Part shown: positions 1 to 64,000 of the stretch, piece after piece
Numbering within the stretch: the stretch's first letter is position 1
How the letters are laid out: every line of letters starts with the position of its first letter
Assembly (NCBI RefSeq): GCF_003344865.1
Contig: NZ_CP031165.1
Location: 2,423,910 to 2,487,909, forward strand
DNA from: Euzebya pacifica
GTDB taxonomy: Bacteria > Actinomycetota > Nitriliruptoria > Euzebyales > Euzebyaceae
DNA length: 64,000 bases
Direction of reading: 5' to 3'
Program-made: the position numbers and the translations under genes
Notes under the pieces: generated by a model
Told to the model about the DNA's origin: nothing
Databases searched by the model: none
The model's input: the letters and a program-made list of their open reading frames with translations, nothing else

Positions 1-2
1 CG

Positions 3-698
3 GTCCTGTCGCTGTCGTCACCGGGCCCCGGCGCCGTCGTCACCATGGCGCTGGCCGGGCTGGCCATCCTCGGCGCCCTGATGGTGTGGGGCTCGATGCT
101 AGTCCGCACCTCCTTGCTGCTGGTCACCGTCGCGCTGGCCCCCATCGCGCTGGCCGGCTGGTCCTGGCAGCCCACACGGGCCTGGGCGGCACGGTGGGCC
201 TCATTTGTGGTGGCGCTGGTCGTCTCCAAGTTCGTGGTCGTCCTCATCTTCCTCATCGGCACGGTCGCGGTGACCCCCACCGCTGACGGCGAGTCGGGGA
301 CAATTGCCGATCCGCTGGCCGGTATCGTGCTGCTGTTCCTCGCCGCGTTCGCTCCGGCCATGACTCACCGGTTCATCGCCTTCGCCGGTTTCGACGTCCA
401 CCAGCTCGTGGCATCCGAACGCGAGACCAGCACCGCGGTCCGTCGGGCGGTCCCGGCGGCACCGATCATGCGGGCCGGAGTCGCAAAGGTCATGCGGCCA
501 GCCGCTGCCGGACCAGCCGCACCGGCCGCGGCCGCTGTGGCGGCTGCCCCGGCCCTCGTGTCGACGACCGCCTCCCGGACGATGGCCACAAGCGGGGCGG
601 GCCAACACGGCGGGTCTCCAGGTGCCCCGGGACGAGCCGCCGGGCACACCGCCTCACCGTCCGGCCACGCGCCATCCAGCGAGATGGGTCGCCCATGA
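3..698 (+). CDS. Polytopic membrane protein of conjugation type IV secretion system (5' end outside window)
   Basis: The reading frame is open to the window edge, so the gene starts upstream; an internal ATG at 45 exists but is not convincing as the start. The visible part has about four hydrophobic segments (roughly 45-105, 108-165, 195-270 and 315-360 in nucleotides) followed by an Ala/Pro-rich, probably cytoplasmic tail of about 100 residues. This architecture and the position directly before an SCO6880-like gene and two transfer ATPases suggest a VirB6/TrbL-like inner-membrane channel subunit. The stop overlaps the next start (ATGA at 695-698), indicating translational coupling. The function is inferred from context and topology; no catalytic motif is expected or seen. 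Confidence 0.7.
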   Translation, partial: VLSLSSPGPGAVVTMALAGLAILGALMVWGSMLVRTSLLLVTVALAPIALAGWSWQPTRAWAARWASFVVALVVSKFVVVLIFLIGTVAVTPTADGESGTIADPLAGIVLLFLAAFAPAMTHRFIAFAGFDVHQLVASERETSTAVRRAVPAAPIMRAGVAKVMRPAAAGPAAPAAAAVAAAPALVSTTASRTMATSGAGQHGGSPGAPGRAAGHTASPSGHAPSSEMGRP

Positions 699-2146
699 CC
701 ACCGACCCCCAGGACGGCCAGCCCGACGCGGTGACGTTCTCACGGCTGGCCAGACGCGGGATGCTGCTCGGCCTGTCGGCCGGACAGGTGGCGACCCTTG
801 GGGCCGGCCTCGTCGTCCTCGTGGGCGGCCTCGTCACCGGCGACGCGGCGGGGGCGACATGGACCGCACCGCTGTGGGGCGGGGCGATCCTGCTCGCCCT
901 CCTCCGACGTGACGGCCGGCCACTCGCCGAATGGCTCCCTCGCTGGATGGCCTGGACGTGGCGTCGGGCCAGCGGCCGGACGACCCACACGACTTCGGTC
1001 CTCCGACCCCGACCCACCGGGCGGCTGCATCTGCCGGGTGACCCCTCGCCGCTCGACACCATGGTCGACCCCGACAGCGGCGCCGTGCTGGTCCATGACC
1101 CGGCCAGCCACTTGCTGGTCGCTGTCGCCCGGGTCAGCCACCGGGCGTTCGTGCTGCAGGATCCCGCCGACCAGCAGCGCCGTGTCCATGGCTGGGGACG
1201 GGTCCTGGCCGGCGCAGCTCGGTCCACCGGCATTGCCCGCATCCAGGTCCTCGAACAAACCCTCCCAGACCACGGTGAGGGCCTCGCTGACTGGTGGGCC
1301 CGCCATGGCATCGACGATGGGTCCTGGGTCGCGGGGACCTACCGGGAACTCCTCGCCGCGGCCGGCCCGACCGGCGAGCGGCACCTCACCACCATCTCCC
1401 TGGCCCTGGACCTGCGGCAGGCCGCCAGCCAGGTCCGTGCCGCCGGTGGGGGACTGGCCGGCGCCGCGCGGGTCCTTCACCGCGACATGACCGCCTTGGG
1501 TCGGGCACTCGCCACCGCTGACCTTGCCCCCGTCCAGTGGCTCGGCTCCGAGGACCTCACGGGGCTGGTCCGCACTGCCTACGACCCGCACCTGGCCGGT
1601 GGCATCGACCATGCCGGCAACGGCCGGCTGGCAGACGCCGGCCCCATGGCCATGGTCGAGGACTGGGACACCCTACGGGCCGACTCCGCCTGGCACGCCG
1701 TCCTGTGGATCAGCGAGTGGCCACGCACCGCAGTCCACCCGGGGTTCCTCGCCCCACTGGTCCTCTCCGGCGGCGTCCGCCGGGCCTTCTCACTGGTCTG
1801 CCAGCCCGTGCCGACCGACCGGGCGACCCGGGAGGTCCGACGGCGCAAGACCGAGCACCTCGCCGACACCGCCCAACGGACCCGCCTCGGCCAGGTCACC
1901 GACGTCCGCGACACCGCGGAGTACCACGACGTCCTCCAGCAGGAAGCCGACCTTGCCGCCGGACACGCGCTGGTCCGCTACACCGGCCTGCTCGCCGTCT
2001 CCGCCCCCACCCGCGACACCCTCGACGCCGCCGTCGCCGACATCGAGCAGGCCGCCATCCAGGCGTCGTGTGAGACCCGCCGACTCGTCGGCCAGCAGGC
2101 TCGCGCGTTCGCCGCCGCCGCCCTGCCCCTGTGCCGCCACGTCTGA
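695..2146 (+). CDS. SCO6880-family conjugation protein
   Basis: The 483-residue protein has two adjacent hydrophobic segments near residues 25-70 and a long soluble region with recognisable SCO6880-type features: Arg-rich basic stretches after the membrane segments, a central domain comparing host and transfer components, and an Ala-rich C-terminus. SCO6880-like proteins occur in actinobacterial type IV secretion loci beside VirB4-like ATPases and are thought to replace PrgI/VirB3-type membrane components. The start overlaps the upstream stop by four bases, and the next gene begins 26 bases after its stop, so the genes form one operon. The family assignment is by overall resemblance and synteny; its exact role in the transfer channel is not established. 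Confidence 0.75.
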   Translation: MTTDPQDGQPDAVTFSRLARRGMLLGLSAGQVATLGAGLVVLVGGLVTGDAAGATWTAPLWGGAILLALLRRDGRPLAEWLPRWMAWTWRRASGRTTHTTSVLRPRPTGRLHLPGDPSPLDTMVDPDSGAVLVHDPASHLLVAVARVSHRAFVLQDPADQQRRVHGWGRVLAGAARSTGIARIQVLEQTLPDHGEGLADWWARHGIDDGSWVAGTYRELLAAAGPTGERHLTTISLALDLRQAASQVRAAGGGLAGAARVLHRDMTALGRALATADLAPVQWLGSEDLTGLVRTAYDPHLAGGIDHAGNGRLADAGPMAMVEDWDTLRADSAWHAVLWISEWPRTAVHPGFLAPLVLSGGVRRAFSLVCQPVPTDRATREVRRRKTEHLADTAQRTRLGQVTDVRDTAEYHDVLQQEADLAAGHALVRYTGLLAVSAPTRDTLDAAVADIEQAAIQASCETRRLVGQQARAFAAAALPLCRHV

Positions 2147-2172
2147 CGCGCCGTCATCTCCGAGGAGTTGCC

Positions 2173-3555
2173 ATGCACCGCACCACCTACCCGCGAGACC
2201 TCGCTGGACACCTTGACGGGCCGCCCCGTCGACGCCCACCGCGGCTGCCCCGCACGCAGACGCGTCCGGCCGCCCCTGCTCGGGGCCGACCGACCTCGGG
2301 CCTTTCCGGTCGCATCGGCCGGGTGCCATCTCACCGTGACACCACCGCCACCCTCGCCGGTGCCTACCCGTTCCTCGCCGAGGGCGGCCTCGGCCCCGAC
2401 GGTGTCCTCGTCGGCCAGGACGTCCACTCCGGCGGCGGATTCGTCTACGACCCTTGGGTGCTGTACCGCCGGGGCATCATCACCGCCCCCAACGTCGTGC
2501 TCGCCGGCATCGTCGGGGCCGGCAAGTCCGCCCTCGCCAAGTCGCTGTACACCCGCTCGATGGCCTTCGGCGTCCGTGTCTACGTCCCCGGCGATCCCAA
2601 GGGAGAGCACACCCCGGTCGCCCGGGCCGTCGGCGGGAGGGCCATCACCCTGGGCCCCGGCCTGCCTGCCCGCCTCAATCCCCTCGATGACGGCCACCGG
2701 CCCACCGGCACCACCGACATCGAGTGGGCCGCCACCGTGACCGCCCGCCGCAGGGACCTCCTCGGCGCCCTCGCCGAAACCGTCCTCGCCCGTCCCCTCA
2801 CCCCACTTGAGCACACTGCCGTCGATCACGCCCTGGCTGCGGCTGTCCACCACGCCGGCACCCCGACGCTGCCCCACGTCGTCGACCGGATCCTCGCCCC
2901 CGACACCGACGACCAGCGGCTGGCCGAGGACGGCCGCCTCGTCGGCCACGCCCTGCGCCGACTGGTCGCCGGCGACTTACAGGGTCTCTTCGATGGCCCC
3001 TCCACCGAGGCATTCGACCCGACCCTGCCCATGCTGTCGCTGGACCTCTCCCGGGTGCAGGGAAACGCCACCCTCCTGTCGGTCCTCATGACCTGCGGCA
3101 GCGCCTGGATGGAATCCGCCCTGGCCGACCCCGACGGCGGCCGCCGCTGGGTCATCTACGACGAGGCATGGCGGCTGATGTCCCACCCGCCGCTGCTGCG
3201 ACGCATGGACGCGCAGTGGCGGCTCGCCCGGCACCTCGGCATCGCCAACATGCTGGTGTTCCACAAGCTCACCGACCTCGACACCGTCGGTGACCACGGC
3301 AGCGCCATGCGGGCACTGGCCACATCCCTGCTGGCCAACACCGAGACCCGCATCATCTACCGGCAGCACCACGACCAGCTCGGCCCCACCGCCTCCGCAC
3401 TCGGGCTCACCCGCACCGAACAGGACCTCCTCCCCAAGCTGGCCACAGGTCAGGGATTGTGGCGCATCGCCGACCGGTCCTACCTCGTCCAGCACCAACT
3501 CCACCCCGCCGAAGCCGACCTGTTCGACACCACCACCCGGATGCACGCGACGTGA
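2173..3555 (+). CDS. VirB4-like conjugation ATPase
   Basis: The protein is a P-loop ATPase of about 460 residues. A Walker A motif (GIVGAGKSAL) lies near residues 112-121 and a Walker B motif (WVIYDEAW) near 325-332, followed by a C-terminal segment with the Gln/Arg-rich sensor region typical of VirB4/TraE-type proteins. Such ATPases power assembly of the transfer channel and substrate passage at the inner membrane. The ATG at 2173 is preferred over an upstream in-frame start at 2131 because GAGGAG stands six bases before it and it avoids overlapping the preceding gene. The stop overlaps the following GTG start (GTGA, 3552-3555). Confidence 0.82.
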   Translation: MHRTTYPRDLAGHLDGPPRRRPPRLPRTQTRPAAPARGRPTSGLSGRIGRVPSHRDTTATLAGAYPFLAEGGLGPDGVLVGQDVHSGGGFVYDPWVLYRRGIITAPNVVLAGIVGAGKSALAKSLYTRSMAFGVRVYVPGDPKGEHTPVARAVGGRAITLGPGLPARLNPLDDGHRPTGTTDIEWAATVTARRRDLLGALAETVLARPLTPLEHTAVDHALAAAVHHAGTPTLPHVVDRILAPDTDDQRLAEDGRLVGHALRRLVAGDLQGLFDGPSTEAFDPTLPMLSLDLSRVQGNATLLSVLMTCGSAWMESALADPDGGRRWVIYDEAWRLMSHPPLLRRMDAQWRLARHLGIANMLVFHKLTDLDTVGDHGSAMRALATSLLANTETRIIYRQHHDQLGPTASALGLTRTEQDLLPKLATGQGLWRIADRSYLVQHQLHPAEADLFDTTTRMHAT

Positions 3556-3974
3556 CTGCCGCAGACGCCATGCGACGGGTCGACGTCCACCCCCGCCCCG
3601 ACGGCTCGGAACTCGCTGACGTCACCATCGACGGCCGACAGACCCCCCGGCCCGTCCCACTCGGCGGGCTGGGCCTGTTCCTGTCCACGCTGAGCGACCG
3701 GGGACGCCAGCCCGTTGACGTCTCGATCCACGAGCTGACCGGGACCGTCCACACCGACGTCATCTGGCCCCGCGACCAGCCGCCCCCTCCCTCTGCGGGA
3801 CCGTTCGAGCCCCACGAGACCGTCCACCTCGCCAGCATCCTCCGGAGCGGCCCGGCCAGCCCCACCGGCATGCCGCCGCTGCTCAAACCCCCACGACGCG
3901 GCGGCGGCAGACGCCTGGTCCTGCTCGGCGAGCAGTCCGGCCACACCTGTCCCGCGCCGCATGCCCGTGGGTGA
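3552..3974 (+). CDS. Hypothetical protein in conjugation operon
   Basis: I do not recognise this 140-residue protein. The GTG start at 3552 overlaps the stop of the VirB4-like gene, and its end overlaps the start of the coupling-protein gene by 14 bases, so it is tightly embedded in the transfer operon. The N-terminal half is a small predicted alpha/beta domain (VDVHPRPDGSELADVTIDG near the start), and the C-terminal 60 residues are rich in Pro, Gly and Arg. No signal peptide or membrane segment is visible. It is probably an accessory factor of the type IV secretion system, which is inference from position only. Confidence 0.6.
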   Translation: MTAADAMRRVDVHPRPDGSELADVTIDGRQTPRPVPLGGLGLFLSTLSDRGRQPVDVSIHELTGTVHTDVIWPRDQPPPPSAGPFEPHETVHLASILRSGPASPTGMPPLLKPPRRGGGRRLVLLGEQSGHTCPAPHARG

Positions 3975-5703
3975 CCGCAGCGCCGACGTCGCCCTTGCCG
4001 GAATCGCCGGGGTCGTCCTCGCTAGCCACGTACTGCACATCTCAGCATGGATCGCGGCTCGCGTCACGGGCCTCCCGGGCCCGACCACGAGTCCAGCCCA
4101 GGGTTTGGGGGTCCTGCTGCGCCCAACCGACCCAGGAGAAGTGGTCGGCATCGACGGTCTCCACCCCGCCCTGTACTGGGCCACCGCCGCCCTCCTGCTC
4201 GCAGCCCTTGCCGCCGCCACCCTTGGGGTGCGCCGCGCCGTGACTGACCATCGCAGGGCGGTGTGGCGCCGACCGGGCACCGCCACCCGCGCAGACGTCC
4301 GCCGGGCGGCGTCCGCCAGGGCCCTCCGACGACGCGCCCGCACGCTCCGCCCGTCGCTTGCCGACCCAGAGGCGGCTGACGTCGGCTACCTGCTCGGTCA
4401 CGCCCACGGTCAAGGGGTGTGGGCGACTGTGGAGGACTCCATCCTCCTGCTCGGCCCCCCACGATCCGGCAAGGGCCTGCACGTCGTCATCAACGCCATC
4501 CTCGACGCCCCCGGCCCGGTCGTGGCCACCAGCACGCGTCCCGACAACCTCCACGCCACCCTCGCCGCCTGCCGGGCCCGCGGTCCCGTCGCAGTGTTCG
4601 ACCCGCAACGAATGATGCCCGACCTGGCCGCGGGGCTCCGGTGGTCCCCAGTCCGGGGCTGCACCGACCCCCAGACCGCCATGGTCCGCGCTGCCGGACT
4701 CGCCGCCGGCACGGGCCTCACCGGTGGAGGAGTCGACAACGGCAGCTTCTGGGAGGGAAAGACTCGCACCGTCCTGCAGGCACTCCTGCACGCCGCCGCC
4801 CTCGACGACCAACCACCCACCACACTGCACCGCTGGACCCAGAGCCCCACTGCCGCCGCCGACGCCGTCAGGATCCTTCAGAGCGATCCCGAGGCGGCCG
4901 ACGGGTGGGCGGAATCACTGCAGGCCGTCGTCGACGCCGACCCCCGAACTCGCGACGCCGTCTGGCACGGCGTCGCGCTGTCACTGTCCGCCCTCGCCAA
5001 CCCCACCGTCCTGGACGCCGTCACCCCCGACCCGGGCGACGCCTTCGACCCCGAGGAGTTCCTCCGCAGCCACGGCACTCTCCACCTCCTCGCCACCGGC
5101 AGCGGCGCCACCGCGTCGGCAAGCCTGATTGCTGCGTTCGTCGAGGACGTCGTGGAGACCGCCCGACGCCAGGCCGCACGATCACCCGGGTCGCGCCTCG
5201 ACCCGCCCCTGTTGCTCGCACTCGATGAGATTGGCAACCTCGCACCACTGCCGTCGCTGCCGACCTTGATGGCCGACGGCGGCGGGACCGGCATCACGAC
5301 CATGCCCGTCCTGCAGTCCCTCGCCCAAGCGCGCGCTCGCTGGGGCGAGCACGCCGCCACCGCCATCTGGGATGCCAGCATCGTGAAGGTGATCCTGGGC
5401 GGCGCCTCCAATAGCCGCGACCTCACCGACCTCGCCACGCTCATCGGCGACCGCGACGAACCCCACCAGACCCGCAGCCACGACCACCACGGCCGTCGCA
5501 GCACCCAGACCACCACACGGCGGCTGCCGACCATGCCCGTCGATGCCATACGCACGATGCCGTTCGGCACCGGCCTGGTCCTGCTCCGCACCGCACCACC
5601 CATCATCGCCCACCTCAGGCCCTGGACCGCCCGACGAGACCTGCCCCACCCGGGAGAGGCGGGGGAGCGGCCGCACACCTTCCCTGTGACGAGGAGGACC
5701 TGA
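3961..5703 (+). CDS. TraG/VirD4-like type IV coupling protein
   Basis: The 580-residue protein has two N-terminal hydrophobic segments (about residues 8-30 and 62-88), a Walker A motif (GPPRSGKG) near residue 165 and a Walker B-type motif (LLLALDEIGN) near residue 417, followed by the conserved region of TraM-recognition/TraG domains (SLAQARARWG and the SNSRDL stretch). VirD4/TraG proteins are hexameric membrane ATPases that recruit the relaxase-bound DNA strand to the secretion channel. Its presence indicates self-transfer of single-stranded DNA rather than an FtsK/TraB-type double-stranded mechanism. Its stop shares one base with the next start (TGATG at 5701-5705). Confidence 0.88.
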   Translation: MPVGDRSADVALAGIAGVVLASHVLHISAWIAARVTGLPGPTTSPAQGLGVLLRPTDPGEVVGIDGLHPALYWATAALLLAALAAATLGVRRAVTDHRRAVWRRPGTATRADVRRAASARALRRRARTLRPSLADPEAADVGYLLGHAHGQGVWATVEDSILLLGPPRSGKGLHVVINAILDAPGPVVATSTRPDNLHATLAACRARGPVAVFDPQRMMPDLAAGLRWSPVRGCTDPQTAMVRAAGLAAGTGLTGGGVDNGSFWEGKTRTVLQALLHAAALDDQPPTTLHRWTQSPTAAADAVRILQSDPEAADGWAESLQAVVDADPRTRDAVWHGVALSLSALANPTVLDAVTPDPGDAFDPEEFLRSHGTLHLLATGSGATASASLIAAFVEDVVETARRQAARSPGSRLDPPLLLALDEIGNLAPLPSLPTLMADGGGTGITTMPVLQSLAQARARWGEHAATAIWDASIVKVILGGASNSRDLTDLATLIGDRDEPHQTRSHDHHGRRSTQTTTRRLPTMPVDAIRTMPFGTGLVLLRTAPPIIAHLRPWTARRDLPHPGEAGERPHTFPVTRRT

Positions 5704-6245
5704 TGCCAGCCGAGAACGACATCGACGACCTGGACGCCTTCGCCGACCTGTGGGACGACGACGAGCAGCAGGTGCGGCCCGTCAACTGGGACGCCCTCGA
5801 TGCCGACGAGCTCCATGACGCCTGGATGCAGCTGGACCGCTGGGTCACCTGGCTCCGCAGCACCTACGGACTTCCAGCCACCGTCGTCCCGCCGCTGTGG
5901 CACCGCCACCCCGAACTGCAGTGGGAGCTGTCCGCCCTCCACATCCACTGGCAGAGCGCCTACGACCCAGGCGGGCACGGCAGCGCCCCCCACGGTTGGC
6001 ACCGCGACCTCGTCGACGCCATCGCCCGGCTCCGCGACTGGACCGCCGCGTCCGGGTCCCGCCTGGACCGTGACCGACCGACGCGCCAGACCCCATGGCC
6101 CGGGGAACCCCCGCCCCCGGTTCGGCCCGACCTGCCCATCCATGACAGGGCAGCCGATTTCGCCGACCACCTCGCCGCGCAAGTGAACGCACGCCGTGCG
6201 CTGTCCGACACTGCATTCGCCACCGACACCCAGGAGTTGTCGTGA
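5703..6245 (+). CDS. DUF4913-like protein
   Basis: The 180-residue protein has a central block resembling DUF4913: a Trp-rich helix (LDRWVTWLRSTYGL), then VPPLWHRHPELQWELSALH, and an acidic N-terminus. DUF4913 proteins are small accessory proteins found next to VirD4-like and VirB4-like genes on actinobacterial plasmids and integrative elements; their biochemical role is unknown. A GAGGAGG ribosome-binding site lies in the end of the coupling-protein gene, and the start is coupled to that gene by a one-base overlap. The C-terminal stop overlaps the next GTG start, so it remains in the same operon. Confidence 0.7.
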   Translation: MPAENDIDDLDAFADLWDDDEQQVRPVNWDALDADELHDAWMQLDRWVTWLRSTYGLPATVVPPLWHRHPELQWELSALHIHWQSAYDPGGHGSAPHGWHRDLVDAIARLRDWTAASGSRLDRDRPTRQTPWPGEPPPPVRPDLPIHDRAADFADHLAAQVNARRALSDTAFATDTQELS

Positions 6246-6451
6246 GCACCACCGAGACCACAAACACTCTCGACACGCTCCTGTCGATCCGCGAGGTCGC
6301 CGACCGCCTCAGCATCAGCACCGCCACGGTCCACCGGCTCATCCAGGTGCGCGACCTCGACCACCTACGCCTCGGCCGACGCACCATCCGAATCCCGGAG
6401 TCAGCGCTCCACGACTACCTCACCCGCTGCACTGTCCGACGCCTCCGTTGA
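6242..6451 (+). CDS. Small helix-turn-helix DNA-binding protein, excisionase-like
   Basis: This 69-residue protein is almost entirely a winged helix-turn-helix of the HTH_17/AlpA excisionase type: LSIREVADRLSISTATVHRL followed by the short wing around LRLGRRTIRIPESAL. Such proteins bind element ends or promoters and act as recombination directionality factors or small repressors. The GTG start overlaps the upstream stop (GTGA). It is the last gene of the transfer operon before the sequence is interrupted by insertion sequences, and a second, unrelated-looking small HTH protein lies nearer the integrase at 14650. Which of the two serves the integrase cannot be decided from sequence. Confidence 0.75.
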   Translation: MSTTETTNTLDTLLSIREVADRLSISTATVHRLIQVRDLDHLRLGRRTIRIPESALHDYLTRCTVRRLR

Positions 6452-6619
6452 TGGAGTTCTATCGGGTGCCCCAAGCGCTTGATTTAGTCGGATGAAGGTA
6501 GCGAATCGGGGGGCGGGCGAGCAGAGGCTGCAGGGTGCCTGCCGCTATGTAGCGGCGGGGGCAGCGCAGCCGCACAGGCGCCTGTTGCTCAGGCGTTCGT
6601 GTGTCACGGGAGCTTTAGT
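6452..6619. other. Non-coding stretch between transfer operon and IS array
   Basis: No gene is visible. It contains an inverted repeat CCGCTA-TG-TAGCGG near 6546-6559 inside a G-rich stretch, a small palindrome AAGCGCTT near 6474, and ends with the 8-bp sequence GCTTTAGT (6612-6619), which is the left copy of the target duplicated by the adjoining insertion sequences. Whatever lay downstream in the original element was separated by the insertions. Confidence 0.5.
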
Positions 6620-8045
6620 GGGTCTTCCTCACGAAGCGTGGCGAGGGCCTCGCAGTCTCGCGGCAGGTTGATCCTGCCATGCGGGCTTGCCGCAGAACAG
6701 CAGGAGCCGGAGGCGGTAGTTGGCGAGGTTGCGAAAGCCGTGGCCGACGCGCTTGATGCGCTTGATGAGCGCGTTGATGGCCTCGGTCTTGCCGTTGGAG
6801 AGGCCGTCGCATCGCCAGTAGGCGAGCAGTTGATGGTGCCAGTGGCGCAGGGTGCGGGCGAGTCGTCGGATCTCGGGGATCTCCACGAACTGGCAGGCCT
6901 CGTGGAACTCCTCGAGTCGGTCTGCGGCCTCGTCGTGAGCATCGGCGCGGTACACCCTGCGGAGCAGCTCCTTGACGTGGTGGGCGTACCAGACCTCGCA
7001 GTCGGGGTCGCCCGCGACCAGCGCGGCTTCCAGCCGCGCCTTGCCCTTGTCGGTGAGCCGTTCTGTACCGACGAGCAGGGTGCGCCGGATGCCGTACAGC
7101 GGATCGCCCTTGTGGCCGCGGTGGCCCATCTCGTCTTGTTGGACACGACGGCGGACCTCGTCGACCACGGTGTTGGCCAGCTTGATCACGTGGAAGGCGT
7201 CGACGACGGCGGTGGGCGCGTCCAGCCCTTCCAGCAACGCGTTGAGGTAGCCGCGGTGCGGATCCAGGGCGACCCGCCTGACCGCCGAGAGCCAGCCGTC
7301 ACCACGCTGCTGCAGCCAGCCGGCCACCGACGTGCCGGCACGGCCGTCGACCACGTCCAGCAGCCGGCCGGTGTCGAGGTCGACCAGCCCGGTCACGAAC
7401 GTCGTCCGCCGCCTGGGCCCGGCCGCTTGGAAGCTGGTCTCATCCACCCCCAACGAGGCCACCCCAGCGGTGCGTGCCGGGTCCTCGGTCAGCGGCAGGC
7501 CGTGGTCGCGGACCGCGGCCATCGCGGTGTTCCAGCCGGTGCCGAACTCGCGGGCCAGCTGGGCAACCGGCCGGCCATGACGGCCCACTTGGACACACAC
7601 GTGGGCGCGGGCCCGCTCGGTCAGCACCGCCCGCGGCAGGGCCGCGTCATCGCGTCGCTCGGTCCACGTCCGCTTCGGGCACAACTGTTCCTCGCAACGC
7701 CACAGCCGCTTGGACCACGCCAACCGGCACGGCCGACCGCCCATCGCTACGTCACGCACCACGGTGGCGCGGCGGCCGTGCGCACGCGCGACCACCCCGC
7801 ACTCCGGGCAGCCGGTGGTCACCGCCATTGTCTCAACGGCGAGCTCGACCTCGCCGTCCACCTCCCTGGCTTCGAGCAGCACGAAGCCTTCCAAGCCGAG
7901 CACAACAGTGCCCAGCGCCGTATCGTCGGCCATCCCTGGGGTCCTTCTGATCGCAGTCTTCGAACAACCGCGATCCAAGCGGGACCCCAGGGACCTACAC
8001 GTCAGGCTCGACGACCCCCGCCGCCACGCTCAGGGAGGAAGAGCC
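6620..8045 (-). mobile_element. ISL3-family insertion sequence (first of a tandem pair)
   Basis: The element is about 1426 bp, with imperfect 23-bp terminal inverted repeats: the left end begins GGGTCTTCCTC and the right end, read inward, GGCTCTTCCTC, both running into AGCGTGGC (about 19 of 23 positions match). It is flanked by direct 8-bp copies of GCTTTAGT (6612-6619 and 8046-8053), the target duplication length usual for ISL3. One transposase gene fills it, and the gene's stop lies inside the left inverted repeat. The element looks intact. Confidence 0.88.
6629..7933 (-). CDS. ISL3-family transposase
   Basis: The 434-residue protein has an N-terminal zinc-finger-like region (CPECG and further Cys residues at CEEQLC), a helix-turn-helix region, and the DDE catalytic domain of ISL3 transposases with SLGVDETS, ALDPHRGY/VVDAFHVIKLAN and a C-terminal SNGKTEAINALIKRIKRVGHG block carrying the last acidic residue. 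The start is placed at the ATG at 7931-7933 (MADDTALG), because it aligns with the start of the neighbouring copy; longer in-frame starts exist upstream. It catalyses transposition of its own element. No frameshift or internal stop is present, so it is probably functional. Confidence 0.9.
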   Translation of the reverse strand: MADDTALGTVVLGLEGFVLLEAREVDGEVELAVETMAVTTGCPECGVVARAHGRRATVVRDVAMGGRPCRLAWSKRLWRCEEQLCPKRTWTERRDDAALPRAVLTERARAHVCVQVGRHGRPVAQLAREFGTGWNTAMAAVRDHGLPLTEDPARTAGVASLGVDETSFQAAGPRRRTTFVTGLVDLDTGRLLDVVDGRAGTSVAGWLQQRGDGWLSAVRRVALDPHRGYLNALLEGLDAPTAVVDAFHVIKLANTVVDEVRRRVQQDEMGHRGHKGDPLYGIRRTLLVGTERLTDKGKARLEAALVAGDPDCEVWYAHHVKELLRRVYRADAHDEAADRLEEFHEACQFVEIPEIRRLARTLRHWHHQLLAYWRCDGLSNGKTEAINALIKRIKRVGHGFRNLANYRLRLLLFCGKPAWQDQPAARLRGPRHAS

Positions 8046-8053
8046 GCTTTAGT

Positions 8054-9485
8054 GGCCCTACGCGATCAAGCGTGGTGAGCGTCGTCTGATGTGCGCGGTG
8101 GGGTGATCCTGCCAGTTCACGCCGCCGCAGAACAGCAGCAGGCGGATCCTGTAGTTGTCGATGTTCCGGAAGCCGTGGCCGATCCGCTTGATCCGTTTCA
8201 CCAGACCGTTGATCGCCTCGGTCCTGCCGTTGGACAGCCCGTCGGTTTCGAAGTAGGTCAGCACCTCGGTCCGCCAACGCCGGATCGTCTTGCCGAGCCT
8301 GCGGATCTCGGGGATCGCCACGGCGGCGACGTCGTCGAAGAACGCCTCCAGACGCTCGGTGGCCTGGCCCAGCCCATCGGCCCGATAGACCGAGCGGAGT
8401 TGTTCCTTGATCATGTGGGCGTACCAGACCTCGGCGTCGGGATCACCAGCCGCCAGGCCCGCGGCGATCCGGGCCTGGCCCTTGTCGTTGAGCCGTTCGG
8501 CACCGGTGAGCAGGATCCGGCGGATCCCGTAGAGCGGGTCGCCGGCGTGGCCGCGGTGGCCGGTCTGTTCCTGCTGGACGCGGCGGCGGACCTCGTCCAC
8601 GACGGTGTTGGCCAACTTGATCACATGAAAGGCGTCGACGACGACGGTGGGTGCGTCCAGGCCCCCGACCAGGGCATTGAAGTAGCCGCGGTGGGGGTCC
8701 AGCGCTACCCGCTCCACCGCCGACAGCCACGGCTCGTCCCGGCCCTCGAGCCAGTCGGTGACTGCCGATCCGGCCCTGCCCGGGACGATGTCCAGCAGCC
8801 TGGACCGGTTGAGGTCGACCAAGCCGGTCACGAACGTCGTTCGTCGCTTGCGCAGGTAGGACGCCTTGAGGAACGACGTCTCGTCGACCCCCAACGACGA
8901 CACCCCGGCGGTGCGGGCCGGATCATCGATCATCGGGACGCCGTGGTCGGTCACGGCGTGCATCGCCGACTGCCAGCCCACCCCGTACTCGCCGGCCAGC
9001 TGGGCGACCGGTCGGCCGAGCTTGCCGACCTGCCGGCACACCTCCGTCCTGGCCCGCTCCGTCATCCCATGCCGGGGCCGGGCGACGTCGTCGCGCCGCT
9101 CGGTCCACGTCGCGGTGGGACACAACGGCTCGCGGCAGCGCCAGATCCGCTTGGACCACACCAGCCGGCACGGCCTGCCGCCGATCGCCAGATCCCGGAC
9201 CTGCACGGTCCGCCGGTCACGCGCGGTCGCGACCACCCCACAGTCCGGACAGCCGGGCCGACGGCCCACGGTCTCCACCGCCAGGCACACCTCGCCGTCC
9301 ACCAGCGTCGCTTCGCGCAGCGCGAAGCCCTCCAAACCGAGCACAACAGTGCCCAGCGTCGTATCGTCACCCATCCTGAGGTCTCCGAGGTTCGCAGTCT
9401 TAGACAACCGCGATCATCGCGAGACCTCAGGGCCTCACGGCCCAGGCGTCCCCGACCTCGTTTCCACGCTCGATCGTGAAGGGCC
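8054..9485 (-). mobile_element. ISL3-family insertion sequence (second of a tandem pair)
   Basis: This element is about 1432 bp. Its terminal inverted repeats are GGCCCTACGCGATCAAGCG on the left and GGCCCTTCACGATCGAGCG read inward from the right. It is flanked by GCTTTAGT at 8046-8053 and 9486-9493. The middle copy is shared with the first element, so the two elements abut with only eight bases between them. The two elements are related but clearly not identical, so this is not a simple tandem duplication. Confidence 0.88.
8058..9374 (-). CDS. ISL3-family transposase (divergent second copy)
   Basis: The 438-residue protein is colinear with the transposase at 6629-7933 and shares its main blocks: GCPDCGVV zinc-finger region, SLGVDETS, ALDPHRGYFNAL, VVDAFHVIKLANTVVDEVRR and SNGRTEAINGLVKRIKRIGH. 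Many substitutions separate the two proteins, so they come from two different ISL3 elements. The start at the ATG 9372-9374 (MGDDTTLG) matches the start chosen for the neighbour; an in-frame ATG 11 codons upstream is less likely. The stop lies in the left terminal repeat. The frame is intact and all DDE blocks are present. Confidence 0.9.
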   Translation of the reverse strand: MGDDTTLGTVVLGLEGFALREATLVDGEVCLAVETVGRRPGCPDCGVVATARDRRTVQVRDLAIGGRPCRLVWSKRIWRCREPLCPTATWTERRDDVARPRHGMTERARTEVCRQVGKLGRPVAQLAGEYGVGWQSAMHAVTDHGVPMIDDPARTAGVSSLGVDETSFLKASYLRKRRTTFVTGLVDLNRSRLLDIVPGRAGSAVTDWLEGRDEPWLSAVERVALDPHRGYFNALVGGLDAPTVVVDAFHVIKLANTVVDEVRRRVQQEQTGHRGHAGDPLYGIRRILLTGAERLNDKGQARIAAGLAAGDPDAEVWYAHMIKEQLRSVYRADGLGQATERLEAFFDDVAAVAIPEIRRLGKTIRRWRTEVLTYFETDGLSNGRTEAINGLVKRIKRIGHGFRNIDNYRIRLLLFCGGVNWQDHPTAHIRRRSPRLIA

Positions 9486-9594
9486 GCTTTAGTGCGGGAT
9501 CGGAAGGAACCGCTTGCAGATGACGGAGCCGCTCCATCCAGCAGCAGATCATCAAACACGACGTTCGTGTCCAACCCCACCGTAGGCTCGCTCC

Positions 9595-11913
9595 TCAGGA
9601 GGTCAGCGCCTGAGCGACGGCAACTGCCATCGAGTCGACATGCGCAGCCTGGATGTTGCCGTCCGCCTGCAACCCCCAGACCGTATAACCCTCCTTGCCA
9701 ACCTTCTCGACCTTTGGATTCCACCGCCCCTCGGATATCAGGCATACGTGAATGCTTGGAACGCCCGGGGGTGAAGTGATGGACATCAGTTTGCGGCCCG
9801 ACTTCTCCTTCATAAGGTGATCTCCTGTCGTGTCAATGGCGAAGACGTCCCCGTTCTTCCAAACAAGGAAGTCGGGATAGAAGTTGCGACTACTGCCCAA
9901 GCTTGGAAGGGGGATTGGGTAGCCGGTGCGACTCGGATTGCGTGCCCAAAGGACGCCGGCGCTCTCTAGCTCGGCTGCACACGCCCTCTCGAAGCTGTTG
10001 AGGCCGCTGTACCCGCCATGCAGAGAGTTCGGGTAGGGCATCTTGTCATCAACGATGTTGACGGCTTCACCGACCCGGAACGGATTATGTTTCGCAACCT
10101 TCAGACGCACGGCGTCCATATAGGACCGGACGCAAGCATCAGCGAGTGCTTCGACGCTTTTGTGAGCAGTACTGCCGAGCTGGACCAACGCGTCAAACTT
10201 TGGATCGTCGCTCGGTGTCACCTCCAGCACACGCGGATACTGCCGCATCACCCGAAGTTGAAACAGCCATCGCGCGGAGACCGTGCTGTTACTATCTCGC
10301 TTGACCCACTCAAATGTGCTCGCCGCGTCTCCGCCGACACGCTGTTGAACTAGCACCATTGACCCATCGGCCCGGGTGTTCACAGTGTCTTGACGGAAGT
10401 CGACGAAGTTGTCCACCGCCGTCTGAATCAGCTCAAGGACGTTTGACGTATCCAAGAATAGCTGAGGAATCGTCATGTCTCGCGACGGTGGAACCGTCTC
10501 CCGGTCACGAGCCTTGCGACTCTCGTACGACGAAACCTGTACTGATGGAGCGTCCTTGGTCAGCTTTCCGCGAACCTCTTCAAAGACCTTCTTGAACACT
10601 TGTTCGTTGTCAACACGAACGAATACCCTTGCCTCATTCAACCTCGAATTTGGCTGTGTGATCGCGTTTGGTTGACGTAGGAGACGCCCGATGACCTGTT
10701 CAACCTTGACTGGCGAGCCCATACTGCGGTCGATGTAGGCAAAATATACTTCCGGATCGTCCCATCCTTCTTGTAAGGCCTGGTTGAAGATGACATGGCG
10801 GTATCCGCCCTTGACAAACTGTTCGTAATCGCTGTCGCCTCCTGCGTAGAGCACAAACTCGGGAGGGGCAGGATAGAGCTTGTCGAATTTTAAGTTGGCG
10901 TAGACGGCAATCTCGTCTGGCGTGATTCCCTTTTGCTCGACTAGGTACCGCCAGATCAGAATGGGAGGCGCCTCGCGCTGATGAAACGGTCGCTTAGGGT
11001 CGTCCTTGCGGCTGTGGTCGGCCTCCACAACGTTGGTGCGGGAGACGTAGACTGCCTTGGGCGCAATCTGAGGCTTAGCCGAAGCTCCTGCAACAGACGC
11101 CGCGTCGAATGCCTGTAGCAAGTCGTCAATGGCGGACTCCATTGGAGCTGCATAGCCTCCGAGAACGAGGTCTGTCTTGATGAGCCCACTTGCAGCAACG
11201 TCGCTGGCGGCGATGCTCGCAATGAGTTGATCACCCTCCCAGCCAGCAGTGTCGAGCGATTTCAGAATCTCGTTCAGGCCGCTCGGAGGCTTCTTCAGGG
11301 TGGCGCTCGCAACAATGAAGGCATCCGCCTCCAACTCTAAGAGGAGTTGCATTTGTTGGTCTGAGAGATTGTGGCCTTCATCATAGACGACGATAAGGGG
11401 GCGGCGGACCTGCTGCGAATTCAACCGCTGTTTTAGAGCCTCCCAAACCGACGACTCAGCGGTGTCCATGTCTGACCGATAGATCAGACGGTCACCCTTC
11501 TCCTTATCTTTCTGATTGAAAGTGCCGACCGTCGCGAAGTATATTAGCCCGCGTGTGGCCGCCTCTACATCGGAACTCTTGTATTGTGACAAGAGGCGGA
11601 CATCGAAGTCTTGGATGAGATGGTGATATTTTCCGGAAGGGCTCAGATTCTTGTACGTCTGCTCAACAACGACCTTGCCTCGAGACAGCCACATGACGAC
11701 AGGCTTGACGGGCAACCCAGCCTCAATCTGCGCAATCGTCTCGGCGAGTATGGCCGTCTTTCCGCTTGCCGTGATTGACGAGAGCGCCTGGTAGAAGGGA
11801 AGGGGCCTCGGATCCTTCTGAGTTCCAACTACGGGACGATCGGCCATGAAACGCGCGTACCTCGACGCGATCTCCGCGGCCGCTTGACTCTGAAACGGAA
11901 ACAGAGTGATCAT
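9595..11913 (-). CDS. res: Type III restriction enzyme Res subunit
   Basis: The 772-residue protein has a superfamily 2 helicase core: a Q-like motif near residues 6-10 (PFQSQ), Walker A ASGKT at 49-53, a DEGH box near 174-178 (VVYDEGHNLS), and motif VI QVIGRLLRQ near 407. The C-terminus carries a PD-(D/E)XK-like nuclease region near 683 (YPDFLVWKNG, then FAIDTTGDHL), in which the usual E-x-K position reads D-T-T. It would cleave unmethylated DNA together with Mod. Its start overlaps the mod stop by one base (TAATG). At 772 residues it is shorter than many Res subunits (commonly 900 or more). The base composition is clearly less GC-rich than the neighbours, suggesting acquisition as cargo. 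Confidence 0.85.
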   Translation of the reverse strand: MITLFPFQSQAAAEIASRYARFMADRPVVGTQKDPRPLPFYQALSSITASGKTAILAETIAQIEAGLPVKPVVMWLSRGKVVVEQTYKNLSPSGKYHHLIQDFDVRLLSQYKSSDVEAATRGLIYFATVGTFNQKDKEKGDRLIYRSDMDTAESSVWEALKQRLNSQQVRRPLIVVYDEGHNLSDQQMQLLLELEADAFIVASATLKKPPSGLNEILKSLDTAGWEGDQLIASIAASDVAASGLIKTDLVLGGYAAPMESAIDDLLQAFDAASVAGASAKPQIAPKAVYVSRTNVVEADHSRKDDPKRPFHQREAPPILIWRYLVEQKGITPDEIAVYANLKFDKLYPAPPEFVLYAGGDSDYEQFVKGGYRHVIFNQALQEGWDDPEVYFAYIDRSMGSPVKVEQVIGRLLRQPNAITQPNSRLNEARVFVRVDNEQVFKKVFEEVRGKLTKDAPSVQVSSYESRKARDRETVPPSRDMTIPQLFLDTSNVLELIQTAVDNFVDFRQDTVNTRADGSMVLVQQRVGGDAASTFEWVKRDSNSTVSARWLFQLRVMRQYPRVLEVTPSDDPKFDALVQLGSTAHKSVEALADACVRSYMDAVRLKVAKHNPFRVGEAVNIVDDKMPYPNSLHGGYSGLNSFERACAAELESAGVLWARNPSRTGYPIPLPSLGSSRNFYPDFLVWKNGDVFAIDTTGDHLMKEKSGRKLMSITSPPGVPSIHVCLISEGRWNPKVEKVGKEGYTVWGLQADGNIQAAHVDSMAVAVAQALTS

Positions 11914-13898
11914 TATTCATCACCCTCATCTGCGACATTATAGGCATCGGTGGTGACGCTCAGCCCAAAGTCGAGAAGGATACGGTTCGGAATCTGGTAG
12001 AACACCACATCACTTGACTGATGTAGATTGAATCTCGCATAGACGTGATAGCGAGGGGCAAGACCTTCCTTCTTTGCCTCATCTACAACCGCGTCATAGA
12101 CCTCCTCATCGAACACGGGGCTCGCGTCTGCTCCGTCCCACACAAGGAAGACTCCTTCGTTGTAGGCGTTTCGTGCGACAAGGTACGTGTCTGGCTGGGA
12201 TGGAATGCGCACGAGTGCGCCCCCTTGCCCTGCTCCGCTGTCTCGGTCGAAGTAGGACGCGATGACGGCGTCAGTCATATCCTCGCGCTCCATGCTGAGG
12301 AGAGCCTGGGCGTCCACACGCTTGCGAAGGTGCAGGAAGGACCAACCTCCACCCAACGGCTTCTGCTGCCCGGCCGCCCAGTCACCTGTGGCTGCGCGGC
12401 GAAGTCGGTCCGCTAGTAGCCCCCTGGCGTAGCTGTCACCACGGTCGGGTCGGCCCTGCTCCACCAGAATGAAGCGGCGGGACGCACCGCTTTCAGCGTT
12501 GAGGTGCAGGACGGCATGCCCGGTAGTCCCCGATCCGGCGAAAGGGTCAAACACAAGTCCGTCAGGCGGGCACCATATCTGAAGCAGCTTATAAAACAAC
12601 TTCAGTGGCTTCACGGTCTTGAATCCGTGATCGTCGCCGACAAGAGCGGTTAACTCATCTGCACCTGTCTGACTGTGGCCAGACTCAGGATGAGCCCATG
12701 ACGTCGAACCGAGCGCAAGGGGTACGTCGTAGTCATCGTCTGCCCAGTACGTCGTCGGAACGACTCCCTGCTTCACTTCATGGAGGTAGCGCTTCCACTG
12801 CGGACGGCCGGTACGCCGTTTGCCAAACCAGATCCGTGGCCACGGCTTGGTGTCTGCAACTATGTTCGCCTTCTGCTTCGCTTCATCAAGAGGTTCGGCG
12901 AGCATGAACGCCTTGACGTTCGGCACTTCATCCTCGCCCACGCCGATGATGTCTGCCCGCCTCTGGGCGTCGTCGAGTTCTCGGCGTTCATACTTGACAC
13001 CCCACCCCTCCAGATAGCCTTGCATATCCTTTGGGGTGACACGCCACACTGTGCCTGCCTTCGGGTAGTGCAACTCTCCTGTGAAGGGACTCTGGATGGC
13101 GTACACCATCGTCATGTTCTCGCGGGGCTTGCCAGCTTGGGCATCACTGGCCTTCCAGGGATGTGGGTCGCCGTCTGGACTTTTATAGCGGTCGTCCATC
13201 TCCTCAGTGCGCGGGAGGAGGTTCGTCTTTGCAAACTCCTCGTTCTTCGCATATATCAACACGTACTCGGTAGCGGTCGATACGTGGCTGTTATCGGCGC
13301 GGGGTGAATAGGACTTTTGCCAGTTTAGGATCGCGAGTCGGTTGACGGCCCCGAACACCTCATCCAGCATTTGACCAAGGTGGAACAGCTCGCGATGGTC
13401 GATGCAGATGGCCAGCACCCCATCCTCCTTGAGCATTTCATGCATTAGACGAATGCGCGGGAGCATAAAGCGCATCCACTTCGTATGGCGTGCTGGGTCA
13501 TCGTCCGGGACAAACTCGCCGATGCCTGCGTCGTTTGGATCGTCTTCCCAACGGTCGTTGTAACGGAAGTCACGACCTGTGTTGTATGGCGGGTCAGTAA
13601 GTATCATATTGACCTTGCCACGCTCACGGTAGAGCGTCGCCATCGCCTGCAGGTTCTCGCCCTCGATGACGGTGTTTCTCGCTTGATCCTCCTCGTCGCC
13701 ATGCGAGTACTTCGCGACTGACTTGGAGACCCGAGGCTGCACTTTGCGAGCTAGTTGACGTGCGGTGTTCTTGCCAGCGAAAGAGATGCTGATGCCTTCT
13801 TCGATCTCCTGATAGATGTAGGCCAACAGTTCTTCGCGGCTGAGCTGCTCCAGCTCGTCTCGCTGAAGGCGGCCCCAGAATGAGGTCTTGGAGGTCAT
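11913..13898 (-). CDS. mod: Type III DNA methyltransferase Mod subunit
   Basis: The 661-residue protein has the beta-class amino-methyltransferase order typical of Mod: the catalytic DPPY (LTDPPYNTG) at residues 102-105 first, a long variable target-recognition region in the middle, then the AdoMet-binding FAGSGTTG near 450. Length and order fit type III Mod subunits, which methylate adenine on one strand of an asymmetric site. Mod supplies DNA recognition for the Res subunit encoded immediately downstream. The gene pair is less GC-rich than the rest of the window and stands between insertion sequences and transposase relics, in keeping with defence cargo of the mobile element. Confidence 0.88.
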   Translation of the reverse strand: MTSKTSFWGRLQRDELEQLSREELLAYIYQEIEEGISISFAGKNTARQLARKVQPRVSKSVAKYSHGDEEDQARNTVIEGENLQAMATLYRERGKVNMILTDPPYNTGRDFRYNDRWEDDPNDAGIGEFVPDDDPARHTKWMRFMLPRIRLMHEMLKEDGVLAICIDHRELFHLGQMLDEVFGAVNRLAILNWQKSYSPRADNSHVSTATEYVLIYAKNEEFAKTNLLPRTEEMDDRYKSPDGDPHPWKASDAQAGKPRENMTMVYAIQSPFTGELHYPKAGTVWRVTPKDMQGYLEGWGVKYERRELDDAQRRADIIGVGEDEVPNVKAFMLAEPLDEAKQKANIVADTKPWPRIWFGKRRTGRPQWKRYLHEVKQGVVPTTYWADDDYDVPLALGSTSWAHPESGHSQTGADELTALVGDDHGFKTVKPLKLFYKLLQIWCPPDGLVFDPFAGSGTTGHAVLHLNAESGASRRFILVEQGRPDRGDSYARGLLADRLRRAATGDWAAGQQKPLGGGWSFLHLRKRVDAQALLSMEREDMTDAVIASYFDRDSGAGQGGALVRIPSQPDTYLVARNAYNEGVFLVWDGADASPVFDEEVYDAVVDEAKKEGLAPRYHVYARFNLHQSSDVVFYQIPNRILLDFGLSVTTDAYNVADEGDE

Positions 13899-13969
13899 CG
13901 GCTGCTTTCCACATCGTCGTGTGCCTAGGGAGGACGGCCAGCCTAGGCCGTCGGCGCATACGAAGGGTC

Positions 13970-14605
13970 TCAGCAGGGTGTGACAGACATGGCGGAACCG
14001 GAACGCGTCAGGCCGGGTGAGACAGGTCTGCGTTGGTTTCTGGTGTGGGTGGGTTGATCCAGCTGGTTGTCGGGATGGTGGGTGCGTGGGGTCGGTGAAC
14101 CGGCGGGCGTGGCCGAGGTCGGTGAAGCGGCCGGGGAAGGTGGGGGCGTACTTGAGGTCTTGAACTGGGCTTCGGAGTAGGGGTTGTCGTTGGAGACGTG
14201 GGGTCGGCTGTGGGAGCGGGTGATGCCGAGGTCGGCCAGGAGCTGGGCGACGGTCCGGGAGGTCATGGAGGTGCCGCGGTCGGCGTGGATGGTCAGCTGG
14301 TCGCGGCCGATGTGCTCGGCTTTGGTGCAGGGGTCGAGCAGGTCACGGGCCAGCGCGGCCGACTCGAAGCAGAGGTAGTCGCTGTCCTCGTCCAGCAGCC
14401 GCGCCCACACCTGGGCGGGCGGCAGGTCACAGAACCGCTGGGAGGTCAGCAGCCCGACCACCTCGGCCCGTTCGGCGTCGTGAGCGCGCGTGCCGGTCGG
14501 GGTGGGGGTTCGGGTCGGGGGTGGTGGGGATCCAGTGGCAGACCCAGAACCGAAGCGCGACCTCCCCCCAGAGCTGTTGAAAACCCCGTTGACCCACCTC
14601 GTCAC
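13970..14605 (-). pseudogene. Decayed IS3-type transposase (integrase core)
   Basis: The remnant keeps recognisable pieces of an IS3-family OrfB/rve transposase: RAHDAERAEVVGLL and SQRFCDLPPAQVWARLL at the N-terminal side, then HIGRDQLTIHADRG, TSMTSRTVAQLLADLGITRS and SHSRPHVSNDNPYSEAQFKT. Roughly 100 codons between DYLCFES and ALARDLL are missing, which removes the first catalytic aspartate and much of the core, and a frameshift follows EAQFKT: one base restored after AAGACC would give the expected continuation. The first 45 codons of the open frame are unlike a transposase and are probably spurious. No terminal repeats could be identified. Confidence 0.75.
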
Positions 14606-14649
14606 CGTTAGAATCGTCCTGAGTAGCCACGACTTCCGAGGAGGCCACG

Positions 14650-14886
14650 ATGGCCGGCCACAAAGGGTTGGACGAGTTCTCCGACATCCTTACCGCCGCC
14701 CAAATCGCGGAGATGCTAAGCATGAACCTGGACTACGTCCGCAAGATGTCGCGACAGGGCAAGATCCCGGCCCACAAGATGCCGGGCGGTCGTGCGTTCA
14801 GGTATTTGAAGGACGAGGTCGTGGAGTGGCTGCGCGGGCTGCCGGCCCACGAGACCGAGGTCGAGGAGCAGGCCTCCTCCGGCTGA
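14650..14886 (+). CDS. Helix-turn-helix protein, excisionase-like
   Basis: The 78-residue protein has an HTH_17-type DNA-binding domain: ILTAAQIAEMLSMNLDYVRK, with the wing at MPGGRAFRYLKDEVVEWL, and an acidic C-terminal tail. The ATG is preceded by a strong GAGGAGG site seven bases upstream. It converges on the integrase gene at 15602-16960 with about 700 bases of decayed sequence between them. Small proteins of this class act as excisionases or transcription factors in integrative elements. It differs in sequence from the HTH protein at 6242, so the element carries two such factors. Confidence 0.78.
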   Translation: MAGHKGLDEFSDILTAAQIAEMLSMNLDYVRKMSRQGKIPAHKMPGGRAFRYLKDEVVEWLRGLPAHETEVEEQASSG

Positions 14887-15192
14887 CGTGGCCCCAGCCC
14901 GAACCGGTCAGACGAGCCAGGCGAGCGCCACGCGGGCCAACTGCACGACTCGCTGGCTGTCGGCTGTCGGCAGCACGTGGTGGCTCGGTTCACAGGCTGG
15001 ATGACCGTGATGGTCCACCCTCGCTCGGGATCCCGACCGCCAGCGCCTTTCAGGGAGACATAGAGAGCATCACAGTTTGTTCCCGCACGTCGAGCCACTC
15101 TCACCAGGTTGCGCACCGCACTCAGCTACTCTTGAGCCGCGCAGAGGCCGAGGATGGGCTCGGCTATCGCGTTGTCATACCGCCGCCACCGT
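14887..15192. other. Intergenic stretch with no identifiable gene
   Basis: I see no supportable gene. Open frames on both strands here lack ribosome-binding sites and family resemblance. The stretch lies between the small HTH gene and a decayed secreted-protein fragment and probably contains further unrecognised debris. Confidence 0.5.
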
Positions 15193-15351
15193 CACAGGAC
15201 TGCCATCGGTCCTACCCTGACGTGTAAATCCGACTGCCGCCACCCGACCTTGACTGCGGCGACATCCCCCCACCGTAGGATTCACGTCGTGGGCTCTGAC
15301 CCGCACCGCTTCGACGGTGACGGGAACAGCATCGGCTGGGAGTCAGGTTGA
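15193..15351 (+). pseudogene. Remnant of an excalibur/thermonuclease-type C-terminal domain
   Basis: Read across a stop and a frameshift, this stretch encodes SQDCHRSYPDV, stop, IRLPPPDLDCGDIPP, then in the +1 frame HRRIHVVGSDPHRFDGDGNS and a final IGWESG. This reproduces the Cys- and Asp-rich C-terminal module found in actinobacterial secreted proteins (pattern YPxVCIPPPPPDLDC..DI...DPHxFDxDxDGIGCE, from general knowledge of such proteins). The TGT/TGC for Cys has become TAA at about 15222, an extra C lies in the C-run near 15266-15271, and the last Cys is Trp. The upstream part of the gene was not found. Confidence 0.6.
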
Positions 15352-15379
15352 CCTCATCACAAGCACGGGGCGAGTCAGC

Positions 15380-15450
15380 CGCGCCGGCCCGCGTCTGCTC
15401 GACGTCGGCGTCCCGGCCGAGCACATCGGCCGCGATCGGCTGACCATCCC
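15380..15450 (+). pseudogene. Short relic of the same IS3-type transposase
   Basis: The plus strand encodes LLDVGVPAEHIGRDRLTI, closely matching LLDPCTKAEHIGRDQLTI in the transposase pseudogene at 13970-14605, which lies on the opposite strand. The similarity stops abruptly on both sides and the expected HADRG motif is absent. It is a fragment left by deletion or recombination between copies of the element, in inverted orientation to the larger relic. From 15451 to the integrase stop at 15602 nothing further is recognised. Confidence 0.6.
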
Positions 15451-15601
15451 TACGTGCACTCAGACATCGGCAACGCATCCCCGCCGACGTCTACACCAGT
15501 CGACGAGCGGTGACCGTGACGCGTCGGTGTCGGCCCCGGGATGGGCGCCGGGGAGCCGCCTGCCCGTCGGCTGCTTTCGCTGCGGGCGGCCGCGCCCTTG
15601 G

Positions 15602-16960
15602 TCATTGGGGGCCGAGGTGCGGCGGTTGGATTCCCTTGGTCCGCGTGTTGGCGAAGCGGTGGACGTCGCGGTCATAGACCTGGTGGTAGACGTCCATGGT
15701 CATTCGCGAGTCGGCATGGCCGATGAACTGCTGCACGATGTCGGGTGGCCACCGCCGCCCATCGATGTCTCCGGTCAGCAGCGCGCGGATGCAGGAGTTG
15801 CGGAGATCCCGGAACTGCCTGTCCGGCATGCCGAGTGCCTCGACGGCCGGGTTCCAGATGCGATTGCGGTAGTAGTTGCGGTCGACCGGGTCGGTCTCAC
15901 GGGGTTTCGGATCGACCTTCGCGCGGCTGTACTCGCGGGCCGTGGCCAGCGAGACGTCCAGGTCCGCCGCGATCTCGCGCAACAGGGCGCCGTCAACGCG
16001 CAGCTCCTTGGCGCGCTGCACCTTGGCAGCCGGGAGCTGCCGCCCGCCGATTGCCGGAAAGAGCAGGTCGCCGGTATCGAGCTGGGCGCGGTCGAGGTAG
16101 TCGGCCAGCCGCTGGGGGAGGGGCCCCAGTAGGGGAGTGGTGCGCTGATCGCCGTGCTTGGCGGGCTCGGCGACGAAGAGGCTCCCGTAGCTGAGGTCGA
16201 CGTGGTTGCGGCGGATCGCGGCGATCTCGCTGAAGCGCATGCCTTGGTAGAAGCCGACGAGCACCATCAGGGCGTAGTCGACGTGGAGCTCGTGGCGCTG
16301 GCTGGCGATCTGGTCGTGGATGGCGTGGACCTGTGCTCGGGCCAACGGCCTCGGTGTCCGGCTGCGCTTGCTGGATGGCCGGCGTGTGCGGGGGACCTGG
16401 TCCTGGGGGTTGAGGTCAATCAGGCCTTCTGACAGGGCGTGGTCGCAGATCATCCCGATCAGCCCGAACACCTGCTTGCGCGTGGACCCCGAGCGCCCCT
16501 CCTGCTGCATGCGGACGAGCAGTCGCTGGATATCGCCACCGGTGATGGAGGTGATCCGGTGGTCGCGGAACCCCCACTCGCCGTGCTTGGGCATCACCCA
16601 GTTGCGGAGGTGCCGCTCGTACTGCTTCAGGGTGGCGGGCTTGAGGTCCATCCCTCGCTGCAGGCCGAGCCACGCCTCGGCCACCTCGGTGAACGGCGTG
16701 CCCCGGGTGTCCACCGACGGCTTGGCCAGCATCCTCGCGCCGTACCGGTGCGCCTGCGCCGCGGTCGGGAAGTACTTGGACGTCGGCCGGCCCTCCTCTC
16801 GGAAGAGGCGGCACTCGAACGGGCTCCGCGACCGGGCCGCCTGCCCCGACCGATCCACGACCTTGTAGCGCACGAACCGATCAGCGGTGGGCATCCCGGG
16901 GCTCCTCCCAAGCGGCCCCATGGCCGCCTCGCCCGGTGGGACGAACCGCGACGTCGACAT
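15602..16960 (-). CDS. int: Tyrosine site-specific integrase
   Basis: The 452-residue protein has an N-terminal arm-binding/AP2-like region (about 30-80), a core-binding SAM-like domain (85-180) and a catalytic domain (200-440). Catalytic residues visible are Arg242 (GMRFSEI), Arg387 in FRDLRNS, His415 in IGHADSRM and the nucleophile Tyr425 in MDVYHQVY. The usual His of HxxR is Arg384. Between the beta-hairpin Lys region and box II there is a roughly 40-residue insert (about 312-350) that reads like a helix-turn-helix: LLREIAADLDVSLATAREYS. The gene points away from the adjacent tRNA-Pro gene, the presumed integration site. In-frame ATGs at codons 14 and 23 are alternative starts. Confidence 0.9.
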   Translation of the reverse strand: MSTSRFVPPGEAAMGPLGRSPGMPTADRFVRYKVVDRSGQAARSRSPFECRLFREEGRPTSKYFPTAAQAHRYGARMLAKPSVDTRGTPFTEVAEAWLGLQRGMDLKPATLKQYERHLRNWVMPKHGEWGFRDHRITSITGGDIQRLLVRMQQEGRSGSTRKQVFGLIGMICDHALSEGLIDLNPQDQVPRTRRPSSKRSRTPRPLARAQVHAIHDQIASQRHELHVDYALMVLVGFYQGMRFSEIAAIRRNHVDLSYGSLFVAEPAKHGDQRTTPLLGPLPQRLADYLDRAQLDTGDLLFPAIGGRQLPAAKVQRAKELRVDGALLREIAADLDVSLATAREYSRAKVDPKPRETDPVDRNYYRNRIWNPAVEALGMPDRQFRDLRNSCIRALLTGDIDGRRWPPDIVQQFIGHADSRMTMDVYHQVYDRDVHRFANTRTKGIQPPHLGPQ

Positions 16961-16995
16961 GTGTCAACGGGTCGCCTCGGAGGTCCCCGACCGCG

Positions 16996-17032
16996 AAAAT
17001 GACACCCAAAATGACACCCAACCTGGGTGTCA
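16996..17032. promoter_or_regulatory. Direct and inverted repeats upstream of the integrase
   Basis: Two direct copies of AAAATGACACCCA (16996-17008 and 17008-17020) are followed by an inverted copy, so that TGACACCCA-ACC-TGGGTGTCA forms a perfect palindrome at 17012-17032. The block lies 36-72 bases upstream of the integrase start and between it and the tRNA. It could be an operator for a repressor of int or arm-type binding sites for Int/Xis at the element end. Confidence 0.6.
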
Positions 17033-17102
17033 GAGGTCGGTTTATGGGCCAAAATCGCACGCATGTTCGACCTGAGCGCGGTGCGACCACCTGCCCCCGT
17101 AC

Positions 17103-17119
17103 GAGGCGAAAGTCGCCTC
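17103..17119. repeat. Small perfect hairpin near element end
   Basis: GAGGCGA-AAG-TCGCCTC has seven-base arms and a three-base loop. It lies between the repeat block upstream of int and the tRNA terminator. It has no T-tract, and its role is unknown. Confidence 0.4.
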
Positions 17120-17129
17120 CTGGAACGAC

Positions 17130-17172
17130 AAAAGGCCTGCTCAGCGCCCTGTCAGGGGGCGGCCGGCAGGCC
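17130..17172 (-). terminator. Rho-independent terminator of tRNA-Pro
   Basis: On the minus strand GGCCTGC (17166-17172) pairs with GCAGGCC (17134-17140), with an inner GC-rich stem, and is followed by TTTT (17130-17133). It starts five bases after the encoded CCA of the tRNA. Confidence 0.75.
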
Positions 17173-17177
17173 CTATG

Positions 17178-17256
17178 TGGTCGGGATGCGCGGATTCGAA
17201 CCGCGGATCTCCGGTCCCCCAGACCGGCGCCCTAGACCAAACTGGGCCACATCCCG
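17178..17256 (-). tRNA. tRNA-Pro (anticodon GGG)
   Basis: On the minus strand the sequence begins CGGGATG and ends CATCCCG plus discriminator A, forming a seven-base acceptor stem; CCA is encoded at 17178-17180. The anticodon stem CCGGT/ACCGG encloses the loop CTGGGGG, giving anticodon GGG. The T arm carries GGTTCGAATCC. The 3' end faces the integrase gene, which makes it the likely attachment site of the mobile element. Confidence 0.93.
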
Positions 17257-17340
17257 TGGAATCGACCGAGGTCGGCTCCGTGGAATCCGAGATGATAGCA
17301 GCCGGATGCCTCGCTGCCCGCATCGGTCACGTTCGGGTGG

Positions 17341-17967
17341 TCACCAGCCGATACGGTCCCGCCAGTCGGTCCCGATTCGGGGTGCCAGGAGGTGTGCGAC
17401 GAGCAGGCGGGCACGGGCTGCGGAGAGGTCCGGCCCCTTCACGAGCAGCAGCTCGCGCTCGGGGTGGATCGTCTCGCTGACCTCGGGCAGGTCCTGGACG
17501 GCGTCGGCGAAGGACTCCGCGAACCAGTCCTCGTCGACGACGGGGCCAACGATGTCCTCCACGGCCAGCGCGTGGAAGCCGTCGTCGCGTTCGCTGGCGT
17601 CCTCGCTGACCTGCACCCACATGCGCGCCATGGCCATCCCGGGGATCGGCGGCAGGTCGGCGTCGGGTTCCTGCGTCGGCGTGTCCTCCGACGGCGTGAA
17701 CACCACACCGTCCTCGGGGCCCAGCTCGGCCTCGGCGGCGGGGGCGACGGCCCTGCCCTCTGCTCGGTCGCGAACCGCCTCGAAGGCCGCGTCGCCGTCG
17801 GCGATGTCGTCCAGCGTGACCCCCATGGCCACCTCTGGATCGTCGGAGATCCGTCGTTCTGCCCGGTCCAGCTCGGTGTTGGCGTCGCCGACGACCTCGT
17901 CGACCCACTCCTTCGCTGCCCTGGCCTCCCGACGGAACATCCCCTTCAGGTCATCCAGCAGTCCCAT
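17341..17967 (-). CDS. Hypothetical acidic protein
   Basis: The 208-residue protein begins MGLLDDLKGMF, with a basic-amphipathic N-terminal helix, and is otherwise acidic, with a Pro-rich linker near residues 90-110 (TPTQEPDADLPPIPG). I do not recognise a family. There is no signal peptide or membrane segment. The start at 17967 is chosen over an ATG six codons upstream because the encoded N-terminus then starts with a plausible amphipathic helix. It is transcribed away from the divergent membrane-protein gene at 18059 and is the first chromosomal gene to the right of the tRNA. Confidence 0.65.
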   Translation of the reverse strand: MGLLDDLKGMFRREARAAKEWVDEVVGDANTELDRAERRISDDPEVAMGVTLDDIADGDAAFEAVRDRAEGRAVAPAAEAELGPEDGVVFTPSEDTPTQEPDADLPPIPGMAMARMWVQVSEDASERDDGFHALAVEDIVGPVVDEDWFAESFADAVQDLPEVSETIHPERELLLVKGPDLSAARARLLVAHLLAPRIGTDWRDRIGW

Positions 17968-18058
17968 GGCGCCAGCCTCGCACAACGCGCGGATCGGCGG
18001 CAGACTTCACACGGGAGCCAACCCTGTCCCGTCGTCGCAGCCACGGAAGGAGGAGAGG

Positions 18059-18679
18059 GTGAGCACCGTTCCGCCGCCCCCACCGCCGCCGCCCGTGGCG
18101 CCACCCCAGCCACCCCCGATCGTCGTGCGGTCCGGGCGACGTCCTGCCCCGGCGCGGCCGCCCGTCCGCGAGGACGAGGAATGGGACGGCCGTCGGGTCC
18201 TCCTGGGCATCTGGCGACGGGCGATCGGCACCGCGACCGGGTATGGCCTGCTCGTGGGGCTGCTCTGCGGCTTGGTGCTGGGGGTCGTCTTCCACGTGTT
18301 CGCCGACCCCGTCGCGGTCACCCGCACCTCCGCCCTCGGTGGCGGGTTCATCGGGTTCGGCCTGCGCCGAGGGGCGGTCGTCGGGCTGGTCTCCGGGCTC
18401 GCCGCCGGCATCGGCGGGGGACTGGTGACCGCGGCGCTCGTCGTCCTGCTGCGCCACAGGGTGCGCCCCCGCGACCTGCTGGCAGTCGTTGCCGGCGTGC
18501 TCGGCGCGACGGCAGTGGTGGCGCCCGCCAGCACCCTGCTGGACCGCATCCCGACCCTCACCTCTTCACCGATCGGGTTGCTGCCCCCGATCGTGGTCCT
18601 GGCGTGGCCCCTGGCGCTGTCGGCCCGCCACGTCCTGCGGCAGCGGGCCGTCCCTCGACCCGAACGGCTCGACCGGTGA
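18059..18679 (+). CDS. Proline-rich membrane protein
   Basis: The 206-residue protein starts at a GTG preceded by GGAGGAG. A Pro-rich cytoplasmic N-terminus (eight consecutive Pro near residue 5) is followed by about five hydrophobic segments from residue 62 to 195, with GxxxG-rich helices. It resembles many small actinobacterial integral membrane proteins of unknown function. The next gene begins with a four-base overlap (GTGA, 18676-18679) and encodes a similar Pro-rich membrane protein, so the pair is probably co-expressed and may form one complex. No enzymatic motif is seen. Confidence 0.72.
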   Translation: MSTVPPPPPPPPVAPPQPPPIVVRSGRRPAPARPPVREDEEWDGRRVLLGIWRRAIGTATGYGLLVGLLCGLVLGVVFHVFADPVAVTRTSALGGGFIGFGLRRGAVVGLVSGLAAGIGGGLVTAALVVLLRHRVRPRDLLAVVAGVLGATAVVAPASTLLDRIPTLTSSPIGLLPPIVVLAWPLALSARHVLRQRAVPRPERLDR

Positions 18680-19392
18680 GCGGGCCACCGCCGCCGGAGG
18701 GGCCTCGACCCGGATGGCCCACCAGTCCACCGGTCGCCCAGCCGTACCTGCCGCCGGCCGCGCCGCCCGGCGCAACGCCACCGTCTCAAACGGCAGCGGG
18801 GGAAGGGAGCTTCCCGGTGTCCGGACCGTCTCCCCAACCGTGGCCCGGTCCGCCGCACTACGCCCCCACGCCGGTCGTCGCCGACCCGCGGTGGAGTCCG
18901 TCGAAGATGTTCCTCGTCGTGTGGGGCCTCGCCTCCCTCGTGGGCCCCTTCCTCGGCGCCGTCGCTGGCGTGGCGTTCGTTGCGGTCCTCGGCGTCGACG
19001 ACCTGTTCGGCACGGGCGGGGTCGGCACGCTGGGCGAGTTCACGTTCGGCATCGCCGCGTTCTTCGGCGTCGTCGTCGGAGGCTTTCTCGGGTTCGTGAC
19101 CGGCATGGTGAGCGGCCTGCTCGCCGGTGCGGCCGCGGCAGGGACATTCCGCCGCCTGTCGCCACCGCTGGTCGGGGTGGTGGCCGGTCTGGTCGGCGCA
19201 ACGATCGTGTTCCTGGTCGTCGCCGGGACCGGATTCGGCGCCGGCGGAGCGTTCCTGGCCCTGACCGCCGGCTTCTCCGCCGTCGGGTTCCTCGCGCTCT
19301 ACCTGATCGCCTCGGGCGCCGCGTCCCGGGCAGCGACCGCGGCCGCCCGCGCCGACGCCGAGACCGCCACCCCCTCCACCCCCTTCAACTGA
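18676..19392 (+). CDS. Proline-rich polytopic membrane protein
   Basis: The 238-residue protein has a GTG start overlapping the preceding stop. Residues 1-75 are Pro/Gly-rich and hydrophilic. Residues 80-225 contain four hydrophobic helices rich in Gly and Ala (FLVVWGLASLVGPFLGAVAG, then FGIAAFFGVVVGGFLGF and two more). The layout repeats that of its upstream neighbour, suggesting an old duplication or a two-component membrane assembly. No substrate can be proposed. Confidence 0.72.
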   Translation: MSGPPPPEGPRPGWPTSPPVAQPYLPPAAPPGATPPSQTAAGEGSFPVSGPSPQPWPGPPHYAPTPVVADPRWSPSKMFLVVWGLASLVGPFLGAVAGVAFVAVLGVDDLFGTGGVGTLGEFTFGIAAFFGVVVGGFLGFVTGMVSGLLAGAAAAGTFRRLSPPLVGVVAGLVGATIVFLVVAGTGFGAGGAFLALTAGFSAVGFLALYLIASGAASRAATAAARADAETATPSTPFN

Positions 19393-19657
19393 CGTCCTCC
19401 GAGCTCGTGTGGGGCGGCCGGGTGCGTGTGGGGCTTCTTGGCGTGTGCGGTCCCCAGCTCTGGAGGCGGGCCATCGCACCCACCCTCAGAGCTCGTGTGG
19501 CATACCCGGCCGCCGGGGTTGGCCAAGGCACACGAAGGGGGAGGGTGTGCGGCATGGACACACCTCAAGGTCGGGGAACGCACACGCCGGGCCAGGCCGG
19601 GCACGCGCAGGGCCGGCCTCGGCCTGCGAGGATGGCGCGCATGGTGAGGACCCGCGC
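19393..19657. other. GTGTG-rich intergenic region
   Basis: No gene is supported. The 12-mer GAGCTCGTGTGG occurs twice (near 19400 and 19489), each followed within about ten bases by CGGCCG, and further GTGTG/CACAC motifs are scattered through the region. It precedes the phosphatidyltransferase gene and may hold its promoter and operator sites. Confidence 0.45.
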
Positions 19658-20314
19658 ATGGTGAGGATGTTCGACGCCGGACTGCAGGAGGACCGACCCG
19701 TCGTCGTGCACGACAAGGTGTGGACCGCAGCCAACGTCATCACGTTCCTGCGGTTCCTCGGGCTGCCGTTGTTCGTCTACCTGATGGCGGTCAGCCAGGC
19801 GTACGGCATCGCCTTCCTCGTCCTCGTCATCGTGGGGACCACCGACTGGATCGACGGTTACGTCGCCCGGCGGTTCGACCAGGTCACCAAGCTCGGCCAG
19901 GTCATCGACCCGCTGATCGACCGGGCGCTCCTCGCCACGGCCGGCCTGACGATGGCCGCCCTCGGCATCGCGCCGTGGTGGGTGATCCTCGTCATCGTCG
20001 GCCGGGACGCCTTCCTGCTGTTCCTGGCCTACCGGCTGTTCGGCGGCAATCCGGGCATCCCGGTGTCGCGGTGGGGCAAGTTCGCCACCGCCTGTCTGCT
20101 CATCGGTGTCCCGGGCTTCCTGCTGGGCTTCATGGACTGGTCCGGCGCCGTCCTGTGGGGGTGGATCGGCTGGATCTTCACCGCCGTTGGCGTCGTGACC
20201 TACTACATTGCAGGCTTCATGTATGCCCGAGCAGCCCGTGTGCTGCTGGCACAACGCCGAGACGGCGTCCGTACCGGAGCCGTCCGACACCCCGACGCAG
20301 GAGCATCCGAGTGA
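19658..20314 (+). CDS. CDP-alcohol phosphatidyltransferase
   Basis: The 218-residue membrane enzyme has the CDP-alcohol phosphotransferase signature DGYVARRFDQVTKLGQVIDP, continuing LIDR (pattern DGxxARxnGxxxDxxxD) near residues 67-88, and five to six membrane helices. The family transfers a phosphoalcohol from or to CDP-diacylglycerol at the cytoplasmic face of the membrane; phosphatidylglycerophosphate or phosphatidylinositol phosphate synthase are both possible. ATG 19658 is chosen because upstream sequence is non-coding in character; an ATG at 19667 is a close alternative. The stop overlaps the gcvH GTG start (GTGA), linking lipid synthesis and the glycine-cleavage gene in one transcript. 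Confidence 0.88.
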   Translation: MVRMFDAGLQEDRPVVVHDKVWTAANVITFLRFLGLPLFVYLMAVSQAYGIAFLVLVIVGTTDWIDGYVARRFDQVTKLGQVIDPLIDRALLATAGLTMAALGIAPWWVILVIVGRDAFLLFLAYRLFGGNPGIPVSRWGKFATACLLIGVPGFLLGFMDWSGAVLWGWIGWIFTAVGVVTYYIAGFMYARAARVLLAQRRDGVRTGAVRHPDAGASE

Positions 20315-20691
20315 ACCCCGACGACCGCCGTTACACCGAAGAGCACGAGTGGGTGAAGATCGATGGTGACCGCGTCACCGTCGGCATCACGCACTACGCC
20401 CAGGACGCCCTCGGCGACGTCGTGTACGTCGACCTGCCGGCCACCGGCACCCGCGTCGAGTCCGGCCAGCCCTTCGGCGAGGTCGAGTCCACCAAGAGCG
20501 TCAGCGACCTGTTCGCCCCCCTCTCGGGCACCATCGCCGAGCGCAACTCCGCGCTGGAGTCCAACCCCGAGCTGGTCAACTCCGACCCCTACGGCGAGGG
20601 CTGGATGGTCGTCCTCCAGGTCGACGACACCAGCGCCATCGACGAGATGATGACCGCCGAGGCCTACGCGGCGCTGACCGAGGACAGCTGA
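20311..20691 (+). CDS. gcvH: Glycine cleavage system H protein
   Basis: The 126-residue protein is a full-length lipoyl carrier of the glycine cleavage system. It has RYTEEHEWV near the start and the lipoylation segment GEVESTKSVSDLFAPLSG with the modified Lys62. It shuttles the aminomethyl group between the P, T and L proteins. No gcvP or gcvT is in this window. gcvH followed by an FHA protein and a MerR gene is the order also found in Mycobacterium and other actinobacteria (Rv1826-Rv1830), which supports the annotation of the genes that follow. The GTG start overlaps the upstream stop. Confidence 0.95.
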   Translation: MNPDDRRYTEEHEWVKIDGDRVTVGITHYAQDALGDVVYVDLPATGTRVESGQPFGEVESTKSVSDLFAPLSGTIAERNSALESNPELVNSDPYGEGWMVVLQVDDTSAIDEMMTAEAYAALTEDS

Positions 20692-20708
20692 GGCGCAACG
20701 GCTGACCG

Positions 20709-20730
20709 CCGGCGGCGAACCCGCCGCCGG
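20709..20730 (+). terminator. GC-rich hairpin after gcvH
   Basis: CCGGCGGCG-AACC-CGCCGCCGG forms a nine-base stem 17 bases after the gcvH stop. There is no T-tract, so termination is only probable. Confidence 0.5.
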
Positions 20731-20797
20731 CCCCCACCTCCGTACACGGGTGGAGTTCAGCCGAGGCGAGAGGGCCCGCTGCTAGGCTTCTGGCCCA

Positions 20798-20865
20798 CGG
20801 CGCACCGCGCCAGAACCCTCGGCGCACATCGCGCCCGAACCCACGGCGCACACTCGCGCCACCCT
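20798..20865 (+). repeat. Three tandem hairpin repeats in leader of FHA gene
   Basis: Three imperfect 22-24-base repeats each begin CGGCGCAC and contain an inverted GGCGC...GCGCC pair separated by 2-5 bases (20798-20819, 20820-20843, 20844-20865). They lie downstream of a TAGGCT -10-like hexamer at 20782-20787 and 29 bases before the FHA gene start, so they would form stacked hairpins in its 5' leader. The function is unknown. Confidence 0.6.
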
Positions 20866-20893
20866 CCTCAACCGCTTCGAGAGCCACCGTCGG

Positions 20894-21373
20894 ATGTACT
20901 GCACGCAATGCGGCTACAAGAACCCCCAGGGGGCAAAGTTCTGCGCCCAGTGCGGGACGCCGCTGACCGCGCCGATGGACGTCACCACCGGCATGCTGCC
21001 GACCGCACCGGACACCACCGGCGACGGTGACGAACGGATCGACACCGACGGGGTTCGCTCCGACCTGTCGCCCGGTACGGCGCTGCTGGTCAGCGTCCGC
21101 GGCCCCAACGTGGGCGCCCGGTTCCTGCTCGACAAGGAGCTCGTCACGGTCGGCCGTCACCCCGAGTCCGACATCTTCCTCGACGACATCACCGTCTCGC
21201 GGCGCCACGCGGAGTTCCGTCGGACCGAGTCCACGTTCCTCGTCGCCGACGTCGGGTCGCTCAACGGCACCTACGTCAACGGCACCAGGACCGAGGGCCA
21301 GGAGCTGGTCCACGGGGACCTCGTCCAGGTCGGCAAGTTCCGCCTCAAGGCCCTCATCCCCGAGGTGGGCTGA
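20894..21373 (+). CDS. Zinc-ribbon and FHA domain protein (GarA/OdhI-like)
   Basis: The 159-residue protein has an N-terminal zinc ribbon (Cys3, Cys6, Cys17, Cys20), a linker with the paired threonines PMDVTTGML at 31-32, and a C-terminal FHA domain (65-155) with Gly87-Arg88, Ser102, His105 and the NGTYVNG loop. In Mycobacterium and Corynebacterium the protein at this position (GarA/OdhI) is phosphorylated on an N-terminal Thr by Ser/Thr kinases and then folds onto its own FHA domain, controlling 2-oxoglutarate metabolism. The synteny fits that role, but the zinc ribbon differs from those proteins. The stop shares a base with the next start. Confidence 0.85.
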   Translation: MYCTQCGYKNPQGAKFCAQCGTPLTAPMDVTTGMLPTAPDTTGDGDERIDTDGVRSDLSPGTALLVSVRGPNVGARFLLDKELVTVGRHPESDIFLDDITVSRRHAEFRRTESTFLVADVGSLNGTYVNGTRTEGQELVHGDLVQVGKFRLKALIPEVG

Positions 21374-22206
21374 TGGCCGCACTCGATCCGAGCCCCAGCA
21401 AGCAGGGTCCGCAGGGCTTCACCATCGGTGAGGTCCTCAACCAGCTCAAGGAGGACTTCGAGGACATCACGATCTCCAAGATCCGCTTCCTCGAGTCCGA
21501 GGGCCTGATCTACCCCGATCGCACCGAGTCCGGCTACCGGATCTTCTCCGAGGACGACGTCGAGCGGCTGCGGTTCATCCTGACCGCGCAGCGCGACCAC
21601 TACCTGCCGCTGAAGGTCATCCGCGAGCAGCTCGACCGCCTCGACGCCGGCGAGCAACCCGCAGGCGGCCCCGGGCCGACCCCGCCGCCGACGCTGGTCA
21701 CCGGTGCCGACGCCGTGGACGAAGAGGCGTCGCTGACGCCCACCCAGACGGCCGTGCAGATGGCCAAGGCGCTGGAGTCCGCGCCCGCCACCAACGAGGG
21801 TGCGGTGCTGGAGTCGCCCACCACCCCCGTGGAGCTCAACCTGCGGGAGTACTGCGAGGCCACGGGCCTGGACTCCCAGCAGGTCAAGGCGTTGCGCGAG
21901 TACGCCATCGTCGGTGACCCCGAGGACGAGACCCGCCCCTTCGACGCCGACGACCTGCTGACCGGTCGAGCCGCCCGCGAGCTGCTCGCGCTGGGCCTCG
22001 AGCCCCGGCACCTGCGGATGTACCGGCAGTTCGTCGACCGCGAGGTCGCCCTCTTCGAGCAGCTCGCCACCCCGTTGCTGCGCCAGCGCAACCCCGAGGC
22101 CCGCCGCCAGGCTGCCCGCCAGCTGGAGAAGCTTGCCGGCCTGACCGCCCGGATGAAGCGGTCGCTGCTGTCCGCCGAACTCCGTCGCTACGTCCGAGGT
22201 GGCTAG
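21373..22206 (+). CDS. ftsR: MerR-family regulator (FtsR-like)
   Basis: The 277-residue protein has a MerR winged helix at residues 16-78 (FTIGEVLNQLKEDFEDITIS, FLESEGLIYPDRTESGYRIF), a Pro-rich linker and a long helical C-terminal region. Length and position match the actinobacterial Rv1828/FtsR group, which activates ftsZ in Corynebacterium. It follows gcvH and the FHA gene, as in Mycobacterium. The start overlaps the FHA stop by one base, and its own end overlaps the next start by eight bases. Confidence 0.85.
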   Translation: MAALDPSPSKQGPQGFTIGEVLNQLKEDFEDITISKIRFLESEGLIYPDRTESGYRIFSEDDVERLRFILTAQRDHYLPLKVIREQLDRLDAGEQPAGGPGPTPPPTLVTGADAVDEEASLTPTQTAVQMAKALESAPATNEGAVLESPTTPVELNLREYCEATGLDSQQVKALREYAIVGDPEDETRPFDADDLLTGRAARELLALGLEPRHLRMYRQFVDREVALFEQLATPLLRQRNPEARRQAARQLEKLAGLTARMKRSLLSAELRRYVRGG

Positions 22207-23557
22207 CCGCCCGGTCACGGTGGGCACGTCGGTACGGCTGAGGGCCGCTGCCGTGGTGCTGTCGCTGCTGACCCTCCTCACCGCGACGGGACCGACGGCC
22301 ACCGCACGCGCGCAGGCCACCGCAACCGACCCCGAAACCACGAGCACCGAGGGGTCGGTCACCGTCGACCCCAGCGCGCCCGCTGTCGCGCCGACGCTGC
22401 CGGAGTCCGGCCTGGACCCGCTCGTCACCGCGTCCCCGGACGAGCTGGTCGCCCGCCCCGTCCCCGGACCACAGCCCGAGGCGCCGGGCCTGACCGCCTC
22501 CGGGGCGGTGCTGTTCGACCCGGCCGACCAGGTCGTCCTGACCGGCGTGGACCCACAGGTCCCTCGCCGCATGGCCTCGACGACGAAGATCATGACGCTG
22601 CTGCTGGCGCTCGAGGCCCTGGCCGACGGCGCCGTCGCCCCCGAGCTGACCGTCTCGCCGTTCGCGGAGGAGGTCGATCACGCACCCGGCGGGGCGTCCC
22701 TGGACCTCGAGGCCGGTGACGTCGTCCCGGTCGAGGACCTGCTCGCCGCGTTGCTGCTGCGATCGGGCAACGGTGGCGCGGTGGCCCTCGCCGAGCACAT
22801 CGCGGGCAACGAGACCGCGTTCGTGTCGATGATGAACGCCCGGGCAGTGGAGATGGGCCTGGACGACACCACGTTCGTCAACTCCAGCGGCCTGACCGAC
22901 GACGAGGACCACCACGCCACCCCGCTGGACCTGGCGCTCCTCGGGATCGAGGCGATGCGCTACCCGTCCTTCGCCGAGTGGGCCGGGGCCGCCACCTACG
23001 ACACCGGGTTCTTCGGGGTGGAGGAGAACCGCAACGAGATGCTGACCGCCTACGACGGCACCATCGGCATCAAGACGGGCTTCACCACCCTGGCCGGGCA
23101 GTGCCTCGTCGCCGCCGCCGAACGCGACGGCCGCATCCTCTACGCCGTCGTGCTCGGCAGCGAGAACCGGGTCGCCGACACCTCGGCGTTGTTCGACCAC
23201 GGCTTCGAGGACTACGCCCGTCCCACGCCCCTGGTGGCCGGCGACACCCCCTCCTCCTACCGGTGGGCCGCCGGCGAGGTGCCGCTGCAGGTCGCGGAGG
23301 ACCTGGCCCGCACGGTGGGATCGGGTGCGACGGTGGAGACCGTCACCAGGCTGGCCCCCGACGCCGGGTTGCCCGTCGAGGCGGGGACCCCGCTGGGCGA
23401 GGTCGTCCTCGTCGTCGACGGCGAGGAGGTGGACCGGACGCCGCTGCTGGCCGCGGCGGCCGTCCAGGCGCCCACCGACACGGCCGGGGCCGCGGTTGCC
23501 GACACCATCCGGGCCTTCGCACGACTCGCCGAGCAGCGCGAGGCCGTCGCGGCCTGA
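22199..23557 (+). CDS. D-alanyl-D-alanine carboxypeptidase (PBP5/DacF type)
   Basis: The 452-residue exported enzyme has a signal peptide in the first 40 residues, an extended Pro/Thr-rich stretch, and an S11 peptidase domain with SxxK (MASTTKIM, Ser near 127), SxN (RSGNGG, near 188) and KTG (IGIKTGFT, near 292). It trims the terminal D-Ala from peptidoglycan stem peptides. The C-terminus is a beta-rich PBP5-like domain without an obvious membrane anchor. The GTG start overlaps the ftsR stop by eight bases. Its insertion between ftsR and bfn is not the mycobacterial order and ties wall remodelling to this regulatory cluster. Confidence 0.9.
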   Translation: MASRPVTVGTSVRLRAAAVVLSLLTLLTATGPTATARAQATATDPETTSTEGSVTVDPSAPAVAPTLPESGLDPLVTASPDELVARPVPGPQPEAPGLTASGAVLFDPADQVVLTGVDPQVPRRMASTTKIMTLLLALEALADGAVAPELTVSPFAEEVDHAPGGASLDLEAGDVVPVEDLLAALLLRSGNGGAVALAEHIAGNETAFVSMMNARAVEMGLDDTTFVNSSGLTDDEDHHATPLDLALLGIEAMRYPSFAEWAGAATYDTGFFGVEENRNEMLTAYDGTIGIKTGFTTLAGQCLVAAAERDGRILYAVVLGSENRVADTSALFDHGFEDYARPTPLVAGDTPSSYRWAAGEVPLQVAEDLARTVGSGATVETVTRLAPDAGLPVEAGTPLGEVVLVVDGEEVDRTPLLAAAAVQAPTDTAGAAVADTIRAFARLAEQREAVAA

Positions 23558-23635
23558 TCCGTCGCGAATGCGCAGGTCGGGCAGAAATTCGCCGGAGCGC
23601 CACTAGACTCGACCACCAGTGACCCGGAGGACCAC

Positions 23636-24115
23636 ATGATCGAGCTCGAGCTGGTGGGTGTACGCGTGGAGCTGCCCCACAACCAGCCGATCGTGCTGCT
23701 CAAGGAGTCGACGGGGGAGCGTTTCCTCCCCATCTGGATCGGGGCTGTCGAGGCCACGTCCATCGCCTTCGCGCTGCAGGGCGTCGAGACAGCACGACCG
23801 ATGACCCACGACCTGATGAAGGACCTGCTGGAGGCCCTGACCGTCGATGTGGAACGCATCGTCGTGACCGAGCTGAAGGACGGCACGTTCTACGCCGAGA
23901 TCCTCATGAACGGCCCGGCAGGCGAGGTGCGGGTTTCCTCGCGTCCCTCCGACGCGATCGCGCTGGCGGTCCGTGGTGGCATCCCGGTGTTCGCCGAGGA
24001 AGCGGTCCTGGAGGAGGCGGGCATCCTCATCGAGGACTCCGACGACGCCGACCAGGAGGTCGAGAAGTTCAAGGAGTTCCTCGACAACGTCACGCCCGAG
24101 GATTTTGCGCAGTAG
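23636..24115 (+). CDS. bfn: Bifunctional nuclease family protein (DUF151)
   Basis: The 159-residue protein matches DUF151: MIELELVGVRVELPHNQPIV at the start, LPIWIGAVEATSIAFAL in the middle and VRVSSRPSDAIALAVRGGIP near the end. Plant members have DNase and RNase activity; in actinobacteria the protein is the Rv1829 equivalent and its role is poorly known. A GGAGG site precedes the ATG. It is separated from the dac gene by 78 bases and lies within the conserved gcvH-FHA-MerR-bfn-MerR cluster. Confidence 0.9.
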   Translation: MIELELVGVRVELPHNQPIVLLKESTGERFLPIWIGAVEATSIAFALQGVETARPMTHDLMKDLLEALTVDVERIVVTELKDGTFYAEILMNGPAGEVRVSSRPSDAIALAVRGGIPVFAEEAVLEEAGILIEDSDDADQEVEKFKEFLDNVTPEDFAQ

Positions 24116-24135
24116 CCAACCGGACATCTGTTCTG

Positions 24136-24165
24136 TTGACCGCTCGACGGGCCGGGGCGTACCTT
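24136..24165 (+). promoter_or_regulatory. Promoter of second MerR gene
   Basis: TTGACC (24136-24141) and TACCTT (24160-24165) are separated by 18 bases, close to a housekeeping sigma-factor promoter, 38 bases before the MerR start. Confidence 0.55.
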
Positions 24166-24202
24166 CGCCTGACACGTTTGTAGTTACGAGCCCGGAGCGG
24201 AC

Positions 24203-24718
24203 ATGGCTTCCAACAGGTATGCGCGAGACATTCCCCTCCCGGGTCTGACCGACGGGGAGGACGGCTACCGCGGTCCTGCCGTGGCCAAGATCGTCGGTGT
24301 GACCTACCGGCAGCTCGACCACTGGACCTCCACCGGCCTGGTCCAGCCCAGCGTCCGCGACGCCGAGGGCTCGGGATCCCAGCGCCTGTACGGCTTCGAC
24401 GACATCGTCCAGCTCAAGGTCATCAAGCGCCTTCGCGACGCCGGCGTCAGCCTCCAGCGCATCCGCAAGGCGCTCGACGAGGTCGAGTCCCAGGGACTGA
24501 CCCTGCGCGACATCACGCTGGCGTCGGACTCCGCCGGCAAGGTCTTCGCGATCAACGACCAGCAGCAGGCCATCGACCTGCTCATGAGCGGCCAGGGCGT
24601 CTTCGTGATCGCCATCGACCCGGTTGCCAGCGAGGTCGAGGCCGAGGTCGCGACCATCACGCCGGAACGGGCCGAGCCACCCGTCCAGGACCAGCACCGC
24701 CGCCGACCGGCGATCTGA
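24203..24718 (+). CDS. MerR-family regulator (Rv1830-like)
   Basis: The 171-residue protein has a MerR-type winged helix (AVAKIVGVTYRQLDHWTSTG, FDDIVQLKVIKRLRDAGVSL) followed by a short C-terminal effector or dimerisation region (AIDLLMSGQGVFVIAID). It is the equivalent of the second MerR gene (Rv1830) in the actinobacterial gcvH cluster, whose mycobacterial member influences growth-related gene expression. It has its own promoter-like sequence upstream. The helix-turn-helix lacks the Cys residues of metal-sensing MerR proteins. Confidence 0.87.
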   Translation: MASNRYARDIPLPGLTDGEDGYRGPAVAKIVGVTYRQLDHWTSTGLVQPSVRDAEGSGSQRLYGFDDIVQLKVIKRLRDAGVSLQRIRKALDEVESQGLTLRDITLASDSAGKVFAINDQQQAIDLLMSGQGVFVIAIDPVASEVEAEVATITPERAEPPVQDQHRRRPAI

Positions 24719-24886
24719 ACACCGGCTGCCCCAGAAGGCAGTTCGACCACGAGGCACCCGCTCCGGCAGGTGCCTCGTCTGCGTCCGGCGAACTTTCTCG
24801 ACGATCAGGGAAGGTCGAGCCTGATCGGCGGACAACCAGTTGATGTAGCGGGTTTCCGCCAACCGATACTGAGGAGATACACCCCG

Positions 24887-25033
24887 ATGCGTATTCGTAC
24901 TGCCGCAATCGCCGCCCTGCTCGCCCTGGGCGTCCTGGCCCCGTCCGCCGCGTCTGCCGACGTCTGCTACGACCTCCAGGTGAACCTGAACGGCGAGGCC
25001 GTCGTCAGCGAGACCGACTGCATCGAGGCGTAG
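24887..25033 (+). CDS. Small secreted protein, 48 residues
   Basis: The protein is a signal peptide plus a tiny mature part. MRIRTAAIAALLALGVLAPS has a positively charged start, a hydrophobic core and a cleavage site near ASA-D. The mature product of about 23 residues contains two Cys (DVCYDLQVN... TDCIEA) that could form one disulfide bond. A GAGGAG site stands ten bases before the ATG, and a strong terminator follows. The family is unknown. Size and Cys pair make a secreted peptide or a wall-associated factor possible, which is inference. Confidence 0.7.
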   Translation: MRIRTAAIAALLALGVLAPSAASADVCYDLQVNLNGEAVVSETDCIEA

Positions 25034-25055
25034 CACCACGCAACGTCTGTCCGTG

Positions 25056-25077
25056 CGCCCGGCCGTCAGGCCGGGCG
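25056..25077 (+). terminator. Rho-independent terminator
   Basis: CGCCCGGCC-GTCA-GGCCGGGCG is followed by TTCGGCGTTTTG, 22 bases after the stop of the small secreted protein gene. Confidence 0.8.
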
Positions 25078-25172
25078 TTCGGCGTTTTGTCAGTCGGGCA
25101 GGGATCGAGGGGGGCGGTGTCGAACCTTCCGCCCAAGCCGTACTGACCTCTCCAGGGAAAGCGAGACACTTC

Positions 25173-26645
25173 ATGCGCATGCGCGCGCTGCTGGCCGCCA
25201 TCGGCGTCGTCGGGGCCATGGTCCCGATGGCCGTCCAGGCGACCGCCGACACCATCGTTGCCTGCGAGGCACCGACGGTCGACATGGAATTCGAACAGGA
25301 CTACATCGACGAGACCCGTGCCGGCGGTGAGCCCATCCTGGAGACCCTGCAGGACGGCACCCTGCTGTGGGGCTCCCACGCCGGGACCACCCACTTCTAC
25401 AGCCCGACCGTCGCCGACCAGACGTCGGCGGCCTTCGTGCAGAACTACGAGGGGCAGACCTATCAGTACTGGTCCGACGACGACGGGGCGACGTGGCACT
25501 TCTCCCCGCGCAACGCCATCCAGAGCGCCGAGCAGGGGTCCCTGGCCGGTGTGAACAACTCTGGCTTCTCCGACCCGGTGTTCGCCGAGGACATGGCCGG
25601 CAACGTCTTCATCTCCGAGATCAACCTGGCCAACATCGCCGTCTCCAAGTCCACCGACTCGGGCCGCACCTGGACGCTGCAGAACTTCTTCGGCCTGACC
25701 GTCTCCGACCGCCAGTGGATGGCCGCTGACGAGGAGGACGTGGTCTACATGACCGCCAACGGCTTCGGCGGTGGCTCGCTGGGCAACACCGTGCCCGGCG
25801 CCGGCAACCTGGGCAACTACATCTACAAGTCCTCCGACGGCGGCGTGACCTGGTCGCGCGGTCACTCGACCGGCGGATCGTCCTCCTCCGACATCAAGGT
25901 CGACTGGAACACCGGCGCGGTCTACCAGCCCCAGCAGAGCAACGGCCTGCGTCTCGCGGTGTGGCCCAACGCCCGCGCCGAGGACTTCTCCTCCACCCCC
26001 ACCGTGGAGTACCACACGATCTTCGACGGCTACCGCCAGCAGTCCAGCATCGGTCCGACCATCGAGCTCGACGACGCCGGCAACATCTACGCCACCTGGG
26101 ACCAGGACTCGGGCAACGACGACTACCCGCCCGGCATCTACTTCGCCGCCTCGCAGGACGGCGGGAAGAACTGGACCGAGCCCGTTCGTGTCGACGAGGG
26201 TCCCGAGCACTCCTTCTGGCCCTGGCTCGAGGTCGGCGCCGAGGGTGCCGTCGGGATCGCCTGGCTCGAGAACGAGAACATCATCGCGTCGGAGAACGCC
26301 GAGGACGCCACAGCTGACTCCGCATGGCACGTCATGGCCGCCCAGACCTTCGACGCCTTCGGCAACGACGACGCCGACTGTGACGTCGCCGGGTTCAACG
26401 TGGTCCAGGCCAGCACGGCGCCGGTCCACCACGGCACGGTCTGCACCGGCGGCACCGTCTGCCAGGCCCGTGCGGTCGACCGTCGACTGGGCGACTACTT
26501 CGGCAACGAGATCGCGTCCGGTGGCGGCATGGTCATCGCGGTGTCCGACACCCAGCAGGGTGGATCGGTGGCGCTGCCCCTCGGGATCCGCCAGGTCGCC
26601 GGCCCGAGCTTCACCGAGCCCGGCGTGATCCTCGTGCGGGACTGA
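25173..26645 (+). CDS. Secreted BNR-repeat (sialidase-like) protein
   Basis: The 490-residue protein starts with a signal peptide (MRMRALLAAIGVVGAM, cleavage near ATA) and contains several Asp-box/BNR motifs: SDDDGATWHF, STDSGRTWTL, SSDGGVTWSR and SQDGGKNWTE, spread over about 300 residues, the layout of a six-bladed beta-propeller. Sialidase catalytic residues were not identified, so it may be a non-enzymatic propeller. Two Cys pairs occur near the N- and C-termini (residues in VACEAP and VCTGGTVC). The ATG 25173 is chosen because it starts the signal peptide; upstream sequence is intergenic. It is followed by a strong hairpin. Confidence 0.8.
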   Translation: MRMRALLAAIGVVGAMVPMAVQATADTIVACEAPTVDMEFEQDYIDETRAGGEPILETLQDGTLLWGSHAGTTHFYSPTVADQTSAAFVQNYEGQTYQYWSDDDGATWHFSPRNAIQSAEQGSLAGVNNSGFSDPVFAEDMAGNVFISEINLANIAVSKSTDSGRTWTLQNFFGLTVSDRQWMAADEEDVVYMTANGFGGGSLGNTVPGAGNLGNYIYKSSDGGVTWSRGHSTGGSSSSDIKVDWNTGAVYQPQQSNGLRLAVWPNARAEDFSSTPTVEYHTIFDGYRQQSSIGPTIELDDAGNIYATWDQDSGNDDYPPGIYFAASQDGGKNWTEPVRVDEGPEHSFWPWLEVGAEGAVGIAWLENENIIASENAEDATADSAWHVMAAQTFDAFGNDDADCDVAGFNVVQASTAPVHHGTVCTGGTVCQARAVDRRLGDYFGNEIASGGGMVIAVSDTQQGGSVALPLGIRQVAGPSFTEPGVILVRD

Positions 26646-26666
26646 CCCGCCCACAGCGAAACGACT

Positions 26667-26693
26667 GCGCCGCCCGTGATCCACGGGCGGCGC
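26667..26693 (+). terminator. GC-rich terminator hairpin
   Basis: GCGCCGCCCGTG-ATC-CACGGGCGGCGC has a twelve-base perfect stem between two convergent genes, so it can serve both. The T-rich tract is weak (GTCGCGTTCTTC). Confidence 0.75.
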
Positions 26694-26720
26694 GTCGCGT
26701 TCTTCGGTACGACTGGCTGG

Positions 26721-27161
26721 CTAGGGGAGGGCCTGTCGGGGCCCCGTCTCCTCGATCAGCAGCACCGACTCGGTGCGGGTGATCCCCGGCATGGTGCGGA
26801 GCTCGTCGACGAGGAACTTGCGGAGCTCGTCGACGCTGGCGACACGGACGGTCAGGAAACCGTCGTAGGCGCCCATCGTCAGCCCCCAGTGCTCCACGGA
26901 GCTCATCGCGTCCAGCGTGGTGCGCAGGTCCTCGAGCTTGGTCTGATCCAGCCCGAACAGGACGAGCGCCGCGACGGGCAGCCCCACCTTGGAGGAGTTG
27001 ATACGAGCCGTGTAGCCGTGCACGACCCCGCGTTCGTGCAGCTTGCCGATGCGGCCGTGCACGTTCGTGCGCGACACGTGCACTCGGTCGGCCAGGTCAG
27101 TCAACGTGATCCTGCCGTCATCACGAAGTATCCGCAGGATCGCCATGTCCACATCATCCAT
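26721..27161 (-). CDS. Lrp/AsnC-family transcription regulator
   Basis: The 146-residue protein has an N-terminal winged helix (ILRILRDDGRITLTDLADRV, SRTNVHGRIGKL) and a C-terminal RAM domain (VLFGLDQTKLEDLRTTLDAM and LRTMPGITRTESVLL). Proteins of this family assemble as octamers and respond to amino acids. It is complete. The CapA gene upstream on the same strand is about 100 bases away; the target is unknown. Confidence 0.9.
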   Translation of the reverse strand: MDDVDMAILRILRDDGRITLTDLADRVHVSRTNVHGRIGKLHERGVVHGYTARINSSKVGLPVAALVLFGLDQTKLEDLRTTLDAMSSVEHWGLTMGAYDGFLTVRVASVDELRKFLVDELRTMPGITRTESVLLIEETGPRQALP

Positions 27162-27263
27162 TGGGGTCGGATGCTAGCGGCTGGGTTGCCGTCGGGGGAA
27201 GGTCTGTCGGCCAGAGGGGGGTTCTGTGGTCGTTTCGTCCACCGTTGTCGGAGCGGGTCGGGC

Positions 27264-28409
27264 TCAGCCGATCGGCGCACAGCCGTCGCCGCCGGGCACC
27301 GCCGTCAGTGTCTCCGGCAGCAGGTCGGCGGTCTCGGGCAGGGGCTGGGGGCTGCCGTCGTCGTCGATCCGCGCCGGGAGCCACCGGTAGCCCTCCACCC
27401 CGTCCTCGCCGAGGGTGACGGTCAGGACCCCGGTGTCCCGTTGCTCGTCCTTCTTGGCGTAGAAGACGAAGTTGCCCACGCTGTAGGCGACGAGCGTGCC
27501 GTCGAGGTCGGTGACTCCCTGCAACACGTGTGGATGGTGGCCGACGATCACATCCGCGCCGGCCGCCGCGAACGCCCGCGCCATCGCCAGCTGGTCGCCG
27601 TCCGGGCACGTCATGCGTTCCCGCCCCCAGTGGACGGTCACGACAAGGTGATCGGCCATGGTGGCGGCGTCGCGGACCGCGGCGACCGCCCGGTCCAGGT
27701 CGTAGACCGACGCCATGCCCGGACGGGTGCTGCGGGCCTCCCACTCGATGATGGGGAAGACCCGGGACAACCCCAGGACCGCGACGGTCCGTCCGCCGAC
27801 GTCGATGACCTCGGGGGCGTAGGCCGCATCCGCATCCTCGCCGTACCCGACGGCTGCCATACCGGCGTCGGTGACGACGCGGACCGTTTCCTCTGCGCCG
27901 TCGTGGCCGTAGTCCAGTCCGTGGTTGTTGGCCAGGTTGACCACGTCGACGCCCGCGTCGGCCAGGGCGTCGGCCAGGCTCGCGTCGGCGCGGAAGGTGT
28001 AGGTCTTGTCCGCCGGCGTCCCGATCGTGCCGATCGCGGTCTCGAGGTTGACCACGGCGATGTCGGCTGCTGACAGCCAGTCGGCCACGCCGTCCAGGGG
28101 ATTGTCGCCCGCCAGGAGGACGTCCTCGATCGGCGGTTCGCCGTGCACGTCGCCGCCGAAGGCGATGGTCACCGGCGGCGCCAGCGGGTTCGGTGTCGGC
28201 GTGGCACCCGCAGGGGGGTGCACCGCAGGCATGTCGGCGAGGCTCGGGACGGACGCCTCGTCAACGACCGTGGACGAGCCCTCCTCGGCCACCGCGACGC
28301 CCTTCTCGCTGGAGGACGGGTCGCCGAGCGCGAACCCGGCAAGGGCGAACGCCACCACGGCGGAGGTGACGGCCAGCAGGATCCGGCTGGGCAGGTCGAG
28401 GGTGCTCAT
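27264..28409 (-). CDS. CapA-family membrane-anchored metallophosphatase-like protein
   Basis: The 381-residue protein has an N-terminal membrane anchor (residues 9-30), an exported linker and a CapA/PGA_cap domain with IAFGGDVHGE (about 80), VVNLANNHGLDYGHDG, VVTVHWGRE and VGHHPHVLQG, the residues expected to bind two metals. The family is linked to poly-gamma-glutamate or capsule synthesis, but no capsule genes are adjacent, so the substrate is unclear. It is followed on the same strand by the Lrp gene and preceded by the hypothetical protein at 28434, which may share its promoter. Confidence 0.85.
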   Translation of the reverse strand: MSTLDLPSRILLAVTSAVVAFALAGFALGDPSSSEKGVAVAEEGSSTVVDEASVPSLADMPAVHPPAGATPTPNPLAPPVTIAFGGDVHGEPPIEDVLLAGDNPLDGVADWLSAADIAVVNLETAIGTIGTPADKTYTFRADASLADALADAGVDVVNLANNHGLDYGHDGAEETVRVVTDAGMAAVGYGEDADAAYAPEVIDVGGRTVAVLGLSRVFPIIEWEARSTRPGMASVYDLDRAVAAVRDAATMADHLVVTVHWGRERMTCPDGDQLAMARAFAAAGADVIVGHHPHVLQGVTDLDGTLVAYSVGNFVFYAKKDEQRDTGVLTVTLGEDGVEGYRWLPARIDDDGSPQPLPETADLLPETLTAVPGGDGCAPIG

Positions 28410-28433
28410 GGCCGTTCCGTCCGTCGGACCGGG

Positions 28434-29309
28434 TCAACCACGCAGGCGCTGCAGGGCCGGGCCCGCCAGGGGGTGGCCGTCGAGGGTTGCCAGCACACCC
28501 GGATCGATGCCGTTGAGGAACGCGGCCAGGTCCTCGCCGTCGGCCGGCCCCAGCCGGGCCGCAGCGTCTGCCCACTCCGCGCCGGCCGCTGAACGCTGCG
28601 CGGCGACGGTCGCAGGGTCGGCACGGCCGTCGATGGCGTCGAGGAGCCCGCTGGCCCACGCCATGCCTGCCTCGGGCCCGTCACCCAGCAGGATCTGCTC
28701 GTCCAGGATGCGACGGGCCTGGGGGAGTTGAACCGCACCGCCGCCACCGTAGATGGCGGCGTGCACATCGCCGAGGAAGCCCAGCAGCTCGGCACGGTCG
28801 GCCACCTCGGCGGCGACCGCGGCCAGGGCGTCGTGGTCGGGATGGTCCACGTAGGCCTGCCCCGGCGTCCCCGGTGCCACCTCCTCCACCCGCAGCTCGG
28901 CCACACGGGCCCGCAGCGCCGCCGTGGCCTCGCGGAGCTGCCGGGCACGCACGACGAGGGGAGGGAGGGCGAAGGGGTCCACGTGTGCCGCCGCTGCGTC
29001 GGCCACCGCCACCTCCGCGGCGTACAGGCCCAGCACGTCCACGACCGCGTCCTGCGTGGCGATGTCGACCCGCATCGGTGCGCTCGCCCCACCGGCGTCG
29101 TCGTCGCCGAACGCCGACGTCACGAGCACGAGCCCCATCAGGACCCCGATGACCACCACACCCTGTCGCACCCACCGCCGGGCCGTGGGCTCCGTCGCCT
29201 CGACGGCGTCCTGCATCGGCGGCCGCGACCGACCGGCGTCCTGCCCCTCGTCCGGCAGCACGATCACCTGGCTCGGCCGCGTCCTGCGCGGCCCCCGTCC
29301 GGTCCCCAT
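28434..29309 (-). CDS. Hypothetical membrane-anchored helical protein
   Basis: The 291-residue protein starts [13 protein letters not shown] and has a membrane segment near residues 48-67 ([19 protein letters not shown]) followed by an alanine- and leucine-rich helical extracytoplasmic part ([37 protein letters not shown]). I recognise no family. Its stop lies 24 bases upstream of the capA start, so the two are likely co-transcribed, and it may be a partner of the CapA-like protein. The ATG 29309 is chosen because earlier in-frame starts lie in sequence shared with the divergent gene at 29374. Confidence 0.65.
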
Positions 29310-29373
29310 CGCCGGACAAGGATATGGGGTCGGTGTCGCAGCGGCGGCCTGCACCTGTAGCCTTCCCGAGCCG

Positions 29374-30432
29374 ATGACGCCTCGCCAGCACACCCCGACC
29401 CGTTCGCCCCTGCGCACGACCCTCAACCCGCGCCTCACCGACGCGCTGGTCGACCGGCTCGTCGACATGTGGGTGGCGGTCACCCACGCGGGCGGCGCCG
29501 TCGGGTTCGTCGGACCGGTCACCCACGACGAGGTCGCGACCGGGGTCGCCGGCTTCTGGGACCGCGTCATCGACGGCGTCGTCGACCTCGTCATCGCCGA
29601 GGACGACGAGCAGGTCGTGGGCTTCGGGTTCCTGGTGCCGGCCGAGGACCCCGCCGTCACCGGGCACCGCGCCGAGGTCCAGAAGCTGATGCGCGACCCG
29701 CAGGCTGCTGGTCGAGGCGTCGGCGCGACCGTCCTGGCCGCGCTGGAGGACCGCGCCGTCGAACGGAACGTGTCGCTGGTCACCCTCACCGTCCGGGGCG
29801 GCACCGGCCGCGAGGCCTACTACGCCCGGCACGGCTACCGACAGGTCGCGTCCCTGCCGGACTGGGTGCGGATCGAGGGACGGCCGACGGACCTGCTGGT
29901 GATGGCCAAGTCAGTGGGCACGGGTCCACCCGACACCGTGCAGCCCGCCGACCGCACCGCTCCCGAGGAGGAGACCCCGACCGTGCCCCGCCCCGACGAC
30001 CTCCGCCTGGAGGTGAAGCGACTCGACACCGACCTGCCGCTGCCGGCCTACGCCCGCCCCGGCGACGCCGGCCTCGACCTGTTCGCCCGCGAGGACAAGG
30101 TCCTGCCACCCGGCACCCGCTGCCTGATGCCCACCGGCCTTGCCGTCGCCATCCCCGACGGCTGGGTCGGGCTGGTCCACCCACGCTCGGGACTGGCCGT
30201 GCGCCAGGGCCTGTCCATCGTCAACAGCCCCGGCACGATCGACGCCGGCTACCGCGGCGAGCTGATGGTCCCGCTGATCAACCTCGACCCCTCGGTCACG
30301 ATCCGCCTGACCCGCGGGGAACGCATCGCCCAGCTGCTGCTCCAGCGGGTCGGCCACGCCCAGCTGATCGAGGTCGACGAGCTGCCCGACGGCGTGCGTG
30401 GCGGCGACGGGTTCGGCTCAACCGGACGCTGA
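29374..30432 (+). CDS. dut: GNAT acetyltransferase joined in frame to dUTPase
   Basis: One frame of 352 residues holds two proteins. Residues 1-180 are a GNAT N-acetyltransferase with the acetyl-CoA loop ([16 protein letters not shown]) and [11 protein letters not shown]. Residues 205-352 are a complete trimeric dUTPase with all five motifs: [43 protein letters not shown] and [11 protein letters not shown]. The linker is Pro/Glu-rich. A GTG at 29983 preceded by GAGGAGGAG could start dUTPase alone (149 residues), so either a fusion or two overlapping products from one frame are possible. dUTPase keeps uracil out of DNA; the acetyltransferase substrate is unknown. Confidence 0.82.
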
Positions 30433-30454
30433 CAGACCGCGGTCCCTTCGTCGG

Positions 30455-30474
30455 GCTCGTGACGGATCACGAGC
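30455..30474. promoter_or_regulatory. Perfect inverted repeat between dut and an exported protein gene
   Basis: GCTCGTGA-CGGA-TCACGAGC has eight-base arms and lies 22 bases after the dut stop and 55 bases before the next start. It may end the dut transcript (no T-tract) or be an operator for the next gene. Confidence 0.5.
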
Positions 30475-30528
30475 AGGTTGGGAGGGCGTCCAGCAGGAAG
30501 CCGGCCGTCGACGGTCGAACTGGACGGC

Positions 30529-32628
30529 ATGAGCCGCCATGTCGTCCCTCGCCTGTTCCCGACCGCCACCGCCGCGCTGCTGACCGTGCTCGCGTTGCTG
30601 GCCGCGGTCGTCCCCTCCACCGCGTCCTCCCGCCTCGAGCTGCCGCAGGGCCTGGAGACCATCCCGATCGTGATCGAGGGCGCGGAGCTGGCCGGCTGGG
30701 CCGTCCCCGCCAACGTCGCCGCCCACCCGGGCGGGGCGAACGGCGCCCAGTGCCTCGGTGCCAGCAGCGGCGTGCCGGGTGCCGACCCGGAAACGTGCAC
30801 GCACAACACCTTCGAGGACCCCACCGTCGCCACGGGGGCGGTCACGCCCGCCGGGCCCGCCATCGAGTCGTTGACCGGCTGGCGCTGGACCGAGGCGGAG
30901 GGATGGGTGCAGATCCCCTTCCAGGTCGACGAGATGGACGTGCGGTTCCTGTCCAACAACAACTCGGGCTTCGCGGCGTACTCCGAAACCGACCAGCACA
31001 CCACGTACGTGTTCGACCGGGAGGGCTTCCGCTTCATGGGCGAGCACCCCGACGACCCGTGCCTGGCGGTCCCCACCGACGGCCAGACGACGTTCACGCC
31101 CGACACCGTGCCGGGCCTGGACACCGACGACGAGCTGGTCTTCATGGCCCGCGACGCCGGTGAGCGTGCCCCGAGCCAGGGTGGGCTGCCCGAGGGCATC
31201 ACCGACGCACGGGAGATCAGCGTGCTCGACCCGGCGACCGGCCTCGTCGTCGGCTACGCCTACGTGATGATGGGCGAGGTCGAGGCGGCCTTCGACAGCG
31301 ACAACGGCTACGTCCGCTACGAGCGGGACGACGACGCCGATGTATACGAGTTCTCCGAGTCCTCCTACGACAACTACGGCGCCGCACCCGAGGGCGCGTG
31401 GACCAACAGCGAGGGGACCTGCGTCACCGACGACCCCCGCCAGCGTCGCCCCCGTGACGGCGCCACCGTCCGCACCGCTCGGTACCAGTACCGCTACGAC
31501 GGCCGCTGGCTGATGACGGACTGGCGCGTCTCCGCCGGTGACGACTGGACCTACGGCCCCGACCTGGTCGACCAGTGGAAGGCCCGTGCGTTCCAGCAGC
31601 GTCCGGGTGGCGAGACGCCGTGCTGTGGGTACGAGGAGGAGGAGAACAACTGGGGCGGGTCCTCGATCCTGATGGGGGAGCGGGTCGGTCCCGTCCGTGC
31701 CATCCGCGAGACCTGGGGGGCGGACTCGGGGACCAACGTCGTGCGGCGCGAGTTCTTCTACGCCGAGGAGATGCGCCAGCGGAACTTCCTGCGCGTCCAC
31801 GTCATCACCCCCATCGACGGCATCTACACGCAGTGGGACTACAACGCCGGTGCGGTCGAGACCTACTACAACCCGCAGGTCCCCGACGGCGTGCCGATCG
31901 ACGGCGTCAACGACGACGCGCTGGGCAACAGCCGCATGTACGTCGGCCAGGACGGCATCCTCGTGCAGGACGAGGGCCTGGAGGAGTTCGGCGTGGAGTC
32001 CGGCGAGATCCGTGTCGGTTCGCCCCGCGGGCCGACCGGTGGGTGCGCGCCCGACGGTGGGTGCGTCAACAACGACGTGGACACCACCGACCCCCGGTTC
32101 TCCGGTGTCAACCAGATGCTGCAGTGGGAGCAGATCACCGGCCCCAACGGGACGCTGGTCAGCCGGTTCCACGCCGAGGACGTCACCCCGGCCGGGTCGC
32201 CCTACGCCGTTGTGGCCATGCCGTACTACCGCGACGACGCCACGTTCGACGACGGCACCGGGTCCAACCCCGGGCCGCACCTGCACCGGCGAGGGCTGGA
32301 CGAGGGGAGTGGGGACCCGCGCTGGGAGACCTGGACGTTCACCCACGAGGACGGCACCACCGAGCAGCGCCCCCGTGAGCACTGGGCCGGTCAGGTCGAG
32401 GACGTCAACACCGCCCGCTTCTACCAGGGGTCGATCGGCACCCATGGCCTGCACCTGCTGTTCATCGCCGACTCCGACAACGCCCACACCACGTTGCCGC
32501 TGAGCGAGATCGTGGCCGAGCAGCGCATGGTGGTCCTGCCGGGTGGGGTGGGCAACGTCGGCGACGCCTACGCCGGGTCCCCGGAGGAGCAGCTGGAGGC
32601 GCTCGTGGCGCCCCGTCGGCCCTTGTAG
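30529..32628 (+). CDS. Large secreted protein of unknown function
   Basis: The 699-residue protein has a signal peptide (basic start, hydrophobic core LFPTATAALLTVLALLAAVV, Ala-rich cleavage region near 30). The mature part is hydrophilic and Asp/Glu/Asn/Tyr-rich, with repeated QVDEMDV, VFDREGFRF and DTDDELVFMARDAGE segments and several Cys (TCTHN, CVTDD, CCGYEEEE, GGCAPDGGCVNN). I recognise no family. Its size and exported nature suggest a surface or extracellular protein, possibly a beta-rich adhesin or carbohydrate-active protein. The ATG 30529 is the only one that gives a complete signal peptide. Confidence 0.75.
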   Translation: MSRHVVPRLFPTATAALLTVLALLAAVVPSTASSRLELPQGLETIPIVIEGAELAGWAVPANVAAHPGGANGAQCLGASSGVPGADPETCTHNTFEDPTVATGAVTPAGPAIESLTGWRWTEAEGWVQIPFQVDEMDVRFLSNNNSGFAAYSETDQHTTYVFDREGFRFMGEHPDDPCLAVPTDGQTTFTPDTVPGLDTDDELVFMARDAGERAPSQGGLPEGITDAREISVLDPATGLVVGYAYVMMGEVEAAFDSDNGYVRYERDDDADVYEFSESSYDNYGAAPEGAWTNSEGTCVTDDPRQRRPRDGATVRTARYQYRYDGRWLMTDWRVSAGDDWTYGPDLVDQWKARAFQQRPGGETPCCGYEEEENNWGGSSILMGERVGPVRAIRETWGADSGTNVVRREFFYAEEMRQRNFLRVHVITPIDGIYTQWDYNAGAVETYYNPQVPDGVPIDGVNDDALGNSRMYVGQDGILVQDEGLEEFGVESGEIRVGSPRGPTGGCAPDGGCVNNDVDTTDPRFSGVNQMLQWEQITGPNGTLVSRFHAEDVTPAGSPYAVVAMPYYRDDATFDDGTGSNPGPHLHRRGLDEGSGDPRWETWTFTHEDGTTEQRPREHWAGQVEDVNTARFYQGSIGTHGLHLLFIADSDNAHTTLPLSEIVAEQRMVVLPGGVGNVGDAYAGSPEEQLEALVAPRRPL

Positions 32629-32703
32629 ACGGCGCCCCCGGTCCGACCGGCCGGGGTCGGAACCACGGTCACGAGATTTCTCCGAGAAAGACCATGTCGT
32701 GGT

Positions 32704-32732
32704 TTGCAGACCCCGGGAGGTCGAGGCATACT
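32704..32732 (+). promoter_or_regulatory. Promoter of tRNA-Gly
   Basis: TTGCAG (32704-32709) and CATACT (32727-32732) are separated by 17 bases, and the tRNA starts 12 bases after the -10 element. Confidence 0.75.
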
Positions 32733-32743
32733 CACCAGTCCAC

Positions 32744-32816
<73 letters not shown>

Positions 32817-32857
32817 CGAGACCTGCTCCAGTTATTGGAACATGGTCCAACCCCTGC

Positions 32858-32884
32858 GAAAGCCCCCAAATCTTGGGGGCTTTC
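32858..32884 (+). terminator. Terminator after tRNA-Gly
   Basis: GAAAGCCCCC-AAATCTT-GGGGGCTTTC is a perfect ten-base stem beginning 42 bases after the tRNA. From there to 33047 no gene is visible. Confidence 0.75.
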
Positions 32885-33047
32885 GTGGTTTTCGAGGTGG
32901 TGTCAGCGAGTCATGGTGGCTTCGATTGGCTCACGTGGCTGTGGATCCCCCCTCCGCGATCTCCACGGGGACGGCGTGGTGGCTGGTTCTCCCGGTTGCC
33001 AATCTCCACGTCAGGACGGCGTTATCGGCCTGTCGTCCGAGCTGTCC

Positions 33048-34307
33048 TCAGCTGGCGGCCAACACCCTCCGGCACCGAAGGAGGTGGCGTGCCATCGCGT
33101 CGGCCAGCTTCTCAGCGGCCACGCCGTTGACGGTCCCGGGCAGCGCGTCGACCACCTCGACCAGCGCACCCCCGACCCGGTCGACGAGGGCGTCGACCCG
33201 ATCGACGACCACCGTGGGGGAGAGGTCGAAGTCGGCGCCGACCGCCGCCAAGTGGTGACGGCGGACCTTGTGCATGCGGTAGTAGCCGATCTTGAGCGAC
33301 AGCTTCATCTCACGCCAGTGGTAGTAGGGGGCGGCCGAGGCCATGTCGTAGGCCGGCGCCAGCGCGACGTCACCACGGTCGAGCAGGACCGACACGTTCT
33401 TGGCATGCAGGTCGGTTGCAGCCAGCAGCCAGCTGCACACGGCCAGGTCGAACAGCCGTGGCAGGTCCTGGCCCGCTCCTGAACGGCGCAGGACCGCAGC
33501 AACGTCGGCCCATGACGGCCCACCGTCGTTCTGGTACTTCCGCTCCGGGTGGACACCCAGTGCTTGGCACAGATCCTCCTGATGGACCCTCCGTGCGGCC
33601 CCGTCGACGACGAACCGGTCGTAGCGGGTGGACACCAGCGTCGGGATCCCACCGAAGTCGACGATGCGGCTGTTCGCGGTCGGCAAGCCGACCTTCGCCA
33701 GCACCTGCAGGATCACGTGCTCGTTGAGGGCGAAGTCGGTCAGCCGACCCGACTGCGGCTTGAGGATGTGGGTCGTGGCCGCGGCCCCCAACGGGCGCGC
33801 CCAACCACGGTCGGCGTCGTGGGCCAGCGCCATCTTCGGTTGGGTGCCGGCGAGGGAGAAGTAGCCCGAATCGGCCAGCTTCGCCGGCGTGTTGGTGGTG
33901 TCGGCCGCGAGGATGTCCCCCAGGGCCGTTGCGACGTCGGTATCGGACATCCACTGCAGCTGGCCGACCGTGGACGGGGGTGTGTCGTCAGGGGTGAACT
34001 GGACGGCTCCCGCACAGTCCAACCCGATGCGGGTGGAGAGCAGTGCGAACGGGTGTGTGGCCACCTGCATGGTCCTTGCCCAGCGGGCGAGGGTCCGGTC
34101 GTTGTCGGGCAGCAGGCCGTGCAGCCACGGGCTGATCCGGTCGTGTGGGTGGGTCGGCCGGGTCAGCGGCATCGACAGCGACAGCGGCGTGGCGTCGTCG
34201 TCGAGCCGCCAGTCCGGGTCGTAGACCAGCTCGAGGGTGCCGGCGGTGCGGGTCAGGGTCGCGGCGTGCCGCCCCGACACCCACACGTGGAGGCTGCCGG
34301 TGTTCAC
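33048..34307 (-). CDS. hipA: HipA-family kinase toxin
   Basis: The 419-residue protein has a HipA N-terminal domain and a kinase-like fold. Visible motifs are SLAGTQPK (151-158), HILKP (180-184), NEH (195-197), HQEDLCQALG (242-251), the catalytic-loop-like ATDLHAKN (Asp299, Asn304) and the metal-binding AYD (Asp321). HipA toxins phosphorylate glutamyl-tRNA synthetase and induce dormancy; the exact target here is unknown. The GTG start overlaps the hipB stop (GTGA), the usual antitoxin-first operon order. All kinase residues are present, so it is probably active. Confidence 0.88.
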   Translation of the reverse strand: MNTGSLHVWVSGRHAATLTRTAGTLELVYDPDWRLDDDATPLSLSMPLTRPTHPHDRISPWLHGLLPDNDRTLARWARTMQVATHPFALLSTRIGLDCAGAVQFTPDDTPPSTVGQLQWMSDTDVATALGDILAADTTNTPAKLADSGYFSLAGTQPKMALAHDADRGWARPLGAAATTHILKPQSGRLTDFALNEHVILQVLAKVGLPTANSRIVDFGGIPTLVSTRYDRFVVDGAARRVHQEDLCQALGVHPERKYQNDGGPSWADVAAVLRRSGAGQDLPRLFDLAVCSWLLAATDLHAKNVSVLLDRGDVALAPAYDMASAAPYYHWREMKLSLKIGYYRMHKVRRHHLAAVGADFDLSPTVVVDRVDALVDRVGGALVEVVDALPGTVNGVAAEKLADAMARHLLRCRRVLAAS

Positions 34308-34744
34308 CGGGAGGTGCGGCCGGACCGCTGGCCGAGGAGCTCCCGCCAGTCGCCGTCCTCGTCGTCGACGCCACCGAGCTCATCATCCTCATCGAGCTCA
34401 TCATCATCGAGCTCGTCATCGACGTCACGACTGCCCCACAGGCTGCCCCCATCGGCTGCTGTGGTGGCAAGCCCGGAGCCGGTGCGGGCCAGGAGGGCGT
34501 CCAGCAGCCCCCGACCGGACAAGTGCTCGTCGTGGGAACGGGGCCGCGCGGACAGGTCGAGGTCGAGCGCACCGAGCAGCGCCAGGACCGTGGACAGGGT
34601 CGGATCCGACCTGCCGGCCTCGATGTGGGACACCCAGGCACGCGAACGGTCGGCGGCGCCGGCGAGGTCGGCCTGGGTCCACCCGAGCTCGGCTCGGCGA
34701 CCGGCGATCAGCAGGCCGAATGCCTTCGCGTCAGTGATACGCAT
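34304..34744 (-). CDS. hipB: HipB-family antitoxin
   Basis: The 146-residue protein has an Xre-type helix-turn-helix in its first 65 residues (GLLIAGRRAELGWTQADLAG, ADRSRAWVSHIEAGRSDPTL), then a linker and a highly acidic tail made of Asp/Glu/Leu repeats. It is expected to bind the operators upstream and to neutralise HipA. The ATG at 34744 is chosen because it begins the HTH domain; a longer in-frame start at 34864 would translate the operator repeats themselves into repeated CVVEHT-like peptides and is rejected. Confidence 0.85.
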   Translation of the reverse strand: MRITDAKAFGLLIAGRRAELGWTQADLAGAADRSRAWVSHIEAGRSDPTLSTVLALLGALDLDLSARPRSHDEHLSGRGLLDALLARTGSGLATTAADGGSLWGSRDVDDELDDDELDEDDELGGVDDEDGDWRELLGQRSGRTSR

Positions 34745-34756
34745 CGTTGACTCCGT

Positions 34757-34863
34757 TGTGTGGGCCACCACACATTCCGGGGGGGATGTGTGCTCCACTT
34801 TACACTGTGCCGAAAAGGTGTGCTCGACCACACATTGCCGTTTCAGGTGTGGCATGGCACACA
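34757..34863. promoter_or_regulatory. Four phased inverted-repeat operators upstream of hipBA
   Basis: Four 18-bp sites share the form (T/G)GTGTG-N(5-6)-(C/T)(A/T)CACA: TGTGTGGGCCACCACACA (34757-34774), TGTGTGCTCCACTTTACA (34787-34804), GGTGTGCTCGACCACACA (34817-34834) and GGTGTGGCATGGCACACA (34846-34863). Their starts are 30, 30 and 29 bases apart, about three helical turns, so all lie on one face of the DNA. They stand directly upstream of the hipB start and are the probable HipB/HipA autoregulatory sites. Confidence 0.8.
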
Positions 34864-34885
34864 TTTGCCCTGGGCTCGAGACCGG

Positions 34886-35944
34886 TCAGCGGTGGGGCGA
34901 CTCCAGCCGACGGTCGGTGTCGGCCAGCCAGCGGGCAAGTGGCGTGTCGCCGGCCGCACCGCGGCGGCCCCAGTCGTAGACCACCGCCGCGCCGGCCGCC
35001 CGGTCGTGGAGCGTCCGACGGTGGGGGCCGAGCAGCATCACGGCGAAGCCGCCGAGGAACACCAGCGACAGCGGAAGCACAGCGGTCCAGGCCACCACCC
35101 GTCCGAGCCCCAGCGGTTCACCGTCGCGGCGCAGCAGCCGGATGCCGACCAAGCCCATCCCCGCCGTGCGACCGCCAACCGTCAGCGTTGACACCCAGTA
35201 GGTGGCCATCCAGCCGAGCAGCCCGGCGAACCACAGCGCCCCGGGTGTCCCGCCCCCGCCGATGTCCAGCCCGAGCACGCCGTTGAGGACCCAGCCGACC
35301 GCCGCGGTGAAGGCGGTGTAGAGGCCGGTCGACAGGGTCAGGTCGGCGCCGACGGCGAGCAGTCTCGACAGGAGTCCGGCATAGCGACCAGCCATCTCCG
35401 CGGGGACGCCGACCTCGTCGAGGCGCAGGACGGGGTCGTCGGTGCCGCTGACCAGCGCGGCGGGGCCCGCCGGCATTCGGTCGTGTGACCGGCCGGTCAG
35501 CCGGTACAGCAGCCGCATCAGCACCAGGTCCACCGCCACGACCTGACGGCGCACGCCGTCAATCGCCGTGCCTGCCACTCGCCCGGTGGACTCCGCCACC
35601 ACGTCGGCGATCCCGGCCCGCTGGACGAGGGCCTGTACGTCGACCCGCTCGAGCAGGCGGTCGGCGTCCACCCGGTCCAGCAGGCGATCGGCGTCCACCC
35701 GGTCCAGCAGGCGGTTGACGTCCACCCGGTCCAGCAGCAGGTTGACGTCGACGTGGTCCAGCAGGCGGTCGACGTCCACCCGGTCCAGCAGGGCGTTGAC
35801 GTCGACCCGTGCGAGATGGCCGTCCAGGTCAACCTCTGCGACCGCAGCGTTCAGGTCCACGCCTCGCACGGCTGCGTCGGCCAGCAGCCCGGCCAGGTCA
35901 CCGATCCGACGGGATCCTCGGGGGTGGTGACGGGGATCGCTCAT
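34886..35944 (-). CDS. RDD-family membrane protein with N-terminal 9-residue repeats
   Basis: The 352-residue protein has a soluble N-terminal part with nine tandem nine-residue repeats (residues 29-109, consensus VDVNRLLDR), a linker, and an RDD domain with three to four membrane helices (about 195-320) including GGRTAGMGLVGIRLLRRDGEPL and the terminal LHDRAAGAAVVYD. RDD proteins are membrane transporters or accessory proteins of mostly unknown substrate. Similar V-D-x-x-x-L-L-x-R repeats precede RDD domains in other actinobacteria. The gene follows the hip operators tail to head and is not part of the operon. Confidence 0.8.
   Translation of the reverse strand: MSDPRHHPRGSRRIGDLAGLLADAAVRGVDLNAAVAEVDLDGHLARVDVNALLDRVDVDRLLDHVDVNLLLDRVDVNRLLDRVDADRLLDRVDADRLLERVDVQALVQRAGIADVVAESTGRVAGTAIDGVRRQVVAVDLVLMRLLYRLTGRSHDRMPAGPAALVSGTDDPVLRLDEVGVPAEMAGRYAGLLSRLLAVGADLTLSTGLYTAFTAAVGWVLNGVLGLDIGGGGTPGALWFAGLLGWMATYWVSTLTVGGRTAGMGLVGIRLLRRDGEPLGLGRVVAWTAVLPLSLVFLGGFAVMLLGPHRRTLHDRAAGAAVVYDWGRRGAAGDTPLARWLADTDRRLESPHR
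35618..35860 (-). repeat. 27-bp in-frame minisatellite in RDD gene
   Basis: Nine in-frame units of 27 bases encode the nine-residue repeats. The central five units are nearly identical at the DNA level (GACGTCCACCCGGTCCAGCA on the plus strand recurs), so unit number could vary by slippage or recombination. Confidence 0.8.
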
Positions 35945-36086
35945 GGAGTCGTTCTACCGCACGGACACGTCCCGGCGGGCCCACGGGGTCAGGTGGGGCC
36001 GGCGTCGAGACAGGTGCATCGTCGGTGCCCCATCCGGGTAGACCCCTCCAGCACCCAACGTCCCGCACCCGAGAGGAGCATCCACA

Positions 36087-36467
36087 ATGCCGACCGACGA
36101 GGAAGACCTGCCGGGGACAATCGAACGCTCGCCCGCCAAGGCGCAGCGGACCTACCGCAAGACGTTGGACAGCGCCCACGAGCAGTACGACAGCGAGGAG
36201 CAGGCGCATCGTGTCGCCTACGGGGCGCTCAAGCACTCGTTCGAGAAGGTGGGCGACCACTGGGAACCGAAGGACGAGAAGGGTCCGTCGGACGAGCGCG
36301 CCGCACGGGGTGGCCCTGACACCCGCGGTGAGACCGCAGGAGGGGTTGACGTACGCGGGCACACCCGGGACGAACTCTATGAACGTGCCAAGGCGCTCGG
36401 CATCGACGGACGGTCGTCGATGACCAAGATCGAGCTGGGACAGGCCATCGCCCGGGCACAGGACTGA
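36087..36467 (+). CDS. ChaB and Rho_N domain protein
   Basis: The 126-residue protein has a ChaB domain in its first 60 residues (IERSPAKAQRTYRKTLDSAH, EQAHRVAYGALKHSFEKVG) and a Rho N-terminal-like helical motif in the last 40 (GHTRDELYERAKALGIDGRS). This two-domain protein occurs in many actinobacteria and is of unknown function, possibly nucleic-acid binding. A GAGAGGAG site precedes the ATG. The gene stands alone between the RDD gene and the convergent DUF3253 gene. Confidence 0.82.
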   Translation: MPTDEEDLPGTIERSPAKAQRTYRKTLDSAHEQYDSEEQAHRVAYGALKHSFEKVGDHWEPKDEKGPSDERAARGGPDTRGETAGGVDVRGHTRDELYERAKALGIDGRSSMTKIELGQAIARAQD

Positions 36468-36506
36468 CCGAGGATCCGGCCGTCCCGGTGAGGGGATCGG
36501 GACTCC

Positions 36507-37019
36507 TCAGAACCGAGGGCCACGACGCAGCCGGATGGGTCCCTTCACGCCGCTGCGGGTCGTCAGGTCGTCGTCGCCCTGCGTGGCCCGGAGGAGGCCG
36601 TCGTCGACCATCGCCCACAGGTGCGACCGGACCGCGGCCATGTGGTCGCGCCACCGCTCGCCGCCCACGATCCGGGCGACATCGCTCGGGCAGATGGACG
36701 ACGCGGGGTCCCGGCTGCGAAGGAGCGCCACCGCTGCTGACGCCGACCGCGCGGCGAGTGACTCGTCGGTGACCGGGTCCCACCAGGGTCGGCCACGTTC
36801 GCCCAGCGCGACCTTGGTGTCCTGAACCCGATCGCGAGCGTTCTGCACCGCTTCCTCGCCATCGGCATCCCTGATGGCCCGCCGTGCGGCCATCAGCTCA
36901 TTGACCAGCTCCTGCCGAAGCGTCTCGGGAATCGAGGGGTCGGTAGCCCGCCAGCGACGGCCGTTGACGACGATGTGGTGACCGTCGGCGGTGACCGGCG
37001 GCCCGTTCCCGTCACTCAC
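36507..37019 (-). CDS. DUF3253-like protein
   Basis: The C-terminal 75 residues fit DUF3253, a winged-helix-like domain: SASAAVALLRSRDPASSICP, SDVARIVGGERWRDHMAAVR, DDGLLRATQGDD and GVKGPIRLRRG. The N-terminal part is helical and contains VNGRRWRATDPSIPETLRQE. The product is about 170 residues if the GTG at 37019 is the start; an in-frame ATG at 37148 would overlap the small gene at 37048, so it is disfavoured. No clear ribosome-binding site decides the start. Confidence 0.65.
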   Translation of the reverse strand: MSDGNGPPVTADGHHIVVNGRRWRATDPSIPETLRQELVNELMAARRAIRDADGEEAVQNARDRVQDTKVALGERGRPWWDPVTDESLAARSASAAVALLRSRDPASSICPSDVARIVGGERWRDHMAAVRSHLWAMVDDGLLRATQGDDDLTTRSGVKGPIRLRRGPRF

Positions 37020-37047
37020 CGGCGACAAGCGCCCGCGCGCGGCGGCC

Positions 37048-37173
37048 TCACCGCTGACGGGAGGTCGTGGCCATGCGGTCGGCGGTCGTGCGCATCCGGC
37101 GCGAGATCTGTTCGGCGTTGTCAGCAAGGCCGAAGGCGGCCGAACCAACGGTGCGCAGGATCGTGGCGAGCAT
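37048..37173 (-). CDS. Small basic protein, 41 residues
   Basis: The product MLATILRTVGSAAFGLADNA continues EQISRRMRTTADRMATTSRQR. It is amphipathic and basic toward its C-terminus. An AGGAAGG site lies seven bases before the ATG, which is stronger evidence than for the neighbouring DUF3253 gene, and both are on the same strand, so they may share a transcript. It has no family assignment. Size and charge are compatible with a small membrane-associated or nucleic-acid-binding protein, but nothing fixes a function. Confidence 0.55.
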   Translation of the reverse strand: MLATILRTVGSAAFGLADNAEQISRRMRTTADRMATTSRQR

Positions 37174-37272
37174 CAGTACCTTCCTGGGGAGAGAGATGGT
37201 TGGACGGGGCGGGAGAGTGATGCCCCGCCGGGTCACGGTCGACACCTGTGCTCGGCGGGTACGGTCCCGCCG

Positions 37273-37602
37273 ATGACCGACTCGACCATCCTGTTCGCCC
37301 AGCAACTCGACGACGGCCGCCAGTTCCGGACAACCGCGAACGGTGGTTTCGAGGGCCTGGAGATCCGCAACGAACGGACCGGCGCTGACGGTGACGTGAC
37401 CGCCTGGGGGCGCCGCTACGACCCTGCTGGGGTGGCGGGCATCGTGGCGCTGCTCGGTGGCAACGCCGACGACCTCGACGACCCGGTGGGGTTCCTCCAT
37501 CGGTTGGCCGCCGCCGGTGACCTGCCCGCAGACCAGCCCCTTGACGGCTGGCTGGCCGAGCACGGCGTCGGTGGTGACCCGCTCGACGTCGGCGGCACAT
37601 AG
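37273..37602 (+). CDS. Hypothetical protein, 109 residues
   Basis: I do not recognise a family for this soluble acidic protein. It starts MTDSTILFAQQLDDGRQFRT and has a helical C-terminal half (VAGIVALLGGNADDLDDPVG, FLHRLAAAGDLPADQPLDGW). The next gene starts nine bases after its stop, so they are probably co-transcribed. No signal peptide or membrane segment is present. Confidence 0.65.
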   Translation: MTDSTILFAQQLDDGRQFRTTANGGFEGLEIRNERTGADGDVTAWGRRYDPAGVAGIVALLGGNADDLDDPVGFLHRLAAAGDLPADQPLDGWLAEHGVGGDPLDVGGT

Positions 37603-37611
37603 GATGCGCCG

Positions 37612-38166
37612 ATGTCTCCAGCGACACCAGAGGTCCTGAACACGGTGACGCCGACCGCGGATCCGGACACCACGCAGTCCCACGACGAGGCCGCTCGTGG
37701 ACGGCTGGTCCGCCGGATCGTGCTCGGATGCTTCACGGTGTTCGTCGCGTTGGGCCTGATGGGCGTGTTCGGGTACCGACAGGGCACCACCACGAGCGAG
37801 GCCCATGGTCTCCGCGTGGAGGTCGAGCATCCTGCGGTCACTCGCGGTGGCCTCCCGGCCTCGTGGCAGCTGCTGATCACGACCACCGACGGCACACCGC
37901 TGCCCGGTGTCGTGGAGGTCGACTCCGACCCCCGCTGGTTCGCGCTGTTCGACGTCAACGGGATCGAGCCCTCCCCGGTGGAATCCGACCAGGACGAGGA
38001 CCACCTGATCTGGCGATTCGACACCTTCGGGAGGGACCAGCTCGTGGTCTCCCTCGACGTCCGCACACAGCCCGACGCGCGTTGGGGGCGGGACGGCCGC
38101 ACCACCGTCCGGGTCGGCGACGAACCACCGGTCGAGGTCACCTACCGAACGTGGGTGAGTCCCTGA
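37612..38166 (+). CDS. Hypothetical protein with one membrane anchor
   Basis: The 184-residue protein has a cytoplasmic N-terminus of about 34 residues, one membrane segment (VLGCFTVFVALGLMGVFGY, about 37-56) and a beta-rich extracytoplasmic domain (SWQLLITTTDGTPLPGVVEV, VSLDVRTQPDARWGRDGRTT) that looks Ig-like. Its stop shares a base with the start of the DUF421 gene (TGATG), so the two membrane proteins are translationally coupled and may act together. I recognise no family. Confidence 0.7.
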   Translation: MSPATPEVLNTVTPTADPDTTQSHDEAARGRLVRRIVLGCFTVFVALGLMGVFGYRQGTTTSEAHGLRVEVEHPAVTRGGLPASWQLLITTTDGTPLPGVVEVDSDPRWFALFDVNGIEPSPVESDQDEDHLIWRFDTFGRDQLVVSLDVRTQPDARWGRDGRTTVRVGDEPPVEVTYRTWVSP

Positions 38167-38645
38167 TGGAGATCGTCATCCGGGCCACCGTGGTGTTCTG
38201 GCTGCTGTGGACGTTGCTGCGAGCGGCCGGCAAGCGAGAGCTCGCGGAGATGACGCCCTTCGAGCTGATCGTCCTCGTCGTCATGGGGGACCTGATCCAG
38301 CAGGGCGTGACGCAGGAGGACATGTCGCTGACCGGGGCAGCGCTGGCCGTGACGACGATGATGCTGTGGGCCACGCTGCTGAGCTACCTCGGGTTTCGCA
38401 GCGCCCGAGTTGGGCGGCTGCTGGAGTCCACACCGGCCATCGTGATCGTGGACGGCAGGTTCGACGACAGGATGCTCGACCTGCACCGGTTGACCGAGGA
38501 AGACGTCCTGGACGAAGCCCGCAACGCCGGCATCGCCACGGTGGAGCAGGTGCGATTCGGGGTCCTCGAAGCCGACGGCAAGCTGTCCTTCATCCGCCGG
38601 GACGATCAGGCGGTCACCGAGACGCAGCCACCGGACCCTGCCTGA
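38166..38645 (+). CDS. DUF421 (YetF/YrbG-like) membrane protein
   Basis: The 159-residue protein has three N-terminal membrane segments with the typical GKRELAEMTPFELIVLVVMG block and a C-terminal cytoplasmic part (TPAIVIVDGRFDDRMLDLHR, EEDVLDEARNAGIATVEQVR) characteristic of DUF421. The function of this widespread family is unknown; the C-terminal part is thought to bind a ligand or partner. It is coupled to the anchored protein upstream by a one-base overlap. Confidence 0.85.
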   Translation: MEIVIRATVVFWLLWTLLRAAGKRELAEMTPFELIVLVVMGDLIQQGVTQEDMSLTGAALAVTTMMLWATLLSYLGFRSARVGRLLESTPAIVIVDGRFDDRMLDLHRLTEEDVLDEARNAGIATVEQVRFGVLEADGKLSFIRRDDQAVTETQPPDPA

Positions 38646-38785
38646 GCCATGTCAGTCCCGGCCGGTCAGCCGACCGCCGTCGACGACCCACCCGCAGCAC
38701 AACGACAGAGCGAATCTGTCACAACCCCGCGGCCTCACCCGTCGGATGTGGTGACCACACCACCTGCCACAGGGAGGACAACGAC

Positions 38786-39694
38786 ATGAAGGTGTTCATC
38801 GCAGGCGCCACGGGCGGTCTGGGTCGGCTGGCCGTCACGCGGCTGACCGCCGCAGGTCACGACGTCACGGGCATCGCCCGCACCGACCGGAGCGCGGCGT
38901 TGCTGGACCGGCTGGGTGCAACCCCTGCCCGGCTCGACCTGTTCGACGACACCGCCGTCACCTCGGCCGTCGCCGGGCACGAGGTGGTGATGAACCTCGC
39001 CACGAGGATCCCCACCGGCGGATCGGCCGCCACCAGGAAGGGCTGGGTCGAGAACGAACGGCTCCGTCGGGACGGGTCGCGCATCCTTGTCGACGCGGCG
39101 CTGGCCGGCGGTGCCACCCGCTTCGTGCAGGAGTCCATCTGCTTCTCCTACGCCGACCACGGAGCGGACTGGATCACCGAGGACGCCGCGCTCGAACCGC
39201 TGTCCCTGAACGCCGCCATGGTCGACGCCGAGGACAGCGCGGCGCGGTTCACCGCTGCGGGCGGCAACGGTGTCGTCCTGCGGTTCGGCCAGTTCGTGCA
39301 GCCCGAGTCGCCCATGACCCAGGCGTTGCTGGACGGCGCCGCCAAGGGACGGGTTCCCCTCGTCGGCCGACCCGACGCCTACCAGAGCATGGTCGACGTG
39401 GGCGATGCGGCCGCGGGCGTGGTGGCCGCACTCGACGCCCCCGCCGGCACCTACAACGTCTGCGAAGAACGGCCGGCCACGCGTGCCGAACACCTCGCTG
39501 CGCTCGAGGCCGTCGTCGGCCACCGGGTCAGGATGTTGCCCAGGGCCGCCGCGATGGTGCCCGTCATGGCGTTCATCGCCAGGTCCCAGCGGGTGTCCAG
39601 CCACCGCTTCGTGGAGGCCACGGGCTGGCGGCCGACCGTCCCTGCCGTGGTCGACGCCTGGCCGGCCGTGGCCCGAGCGATCGCAGCCAGCTGA
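38786..39694 (+). CDS. NAD(P)-dependent epimerase/dehydratase family protein
   Basis: The 302-residue protein has a Rossmann fold with the dinucleotide motif GATGGLG at residues 7-13, and it belongs to the atypical extended SDR family of NAD(P)-binding epimerases. The catalytic Tyr-x3-Lys is not clear (the nearest match is SYADHGADW), so the activity is uncertain and it may be a sensor-type or quinone-reductase-like member. A GGAGG site lies eight bases before the ATG. The next gene encodes a classical SDR 53 bases downstream, probably on the same transcript. Confidence 0.8.
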   Translation: MKVFIAGATGGLGRLAVTRLTAAGHDVTGIARTDRSAALLDRLGATPARLDLFDDTAVTSAVAGHEVVMNLATRIPTGGSAATRKGWVENERLRRDGSRILVDAALAGGATRFVQESICFSYADHGADWITEDAALEPLSLNAAMVDAEDSAARFTAAGGNGVVLRFGQFVQPESPMTQALLDGAAKGRVPLVGRPDAYQSMVDVGDAAAGVVAALDAPAGTYNVCEERPATRAEHLAALEAVVGHRVRMLPRAAAMVPVMAFIARSQRVSSHRFVEATGWRPTVPAVVDAWPAVARAIAAS

Positions 39695-39747
39695 CCGCCA
39701 CCGCAGCCGGTTCGTCCGCACCCCCTCGACCTGCGTAGCGTGGAGGC

Positions 39748-40527
39748 ATGAGCTACGACTTCACCGGCAAGATCGCCGTCGTCACCGGAGCCTCCTCCGG
39801 ACTCGGCGAGGCGACCGCCATTCGCCTGGCCGGCCTCGGCATGACCGTGGTGGCGGTCGCCCGTCGGGAGGAACGCCTCGAGGCACTGGCCGCCGCACAC
39901 GCCGGGATCGTCCCACGGGTCGCCGACGTGGCCGACACCGATTCGGTCGACGCGCTGGTGGCGTGGGTGACCGAGGAGTACGGCGCGTGCCACGTGCTGG
40001 TCAACAACGCCGGTGTCGGCGGTGGGGCGCTGACGTCCCGAGGCGATCTCGACGACGCCCTTCGCACCATCGACATCAACCTGCAGGGCGTCATCCGCTG
40101 CATGCTGGCCTTCGCCGACCTGCTGGAGTCCAGCGCCCCGGCGAGGGTCGTCAACATCGCCTCGGTGGCGGGCAAGGTCGGCATCGGTCCGGCGGCCTAC
40201 GCCGCCAGCAAGTTCGGCGTCGTCGGGCTCAGCGAGTCGCTGTCGTATGCCTGGGCGTCCCGTGGCATCTCGGTCTGCTCGCTGAACCCCGGCTTCATCG
40301 AGACGGAGGGCTTCCCGCAGACGCAGGTCAAGCGGAGCCCGATCGGCCGCTTCGTGGGCCAGCCGGAGATGGTCGCCGAAGCCGTCGAGGAGGTCATCCG
40401 GTCGGGCAAGAGCGAGAAGACGGTGCCCCGTTGGTACGCCCCGCTGGTGACCCTGCGCCACGTGGCCCCGCCGGTGTTCCGCGCCGTGGCCGGCCGCATG
40501 GATCGTGCGGGCGGCTCCAGGGACTGA
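39748..40527 (+). CDS. Short-chain dehydrogenase/reductase
   Basis: The 259-residue classical SDR has the NAD(P) motif VTGASSGLG (12-20), NNAGVG, the catalytic Ser in NIASVAG and the YAASK motif. The Arg-containing VARREER suggests NADP preference. The substrate is unknown. C-terminal residues are hydrophobic and basic, suggesting possible membrane association. It probably forms a transcription unit with the preceding epimerase-like gene, and a long inverted repeat follows its stop. Confidence 0.9.
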   Translation: MSYDFTGKIAVVTGASSGLGEATAIRLAGLGMTVVAVARREERLEALAAAHAGIVPRVADVADTDSVDALVAWVTEEYGACHVLVNNAGVGGGALTSRGDLDDALRTIDINLQGVIRCMLAFADLLESSAPARVVNIASVAGKVGIGPAAYAASKFGVVGLSESLSYAWASRGISVCSLNPGFIETEGFPQTQVKRSPIGRFVGQPEMVAEAVEEVIRSGKSEKTVPRWYAPLVTLRHVAPPVFRAVAGRMDRAGGSRD

Positions 40528-40540
40528 GCTCGTCCGGGTT

Positions 40541-40582
40541 CGACGGGAGGTGTCCAGGGGAAGACACGGCCACCTCCCGTCG
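40541..40582. terminator. Inverted repeat between convergent genes
   Basis: CGACGGGAGGTG (40541-40552) pairs with CACCTCCCGTCG (40571-40582). It lies between the convergent SDR and lipoprotein genes and can act as a bidirectional terminator, although there is no T-tract. Confidence 0.6.
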
Positions 40583-40598
40583 GCCCGTAGGCGCGGGC

Positions 40599-41162
40599 CT
40601 ACTGTCCGGCGCCGCCGTCGATGACCTCGCGGTCACCGAGCGGTGCGTCCAGGGTGATGGTGTGCTGCTTGGCCTGGGCGATCTCGATGCAGGCGACATT
40701 GGCGTCGTCGGGGTGGACGCTGGCCTCGAACAGGGTGACGGTGACGGCGGTGTCGGTCTCCTCCACCTTCACCTCGGCCAGGGCGGTGCAGGGCTCGACG
40801 CCCGACCACCACCGGACGACCAGGGTGTCACCGTCGGACTCGACGGACTCGAACCCCCGTGCCCGGGGCGTGCCCTCGGTGTCGACGATCGCCGTTTCCT
40901 GCCACGCGGTGCAGCCCTCGGGCGGGCAGTCCTCGGCGTCGGGGTCGACCGGGACGTCGTCGCAGCCCTCGGTCACCTCCGGCGAGCAGATGCCCGCTCC
41001 GGCGTCGGGGGACCCGGCGTCGGGCGGGGAGGACACGCTGCTGCCCGGATCGTCGGCGGCGGAGGTTTCGTCGTCGGCGGATCCTGCGCTGTCGGCGCAG
41101 GCGGCGGTCAGCAGCAGGAGGACAAGGAAGAGGCCGGCGAGCGGCAGGCGGCGGGCGAACAC
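40599..41162 (-). CDS. Putative lipoprotein
   Basis: The 187-residue protein has a lipoprotein signal peptide with lipobox LTAAC (Cys22), then a Ser/Asp/Gly-rich linker (to about 55) and a compact domain with eight Cys, including EGCDDVP, DCPPEGCTAW and VACIEIAQAK. I recognise no family. The GTG start is preceded by GAGGAG. It is probably anchored to the outer face of the membrane, and the conserved Cys pattern suggests disulfide bonds. It precedes the MFS gene in the opposite order and is not clearly linked to it. Confidence 0.75.
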   Translation of the reverse strand: MFARRLPLAGLFLVLLLLTAACADSAGSADDETSAADDPGSSVSSPPDAGSPDAGAGICSPEVTEGCDDVPVDPDAEDCPPEGCTAWQETAIVDTEGTPRARGFESVESDGDTLVVRWWSGVEPCTALAEVKVEETDTAVTVTLFEASVHPDDANVACIEIAQAKQHTITLDAPLGDREVIDGGAGQ

Positions 41163-41267
41163 GGTTGAATGCTCCTCGTGGGTTGGCAGGGGACCCCTCT
41201 GGTCCCCGGTACCCGTGTTGGAGGTACATCAGCCCCGGATCGTTCCGAGGAGTTCAGCGCCGTGTCG

Positions 41268-42581
41268 TCAGCTGTCGGGGGCACCGGACACCTCGGGGAG
41301 GGACCGGCCCACGAGGACGCCGGCCAGACCGGCTGCAGCCAGGAACGCCAGCGCCAATCGCGGGCCCGCCAGGGCCAACCCGCTGCTGATCGCACCGGCC
41401 CCGAGCAGCACCACGCCCATGGCGGTGTTGGACGCCGCCACGTAGGTGGTCCGCTGGTCGCCCTCCGCCATGTCGGTCACATAGGTCTTGCGTCCCAGCC
41501 GTGCGCCCTCGTGCGCGAGGGCCAGCAGGAAGTAGGCGGCGGGGAACAACCAAGCAGCATCGACGCCGGCACCGACGACCAGGAAGGCCACGACCACCGC
41601 AGAGGCCGCCCCGGCCGCGGCCATCATCGTCCGACGGCTGGAACGGTCCGCGAATCGGCCCCACATGCGCCCGCCCAGCATGGACGCCAACCCCTGCGCG
41701 ACGACGAACAACCCGAGCTGGGCCAGCGCCGCCTCGCCCTCCTCGTTGGACAGCGCCACCACGAACGGCGGAGACAACGCCGACACGAGCAACAACGCCC
41801 GGGCCGTCACGAACCGGCGGAACGGCGCGTCGTGCCGCAGGGTCGCGAGCGTCGACACGTCCTCGCGGTCGTCAGAGGAGGAGGACTCCACATCCGTGGG
41901 TTCCCGCACGGTCGCGAAGACCACCGCGGCGATGGCCCACATCACCGCTCCTGCGGCGAGCAGTCCGCCGAGCACCGCTGCTCCGGAGTCCTGCCCGACC
42001 AGGCGCAGTCCCAGGCCGAGGGCGATCGTCACCACTCCGGAGGTGACCGAGGCCAGACCCGACACCTGACCGCGCTGTCCCTTCGGGATCGTCCGACCCA
42101 GCACGTCCTTGTAGGCGATCGACGACATGGCCCGGCTGACGGCGAAGGCCGCCAACGCGGCGAGGACGGCGACCCCGGCAGCGATCCCACGCAGGCCGAC
42201 TGCGGTGGCAGCGATCGCCGCGACGGCCAGCGCCTGCCCGACGGCACCGGCGACCCACACACGCGAACGACGTTCGACGCGACGGATCCGCGGCAGCATC
42301 GCGGCCTGCGGCAGCAGGGACCCTGACTCGCGGATCGGCACGAGCAGCCCCGTCAGCCCGGCAGGGGCCCCGACGGTCACGAGCAGCCACGACAGCACCG
42401 ACTTCGGGTCGGCGATGCGGTCGCCGATCTTCTGCAGCGTCAGCGCGGACACGATGCGCAGGGTGTTGCCGGGCGCCGCCTCGGCCACCTCCGGCTCGAC
42501 GTCGTCGCTGCCCGTGGCGTCGTCGTCGATGAGCAGGTCATACAGGCGCGCGGCGACATCGGCAGACATGCGCTCGACCAT
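41268..42581 (-). CDS. Major facilitator superfamily transporter
   Basis: The 437-residue protein has about 12 hydrophobic segments, with the MFS-like loops GGRMWGRFADRSSRR and LPRIRRVERRSR, and a cytoplasmic acidic N-terminal extension of about 50 residues before the first helix. It resembles drug/metabolite efflux proteins of the DHA or NRE-like type, but the substrate cannot be predicted. It is read divergently from the Ser/Thr kinase gene at 42699 with a 117-base gap that would hold both promoters. Confidence 0.82.
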   Translation of the reverse strand: MVERMSADVAARLYDLLIDDDATGSDDVEPEVAEAAPGNTLRIVSALTLQKIGDRIADPKSVLSWLLVTVGAPAGLTGLLVPIRESGSLLPQAAMLPRIRRVERRSRVWVAGAVGQALAVAAIAATAVGLRGIAAGVAVLAALAAFAVSRAMSSIAYKDVLGRTIPKGQRGQVSGLASVTSGVVTIALGLGLRLVGQDSGAAVLGGLLAAGAVMWAIAAVVFATVREPTDVESSSSDDREDVSTLATLRHDAPFRRFVTARALLLVSALSPPFVVALSNEEGEAALAQLGLFVVAQGLASMLGGRMWGRFADRSSRRTMMAAAGAASAVVVAFLVVGAGVDAAWLFPAAYFLLALAHEGARLGRKTYVTDMAEGDQRTTYVAASNTAMGVVLLGAGAISSGLALAGPRLALAFLAAAGLAGVLVGRSLPEVSGAPDS

Positions 42582-42686
42582 GCCCCAACCGACCGCCGTT
42601 CATGCGACATTCGTCGTAGGTCCAGCGGTGGTGACGAGTTGCCGACGGACCCGTCGCACCGCCCCCTCCACGACGGTCCGGGCCGG

Positions 42687-42692
42687 TACGCT
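42687..42692 (+). promoter_or_regulatory. -10 element of leaderless kinase gene
   Basis: TACGCT lies seven bases before the GTG at 42699. A transcript starting there would begin at or next to the GTG, so the kinase mRNA is probably leaderless. Confidence 0.5.
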
Positions 42693-42698
42693 CAGGCC

Positions 42699-44414
42699 GT
42701 GGCCGGACCGGACGACTCTCCCGACATCTCGCCGCTGGCCGGGGCCCCCGTGATCGAGGGCTACACCGTGACGGGACTGGTCGGGCGTGGCGGATTCGCT
42801 TCGGTGTGGGCGGCCGAGCAGGGGGCGGTGGCCGGCCGGGTGGCCATCAAGGTCATCAACGTCGCCGACACCGACGCCGACACGCTGCTGCGGTTCGAGC
42901 GGGAGAGCCAGGCCATGGGGGCCCTCCGCGGGCACCCGCACATCGTCACCATCCTCGACGCCGGCCACACCACCGACGGGCTGCCCTACCTGGTGATGGA
43001 GCTGCTGGAGTCCGGTTCGTTGCAGGGCGACCTGGTTCGCCGACGTGACGCGGGGGAGGGGCCGATGCCCGTCGAGCGGGTGCTGGACCTGGGCGTCAAG
43101 CTGGCCTCCGCGGTTGCCACCGCCCATTCCCGTGGGATCCTCCACCGCGACCTCAAACCCGGCAACGTGCTGCTCAGCGACTACGGCGAACCGCTGCTGA
43201 CCGACTTCGGGGTGGCGCGACTGGTCGACCACGAGGCGTCGGTCAGCGGGCAGGCCCTGTCCGCGGGGTTCACCGCACCCGAGATCATCAGCGGTGGCCA
43301 GCCGTCGGTGGCCAGCGACATCTTCTCGCTGGGCTGCACCCTGTACACGCTGCTCGCCGGCCGATCGCCGTTCCGTCGGGCCGATGACGCCGGGTTGCTG
43401 CCGGCGCTCAGCCGCACCGTCGAGGAGCCGCAGCCCGACCTGCGGGAGGAGGACATCCCGTCGGTCGTGGTCGACATCCTCGACACGGCGCTGGAGAAGC
43501 AGCCCGAGGCGCGGTACCGGGACGCGGCCGAGATGGCCGATGCCCTGCAGCGCGCCCAGGAGTCGCTCGGCCTGACGCCCTCGACGGCGCCGTTCCCCGT
43601 CGATCCGGTGGCCCCGACGCTGCGGGCCGAGCTGGGCCCCGACCGGTCCGCGCCGACGATCGTGACGTCGTTTCCCGGAGTGTCCGCCGGGCCGGATGCG
43701 CCGCCGGTCCCCGCCTCGCCGGCTGCCGCAGAACCCGTTGCGTTGCCCCGGGGAACGGCTGCCGGGGTGGGGGATGACCACGCGACTGCGTCCCCCCGAC
43801 GGCGCGGCCGCCGGCGCGCACGTGCCGCGCTGGTGGGCGGCGGCGTCGTGCTCGGCATGCTGCTCAGCGCGGCCGCCATCTGGTGGTTCGTGCCCGACGA
43901 CCCACCCCCGCCACCACCGCCTCCCCCTCCATCGGAAGGCGACGTCGGGGGAGCGGCAGTCGACGAGGTCGCCGTCGGCGGCTCCGAGCCCGAGACGTCG
44001 GTGCTCATCGAGGTCCCGCTGGTCGTCGAGGCTGCTGATGTGACGCTGGTCACCGACGATCCCGACGGCCCGGAGTTGCAGGTCCTGTACGGCGAGTGGG
44101 CGGCAGCCATCAACAGCGCGGCGTTCGATGCCCTGCACGACCTGTACACCCCGGCGTTCCGCAGCGACACGACGGTCGACGACCTCGCCGAGGAGTGGGA
44201 CGGGGCGCGCATCACCTATCTCGCGCTGGAGGAGGTGGAACGAGGCGACGACGGCCGGTTGTTCGCCATCGTCGAGTACGACACCGAGAGCCAGATCGTC
44301 GGGAGCACGTCATCTGAGTGCACCGTGTGGATCCTCGAGGACACGCTGATCCCCACCGACGACGGGTACCAGCTGCACGACCACGAGCTGCTGGCAGAGC
44401 CGCGGGACTGCTGA
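42699..44414 (+). CDS. Membrane Ser/Thr protein kinase with extracellular domain
   Basis: The kinase domain (about 15-290) has the glycine-rich loop GRGGFASV, the invariant Lys in VAIKVIN, the catalytic loop HRDLKPGNVLL, DFGVA and the APE-equivalent APEI. A Pro/Ala-rich juxtamembrane linker leads to one membrane helix (about 390-411, VVLGMLLSAAAIWWFV), a run of prolines and an extracellular domain of about 130 residues (ELQVLYGEWAAAINSAAFDA) resembling an NTF2-like fold. The GTG at 42699 is preferred over the ATG at 42639 because it follows a -10 element at leaderless distance. It probably senses an external cue and phosphorylates cytoplasmic proteins, possibly of the FHA type. Confidence 0.88.
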   Translation: MAGPDDSPDISPLAGAPVIEGYTVTGLVGRGGFASVWAAEQGAVAGRVAIKVINVADTDADTLLRFERESQAMGALRGHPHIVTILDAGHTTDGLPYLVMELLESGSLQGDLVRRRDAGEGPMPVERVLDLGVKLASAVATAHSRGILHRDLKPGNVLLSDYGEPLLTDFGVARLVDHEASVSGQALSAGFTAPEIISGGQPSVASDIFSLGCTLYTLLAGRSPFRRADDAGLLPALSRTVEEPQPDLREEDIPSVVVDILDTALEKQPEARYRDAAEMADALQRAQESLGLTPSTAPFPVDPVAPTLRAELGPDRSAPTIVTSFPGVSAGPDAPPVPASPAAAEPVALPRGTAAGVGDDHATASPRRRGRRRARAALVGGGVVLGMLLSAAAIWWFVPDDPPPPPPPPPPSEGDVGGAAVDEVAVGGSEPETSVLIEVPLVVEAADVTLVTDDPDGPELQVLYGEWAAAINSAAFDALHDLYTPAFRSDTTVDDLAEEWDGARITYLALEEVERGDDGRLFAIVEYDTESQIVGSTSSECTVWILEDTLIPTDDGYQLHDHELLAEPRDC

Positions 44415-44427
44415 CGCAGTGGGCTGG

Positions 44428-44982
44428 TCAGGCAGCAGAACGGGAACCCACGCGGGTCGCGTGGTCGACGAGGGTCGCGATCAACGACTCCACCTCGGTG
44501 CGGTGCGGCTCGCCGACCAGGCGCCCGTCCTCGATGTGGGCGCGGGCCCGGGGGATCATGACCTGCTGGTCGAGCAGGTCAACGTCGTTGTGGGCGAACA
44601 CCTCACGGAGGTGGGCCTGCGCACGTCGGCCGCCGCTCCCGCCGGCAGCGCTGATCACCGCGGTCGGCAGCTGTTCGAGCGGCGAGTCGGGTCCTCGTGA
44701 CGCCCAGTCGATGGCGTTCTTCAGCACCGCCGGGACCGACCAGTTGTACTCCGGGGTAGCGATGAGGAGGGCGTCGGCGTCCTCCAGCGCGGTCCGCAGC
44801 GCCTCGACGGACTCGGGCACGCCGGCGTCCTCCAGGTCGCCGTCGTAGAACGGCAGATCACGCAGGTCGTGGAGGACGATGTCGACGTCGTCGGGAGCGA
44901 GCTCGATGGCGGTCCGCAGCACCGCGGTGTTGGTCGAGGCCGAACGCAGGCTGCCGGACAGGGCAAGGATGGAGAGGGTCAT
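44428..44982 (-). CDS. NADPH-dependent FMN reductase
   Basis: The 184-residue flavodoxin-like protein has LALSGSLRSASTNTAVLRTA at the N-terminus (flavin phosphate loop) and TPEYNWSVPAVLKNAIDW, the flavin-binding segment of the NADPH-dependent FMN reductase family. It would reduce flavins, quinones or azo compounds in the cytoplasm. Its ATG overlaps the stop of the DUF998 gene (ATGA, 44979-44982), so the two are co-translated. Confidence 0.88.
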   Translation of the reverse strand: MTLSILALSGSLRSASTNTAVLRTAIELAPDDVDIVLHDLRDLPFYDGDLEDAGVPESVEALRTALEDADALLIATPEYNWSVPAVLKNAIDWASRGPDSPLEQLPTAVISAAGGSGGRRAQAHLREVFAHNDVDLLDQQVMIPRARAHIEDGRLVGEPHRTEVESLIATLVDHATRVGSRSAA

Positions 44983-45683
44983 CGGTGTTCCGAGTGGGTT
45001 GAGTAAGTGGTTGAGCGCTCAACGTCTTTGGCTGCCGAGCTATTCCGAACCGAGGCGGAACCCGTCAGCAGCACCACCCCGGCCAGCACCCACCAGACGT
45101 CGGCGACGGTGTTGAAGCCGCGCTGGAGCAGCCCGCCATAGGCATCCCCCGCCAAGCCGAGCACCCAGGCGGTCATGCCGAGGACCCCGACCGCACCGAG
45201 TGCCACCGACGTCCAGCCGTACCGACGGGCACCCGCATGGATCGCGGCGCGCCCGCTGAGCAGCGGGCAGGCCATCAACGCGATGTAGCCCACCGTGGCC
45301 ACGACGGAATGGCCGTTGTCGGTGAACGACGATCCCGGCCCGGGGCAGCCGGCGGAGCACGGGAACACCCCGGCCCCTGCGGTTGCGACACCGGTCACGA
45401 CGATCGCGACCTGCAGCAAGCGACCTGCGCCGGGCAACCGGTCGGCCACCCGGGCGAACGGCAGGGCGCTCAACCCGAACAGCACGAAGGCTGCGGTCAT
45501 CGCGGGCGCAGTCGAGGCGCCCAACTCGCCGAGCTCGCTGATGGCGTCCCGGGTCGGGGAGTAGCCGTCGCGCAGCGCCCCGGCGACCGCCCAGGTCGTG
45601 ACGTAGACAATCGGACCGAGGATCGCCGCCCATGCGCCCACCAGAACGGAACGGGGCAGGGGAGGAGGCGACACGGGGACCAT
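44979..45683 (-). CDS. DUF998 membrane protein
   Basis: The 234-residue protein has six hydrophobic segments and the DUF998 pattern YSPTRDAISELGELGASTAP, with a conserved extracytoplasmic Cys pair (VFPCSAGCPG) and NGHSVVATVGYIALM. The family has no known biochemical role. ATG 45683 is preferred because a longer start at 45737 would overlap the divergent gene's ATG on the other strand (CATG). It lies upstream of the FMN reductase with a four-base overlap. Confidence 0.78.
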   Translation of the reverse strand: MVPVSPPPLPRSVLVGAWAAILGPIVYVTTWAVAGALRDGYSPTRDAISELGELGASTAPAMTAAFVLFGLSALPFARVADRLPGAGRLLQVAIVVTGVATAGAGVFPCSAGCPGPGSSFTDNGHSVVATVGYIALMACPLLSGRAAIHAGARRYGWTSVALGAVGVLGMTAWVLGLAGDAYGGLLQRGFNTVADVWWVLAGVVLLTGSASVRNSSAAKDVERSTTYSTHSEHR

Positions 45684-45735
45684 CCTGCCCGTCAACGCAC
45701 CATCGGTACCGTCGGCGGCGTCGTAGGCTCCGAAC

Positions 45736-46440
45736 ATGAACCACCGTCGGGCAGCGCTGGCACGGCCGATCAGGACGGCGGCCGTCGCCCTCCTCGTCCT
45801 GCTGGTCGTCGCCCAGCCCGTGTCCGCAGGATGGGACCGCGGCTGGTCGGCGCCCACGAGCCAGCCGAGCCAGACCGTCGCCGCGGACGGCCGGACCGTG
45901 TGGCTGACCCACCAGCTGCCGTTCGCCGAGACGCCTCGGCTGCGCCTCCTCCACCCGGCTGCGGTCGTCGAGCACGTGGGACTGCACCAGTCCAACCACG
46001 AAGGTGCCCGGGACCAGCTACCGCTGGACAGCGCGGTCCCCTGGACCGAGATGCCGTCACGCGGCCGGCTGAGCGGGCCCCGGTCTGCGGCCGACGTGGT
46101 CGTGCCGCCTGACGAACCCATCCTCAGCCCCGTGACCGGCACGGTCATCAGGGCCGGCGGCTACCGGCTGTACTGCGTCCACGACGACAGCTTCGTCGTC
46201 ATCTCCCCTGACGCCGCGCCGGACTGGGAGGTCAAGCTGCTGCACATCAGCGGCCTGCACGTCGAGGTCGGTTCGCGGGTGCTGGCCGGTTCGACCCAGC
46301 TGGCTGACCACGCCACGAGCTTCCCGTTCCGTTCACAGGTCGACGACATGACCGCCGAACCGTCGTGGCCCCACACGCACGTGGAGGTCGTCGATCCCTC
46401 CATCGAGAACGTCGGCAACCCCGGCAGCGGGGGCTGCTGA
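45736..46440 (+). CDS. Exported M23/LytM-like protein
   Basis: The 234-residue protein has a signal peptide (residues 1-30) and a domain resembling M23 endopeptidases: LHQSNHEGARDQL, ILSPVTGTVIRAGGY, VKLLHISGLHVEVG and the metal-binding HTHVEV. The first metal motif is spaced H-x4-D (HEGARD) rather than the usual H-x3-D, so activity is uncertain. Two Cys (YC, and the final GGC) are conserved with the paralogue at 57556. It would cleave or bind peptidoglycan outside the membrane. It is divergent from the DUF998 gene. Confidence 0.75.
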   Translation: MNHRRAALARPIRTAAVALLVLLVVAQPVSAGWDRGWSAPTSQPSQTVAADGRTVWLTHQLPFAETPRLRLLHPAAVVEHVGLHQSNHEGARDQLPLDSAVPWTEMPSRGRLSGPRSAADVVVPPDEPILSPVTGTVIRAGGYRLYCVHDDSFVVISPDAAPDWEVKLLHISGLHVEVGSRVLAGSTQLADHATSFPFRSQVDDMTAEPSWPHTHVEVVDPSIENVGNPGSGGC

Positions 46441-46481
46441 CGCAGGCAGACGGCTGCTGACGCAGGCAGACGGCTGCTGAC
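46432..46481 (+). repeat. 20-bp tandem repeat across the M23-like gene stop
   Basis: GGCTGCTGACGCAGGCAGAC occurs twice in tandem, followed by GGCTGCTGAC. The first unit includes the stop codon of the M23-like gene, so unit loss or gain would not change the protein. Confidence 0.8.
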
Positions 46482-46490
46482 GCTGCTGAC

Positions 46491-47909
46491 TCAGGGAGCC
46501 GGCAGGACGATCAGCTTCTCCGCCGTCATCTCCTCCAGCGTGTGGGGGATGCCGCCCAGGCCCAGGCCCGAGACCTTCCGCCCGCCGAAGGGCATCCAGT
46601 CAACCCGGAACGCGGTGTGGTCGTTGATCATCACGGCGTTGGCGTCGATGCGGGTGGCGGCGTACATCGCGCGGTTCACGTCGGCGGTGCAGATCGACGC
46701 CTGGAAGCTGAACGGCACGTCGTTGGCGGCCGCGATCGCCGCGTCGAGGGTGTCCACCGACGAGATGTTCATGACCGGCCCGAACACCTCCATGGTCCGC
46801 ACCTTGGTGTCGGCGGGCGCGTCGACCAGCAAGGTCGGCGCGTAGCACTGGTTGTCCATCGGCTGACCGCCCTCGACCAGCCGGGCGCCCGCGGCCACCG
46901 CCTCCTGGACCCATTCGTGGACCCGATCGGCTTCGCCCTGCTCGATCAGCGGCCCGACCTGGGTGGCGGCCTCGGTCGGGTCACCGGTCACGAGTCCCGC
47001 GACCTCGGCACGAACCCGCTCCACCAGCTCGTCGGCCACGGACCGCAGCGCGAAGACCCGCTGGACCGAGACGCACACCTGGCCGGCGTGGTAGTAGCCG
47101 CCCTTGACGATCTTCGGCACCAGCGCCTCGAGGTCGGCGCCCTCGTCGACGATCAGCGGTGCGGCCCCGCCGTGCTCCATCGCGCACCGCACCCCGTCGG
47201 CCACCTTGCGTCGCAGGCCCCAGCCGACCTCGCCCGAACCGATGAAGCTGAAGAAGGCGATGCGTGGGTCGGTGACCAGCGACTCGGCCACCCGGCCGGG
47301 CATCGGCAGGACGACCGCCCAGTCCTCCGGCAAGCCGGCCTCCAGCAGCAGGTCGACCAGCGCGTGGCACGACAGGGGTGTGGCGCTGGCCGGCTTGATC
47401 GTCACCGGGCAGCCCGCTGCCACCGCCGGTGCGACCTGGTGCACGACCAGGTTGAAGGGGTGGTTGAAGGCGCTGACGGCGGCCACGAGCCCGCGGGGCT
47501 CGCGTGTGGTGAAGGCCAGCCGTCCCGCGGCGGCCGCGGTGCCACGCATGGGGACCTCGTGCCCCGCGATGCGGATGCCCTCTTCCGCGGCGAGCTCCAG
47601 CCCGTTGACCCCACGGGCCACCTCCGCCCTGGCGTCGGTCAACGGCTTGCCACCCTCGCGTGCGACCTGCAGGGCCAGGTCCTCCAGCCTGGACTCCGCC
47701 AGCCGTGCCGCGCGACGCAGGATCGCGGCCCGTTCGTGATGGGGCAGCCGCTGGGCACGGTCGGCGAACAACGCCGTCTGCCGCGCCAGCACGCGGTCGA
47801 CCAGGGCCGCGTCGGCCTGCTCGACCTCCGCGATCACCTCGCCCCCATAGGGCGACCGCAACTCGCGGAACTCCTCCGTCGACCCTGCCCTCAGCGCCAC
47901 CTTGGTCAT
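46491..47909 (-). CDS. Aldehyde dehydrogenase
   Basis: The 472-residue NAD(P)-dependent enzyme has the ALDH fold with FIGSGEVGWGL, the Glu-containing EHGGAAP and the catalytic Cys in YHAGQVCVSVQRV, plus EVFGPVMNI and GGRKVSGLGLGG near the end. The usual ELGG is EHGG here. It resembles the ALDH groups that act on lactaldehyde, succinate semialdehyde or phosphonoformaldehyde; the substrate cannot be fixed. The gene is monocistronic as far as visible. Confidence 0.9.
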   Translation of the reverse strand: MTKVALRAGSTEEFRELRSPYGGEVIAEVEQADAALVDRVLARQTALFADRAQRLPHHERAAILRRAARLAESRLEDLALQVAREGGKPLTDARAEVARGVNGLELAAEEGIRIAGHEVPMRGTAAAAGRLAFTTREPRGLVAAVSAFNHPFNLVVHQVAPAVAAGCPVTIKPASATPLSCHALVDLLLEAGLPEDWAVVLPMPGRVAESLVTDPRIAFFSFIGSGEVGWGLRRKVADGVRCAMEHGGAAPLIVDEGADLEALVPKIVKGGYYHAGQVCVSVQRVFALRSVADELVERVRAEVAGLVTGDPTEAATQVGPLIEQGEADRVHEWVQEAVAAGARLVEGGQPMDNQCYAPTLLVDAPADTKVRTMEVFGPVMNISSVDTLDAAIAAANDVPFSFQASICTADVNRAMYAATRIDANAVMINDHTAFRVDWMPFGGRKVSGLGLGGIPHTLEEMTAEKLIVLPAP

Positions 47910-48124
47910 GCTGTGGTTCTACCAGTGGGGGAGGGGCGAGGGAACGGCTGGCGGATGTTGTCACCGAACTGTCCGTGCGCCTGCTCCCCGGTACCGTCGG
48001 TCGGTCGATATGGTTCGTGGCCTGTCGCGTTGGGGCAGTGTGGGCCGGAGGCAGTCCGTGGCCACGGCACACGCGACTGCTCCCTTGCACGCGAGTCCCC
48101 CCGTGACCCCGACGAGCCCTGACC

Positions 48125-49798
48125 ATGACGAGCCCCGAGCCCGACAGCGACGACCAGCGTCAACCGACGCTGATCGACCCTGCCCGCGCGCTCACCGAAG
48201 CCCCCGTCCGGCAGGAACCACGCGGCCCCCACCTCCACCAGCCGGTCACCGCCGGCCTGGTCATCGCCGACCGCTACGAGCTGCGTGACCGCCTGGGCGT
48301 CGGGGCCACCGCTGAGGTGTGGACGGGCCTGGACCGGCAGCTGGACCGGTTGGTCGCCGTCAAGCTGCTCCTCCCGGACTGGCGAGGGCACTCCGACGCC
48401 GCCGAGCGGTTCCGGCGCGAGGGTCGCATGACCGCCAAGCTGCAGCACCACGGCATCGTGAGCGTGCTCGACGCCGGGCTCGAACCCGACGGCACGGCCT
48501 TCCATGTCATGGAACTCGTGCACGGCGAATCGCTGGCCGACGCGATCGATCGGCGAGGACGGTTCGCCCCACAGGAAGTCGTCGACCTCGGGGTCGCGGT
48601 GCTCGACGCGCTGGCGCACGCCCACGCCGCAGGGCTCGTCCACCGCGACGTCAAACCCGGCAACATCCTGCTGGACGGCCGCGACGGCACCCCCAAGCTG
48701 ACTGACTTCGGGGTGGCCAAGGTCGAGCACGGCGACCGCGACCTGACCTCCACCGGCATGATCATCGGCACCGCCGCCTACCTGGCGCCCGAGCAGGCGA
48801 CCGGCGAGCCGCTCGACGGTCGTGCCGATCAGTACGCGCTGGGCTGCGTGCTGTTCGAGTGCCTGACCGGCCAACGTGCCTTCGACGGGACCACCCCGGT
48901 ACAGATCGCTGGTGCGCGTATCGGCGTGCAGATCCGACCGTCGGACCGTGACCCGTCCGTGCCCCCGGGCCTCGACGCCGTGATCGCCCGGTCGATGGCG
49001 CCGGAACCGGCAGGACGCTTTCCCACCGCCGAGGCGATGGCGGAGGCGCTCAGGACGTCGCTCGACGAGGCGGCCGCGCACCAGGCGACGGCGGCCATGC
49101 CGTCGCTCCAGCCCGCACCCGACCAGCCGATCCCACCACAGCGGCCGGCCACCCCCGTCCCGCACCACGCCCCGGACCCGCAGCCCGCATCCGCGGCGCC
49201 GAGCACCGGTCGCCGTCGGGGTGGCCGATCCGTGCTCGCGATCGTCGCCTCGGCCGTGCTGCTGGCGGTCGCCGGGCTGCTGGCCATCGGGCTGGCCGGC
49301 GGTGACGACCCTGCGACGGGAGGCGACGAGACCGAGGACTCCGGCGGCGCAGCCAGCGGGGATCCGGTCGCCGTGGCGGGCGCGAGCGGGTTCGACCCGC
49401 AGGGCGACGGTGGCGAGCACGACGAGGACGCGGCGTTGCTGCTGGACGGCGACCCCTCCACCGCGTGGCAGACCGAGGGCTACAACTCCGCGTCGTTCGG
49501 CAACCTCAAGTCCGGGGTCGGCGTGACCCTGCAGCTGGCCGAACCCACCGACCTGTCCGCGGTCCGGCTGTTCGGGATCACGCCCGGCGTGACGGCCGAG
49601 GTCCGCGTGTCCGGCGACCGTCCGTCGTCGCTGGAGGACACCACCCTCGTCGGTACGGCCGAGGGTGGCGGTGACGTCGAGGTGGCCCTGGAGGGTGCCG
49701 ACGGCGTGGGATGGGTGACGGTCTGGATCGTCCCGCCGCTGCCCAGCGACGGTGGCCGCCATCGGGCCTCGATCGGTGAGGTACAGCTGCTCCGATAG
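48125..49798 (+). CDS. Membrane Ser/Thr protein kinase with discoidin-like extracellular domain
   Basis: The kinase domain (about 48-310) has GVGATAEV, the Lys in VAVKLLL, HRDVKPGNILL, DFGVAK, and TAAYLAPEQ in the activation segment. A Pro-rich linker leads to a membrane helix (about 366-388) and an extracellular region of about 150 residues ending in a beta-sandwich (ALLLDGDPSTAWQTEGYNS, GVTLQLAEPTDLSAVRLFG) resembling discoidin/F5-8C-type folds attached to some actinobacterial kinases. It is unlike the NTF2-like sensor of the kinase at 42699, so the two respond to different signals. The ATG lies near no strong ribosome-binding site. Confidence 0.87.
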   Translation: MTSPEPDSDDQRQPTLIDPARALTEAPVRQEPRGPHLHQPVTAGLVIADRYELRDRLGVGATAEVWTGLDRQLDRLVAVKLLLPDWRGHSDAAERFRREGRMTAKLQHHGIVSVLDAGLEPDGTAFHVMELVHGESLADAIDRRGRFAPQEVVDLGVAVLDALAHAHAAGLVHRDVKPGNILLDGRDGTPKLTDFGVAKVEHGDRDLTSTGMIIGTAAYLAPEQATGEPLDGRADQYALGCVLFECLTGQRAFDGTTPVQIAGARIGVQIRPSDRDPSVPPGLDAVIARSMAPEPAGRFPTAEAMAEALRTSLDEAAAHQATAAMPSLQPAPDQPIPPQRPATPVPHHAPDPQPASAAPSTGRRRGGRSVLAIVASAVLLAVAGLLAIGLAGGDDPATGGDETEDSGGAASGDPVAVAGASGFDPQGDGGEHDEDAALLLDGDPSTAWQTEGYNSASFGNLKSGVGVTLQLAEPTDLSAVRLFGITPGVTAEVRVSGDRPSSLEDTTLVGTAEGGGDVEVALEGADGVGWVTVWIVPPLPSDGGRHRASIGEVQLLR

Positions 49799-49823
49799 CC
49801 CTTCCGAGCGGCGTTCCGCACCA

Positions 49824-49840
49824 AATGACTCGCAGTCATT
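49824..49840. promoter_or_regulatory. Perfect palindrome upstream of subtilase gene
   Basis: AATGACT-CGC-AGTCATT has seven-base arms. It lies 109 bases before the 1916-residue subtilase gene and just upstream of an AT-rich TAGGTATAGG stretch that may be the -10 region, so it is a candidate operator. Confidence 0.55.
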
Positions 49841-49948
49841 CGGAGTTAGGTATAGGTTCACCCAACTCCACGTCCGCCCGCCGCCTCGTGGACCCCGATC
49901 CGTTCGGGACTGGCAGTCGCCGTATTCCATGCCAAGGGGAGAGCTTGT

Positions 49949-52900
49949 ATGACCCGTTTTCTGACCGTTCCGCGCTGGATCGGGGTCGCGGCCCTGATCG
50001 TTGCAATGGCGTTCGCGGGGCTGCTGGCCCCACCGGCGAACGCAGAGGGGGGTTCGGCACGAGCGTCGCTGGACGACGCCGAGGTCACACCGGCCGCCGT
50101 CGACAGCGTCCAGAGCTACGAGCGTCCTGGGGCCGTGGAGGACCTCGGACGTGGTGACGAGCCGCGCGTGTACCTGATCGAGCTGCAGGACCCCGCGGTG
50201 CCCAGCTACCGGGGCGGGAAGGACGGGCTGGCGGCCACGTCGACCAACGGCGAGAGCCAGCTGGACCGGGAGAGCCAGGCGGTGCGCGAGTACGAGGCGC
50301 ACCTCGAGGCGACGCAGGAGGACTTCGCCAACCGGATGGACCGCGCCGCGGGACGTGACGTGGAAGTGGCCTACACCTACCAGTACGCCGTCAACGGTCT
50401 GGCCGCGACCATGACGCCCGACGAGGCCCGCCGTGTCGCGCAGGACCCCGAGGTGGCGCGGATCTCCCTGGACAAGGAACGGATCCTGCAGACCGACAAC
50501 GGACCCGCCTGGTTCGGCGCCGACGACGTGTGGGGCGAGACCCCCCACCCGACCGGCAACGAGCCCTGCGTCGGCGCCTGCGGTGAGGGCATTGTCATCG
50601 GGACGATCGACACCGGTATCAGCCCGGCCAACCCCTCCTTCGCCGACGTCGGTGACGACGGCTACGACCACGAGAACCCGTTCGGGGCCGGCAACTACTT
50701 CGGTGTCTGCGACCCGGCCAACACCGAGCAGTACGACCCCGACTTCGTCTGCAACGACAAGCTGATCGGCGCCTACGGGTTCCTCGACCCGGGTGCGCCG
50801 GGCAACGCCGTCGACTACGACGGGCACGGCTCCCACACCGCCTCCACCTCCGGCGGCAACGTGCTGAACAACATCAGCGTCGACACCCCCTCCGGGCTGA
50901 CCACTCCGCCGGTCACCATCGCCGGTGTCGCCCCGCACGCCAACATCATCGCCTACACCGGTTGCTGCAGCCTCAGCGGCCTGACGGCCTCGATCGACCA
51001 GGCCATCGCCGATGGTGTCGACGTCATCAACTACTCCATCGGTTCCTCGTCGGCATCCGCGCTGTGGGACGACTTCGACAGCGTGGGCTACCTCAACGCC
51101 CGTGCCGCCGGCATCAGCGTCGTGACGTCCAACGGCAACGCCGGCCCGCTGCTGACCACCACCGGTTCGCCCGCCGACGCCCCGTGGATCACCTCCGTCG
51201 GCGCGTCGACCCACAACCGCCACAACGGTAGCTCCCTGACCAACCTGACCAGCTCCAACGGGAACCTCCCCGACATCGCTGGCAAGGCGACCGCCGCCGG
51301 CATCGGCTCGCTGCCGATCGTGCACGCCGTGGACTACGGCAACGAGCTGTGCATCGAGGGCGGCTGGGATGCCGGAACCGACCTCACCGGCCTCATCGTC
51401 ATCTGCGACCGCGGTGTCAGCGGCCGCGTGTCCAAGAGCCAGGCGGTCGCCGACGCCGGCGGCTCCGGCTTCGTGCTCATCAACGACGAGCTGAACGGTG
51501 GCTCGCTGCTGGGTGACGAGTACGTGGTGCCCGGCCTGTTCATCTCCTACGCCGACGGCCAGGCCCTGAAGGCGTGGCTGGACAACGGGGCGACCGATCA
51601 CACCGCAGCCATCTCCGGCACGGTGATCGAGATCGGTGACGAGTACGGCGACGTGCTCGCGAGCTTCTCCTCTCGTGGCCCGAACCAGGCCGTCGACGTC
51701 ATCGTCCCCGACGTGACCGCACCCGGTGTCGACATCCTCGCCGCGCTCGGCGCTGGCGCAGCGGAGAGCCCCGTCAACTACAACGACGTCGTGCACGGCT
51801 TCATCTCCGGCACCTCGATGTCCAGCCCGCACGTGGCCGGCGCGTCCGCGCTGATCCGTCAGGTCCGGCCCGACTGGACGCCGGCCGAGGTGCAGTCCGC
51901 GCTGATGACCACCGCCACCCCCACGGTCGTGACCCACGAGGGCAACGTCGCCAACCCCTACGAGCAGGGCGCGGGTCGTGCCCAGGTCGACCAGGCGGTC
52001 GACGCCGGCCTGCTGTTCGACGAGAGCATCGCCAACTATGAGGCCGCCAACCCTGCCGAGGGTGGTGACCCCAAGGCGATCAACATCCCCTCCTTCGCCA
52101 ACTCCCAGTGCCTCGCGATGTGCGAGTGGACCCGGACCGCCAACGTCCCGGTCGGCACCGGCCTGCCGACCGGCGTGACCTGGACCGCCTCCACCGTCAG
52201 CGACGACGGGCTCGTGGTCGACGTCGACCTGTCGCCGGCGACCGTGTCGCCCGGCGACACCATGACCCTCACCGTCACCGCTGACGTCAGCGGCGCGGTG
52301 TCCGGCGAGAACCACTTCTCGCGCATCACCCTGACCCCGAGCGACGCGAGCATCCCCGCGGTCACCATGCCGTTGGCCGTCGTTCCCTCCGACAGCATCC
52401 TTCCGGGCGCGGTCGAGCTGACCACCCGGCGCGATGCCGGCTCGTGGCTGGTCGAGGGCCTGCAGGGCCTCGAGATCACCGACTTCACCGGGTCGGTGTC
52501 CGGCCTCGTCGAGGCCGACACCACCGAGATGGACCTCAGCCCCGACCCCACCAACGGCGACCCCTACGACAACATCGGTGACGGGACGGTCGAGGTCATC
52601 TGGGTCGAGGTGGCGGAGGGCTCGCGCCGGCTGCTCGCCGAGATCGTCGAGTCCGTCCCGCAGGACCTCGACCTGTTCGTCGGGTTCGATGCCGACGGTG
52701 AGCTCGACGTCGACGCCGACGAAGAGGTTGCCTTCTCCGCCAGCGGGACGGCGCTGGAGTCCGTGGCCATCGAGAACCCCGAGGCCGGCAGCTGGTGGGT
52801 GCTCGTGCAGCACTGGGACGGTGATGTCGGTCCGGCCTTGGTCGACACCGCCGTCGTTCCCGCTGAGGACCTCGGCAACGCCCACGTGGAGGGTCCCGAG

Positions 52901-55699
52901 ACCAACCCGCTGGCGGAGCCGTTCGACGTCCGCGTCTTCTGGGACCTCGACGACGCCGCCCCGGGTGACCGGTTCCACGGCGTGATCGACCTGGGGACCT
53001 CGGCCACGACTCCCGACAACATCGGCTCGATCCCGGTGACGATCGTCCGGATCGAGGACGACGTCGCCAAGACGGCCGACGTCGAGACCGCAGCGCCGGG
53101 CGACACGGTGACCTACACCATCGAGGTGCAGCCCAACCTGACGCCGGAGGACCTGGAGTACGAGATCGTCGACACGATCCCGGACGGCATGACCTACGTG
53201 CCCAACTCCCTGACCGGACCGGACATGTCCTTCGACGACGTGTCCTACCGCAACGGCGTGATCACCTGGACGCCGACGGTCGAGAGTTCGCTCGGCGCGT
53301 CCGGCAGCTACGACATCACCACCAGCGCGACCGACCCGAGCTGTGTGTCGCCCCTGGGTGGTTACTTCGACCTTCGAACCGTGCCGATCATGCCGAATGC
53401 CGGAATCACCGGAGACACGAGCGTCTGGACGGTCGGTGGCGGAGCCCCCATCGACTTCCTCGGTCAGGGTTACCCCAGCCTCGGCTTCACCGATGACGGG
53501 TTCCTGGTCTTCGACTCGGCCAGCAACTACGGCGGACAGGCGTGGATCCCGCAGTCCCTGCCGGATCCCGACCTGCCGAACAACCTCCTGGCGATGCTGT
53601 GGGACGACTACGAAATCGTGTACGACCCCGCCGCAGACGACGCCGGTGTCTCCATCGCCAACCTCAACCAGGACGGTCCGGGCAGCGCCCTGCTCGTGGA
53701 CTACCGGCACCTGCCGCCGTGGTTCGGCGACGACCCAGCAGGACCGGACTTCACCGAAGCCATCACCATGCAGGTGCTGGTGTGGCGGACCGCGGTCGAC
53801 GGCCCGGGCAACCACGAGATCTTCGTCACCTTCGACGAGCTCAACTCGCTGACCAACCCGGTCACCACCGGATGGGAGAACGCCGGCGGTACCGCTGGCG
53901 GAGCCCTGTTCGACGCCGACCCCGCCACGGGCCTGACCACCGACACGGTGATCTGCTTCGACTTGGTTCCCGGTGCCGGTGTGCCGATGGCCATCAGCTA
54001 CGAGGCCACCGTCGACGACGGTGTGGCCGACACCCACCTGACCAACATCGTCGACCACGTGACCGACAACCCGGGGGCCCAGCACGCGCTGACCGCTGAC
54101 ACGGTGACCGTCGGGGCTGCTGCACCGACCACCGTGACGGTCGAGGCGACGGGCACCCCCGCAACCACGACCACACCCGGCGAGTTCACCATCACCCGTG
54201 ACGACCCGGCGTTCGACATCGTCGTCGACTACGAGGTGACCGGCACGGGCACGCCCGGTACCGACTACCGGCCCCTGGCTGGCTCGGTCGTCCTCGAGGC
54301 GGGCGAGACCACTGCAACCGTCGACGTCGACGTGATGGCGACACCCACCGCATCCAGGACAGTCGTCATGGACCTCCTGCCCGGCGCCGACTACGAGGTC
54401 GGCGACCCGTCGTCGGCCACCGTGACCATCACGGGTCGTTCCGCCGGCGGCGGCGGGGGCGGAGGGACACCGGGTGGTGTCCCGGCCGTCAGCGTCGCCG
54501 CTGCCGACGACACGTTCGTGTTCAGCCACAGCGGTGGGTCGTCGCTCGGCGCCCTCACCGTTGCCTACAGCGTCGGTGGCACCGCGATCCCCGGAGAGGA
54601 CTACACGGCCCTTTCCGGCACCGCCACGATTCCTGCGGGCACCGACATCGTGTCGGTCCCGGTCGACTTCGCCGAGGACGCGACCGACGGCGCCACGGTG
54701 GAGGTGACCGTCATCGACGGTGACGCCTACGACGTCGGGACCAGCCCGACGGCAACGCTCGTCGCCTCCGGTGTCGAACCGCCACCCGGCCCCGCACCCG
54801 AGGGCATCGTCCTCGCTGGCGAGACCCGCATCGAGACGGCGATCGCCGTGTCGATGGAGGCCTTCCCCGAGGACGACAGCGCCGACGCGGTCGTGCTGAC
54901 GAGGGCCGACGTGCCCTTCGACGCCCTGTCCGCCACCCCGCTGGCCGTCCGGCGCAACGGCCCCCTGCTGCTGACCCAGCAGGAGTCCATGCACCCCGCG
55001 ACCATGGCCGAGATCGACCGTGTGCTTCCCGACGGCGGCACCGTGTACCTCATGGGTGGCACCGCTGCCCAGTCCGAGGACGTCGAGCTCGCGCTGACGG
55101 CCGCCGGCTACGAGGTGGATCGCCTGGCAGGACCCACTCGCTTCGAGACGGGCTTGGCCGTGGCCGAGGAGATCGGTGACCCGGAGGTCGTCCTCATCGC
55201 CTCCGGTGAGCGGTTCCCCGACGCCCTGTCGGCCGGCGCCGCGGCCGGTTCGGTGGACGGCCTGGTCCTCATCACCCCCGACGGCGTCGCCCACCCGGGC
55301 GTCACCGACTACCTGGCCGCCCGGCCCGACACCCCCACCTACGCCATCGGTGGACCCGCAGCCGCGGCGTTCCCCGGCGCCACACCGATCGTTGGATCCG
55401 GCCGTGAGGCCACCGCGGTCATGGTGGCCGAGGAGTTCTTCGACGGACCCGCCCGCATCGGGCTGGCCCGCGGGGACGACTTCGCCGACGCGCTCGCCGG
55501 TGGTGTGCACTCGGCGCTGAACGGCGGTCCGGTCACCCTGACGCCCAGCACCGAGCTGGCGTCGGTGGTGCAGGACTACATCTGCGCCAACGCCGACTCC
55601 CTCGAGCAGGGCTACGTCTACGGCGGTGATGCTGCCGTCAACCCGTCGGTCGTCACCGACTTCGTGGCGGCCGTGAACGGGGAGGGCTGCCCCGCCTAG
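49949..55699 (+). CDS. Giant secreted subtilase with cell-wall-binding repeats
   Basis: The 1916-residue protein has a signal peptide (1-34), an I9-like propeptide (to about 190) and an S8 peptidase domain with catalytic Asp near 220 (IGTIDTG), His near 295 (YDGHGSHTAS) and Ser near 622 (SGTSMSSPHVAG), with a PA domain inserted at about 445-545. Then come a beta-sandwich/PPC-like region (about 700-1000), a DUF11-type repeat near 1035-1110 (TAAPGDTVTYTIEVQ), two Calx-beta repeats (about 1390-1605) and three cell-wall-binding repeat 2 units (about 1620-1916; AGETRIETAIAVS, AGPTRFETGLAVAEE). It should be a wall-attached protease or processing enzyme. A Gly-rich hinge (GGGGGGGTPGG) separates the Calx-beta repeats. 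Confidence 0.9.
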   Translation: MTRFLTVPRWIGVAALIVAMAFAGLLAPPANAEGGSARASLDDAEVTPAAVDSVQSYERPGAVEDLGRGDEPRVYLIELQDPAVPSYRGGKDGLAATSTNGESQLDRESQAVREYEAHLEATQEDFANRMDRAAGRDVEVAYTYQYAVNGLAATMTPDEARRVAQDPEVARISLDKERILQTDNGPAWFGADDVWGETPHPTGNEPCVGACGEGIVIGTIDTGISPANPSFADVGDDGYDHENPFGAGNYFGVCDPANTEQYDPDFVCNDKLIGAYGFLDPGAPGNAVDYDGHGSHTASTSGGNVLNNISVDTPSGLTTPPVTIAGVAPHANIIAYTGCCSLSGLTASIDQAIADGVDVINYSIGSSSASALWDDFDSVGYLNARAAGISVVTSNGNAGPLLTTTGSPADAPWITSVGASTHNRHNGSSLTNLTSSNGNLPDIAGKATAAGIGSLPIVHAVDYGNELCIEGGWDAGTDLTGLIVICDRGVSGRVSKSQAVADAGGSGFVLINDELNGGSLLGDEYVVPGLFISYADGQALKAWLDNGATDHTAAISGTVIEIGDEYGDVLASFSSRGPNQAVDVIVPDVTAPGVDILAALGAGAAESPVNYNDVVHGFISGTSMSSPHVAGASALIRQVRPDWTPAEVQSALMTTATPTVVTHEGNVANPYEQGAGRAQVDQAVDAGLLFDESIANYEAANPAEGGDPKAINIPSFANSQCLAMCEWTRTANVPVGTGLPTGVTWTASTVSDDGLVVDVDLSPATVSPGDTMTLTVTADVSGAVSGENHFSRITLTPSDASIPAVTMPLAVVPSDSILPGAVELTTRRDAGSWLVEGLQGLEITDFTGSVSGLVEADTTEMDLSPDPTNGDPYDNIGDGTVEVIWVEVAEGSRRLLAEIVESVPQDLDLFVGFDADGELDVDADEEVAFSASGTALESVAIENPEAGSWWVLVQHWDGDVGPALVDTAVVPAEDLGNAHVEGPETNPLAEPFDVRVFWDLDDAAPGDRFHGVIDLGTSATTPDNIGSIPVTIVRIEDDVAKTADVETAAPGDTVTYTIEVQPNLTPEDLEYEIVDTIPDGMTYVPNSLTGPDMSFDDVSYRNGVITWTPTVESSLGASGSYDITTSATDPSCVSPLGGYFDLRTVPIMPNAGITGDTSVWTVGGGAPIDFLGQGYPSLGFTDDGFLVFDSASNYGGQAWIPQSLPDPDLPNNLLAMLWDDYEIVYDPAADDAGVSIANLNQDGPGSALLVDYRHLPPWFGDDPAGPDFTEAITMQVLVWRTAVDGPGNHEIFVTFDELNSLTNPVTTGWENAGGTAGGALFDADPATGLTTDTVICFDLVPGAGVPMAISYEATVDDGVADTHLTNIVDHVTDNPGAQHALTADTVTVGAAAPTTVTVEATGTPATTTTPGEFTITRDDPAFDIVVDYEVTGTGTPGTDYRPLAGSVVLEAGETTATVDVDVMATPTASRTVVMDLLPGADYEVGDPSSATVTITGRSAGGGGGGGTPGGVPAVSVAAADDTFVFSHSGGSSLGALTVAYSVGGTAIPGEDYTALSGTATIPAGTDIVSVPVDFAEDATDGATVEVTVIDGDAYDVGTSPTATLVASGVEPPPGPAPEGIVLAGETRIETAIAVSMEAFPEDDSADAVVLTRADVPFDALSATPLAVRRNGPLLLTQQESMHPATMAEIDRVLPDGGTVYLMGGTAAQSEDVELALTAAGYEVDRLAGPTRFETGLAVAEEIGDPEVVLIASGERFPDALSAGAAAGSVDGLVLITPDGVAHPGVTDYLAARPDTPTYAIGGPAAAAFPGATPIVGSGREATAVMVAEEFFDGPARIGLARGDDFADALAGGVHSALNGGPVTLTPSTELASVVQDYICANADSLEQGYVYGGDAAVNPSVVTDFVAAVNGEGCPA

Positions 55700-55720
55700 G
55701 GGAGGCCACCCACAACCACG

Positions 55721-55751
55721 ACGGGCCCGGCGCACATCGCGCCGGGCCCGT
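55721..55751. terminator. Bidirectional terminator between convergent genes
   Basis: ACGGGCCCGGCGC-ACATC-GCGCCGGGCCCGT has a 13-base perfect stem followed by TTGCGTTGTT on the plus strand. It separates the subtilase gene from the convergent acetolactate-synthase-like gene. Confidence 0.85.
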
Positions 55752-55769
55752 TGCGTTGTTCCGTCGACG

Positions 55770-57419
55770 TCAGTGGGGGAGCAGCTGCCCCAAGCGCTTG
55801 GTCAGCTTCATGTTCTCGCTGTAGTCGATCGGCACCACGATCACCGAGGGGCGGTCGGTGATCGCGAACGCCTCCTTGAGGGCCGGCCGGAACTCGTCGG
55901 CAGACTCGATGCGGACCGCGTGGGCCCCGAAGCCCTTCGCGACCGCGACCAGGTCGTTGTGGCGCATGGTCGTGTGGCTGGTCCGGCCGAAGTGGGCCTC
56001 CTGCTTCCAGGCGATCAGGCCGTAGGAGCTGTCGTCCCACACGACGTAGGTGGGAGCGACCTCGTACTGGAAGGCCGTGTCCAGCTCCTGGATGTTCATC
56101 ATGAAGCCGCCGTCGCCCATCAGCCCGACGACCTTCTTGTCGGGGTGCACCAGCTTGGCGCCGATGGCCCCCGGCAGGGCGATGCCCATCGAGCAGAACC
56201 CGTTGGAGATGATGCAGGTGTTGGGCTCGTAGGTGGGGTAGTGGCGGGCTGTCCACATCTTGTGGGCCCCCACGTCGGAGATGAGGATGTCGTCGTCGGC
56301 CAGCTCGGCCCGGATGTCGTGCAGGGCTCGTTGCGGCTTGACCGGGAACCCGCCGTCGAGGGAGAACTCCTCCAGGATCTCGAACTCCAGCGTGCGCCGC
56401 ATCCGCTCGAGCCGGTCCCAGCCCATGTCGCGGTGGTCGTCGGTGATGGCCTCGTTCATCTGCCACAGGGCGTTGGCCAGGTCACCCACCACCTCCACCT
56501 CCGGGCGGTAGTGCGCGTCGACCTCCGACGGCTGGAAGTCGATGTGGATGATCTGCTTGTGGGGGCCGACGTTCCACTTCTCGGGGTGCCACTCGGTGAA
56601 GTCGTAACCGACGGCGATCACGCAGTCGGCATCCTCGAACGCATCGATCACGTGGTCCCGCGCGCCCAGGCCAGCCGCGAACAACGACTGGGGATGCCGG
56701 TCGGAGATCGCACCCTTGCCCATGAACGTGGTCGTCGCGTACATGCCCGTCTCGTCGACCATGCGGTTGAGCTGGGTGGACACCCGCGTCCGAATGCAGC
56801 CGTGGCCGGCGAGGATGATCGGGCGCTCGGCGCCGGCCAGCACCTCCATCGCCCGGGCGACCGCTTTCTCCTCTGCAGCGGGTCGGCGGACCTTCATCCC
56901 GGGGATGATCGGCTCGTCGTCGATGTCGACCTTGGCCACGTCCTCGGGCAGCTCGATGTGGGTGGCACCGGGGTGTTCGGCCCGGGCGATCTTGAACGCC
57001 TTGCGCGTGACCTCGGTGATGTTCTCGGCGTCCCAGATGGTCTGGCTCCACTTGGTCACGGGTTCGAACATCCGCACGACGTCCATGGCCTGGTGGGAGT
57101 CCTTGTGCAGCCGGGTCGTGGCCCCCTGCCCCGTGATCACCACCAGGGGGGAGTTGTCCATGTCGGCGTTCGCCACACCGGTCATCAGGTTGGTCGCGCC
57201 CGGCCCGAGGGTGCCCAGGCAGACGCCCGGTTCCCCGGTCATGCGCCCGTAGAGGTCGGCCATGAACGCCGCGCCCTGTTCGTGACGGCAGATGATGAAC
57301 TCGATGTCGCTGTCGAGCAACGAGATCATCACGTCGGCGTTCTCCTCGCCGGGCACGCCGAAGATGTACCGCACACCTTCCGCCTCGAGGCACTTCAGGA
57401 ACAGGTCGCTGGCCTTCAC
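55770..57419 (-). CDS. Acetolactate-synthase-like thiamine diphosphate enzyme
   Basis: The 549-residue protein has the three-domain thiamine-diphosphate fold: an N-terminal pyrimidine-binding domain with the activating Glu in CRHEQGAAFMADLYG, a middle domain (APGLGARDHVIDAF region) and a C-terminal pyrophosphate-binding domain with GDGGFMMNIQELDTAFQYEV. In the metal-binding motif the usual NN is replaced by DD (VVWDDSSYGLI). The overall sequence is closest to catabolic acetolactate synthases or acetolactate-synthase-like enzymes, without a regulatory small subunit gene nearby. The GTG start is used. The likely reaction is condensation of 2-keto acids such as pyruvate, with uncertain specificity. 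Confidence 0.82.
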   Translation of the reverse strand: MKASDLFLKCLEAEGVRYIFGVPGEENADVMISLLDSDIEFIICRHEQGAAFMADLYGRMTGEPGVCLGTLGPGATNLMTGVANADMDNSPLVVITGQGATTRLHKDSHQAMDVVRMFEPVTKWSQTIWDAENITEVTRKAFKIARAEHPGATHIELPEDVAKVDIDDEPIIPGMKVRRPAAEEKAVARAMEVLAGAERPIILAGHGCIRTRVSTQLNRMVDETGMYATTTFMGKGAISDRHPQSLFAAGLGARDHVIDAFEDADCVIAVGYDFTEWHPEKWNVGPHKQIIHIDFQPSEVDAHYRPEVEVVGDLANALWQMNEAITDDHRDMGWDRLERMRRTLEFEILEEFSLDGGFPVKPQRALHDIRAELADDDILISDVGAHKMWTARHYPTYEPNTCIISNGFCSMGIALPGAIGAKLVHPDKKVVGLMGDGGFMMNIQELDTAFQYEVAPTYVVWDDSSYGLIAWKQEAHFGRTSHTTMRHNDLVAVAKGFGAHAVRIESADEFRPALKEAFAITDRPSVIVVPIDYSENMKLTKRLGQLLPH

Positions 57420-57555
57420 GGGGACCCCTCTGGTCAGGTGTTGTGCTGTCGGCTGAGTCTCCGCCCGACCCGCCTACCGGTCAACGGTCGTCATCGGACG
57501 GTGAGGAACCCGGCACCGCCCGTCCGCAGTCACGACCGGTGCTACCGTCGAGTCG

Positions 57556-58500
57556 ATGGGCGAACGGTCGGCGGCGCAGCAGGGGAGCGGACGCTGGCGC
57601 GACGGGACGGGCGGCCGCGTCCGGGTGGGGCTGGCGCTCGCCGTCGCCACGCTGCTGGTCGTCGGGTCGACACTGGTGGCTGCCCGTGCCCCCTCCGCAC
57701 CCGTGGTCGCCCTCGCCGGCAGCCACGATCGTGCCGTAACCCCCGAGGAGGTGGGTCAGGCCCCGATCGCGCCGATTGCCACCGCCGAGCCGACGCCGAC
57801 GGAGGCCTCCACGTCGGCCGCCCCCACGTCGGCTGCCGAGCCGACGACGACGCCGACGCCGACGCCCAGCCCGTCACCCACCCCGCCGGTCGAACCCGAG
57901 GAGCAGCCGGGGACCTTCGCGCCGGCGGTCGATCCGCAACCGAGGGAGGCGTTCGTGACGGGGTTCCAGCCGTTCGCGAGCGTGGCGGGCATCGTGCTGC
58001 ACCATCCGGCCGACGTCGTGGAGCGGATCGGGTTCCACCAGTCCAACCACGAGGGTGCCCGCGACCTCGACGTGCTCGAGACCGCCGCCGCGCCACTGGT
58101 GCTGGAGTCACGCGACCGGCTCAGCGGGGAGCGCAGCGCCGCCGACGTCGTCGTCGACCCCGCGGGGGAGATCCGGTCGCCGGTCACCGGGACGGTCATC
58201 CGGGCGGGCACCTACACGCTGTACTGCGACCTGACCGACGAGTACGCCGTGATCGCCCCCGACGCCCAGCCGTCGTGGGAGGTCAAGGTCCTGCACGTCG
58301 TCGGCCTGCAGGTGGCCAGCGGCGACCGGGTCGAGGCCGGGGTGACCCCCCTGGCCGACCACGGCCACGTCCTGCCGTTCGCCTCACAGGTCGACGAATG
58401 GACCGCCGAGCCGTCGTGGCCGCACACCCACGTCGAGGTCGTCGACCCCTCGATCCCCAATCAGCCCAACCCCGGCAGCGGCTACGACGACTGCCCGTGA
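57556..58500 (+). CDS. Membrane-anchored M23/LytM-like protein (paralogue)
   Basis: The 314-residue protein has a cytoplasmic N-terminus, one membrane segment (about 25-47), a Thr/Pro/Glu-rich linker (about 65-120) and an extracytoplasmic domain nearly identical in layout to the protein at 45736: FHQSNHEGARDLD, IRSPVTGTVIRAGTY, VKVLHVVGLQVASG and EPSWPHTHVEVVDPSI. The same HEGARD spacing and the same pair of Cys (YC and the final DDC) are present. The anchor and linker differ from its secreted paralogue, so the two probably act at different distances from the membrane on peptidoglycan or a related polymer. Confidence 0.78.
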   Translation: MGERSAAQQGSGRWRDGTGGRVRVGLALAVATLLVVGSTLVAARAPSAPVVALAGSHDRAVTPEEVGQAPIAPIATAEPTPTEASTSAAPTSAAEPTTTPTPTPSPSPTPPVEPEEQPGTFAPAVDPQPREAFVTGFQPFASVAGIVLHHPADVVERIGFHQSNHEGARDLDVLETAAAPLVLESRDRLSGERSAADVVVDPAGEIRSPVTGTVIRAGTYTLYCDLTDEYAVIAPDAQPSWEVKVLHVVGLQVASGDRVEAGVTPLADHGHVLPFASQVDEWTAEPSWPHTHVEVVDPSIPNQPNPGSGYDDCP

Positions 58501-58510
58501 CCCAGCGGGC

Positions 58511-59317
58511 TCAGGCTTGCCAGGGACCGGCGAGCACCCGGTCCCACGTCTCCTGCGGCGAACGGTCCTCCGGCCGGCAGCGTTCCAGCCACCAGGTCAC
58601 CCCGGCATCGGCGTGGGCCGACAGGTCCTCCCCGGCCGCCGAGGTGCCCTCGTGCACCATCTCCATCGTCGTGGGGTCCTCGCGGTGCTCGGCGACGAAA
58701 GCGGCGACGTCCCGGAAGTCCTGGGGCGTCATGCCGCCGTCGGTGATCGGGAAGGCGCCGTCGAACCGGGCGGCCCGCTGCATCGGCTTGCGGTTGGGCC
58801 ACACCCCGGCGACCCAGATCGGCACGTGGTCCTGCAGCGGCGTGGGCTGCTGCACCACCCCGTCGACGGTGTAGTGCTGCCCGGCGAACGACACCGGCTG
58901 ACCAGCCCAGAACGCCTGGAGCAGCTCGAGGGACTCCTCCAGCATCGCGGCGCGGGCGCGTGGATCGGCCTCCTCGCCCAGCGCGTCGAACTCCACGGGA
59001 TGCACCCCGAGGCCGACGCCCAGCACCATCCGCCCGCCGGACAGGTGGTCCAGGGTCGTGACCTCGCGTGCAACCTTCCACGGACGGCGCCGGGCCAGGG
59101 GCGTCACCATCGGGCCGATCCGCACGCGTTCGGTCACGGCGGCGATGGCGGCCAGCGCGATCCACGGGTCGACCATCGGGGGCTGACCGGTCCGGCCGAT
59201 GTGATCCCAGACGAACACGCCGTCCCAGCCGGACTCCTCGGCGGCGACGGCAAGGTCGGCCAACCAGCCGATGTCGGCGTTGTCGCCGTGGTTGGCCACG
59301 GTCAGCCCATGACGCAT
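58511..59317 (-). CDS. LLM-class flavin/F420-dependent oxidoreductase
   Basis: The 268-residue protein has the luciferase-like fold with SGWDGVFVWDHIG, VRIGPMVTPLARRRPWKVAR, LSGGRMVLGVGLGVHPVEFD and PIWVAGVWPNRKPMQRAARF. Many actinobacterial members use coenzyme F420 instead of FMN; which cofactor is used here is not decidable. It begins in the stop of the carbonic anhydrase gene (shared base at 59317), so the pair is co-translated. The substrate is unknown. Confidence 0.85.
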   Translation of the reverse strand: MRHGLTVANHGDNADIGWLADLAVAAEESGWDGVFVWDHIGRTGQPPMVDPWIALAAIAAVTERVRIGPMVTPLARRRPWKVAREVTTLDHLSGGRMVLGVGLGVHPVEFDALGEEADPRARAAMLEESLELLQAFWAGQPVSFAGQHYTVDGVVQQPTPLQDHVPIWVAGVWPNRKPMQRAARFDGAFPITDGGMTPQDFRDVAAFVAEHREDPTTMEMVHEGTSAAGEDLSAHADAGVTWWLERCRPEDRSPQETWDRVLAGPWQA

Positions 59318-59829
59318 CAGCTGTCCTCGAGCGGGATCAGCCGTCCGGTCGTCACGTCGTAGGTGTAGCCCTCGACCGTCGTGCCGTCGGCCAGCAGCCC
59401 GGGCGTGCGCAGCCGGGCGACGTCCTCGGCCAGTGCGTCGGGTCCGTTGGCGTACAGCGCGTCGGGCACCTCGGTCATGCCCGTCTCGCGCAGCTTGGCC
59501 GCCAGCGCCTCGTCGGTCCCGGCGTTCCCGCACTTCGTGTGGTGGATCACCGCGACCTGCCGGACGCCGAGGAGCCTGCTGGACACCGCAAGCGAGCGGA
59601 CCGCATCGTCGGTGGCGCGCCCACCGGCGTTGCGGACCACGTGCGCGTCGCCGGCACCGAATCCGAGCGCCTCGCTCGGGACGATCCGGGCGTCCATGCA
59701 GGTCAGGACGGCGAGGCCCAGCCGTGGCGGGGCGTCCAGCCCCGGGTCCAGCGCGGGCGCCTCGGCGTTGCGGGCCATCAGGTCGACCGCGGCCGAGTCG
59801 TGATCGGGAGTGGAGGAGGTGAGGGACAT
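59317..59829 (-). CDS. Beta-class carbonic anhydrase
   Basis: The 170-residue protein has the zinc-binding motifs of beta-carbonic anhydrases: CMDAR (Cys near 44, Asp-Arg dyad), then HHTKCG (His and Cys near 97-100), with VVRNAGGRATDDAVRSLAVS between them. It interconverts carbon dioxide and bicarbonate in the cytoplasm. It is slightly shorter than the most common bacterial forms and belongs to the small actinobacterial subgroup. The downstream LLM oxidoreductase gene overlaps by one base. Confidence 0.88.
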   Translation of the reverse strand: MSLTSSTPDHDSAAVDLMARNAEAPALDPGLDAPPRLGLAVLTCMDARIVPSEALGFGAGDAHVVRNAGGRATDDAVRSLAVSSRLLGVRQVAVIHHTKCGNAGTDEALAAKLRETGMTEVPDALYANGPDALAEDVARLRTPGLLADGTTVEGYTYDVTTGRLIPLEDS

Positions 59830-59997
59830 GGGAGAGGGGGGGAGGAGTCGGGGACAGGGACCGTTCGGCAGTCTTCCACGCGGAAGGTGCCTTGCCCACG
59901 AGTGTCACCTGTTGAGCCGACAACACCGTCTGCAAGGTTTCCGTGACCGTGGGAGGAATGGCCTTCGCCACACGTCGGTCTGGCCGATGATGGGGGC

Positions 59998-62900
59998 GTG
60001 ACGCGCACCACCACTGCCTTGGCCTGGGTCCTGCTCGCCGCCCTCGTGGTGCCCGGACAGGCCCTCGCGCAGGACCGGCCGGCGGCCGACGGGGTCGAGG
60101 GGATCATCGTCGTGCTCGACGGCTCCGTCGACGGCATCGACGAGGTCGTGGCCAGCGCCGACGGGGACATCGACGTCATCGCACGCGACACCCTGTCGGT
60201 GGAGGTCGACGACCCGACACGGGCGATCGGCGACCTGACCGGCGTCGACGGCATCGACCTGGTCGAGCCCGACTGGCCCGTCCGGCTGGCCGCGCTGCCT
60301 GCGCCCGACGATCCACGGTTCGGCGACCAGTGGGGGCTGGCCAACACCGGCCAGGCCGGCGGCACGGCCGGGGTCGACGTCGGTGCGCTCGAGGCCTGGG
60401 ACCTGCTGGCCACCGGGGTCGTCGTCCCCGACGGCAGCGCCGGCCCGCTCGGCAACGACGTGGTGGTCGCCGTGTCCGACAGCGGCATCGATGCGTCCCA
60501 TCCCGACCTCGTCGACCGGATGTGGCGCTCGAGCGGGCAGCTGGCCGGCTGTCCGGACGGGAGCGTCGGCTACGACTGGATCGACGACGGCTGCGCTGCC
60601 CCGTCCAGCAACGGCGACGGGGAGGGCCACGGCACCCACGTGGCCGGCATCGTCGCCGCGACCATGGGCAACGCCGTCGGCACCGCGGGGCTCGCACCGC
60701 ACGCCCGGCTGCTCGACCTCCGGTTCCTCGACGCGGCCGGCAACGGCACGACCTCCGATGCGATCGCCGCGATCAACGTCGCCATCGATCTCGTCGAGGC
60801 CGGGGTGGACCTGCGCGTGTTCAACGCGTCGTGGAGCGGCAACGGCTATTCCTCCTCCCTGGCGCAGGCCATCGCCGAGGCCGAGGCCGCGGGCATCCTC
60901 CTGGTCGCCGCGGCCGGCAACGAGGGCGCCGACAACGACACGACCCCCACCTATCCCTGTGGCTACGCCGCCGCCAACGTCATCTGCGTCGGCGCGACCG
61001 ATCGCAACGACAACGTGTCGTCGTTCAGCAACCACGGCACCATCAGCGTCGACCTCGGCGCGCCGGGCAGCGCCATCCACTCGACCGCACGAGGCGGCGG
61101 GACGACCGTGATGAACGGCACCTCCATGGCCGCCCCGCTCGTGGCGGCCACCGGTGCGCTGCTCGCGGGCTGCGGGGTCGACCTCGCCGACATCCGCACT
61201 GCGATCCTCGGGGGCGTCGAACCCGTCGCGGGACAAACCGACGCCTGGGCGACTGGAGGCCGGCTCGACCTGGCCGAGTCCGTCAGGCTCGCTGGCTGTG
61301 ACGGCAGCCGGATCGCCGCACCGGGCGCCCCCGGACCGAACTTCGTGGGTGGAACCGGTGACGTCGTCACCTGGCAGCCCGGCGGTGCTGACCGCTTCGC
61401 GGTGGAACGCACGGCCGTCGGCGGCAGCACCTGGACCACGGTCGCTGACGGGTTGACCGAGGCGACCGCTGACCTCTCCGCCCTCCCGGAGGGCAGGCTG
61501 GCCCTTCGGGTCCGCGGCACGCTCGAGGCCACCGGTGCGACGGCGCTGTCCCCCGTGGCCACTCCCGTGGTCATCGACCGGACCGCCCCGTTGGCCCCCC
61601 GGATCGACTTCGACCGTGCCGGCGTCCTGCTCGACGGGACCACTTGGTACCCGGCAGGCACGTCAATGCACGTCGAGGCCACCGACCGGCTGGCGCCCGA
61701 CACCTCCGCCGGCAGCGGTGTCGAACCCCACGACGTCCTGCTCGACACCCACGGCCCCGTGGGCGAGGTGCAGGTGGCCGACCGGGCCGGCAACGTCTCG
61801 CCGCCCACCGACCCCGGTGCCGCAGTCGACGCGGCCGCGCCCGTGGTCGAGATCGTCGGGTGTCCCACCGACGCCGTGGAGCAGGACGCAGCCGTCAGCG
61901 TCACCGTGACCGCCAGCGACATCGGCTCGGGGCTGGACCTGGACCCATCCGGGACGCGACCGCTGTCCACCGATACGCCGGGTCCGCACGAGCTGGTGGT
62001 CGAGGCACGGGACCACGTCGGATCCAGCACCACGGCGTCGTGCAGCTGGACCGTCAGCAGCGCCGATGGGACGCCGCCGACCGACCCGCCCCCTCCACCA
62101 CCCGGTCCCGCGCCGCCGCCACCGAGCGGCGGTGGCGCACCACCCGCGCCTGCCCTGAGCGAAGAGCCGACCGAGGAGCCGGAAGAACCCGCGGCCGCGC
62201 CGCCGACGGAGCCGACATCCCCCGACAGCGTCGAACGGGTCGACGACCCGTCCCCGCTCGCGGCCGCGACCAGCATCTCCCGCCTCCGCTTCGCCGACGC
62301 CGACGCCACCCGAGCGGCCGCTGACGGACGCCCGGCCCAGCACGCGGTCCTCGTCCGCGACGACGCCTTCGCCGATGCGCTGGCCGGCGCATCGCTGAGC
62401 GGAGATGGGCCACTCCTGCTGACCGACGGCACGACCCTGTCGACCGAGACGGCCGAGGAGCTGCGGCGGGTCCTGCCTGCCGGAGCGACCGTCTACCTCC
62501 TGGGCGGGGTCGGGGCGCTGTCGGCCGAGGTCGAGGACCGGGTGACCGCGCTCGGTTACCTGCCCGTCAGGCTGGCCGGGGCGACGAGGGTCGAGACGTC
62601 GATCGCCGTGGCCGACGAGCTGCTCCGCCTCGGCAGCAGCCCCGCCCGTGTCATGCTGGCCCGCGCCGACGGGCCCGCCGACAACCCCACGGCTGCATGG
62701 GCCGACGCCGTCAGCGGCGGTGCACACGGCGCCAGGACGGGCACACCGGTGCTGCTCACCCCCAGCGCCACCCCGCACCCGGCGGTGATGGACTGGCTGG
62801 CCGACCACGGCGCCGCGCCCGTCCTGCTCGGCGGCACGGCTGCCCTGTCGGACGCCCACGACGAGCTGGCCGGCGCCACACGTGTGGAGGGTCCCGACCG

Positions 62901-63186
62901 GGCCTCCACGGCGATCGCCGTCGGCGAGCGGCTCTGGGGCGTCGCGAGCCCCTTCGCCGCGGTCACCGTGATCGGTGGCTGGGACGTGGACGGCTGGGCT
63001 CGCGGGCTGGCCGCCGCTGGCCTCGCCGCCGACAACGACGCGCCGCTGGTGCTGGTCGGCGACGACGTCCTCCCGGCATCGACCGCGGCCGCCACGCGGT
63101 GCGCGACCCTCTTCCTCGTCGGCGGGACCGACACCATCTCGGCTGGCGTCGAGGCGTCGATGCGGGAGGCGTGTCCGACGCAATAG
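59998..63186 (+). CDS. Secreted subtilase with cell-wall-binding repeats
   Basis: The 1062-residue protein has a GTG start and signal peptide (residues 1-25), a short propeptide and an S8 domain with Asp near 160 (VAVSDSGIDASHPDL), His near 212 (GHGTHVAGIVA) and Ser near 375 (NGTSMAAPLVA). Beta-sandwich segments (about 440-680) lead to a Pro-rich hinge (about 690-715) and three cell-wall-binding repeat 2 units (about 755-1062; AGATRVETSIAVADEL, AGATRVEGPDRASTAIAVGE). Like the subtilase at 49949 it is probably held on the wall by its C-terminal repeats, but it lacks PA, DUF11 and Calx-beta regions. The two likely have different substrates. Confidence 0.88.
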   Translation: MTRTTTALAWVLLAALVVPGQALAQDRPAADGVEGIIVVLDGSVDGIDEVVASADGDIDVIARDTLSVEVDDPTRAIGDLTGVDGIDLVEPDWPVRLAALPAPDDPRFGDQWGLANTGQAGGTAGVDVGALEAWDLLATGVVVPDGSAGPLGNDVVVAVSDSGIDASHPDLVDRMWRSSGQLAGCPDGSVGYDWIDDGCAAPSSNGDGEGHGTHVAGIVAATMGNAVGTAGLAPHARLLDLRFLDAAGNGTTSDAIAAINVAIDLVEAGVDLRVFNASWSGNGYSSSLAQAIAEAEAAGILLVAAAGNEGADNDTTPTYPCGYAAANVICVGATDRNDNVSSFSNHGTISVDLGAPGSAIHSTARGGGTTVMNGTSMAAPLVAATGALLAGCGVDLADIRTAILGGVEPVAGQTDAWATGGRLDLAESVRLAGCDGSRIAAPGAPGPNFVGGTGDVVTWQPGGADRFAVERTAVGGSTWTTVADGLTEATADLSALPEGRLALRVRGTLEATGATALSPVATPVVIDRTAPLAPRIDFDRAGVLLDGTTWYPAGTSMHVEATDRLAPDTSAGSGVEPHDVLLDTHGPVGEVQVADRAGNVSPPTDPGAAVDAAAPVVEIVGCPTDAVEQDAAVSVTVTASDIGSGLDLDPSGTRPLSTDTPGPHELVVEARDHVGSSTTASCSWTVSSADGTPPTDPPPPPPGPAPPPPSGGGAPPAPALSEEPTEEPEEPAAAPPTEPTSPDSVERVDDPSPLAAATSISRLRFADADATRAAADGRPAQHAVLVRDDAFADALAGASLSGDGPLLLTDGTTLSTETAEELRRVLPAGATVYLLGGVGALSAEVEDRVTALGYLPVRLAGATRVETSIAVADELLRLGSSPARVMLARADGPADNPTAAWADAVSGGAHGARTGTPVLLTPSATPHPAVMDWLADHGAAPVLLGGTAALSDAHDELAGATRVEGPDRASTAIAVGERLWGVASPFAAVTVIGGWDVDGWARGLAAAGLAADNDAPLVLVGDDVLPASTAAATRCATLFLVGGTDTISAGVEASMREACPTQ

Positions 63187-63207
63187 CCGCCCGTTAGGCT
63201 GGCCCGG

Positions 63208-63675
63208 ATGTCCGATGCCCAGCAGCAGCCCCTCCCCGACGGCGTTCCCGAGGTCCGGATCGGTGACGCCGAACGCGACCGGGTCATCCGCGACCTGCAG
63301 GCCCACTACCGCGACGGCCGGCTCGGCCTCGGCGAGTTCGAGGACCGGGTCGAGCAGGTTGCCGCCGCGCGGACGGCCAGCCAGCTGGACCACGTCCTCG
63401 TCGACCTGCCGGTGCTGCAGGACGGGCAGCCGGTGACGACCCAGCCTGCATCGACGGGTGTCACGGGAGCGGACACACGCTCGGGCCTGTCCGCGGCCGA
63501 CCGCAACGCCGTGGTGCGTCTGGCGGTGCTGTCGGTGTTCTTCGTCGTCCTGTGGGCCGTGACCAGCGGGGTCGGCAGCCACTTCTGGCCGATCTACCCC
63601 ATCCTCGGCATCGGCATGGGCACGGCGTTCCAGGTGTTCTCCGCCGACGAGGACGACGACACCGCCGAGTCCTGA
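63208..63675 (+). CDS. DUF1707 (SHOCT-like) membrane protein
   Basis: The 155-residue protein has the N-terminal DUF1707 domain (about 16-68: IGDAERDRVIRDLQAHYRDG, RLGLGEFEDRVEQVAAARTA), a polar linker and two closely spaced hydrophobic segments near residues 98-135 (LAVLSVFFVVLWAVTSGVG, IYPILGIGMGTAF) that could form a hairpin in the membrane. DUF1707 is common in actinobacteria; the function is unknown. The gene starts 22 bases after the subtilase stop and may be co-transcribed with it. Confidence 0.85.
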   Translation: MSDAQQQPLPDGVPEVRIGDAERDRVIRDLQAHYRDGRLGLGEFEDRVEQVAAARTASQLDHVLVDLPVLQDGQPVTTQPASTGVTGADTRSGLSAADRNAVVRLAVLSVFFVVLWAVTSGVGSHFWPIYPILGIGMGTAFQVFSADEDDDTAES

Positions 63676-63738
63676 CCGAGTCCTGACCGGACCGGCCACC
63701 GCCCGCCCTGACCCGGCCGGCCGGCCACCGCTCGCCTG

Positions 63739-63880
63739 ACCCGACGCGTGTCGGGTGTTGGGCCGCCCGTCGAAGGAACCCGACAACCGGTCGCGGTTCC
63801 GCCCCCGCCGAACCCGACGCGTGTCGGAAACGGGGCCGCCCGTCGTGGATACCCGACACGCGGTCGGTGCCGAAAACGCC
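63739..63880. repeat. Two-copy intergenic repeat with hairpins
   Basis: A block of about 66 bases occurs twice, 73 bases apart: ACCCGACGCGTGTCGG (63739-63754 and 63812-63827), each followed by GGGCCGCCCGTCG and then a CCGAC...GGTCG hairpin. CCGAC-GCGT-GTCGG can form small stem-loops. The region between 63676 and 63934 contains no gene. Confidence 0.65.
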
Positions 63881-63881
63881 G

Positions 63882-63917
63882 AACGGGTCGGCCGTCCCGG
63901 AGGACGACCGACCCGTT
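63882..63917. terminator. Terminator-like hairpin before fasciclin gene end
   Basis: AACGGGTCGG...CCGACCCGTT with an inner GTCC/GGAC pair is a long stem followed by TT. It lies 18 bases beyond the stop of the fasciclin gene on the minus strand. Confidence 0.6.
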
Positions 63918-63934
63918 TCCGGAAGGACCGGGTG

Positions 63935-64000
63935 CTAGCTGCTGGGCAGCAGCACGGAGTCGATCAGGTGCACGGTCGCGTTGGCGGTCTGGACGTCGGG
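63935..64000 (-). CDS. Fasciclin-domain protein (C-terminal end only)
   Basis: Read on the minus strand from the window edge, the frame gives PDVQTANATVHLIDSVLLPSS and then TAG (63935-63937). This is the typical last strand and helix of a FAS1/fasciclin domain, in which NATVHLIDSVLLP forms the final conserved H2 box. The rest of the gene lies beyond the right edge. Fasciclin-domain proteins in actinobacteria are usually small secreted or lipid-anchored adhesion-type proteins. Only 21 residues are available, so the assignment rests on this motif. Confidence 0.75.
   Translation of the reverse strand, partial: PDVQTANATVHLIDSVLLPSS

Follow-up and report, generated by a model that had tools for sequence, protein, structure and literature searches.

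The upstream region of hipB in Euzebya pacifica raises the question of what a series of evenly spaced inverted repeats does in front of a toxin-antitoxin operon, and whether the spacing itself carries meaning. An earlier note on this DNA described four phased palindromes and proposed that a one-face, three-turn spacing would allow HipB and HipA-HipB complexes to assemble on them in a higher-order form, making toxin release switch-like. The stretch analysed here comprises 64,000 nucleotides of contig NZ_CP031165.1 and is hereafter referred to as the window. Taken alone, the window adds one more autoregulated hipBA operon to those on record and a wider comparison is the more useful result. We found no published survey of hipBA operator pitch in the open literature. 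We report an analysis of the operon and its repeats together with a survey of the regions upstream of related hipB genes.

Methods

The search for relatives took in the genus (four genomes), the class (66) and the phylum (396), together with viral contigs and plasmids. The survey input consisted of 80 loci with a related hipA and 15 further loci from the genome search; wherever a hipB could be recognised, as much as 170 bp of its upstream sequence was used. Repeated pairs of 18-bp palindromes were scored for both repetition and symmetry at every lag from 18 to 60 and compared with 200 dinucleotide shuffles, the threshold being p <= 0.01.

Results

The hipBA operon and its neighbours

The operon is a genuine hipBA operon; its domains, its solved relatives, its kinase motifs and the predicted fold of its antitoxin agree with the identification made in the earlier note. 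A small XRE/HTH antitoxin gene sits directly upstream of hipA, as in HipBA type II toxin-antitoxin modules (Table 1). The toxin matches Couple_hipA (E = 4e-19) and HipA_C (E = 2.8e-46), both above the curated cut-offs, as well as the solved HipA proteins of E. coli and Shewanella in the PDB (down to 2e-37). In alignment with E. coli HipA it keeps the motifs FSLAGTQPKM, HILKP, ATDLHAKN and YDM, which we take to be the Ser150 loop, Lys181, Asp309/Asn314 and Asp332 of the E. coli protein. The antitoxin has an HTH_31 match (2.4e-12) and scores E = 4.5e-14 and 52.1 bits with the NCBIfam model couple_hipB (TIGR03070), under the cut-off of 71.65. In its predicted structure, residues 1-70 are modelled with confidence (block pLDDT 89-98) and those beyond with low confidence; the best fold matches of the helix-turn-helix core are the Shewanella HipB chains 4pu7, 4pu4 and 4pu3, followed closely by HipB of E. 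coli and Legionella. A longer listed hipB reading frame (to 34864) merely reads through the repeats, and the hipB start is the ATG at 34744.

Table 1. Coordinates of the hipBA genes, the probable operator sites and the putative promoter element in the window. Sequences of the sites are given as plus-strand letters; positions are relative to the hipB start.
Feature	Coordinates	Strand	Position	Remarks
hipA toxin kinase	33048..34307	-		419 aa, GTG start, 4-nt overlap with hipB
hipB antitoxin	34304..34744	-		146 aa, HTH_31/HTH_3
Acidic C-terminal tail of HipB	34307..34429	-		residues 106-146, 19/41 D/E
Operator site 1, TGTGTGGGCCACCACACA	34757-34774		-30 to -13	hipB-proximal; outer 6+6 palindrome perfect
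Operator site 2, TGTGTGCTCCACTTTACA	34787-34804		-60 to -43	one half degenerate
Operator site 3, GGTGTGCTCGACCACACA	34817-34834		-90 to -73	one outer pair missed
Operator site 4, GGTGTGGCATGGCACACA	34846-34863		-119 to -102	one outer pair missed
Putative -10 hexamer, TAAAGT	34797..34802	-		inside weak half of site 2

The unusual repeated acidic tail described earlier for HipB exists, and part of it is encoded by an imperfect tandem repeat of 15 nt; it falls in the low-confidence region of the predicted structure. It is absent from the congener discussed below and from the other aligned HipBs, which end near a DLDxLL-like stretch, and for this reason a role for it in the operator mechanism is not supported. 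The C-terminus of E. coli HipB is disordered and serves as a Lon degradation signal (PMC3376134); by analogy, a similar role is possible for the acidic tail.

The next gene upstream of hipB, on the same strand, encodes an RDD-family membrane protein (34886-35944) and contains 6.4 copies of a 27-nt repeat (35637-35809) coding for LLDRVDVNR-like nonapeptides. The protein encoded at 36087-36467 has a ChaB domain and, at its C-terminal end, matches Rho_N weakly. A tRNA-Gly(GCC) gene (32744-32817) is found about 230 bp past the 3' end of hipA; tRNA genes are a common kind of integration site. The host genome consists of two replicons of 5.80 and 0.57 Mb.

Probable operator sites upstream of hipB

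Four 18-bp inverted repeats, whose starts are 30, 30 and 29 bp apart, occupy the gap of about 140 bp between hipB and the RDD-family gene and run from -30 to -119. The positions and the spacing stand as previously given, but the description of all four as TGTG...CACA palindromes holds only in part; exact TGTG-N10-CACA is found in site 1 only, sites 3 and 4 start with GGTG, and site 2 ends in TACA and is clearly the weaker palindrome. The matched outer pairs amount to 20/24 over the four sites, with 6/6 in site 1 and 5/6 in each of sites 3 and 4. The end of site 1 lies two bases 5' of a GGAG Shine-Dalgarno-like stretch. Judged from sequence, these are very probably HipB autoregulatory operators, and the position for autoregulation of hipBA claimed for them earlier is borne out by their location, their conservation in the congener and the pattern in the family.

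Could chance alone have produced the array in a GC-rich intergenic gap? Shuffles often contain two-copy matches of this kind, but only 1 of 1500 dinucleotide shuffles attained the score of 20/24 that four palindromes chained at a nearly constant pitch give here, and the array is kept in the congener, which leaves chance a negligible explanation. The repeated-palindrome pair score was 26 as against 18.6 +/- 1.2 in shuffles, with p = 0.005 being the floor of 200 shuffles. TGTGN10CACA-like matches in the 64-kb window number 15 where 23.7 are expected, yet all four sites fall within 107 bp.

KGTGTGN6CACACA occurs exactly four times in the 6.37-Mb genome, three of them in the array. Genome-wide counts of the motif with up to two mismatches (209/204) show no surplus over those of a reversed control pattern (213/209), so a wider regulon for the motif is ruled out. 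GTGT-type palindromes are used by several regulators and the binding of HipB at these sites is a prediction; the sites might therefore serve another transcription factor, or a leader RNA structure, and not HipB. The lack of surplus copies elsewhere in the genome speaks against another factor, as do the arrays of varying sequence and similar layout that accompany hipB across phyla, and, with the putative -10 box placed correctly, transcription would take in site 1 and none of the others. We regard this alternative as improbable.

Conservation in a congener

Among the genomes searched, a close hipA was found only in a genome of the same genus (G001, locus L002), its product being 56% identical to the window HipA over residues 1-300; none closer was found in the class (66 genomes), the phylum (396 genomes), the viral contigs or the plasmids. 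In the HipA tree, the window groups with the congener in a separate, well-supported clade (100/99) that does not belong to the large group with a 26-28 bp pitch. The congener hipB is preceded by GTGTAGTCAAGTGCAC, GTATAGTAAACTGCAC and GTGTACTTTCCTGCAC at about -89, -59 and -29, thus with a pitch of 30 and 30 bp and a distance from the ATG that matches the window within one base. In an ungapped alignment, with the sites defined before the test and the offset the best of 26 tried, sites 1-3 were identical at 36/54 bases and the linkers at 5/24 (Fisher p = 0.0002). The fourth site has no counterpart in the congener, where the neighbouring gene ends near -95. The congener palindromes are weak and their symmetry alone is not significant (225/1500 shuffles), so repeat plus symmetry (p = 0.01) and the alignment with the window are needed to recognise them. 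Absence of the phased sites from a close relative had been named as a result that would refute the earlier proposal; the congener keeps three of them at a 30-bp pitch.

The congener also bears on a possible origin by recent tandem duplication, in which a 30-bp unit was copied and the even spacing reflects history and not function. The repeats are indeed direct as well as inverted, but the linkers are unrelated both between sites and between the congeners while the sites are kept, and the last step is 29 and not 30. Such an origin appears very improbable.

The congener hipA (L002:1137-2391) matches in two frames that meet near codon 299 on a draft contig; it looks frameshifted, and may be a pseudogene or reflect an error of assembly. 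About 95 bp ahead of its hipB ends an open frame that reads RDRLIHHYFDIDLDILW, which we take to resemble the C-terminus of HepT-type toxins; two toxin-antitoxin modules may thus be adjacent in this locus.

Putative promoter

No sigma-70 consensus promoter or terminator was found within 34700-34920, and no -35 element was convincing. The hexamer TAAAGT is a putative -10 box, as suggested by the congener, which has TATAGT at the same place in the same half of its site 2, and by the TANNNT form of both hexamers. In the arrays of 26-28 bp pitch described below, TANNNT peaks at five and three bases ahead of the proximal site, in the linker, at the place taken by TATAAT before O1 in E. coli.

Survey of hipBA upstream regions

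Significant arrays were detected in 59 of 87 upstream regions (E. coli and the window included), many of them with three to five sites. Such arrays are the rule for hipBA and the arrangement is not special to the Euzebya genome. The pitch was 26-28 bp in 54 of the 59 arrays, across several phyla, although these are not independent events because the loci are related to each other. With double spacings folded to half, the counts were 27 bp in 39 arrays, 26 in seven, 28 in seven and 25.5 in one; the outliers were 30 bp in two (the window and its congener, the only such cases), and 37, 38 and 21 bp in one each. By record titles the loci belong to Actinomycetota, Pseudomonadota, Gemmatimonadota, Acidobacteriota and Verrucomicrobiota, with many metagenome bins. 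The half-sites differ widely (TGTC, TGAC, TGTA, TATC, TTGC and others) while the pitch is constant.

Plasmid operons outside the survey gave a pitch of 28 bp in Mycolicibacterium fortuitum (p = 0.013) and of 26 bp in Bradyrhizobium (p = 0.003) and Aminobacter (p = 0.02); loci L106-L108, L110 and L113 had no array usable for pitch. A few HipBs differ in their recognition helix, and the palindrome pairs in front of their genes lie 37-38 bp apart (37 bp in L006; 38 bp in L014, p = 0.015), about one helical turn above 27; the E. coli spacings of 39 and 28 stand in the same relation.

Helical phasing

The one-face, three-turn spacing proposed earlier is wrong for straight DNA, in which three turns of B-DNA require 31.5 bp; steps of 30, 30 and 29 bp amount to about 2.8 turns each, so site 4 faces opposite site 1. 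Calculated for straight DNA with 10.5 bp per turn, a geometry that bending by HipB would change, the site angles are 0, -51, -103 and 171 degrees in the window, 0, -120, 137 and 17 degrees for the E. coli operators and 0, -154, 51 and -103 degrees for a 27-bp array. One-face phasing is thus ruled out by arithmetic in all three. Since the E. coli and 27-bp arrays are also out of phase, simple one-face phasing is not the general basis of assembly and, as the survey shows, not the rule.

Discussion

The explanation in which we place considerable confidence is that the array would consist of autoregulatory operators for HipB or HipA-HipB, with the promoter blocked and, probably, neighbouring dimers bridged by HipA. 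HipB, alone or as HipA-HipB, would repress its own operon through the four repeats, one HipB dimer sitting on each 18-bp palindrome. Occupancy would block the putative promoter, as the array extends from a point immediately ahead of the ribosome-binding site out to -119 and the -10 box would lie within site 2, in its weaker half. HipA-HipA contacts of the kind suggested for E. coli would probably link adjacent dimers and make repression cooperative. For the window array itself we infer all of these, namely binding, promoter position, HipA bridging and cooperativity; switch-like release of the toxin is a conjecture.

The case for neighbour contacts draws on the constancy of the pitch and on the E. 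coli precedent. Operator sequences vary freely while the pitch stays at 26-28 bp across phyla, which indicates a protein-imposed spacing, and HipA-HipA contacts between neighbouring HipB dimers would be its simplest source. Whether such contacts set the pitch seems to us evenly balanced. The sites could instead bind HipB independently, with even spacing serving only to avoid collision of dimers and no higher-order assembly. The three evenly spaced operators of Legionella HipBST, for which the authors raise intermediate occupancy and not cooperativity (PMC10653801), fit independent binding, as does a window pitch unlike that of E. coli; a pitch of 26-28 bp in 54/59 operons with very different operator sequences is, however, tighter than steric avoidance needs. 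Independent binding is in our judgement the less likely case.

The 30-bp pitch is two to three base pairs longer than the common one and rotated by about 70-100 degrees. A geometry of HipA-HipB specific to the genus, with a 30-bp pitch, a -10 box built into an operator half and a filament wound differently from that of E. coli, is put forward tentatively. The clade with a 30-bp pitch, an exception provided by nature, could serve to test the idea of a protein-set pitch.

Comparison with known systems

A multi-operator array in front of hipBA is already known from the literature on E. coli and Caulobacter. In E. coli, HipB binds four operators cooperatively with HipA as co-repressor and a 70-degree bend (review, PMC3920265), and HipA dimerization within promoter complexes is cited in a Caulobacter paper (PMC7029023). 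In the E. coli K-12 genome, TATCCN8GGATA is found at -39, -67, -106 and -134, with spacings of 28, 39 and 28 bp. In both E. coli and the window, the gene for a helix-turn-helix antitoxin abuts or overlaps that for the HipA kinase, and four 18-bp inverted repeats fill the upstream region, the first of them near the start codon (-39 in E. coli, -30 in the window). They differ in the half-sites (TATCC/GGATA as against TGTGTG/CACACA), in the spacing (30/30/29 in the window), in the -10 element, which in E. coli is a TATAAT in the linker before O1 and in the window is putatively inside site 2, and in the acidic tail, which E. coli HipB lacks. As the pitch differs, conclusions about geometry drawn from E. 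coli may not apply to the window.

Caulobacter hipBA1 and hipBA2 have inverted repeats at matching intervals upstream (PMC7029023). The two operons of Caulobacter crescentus share sites, with possible cross-regulation, whereas the window has a single hipBA and no second array was found in its genome. Legionella hipBST likewise has several evenly spaced 18-nt sites; unlike the window, it has three operators with 53-bp gaps and a split kinase in three genes. Its asymmetric sites are still bound (PMC10653801), so the weak site 2 has precedent.

The window also resembles the common arrays of the survey, found in Actinomycetota, Pseudomonadota, Gemmatimonadota and others (L024, L036, L071, L047 and more), whose HipAs are 36-46% identical to the window HipA. 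These too have 18-bp palindromes, two to five in number, repeated at a constant pitch, and the arrays stop some 20-60 bp short of hipB; their pitch is 26-28 bp and their half-site usually of the TGTC type, in contrast to 30/30/29 and TGTGTG/CACACA in the window. The window holds an ordinary operator array for the family, with an uncommon pitch.
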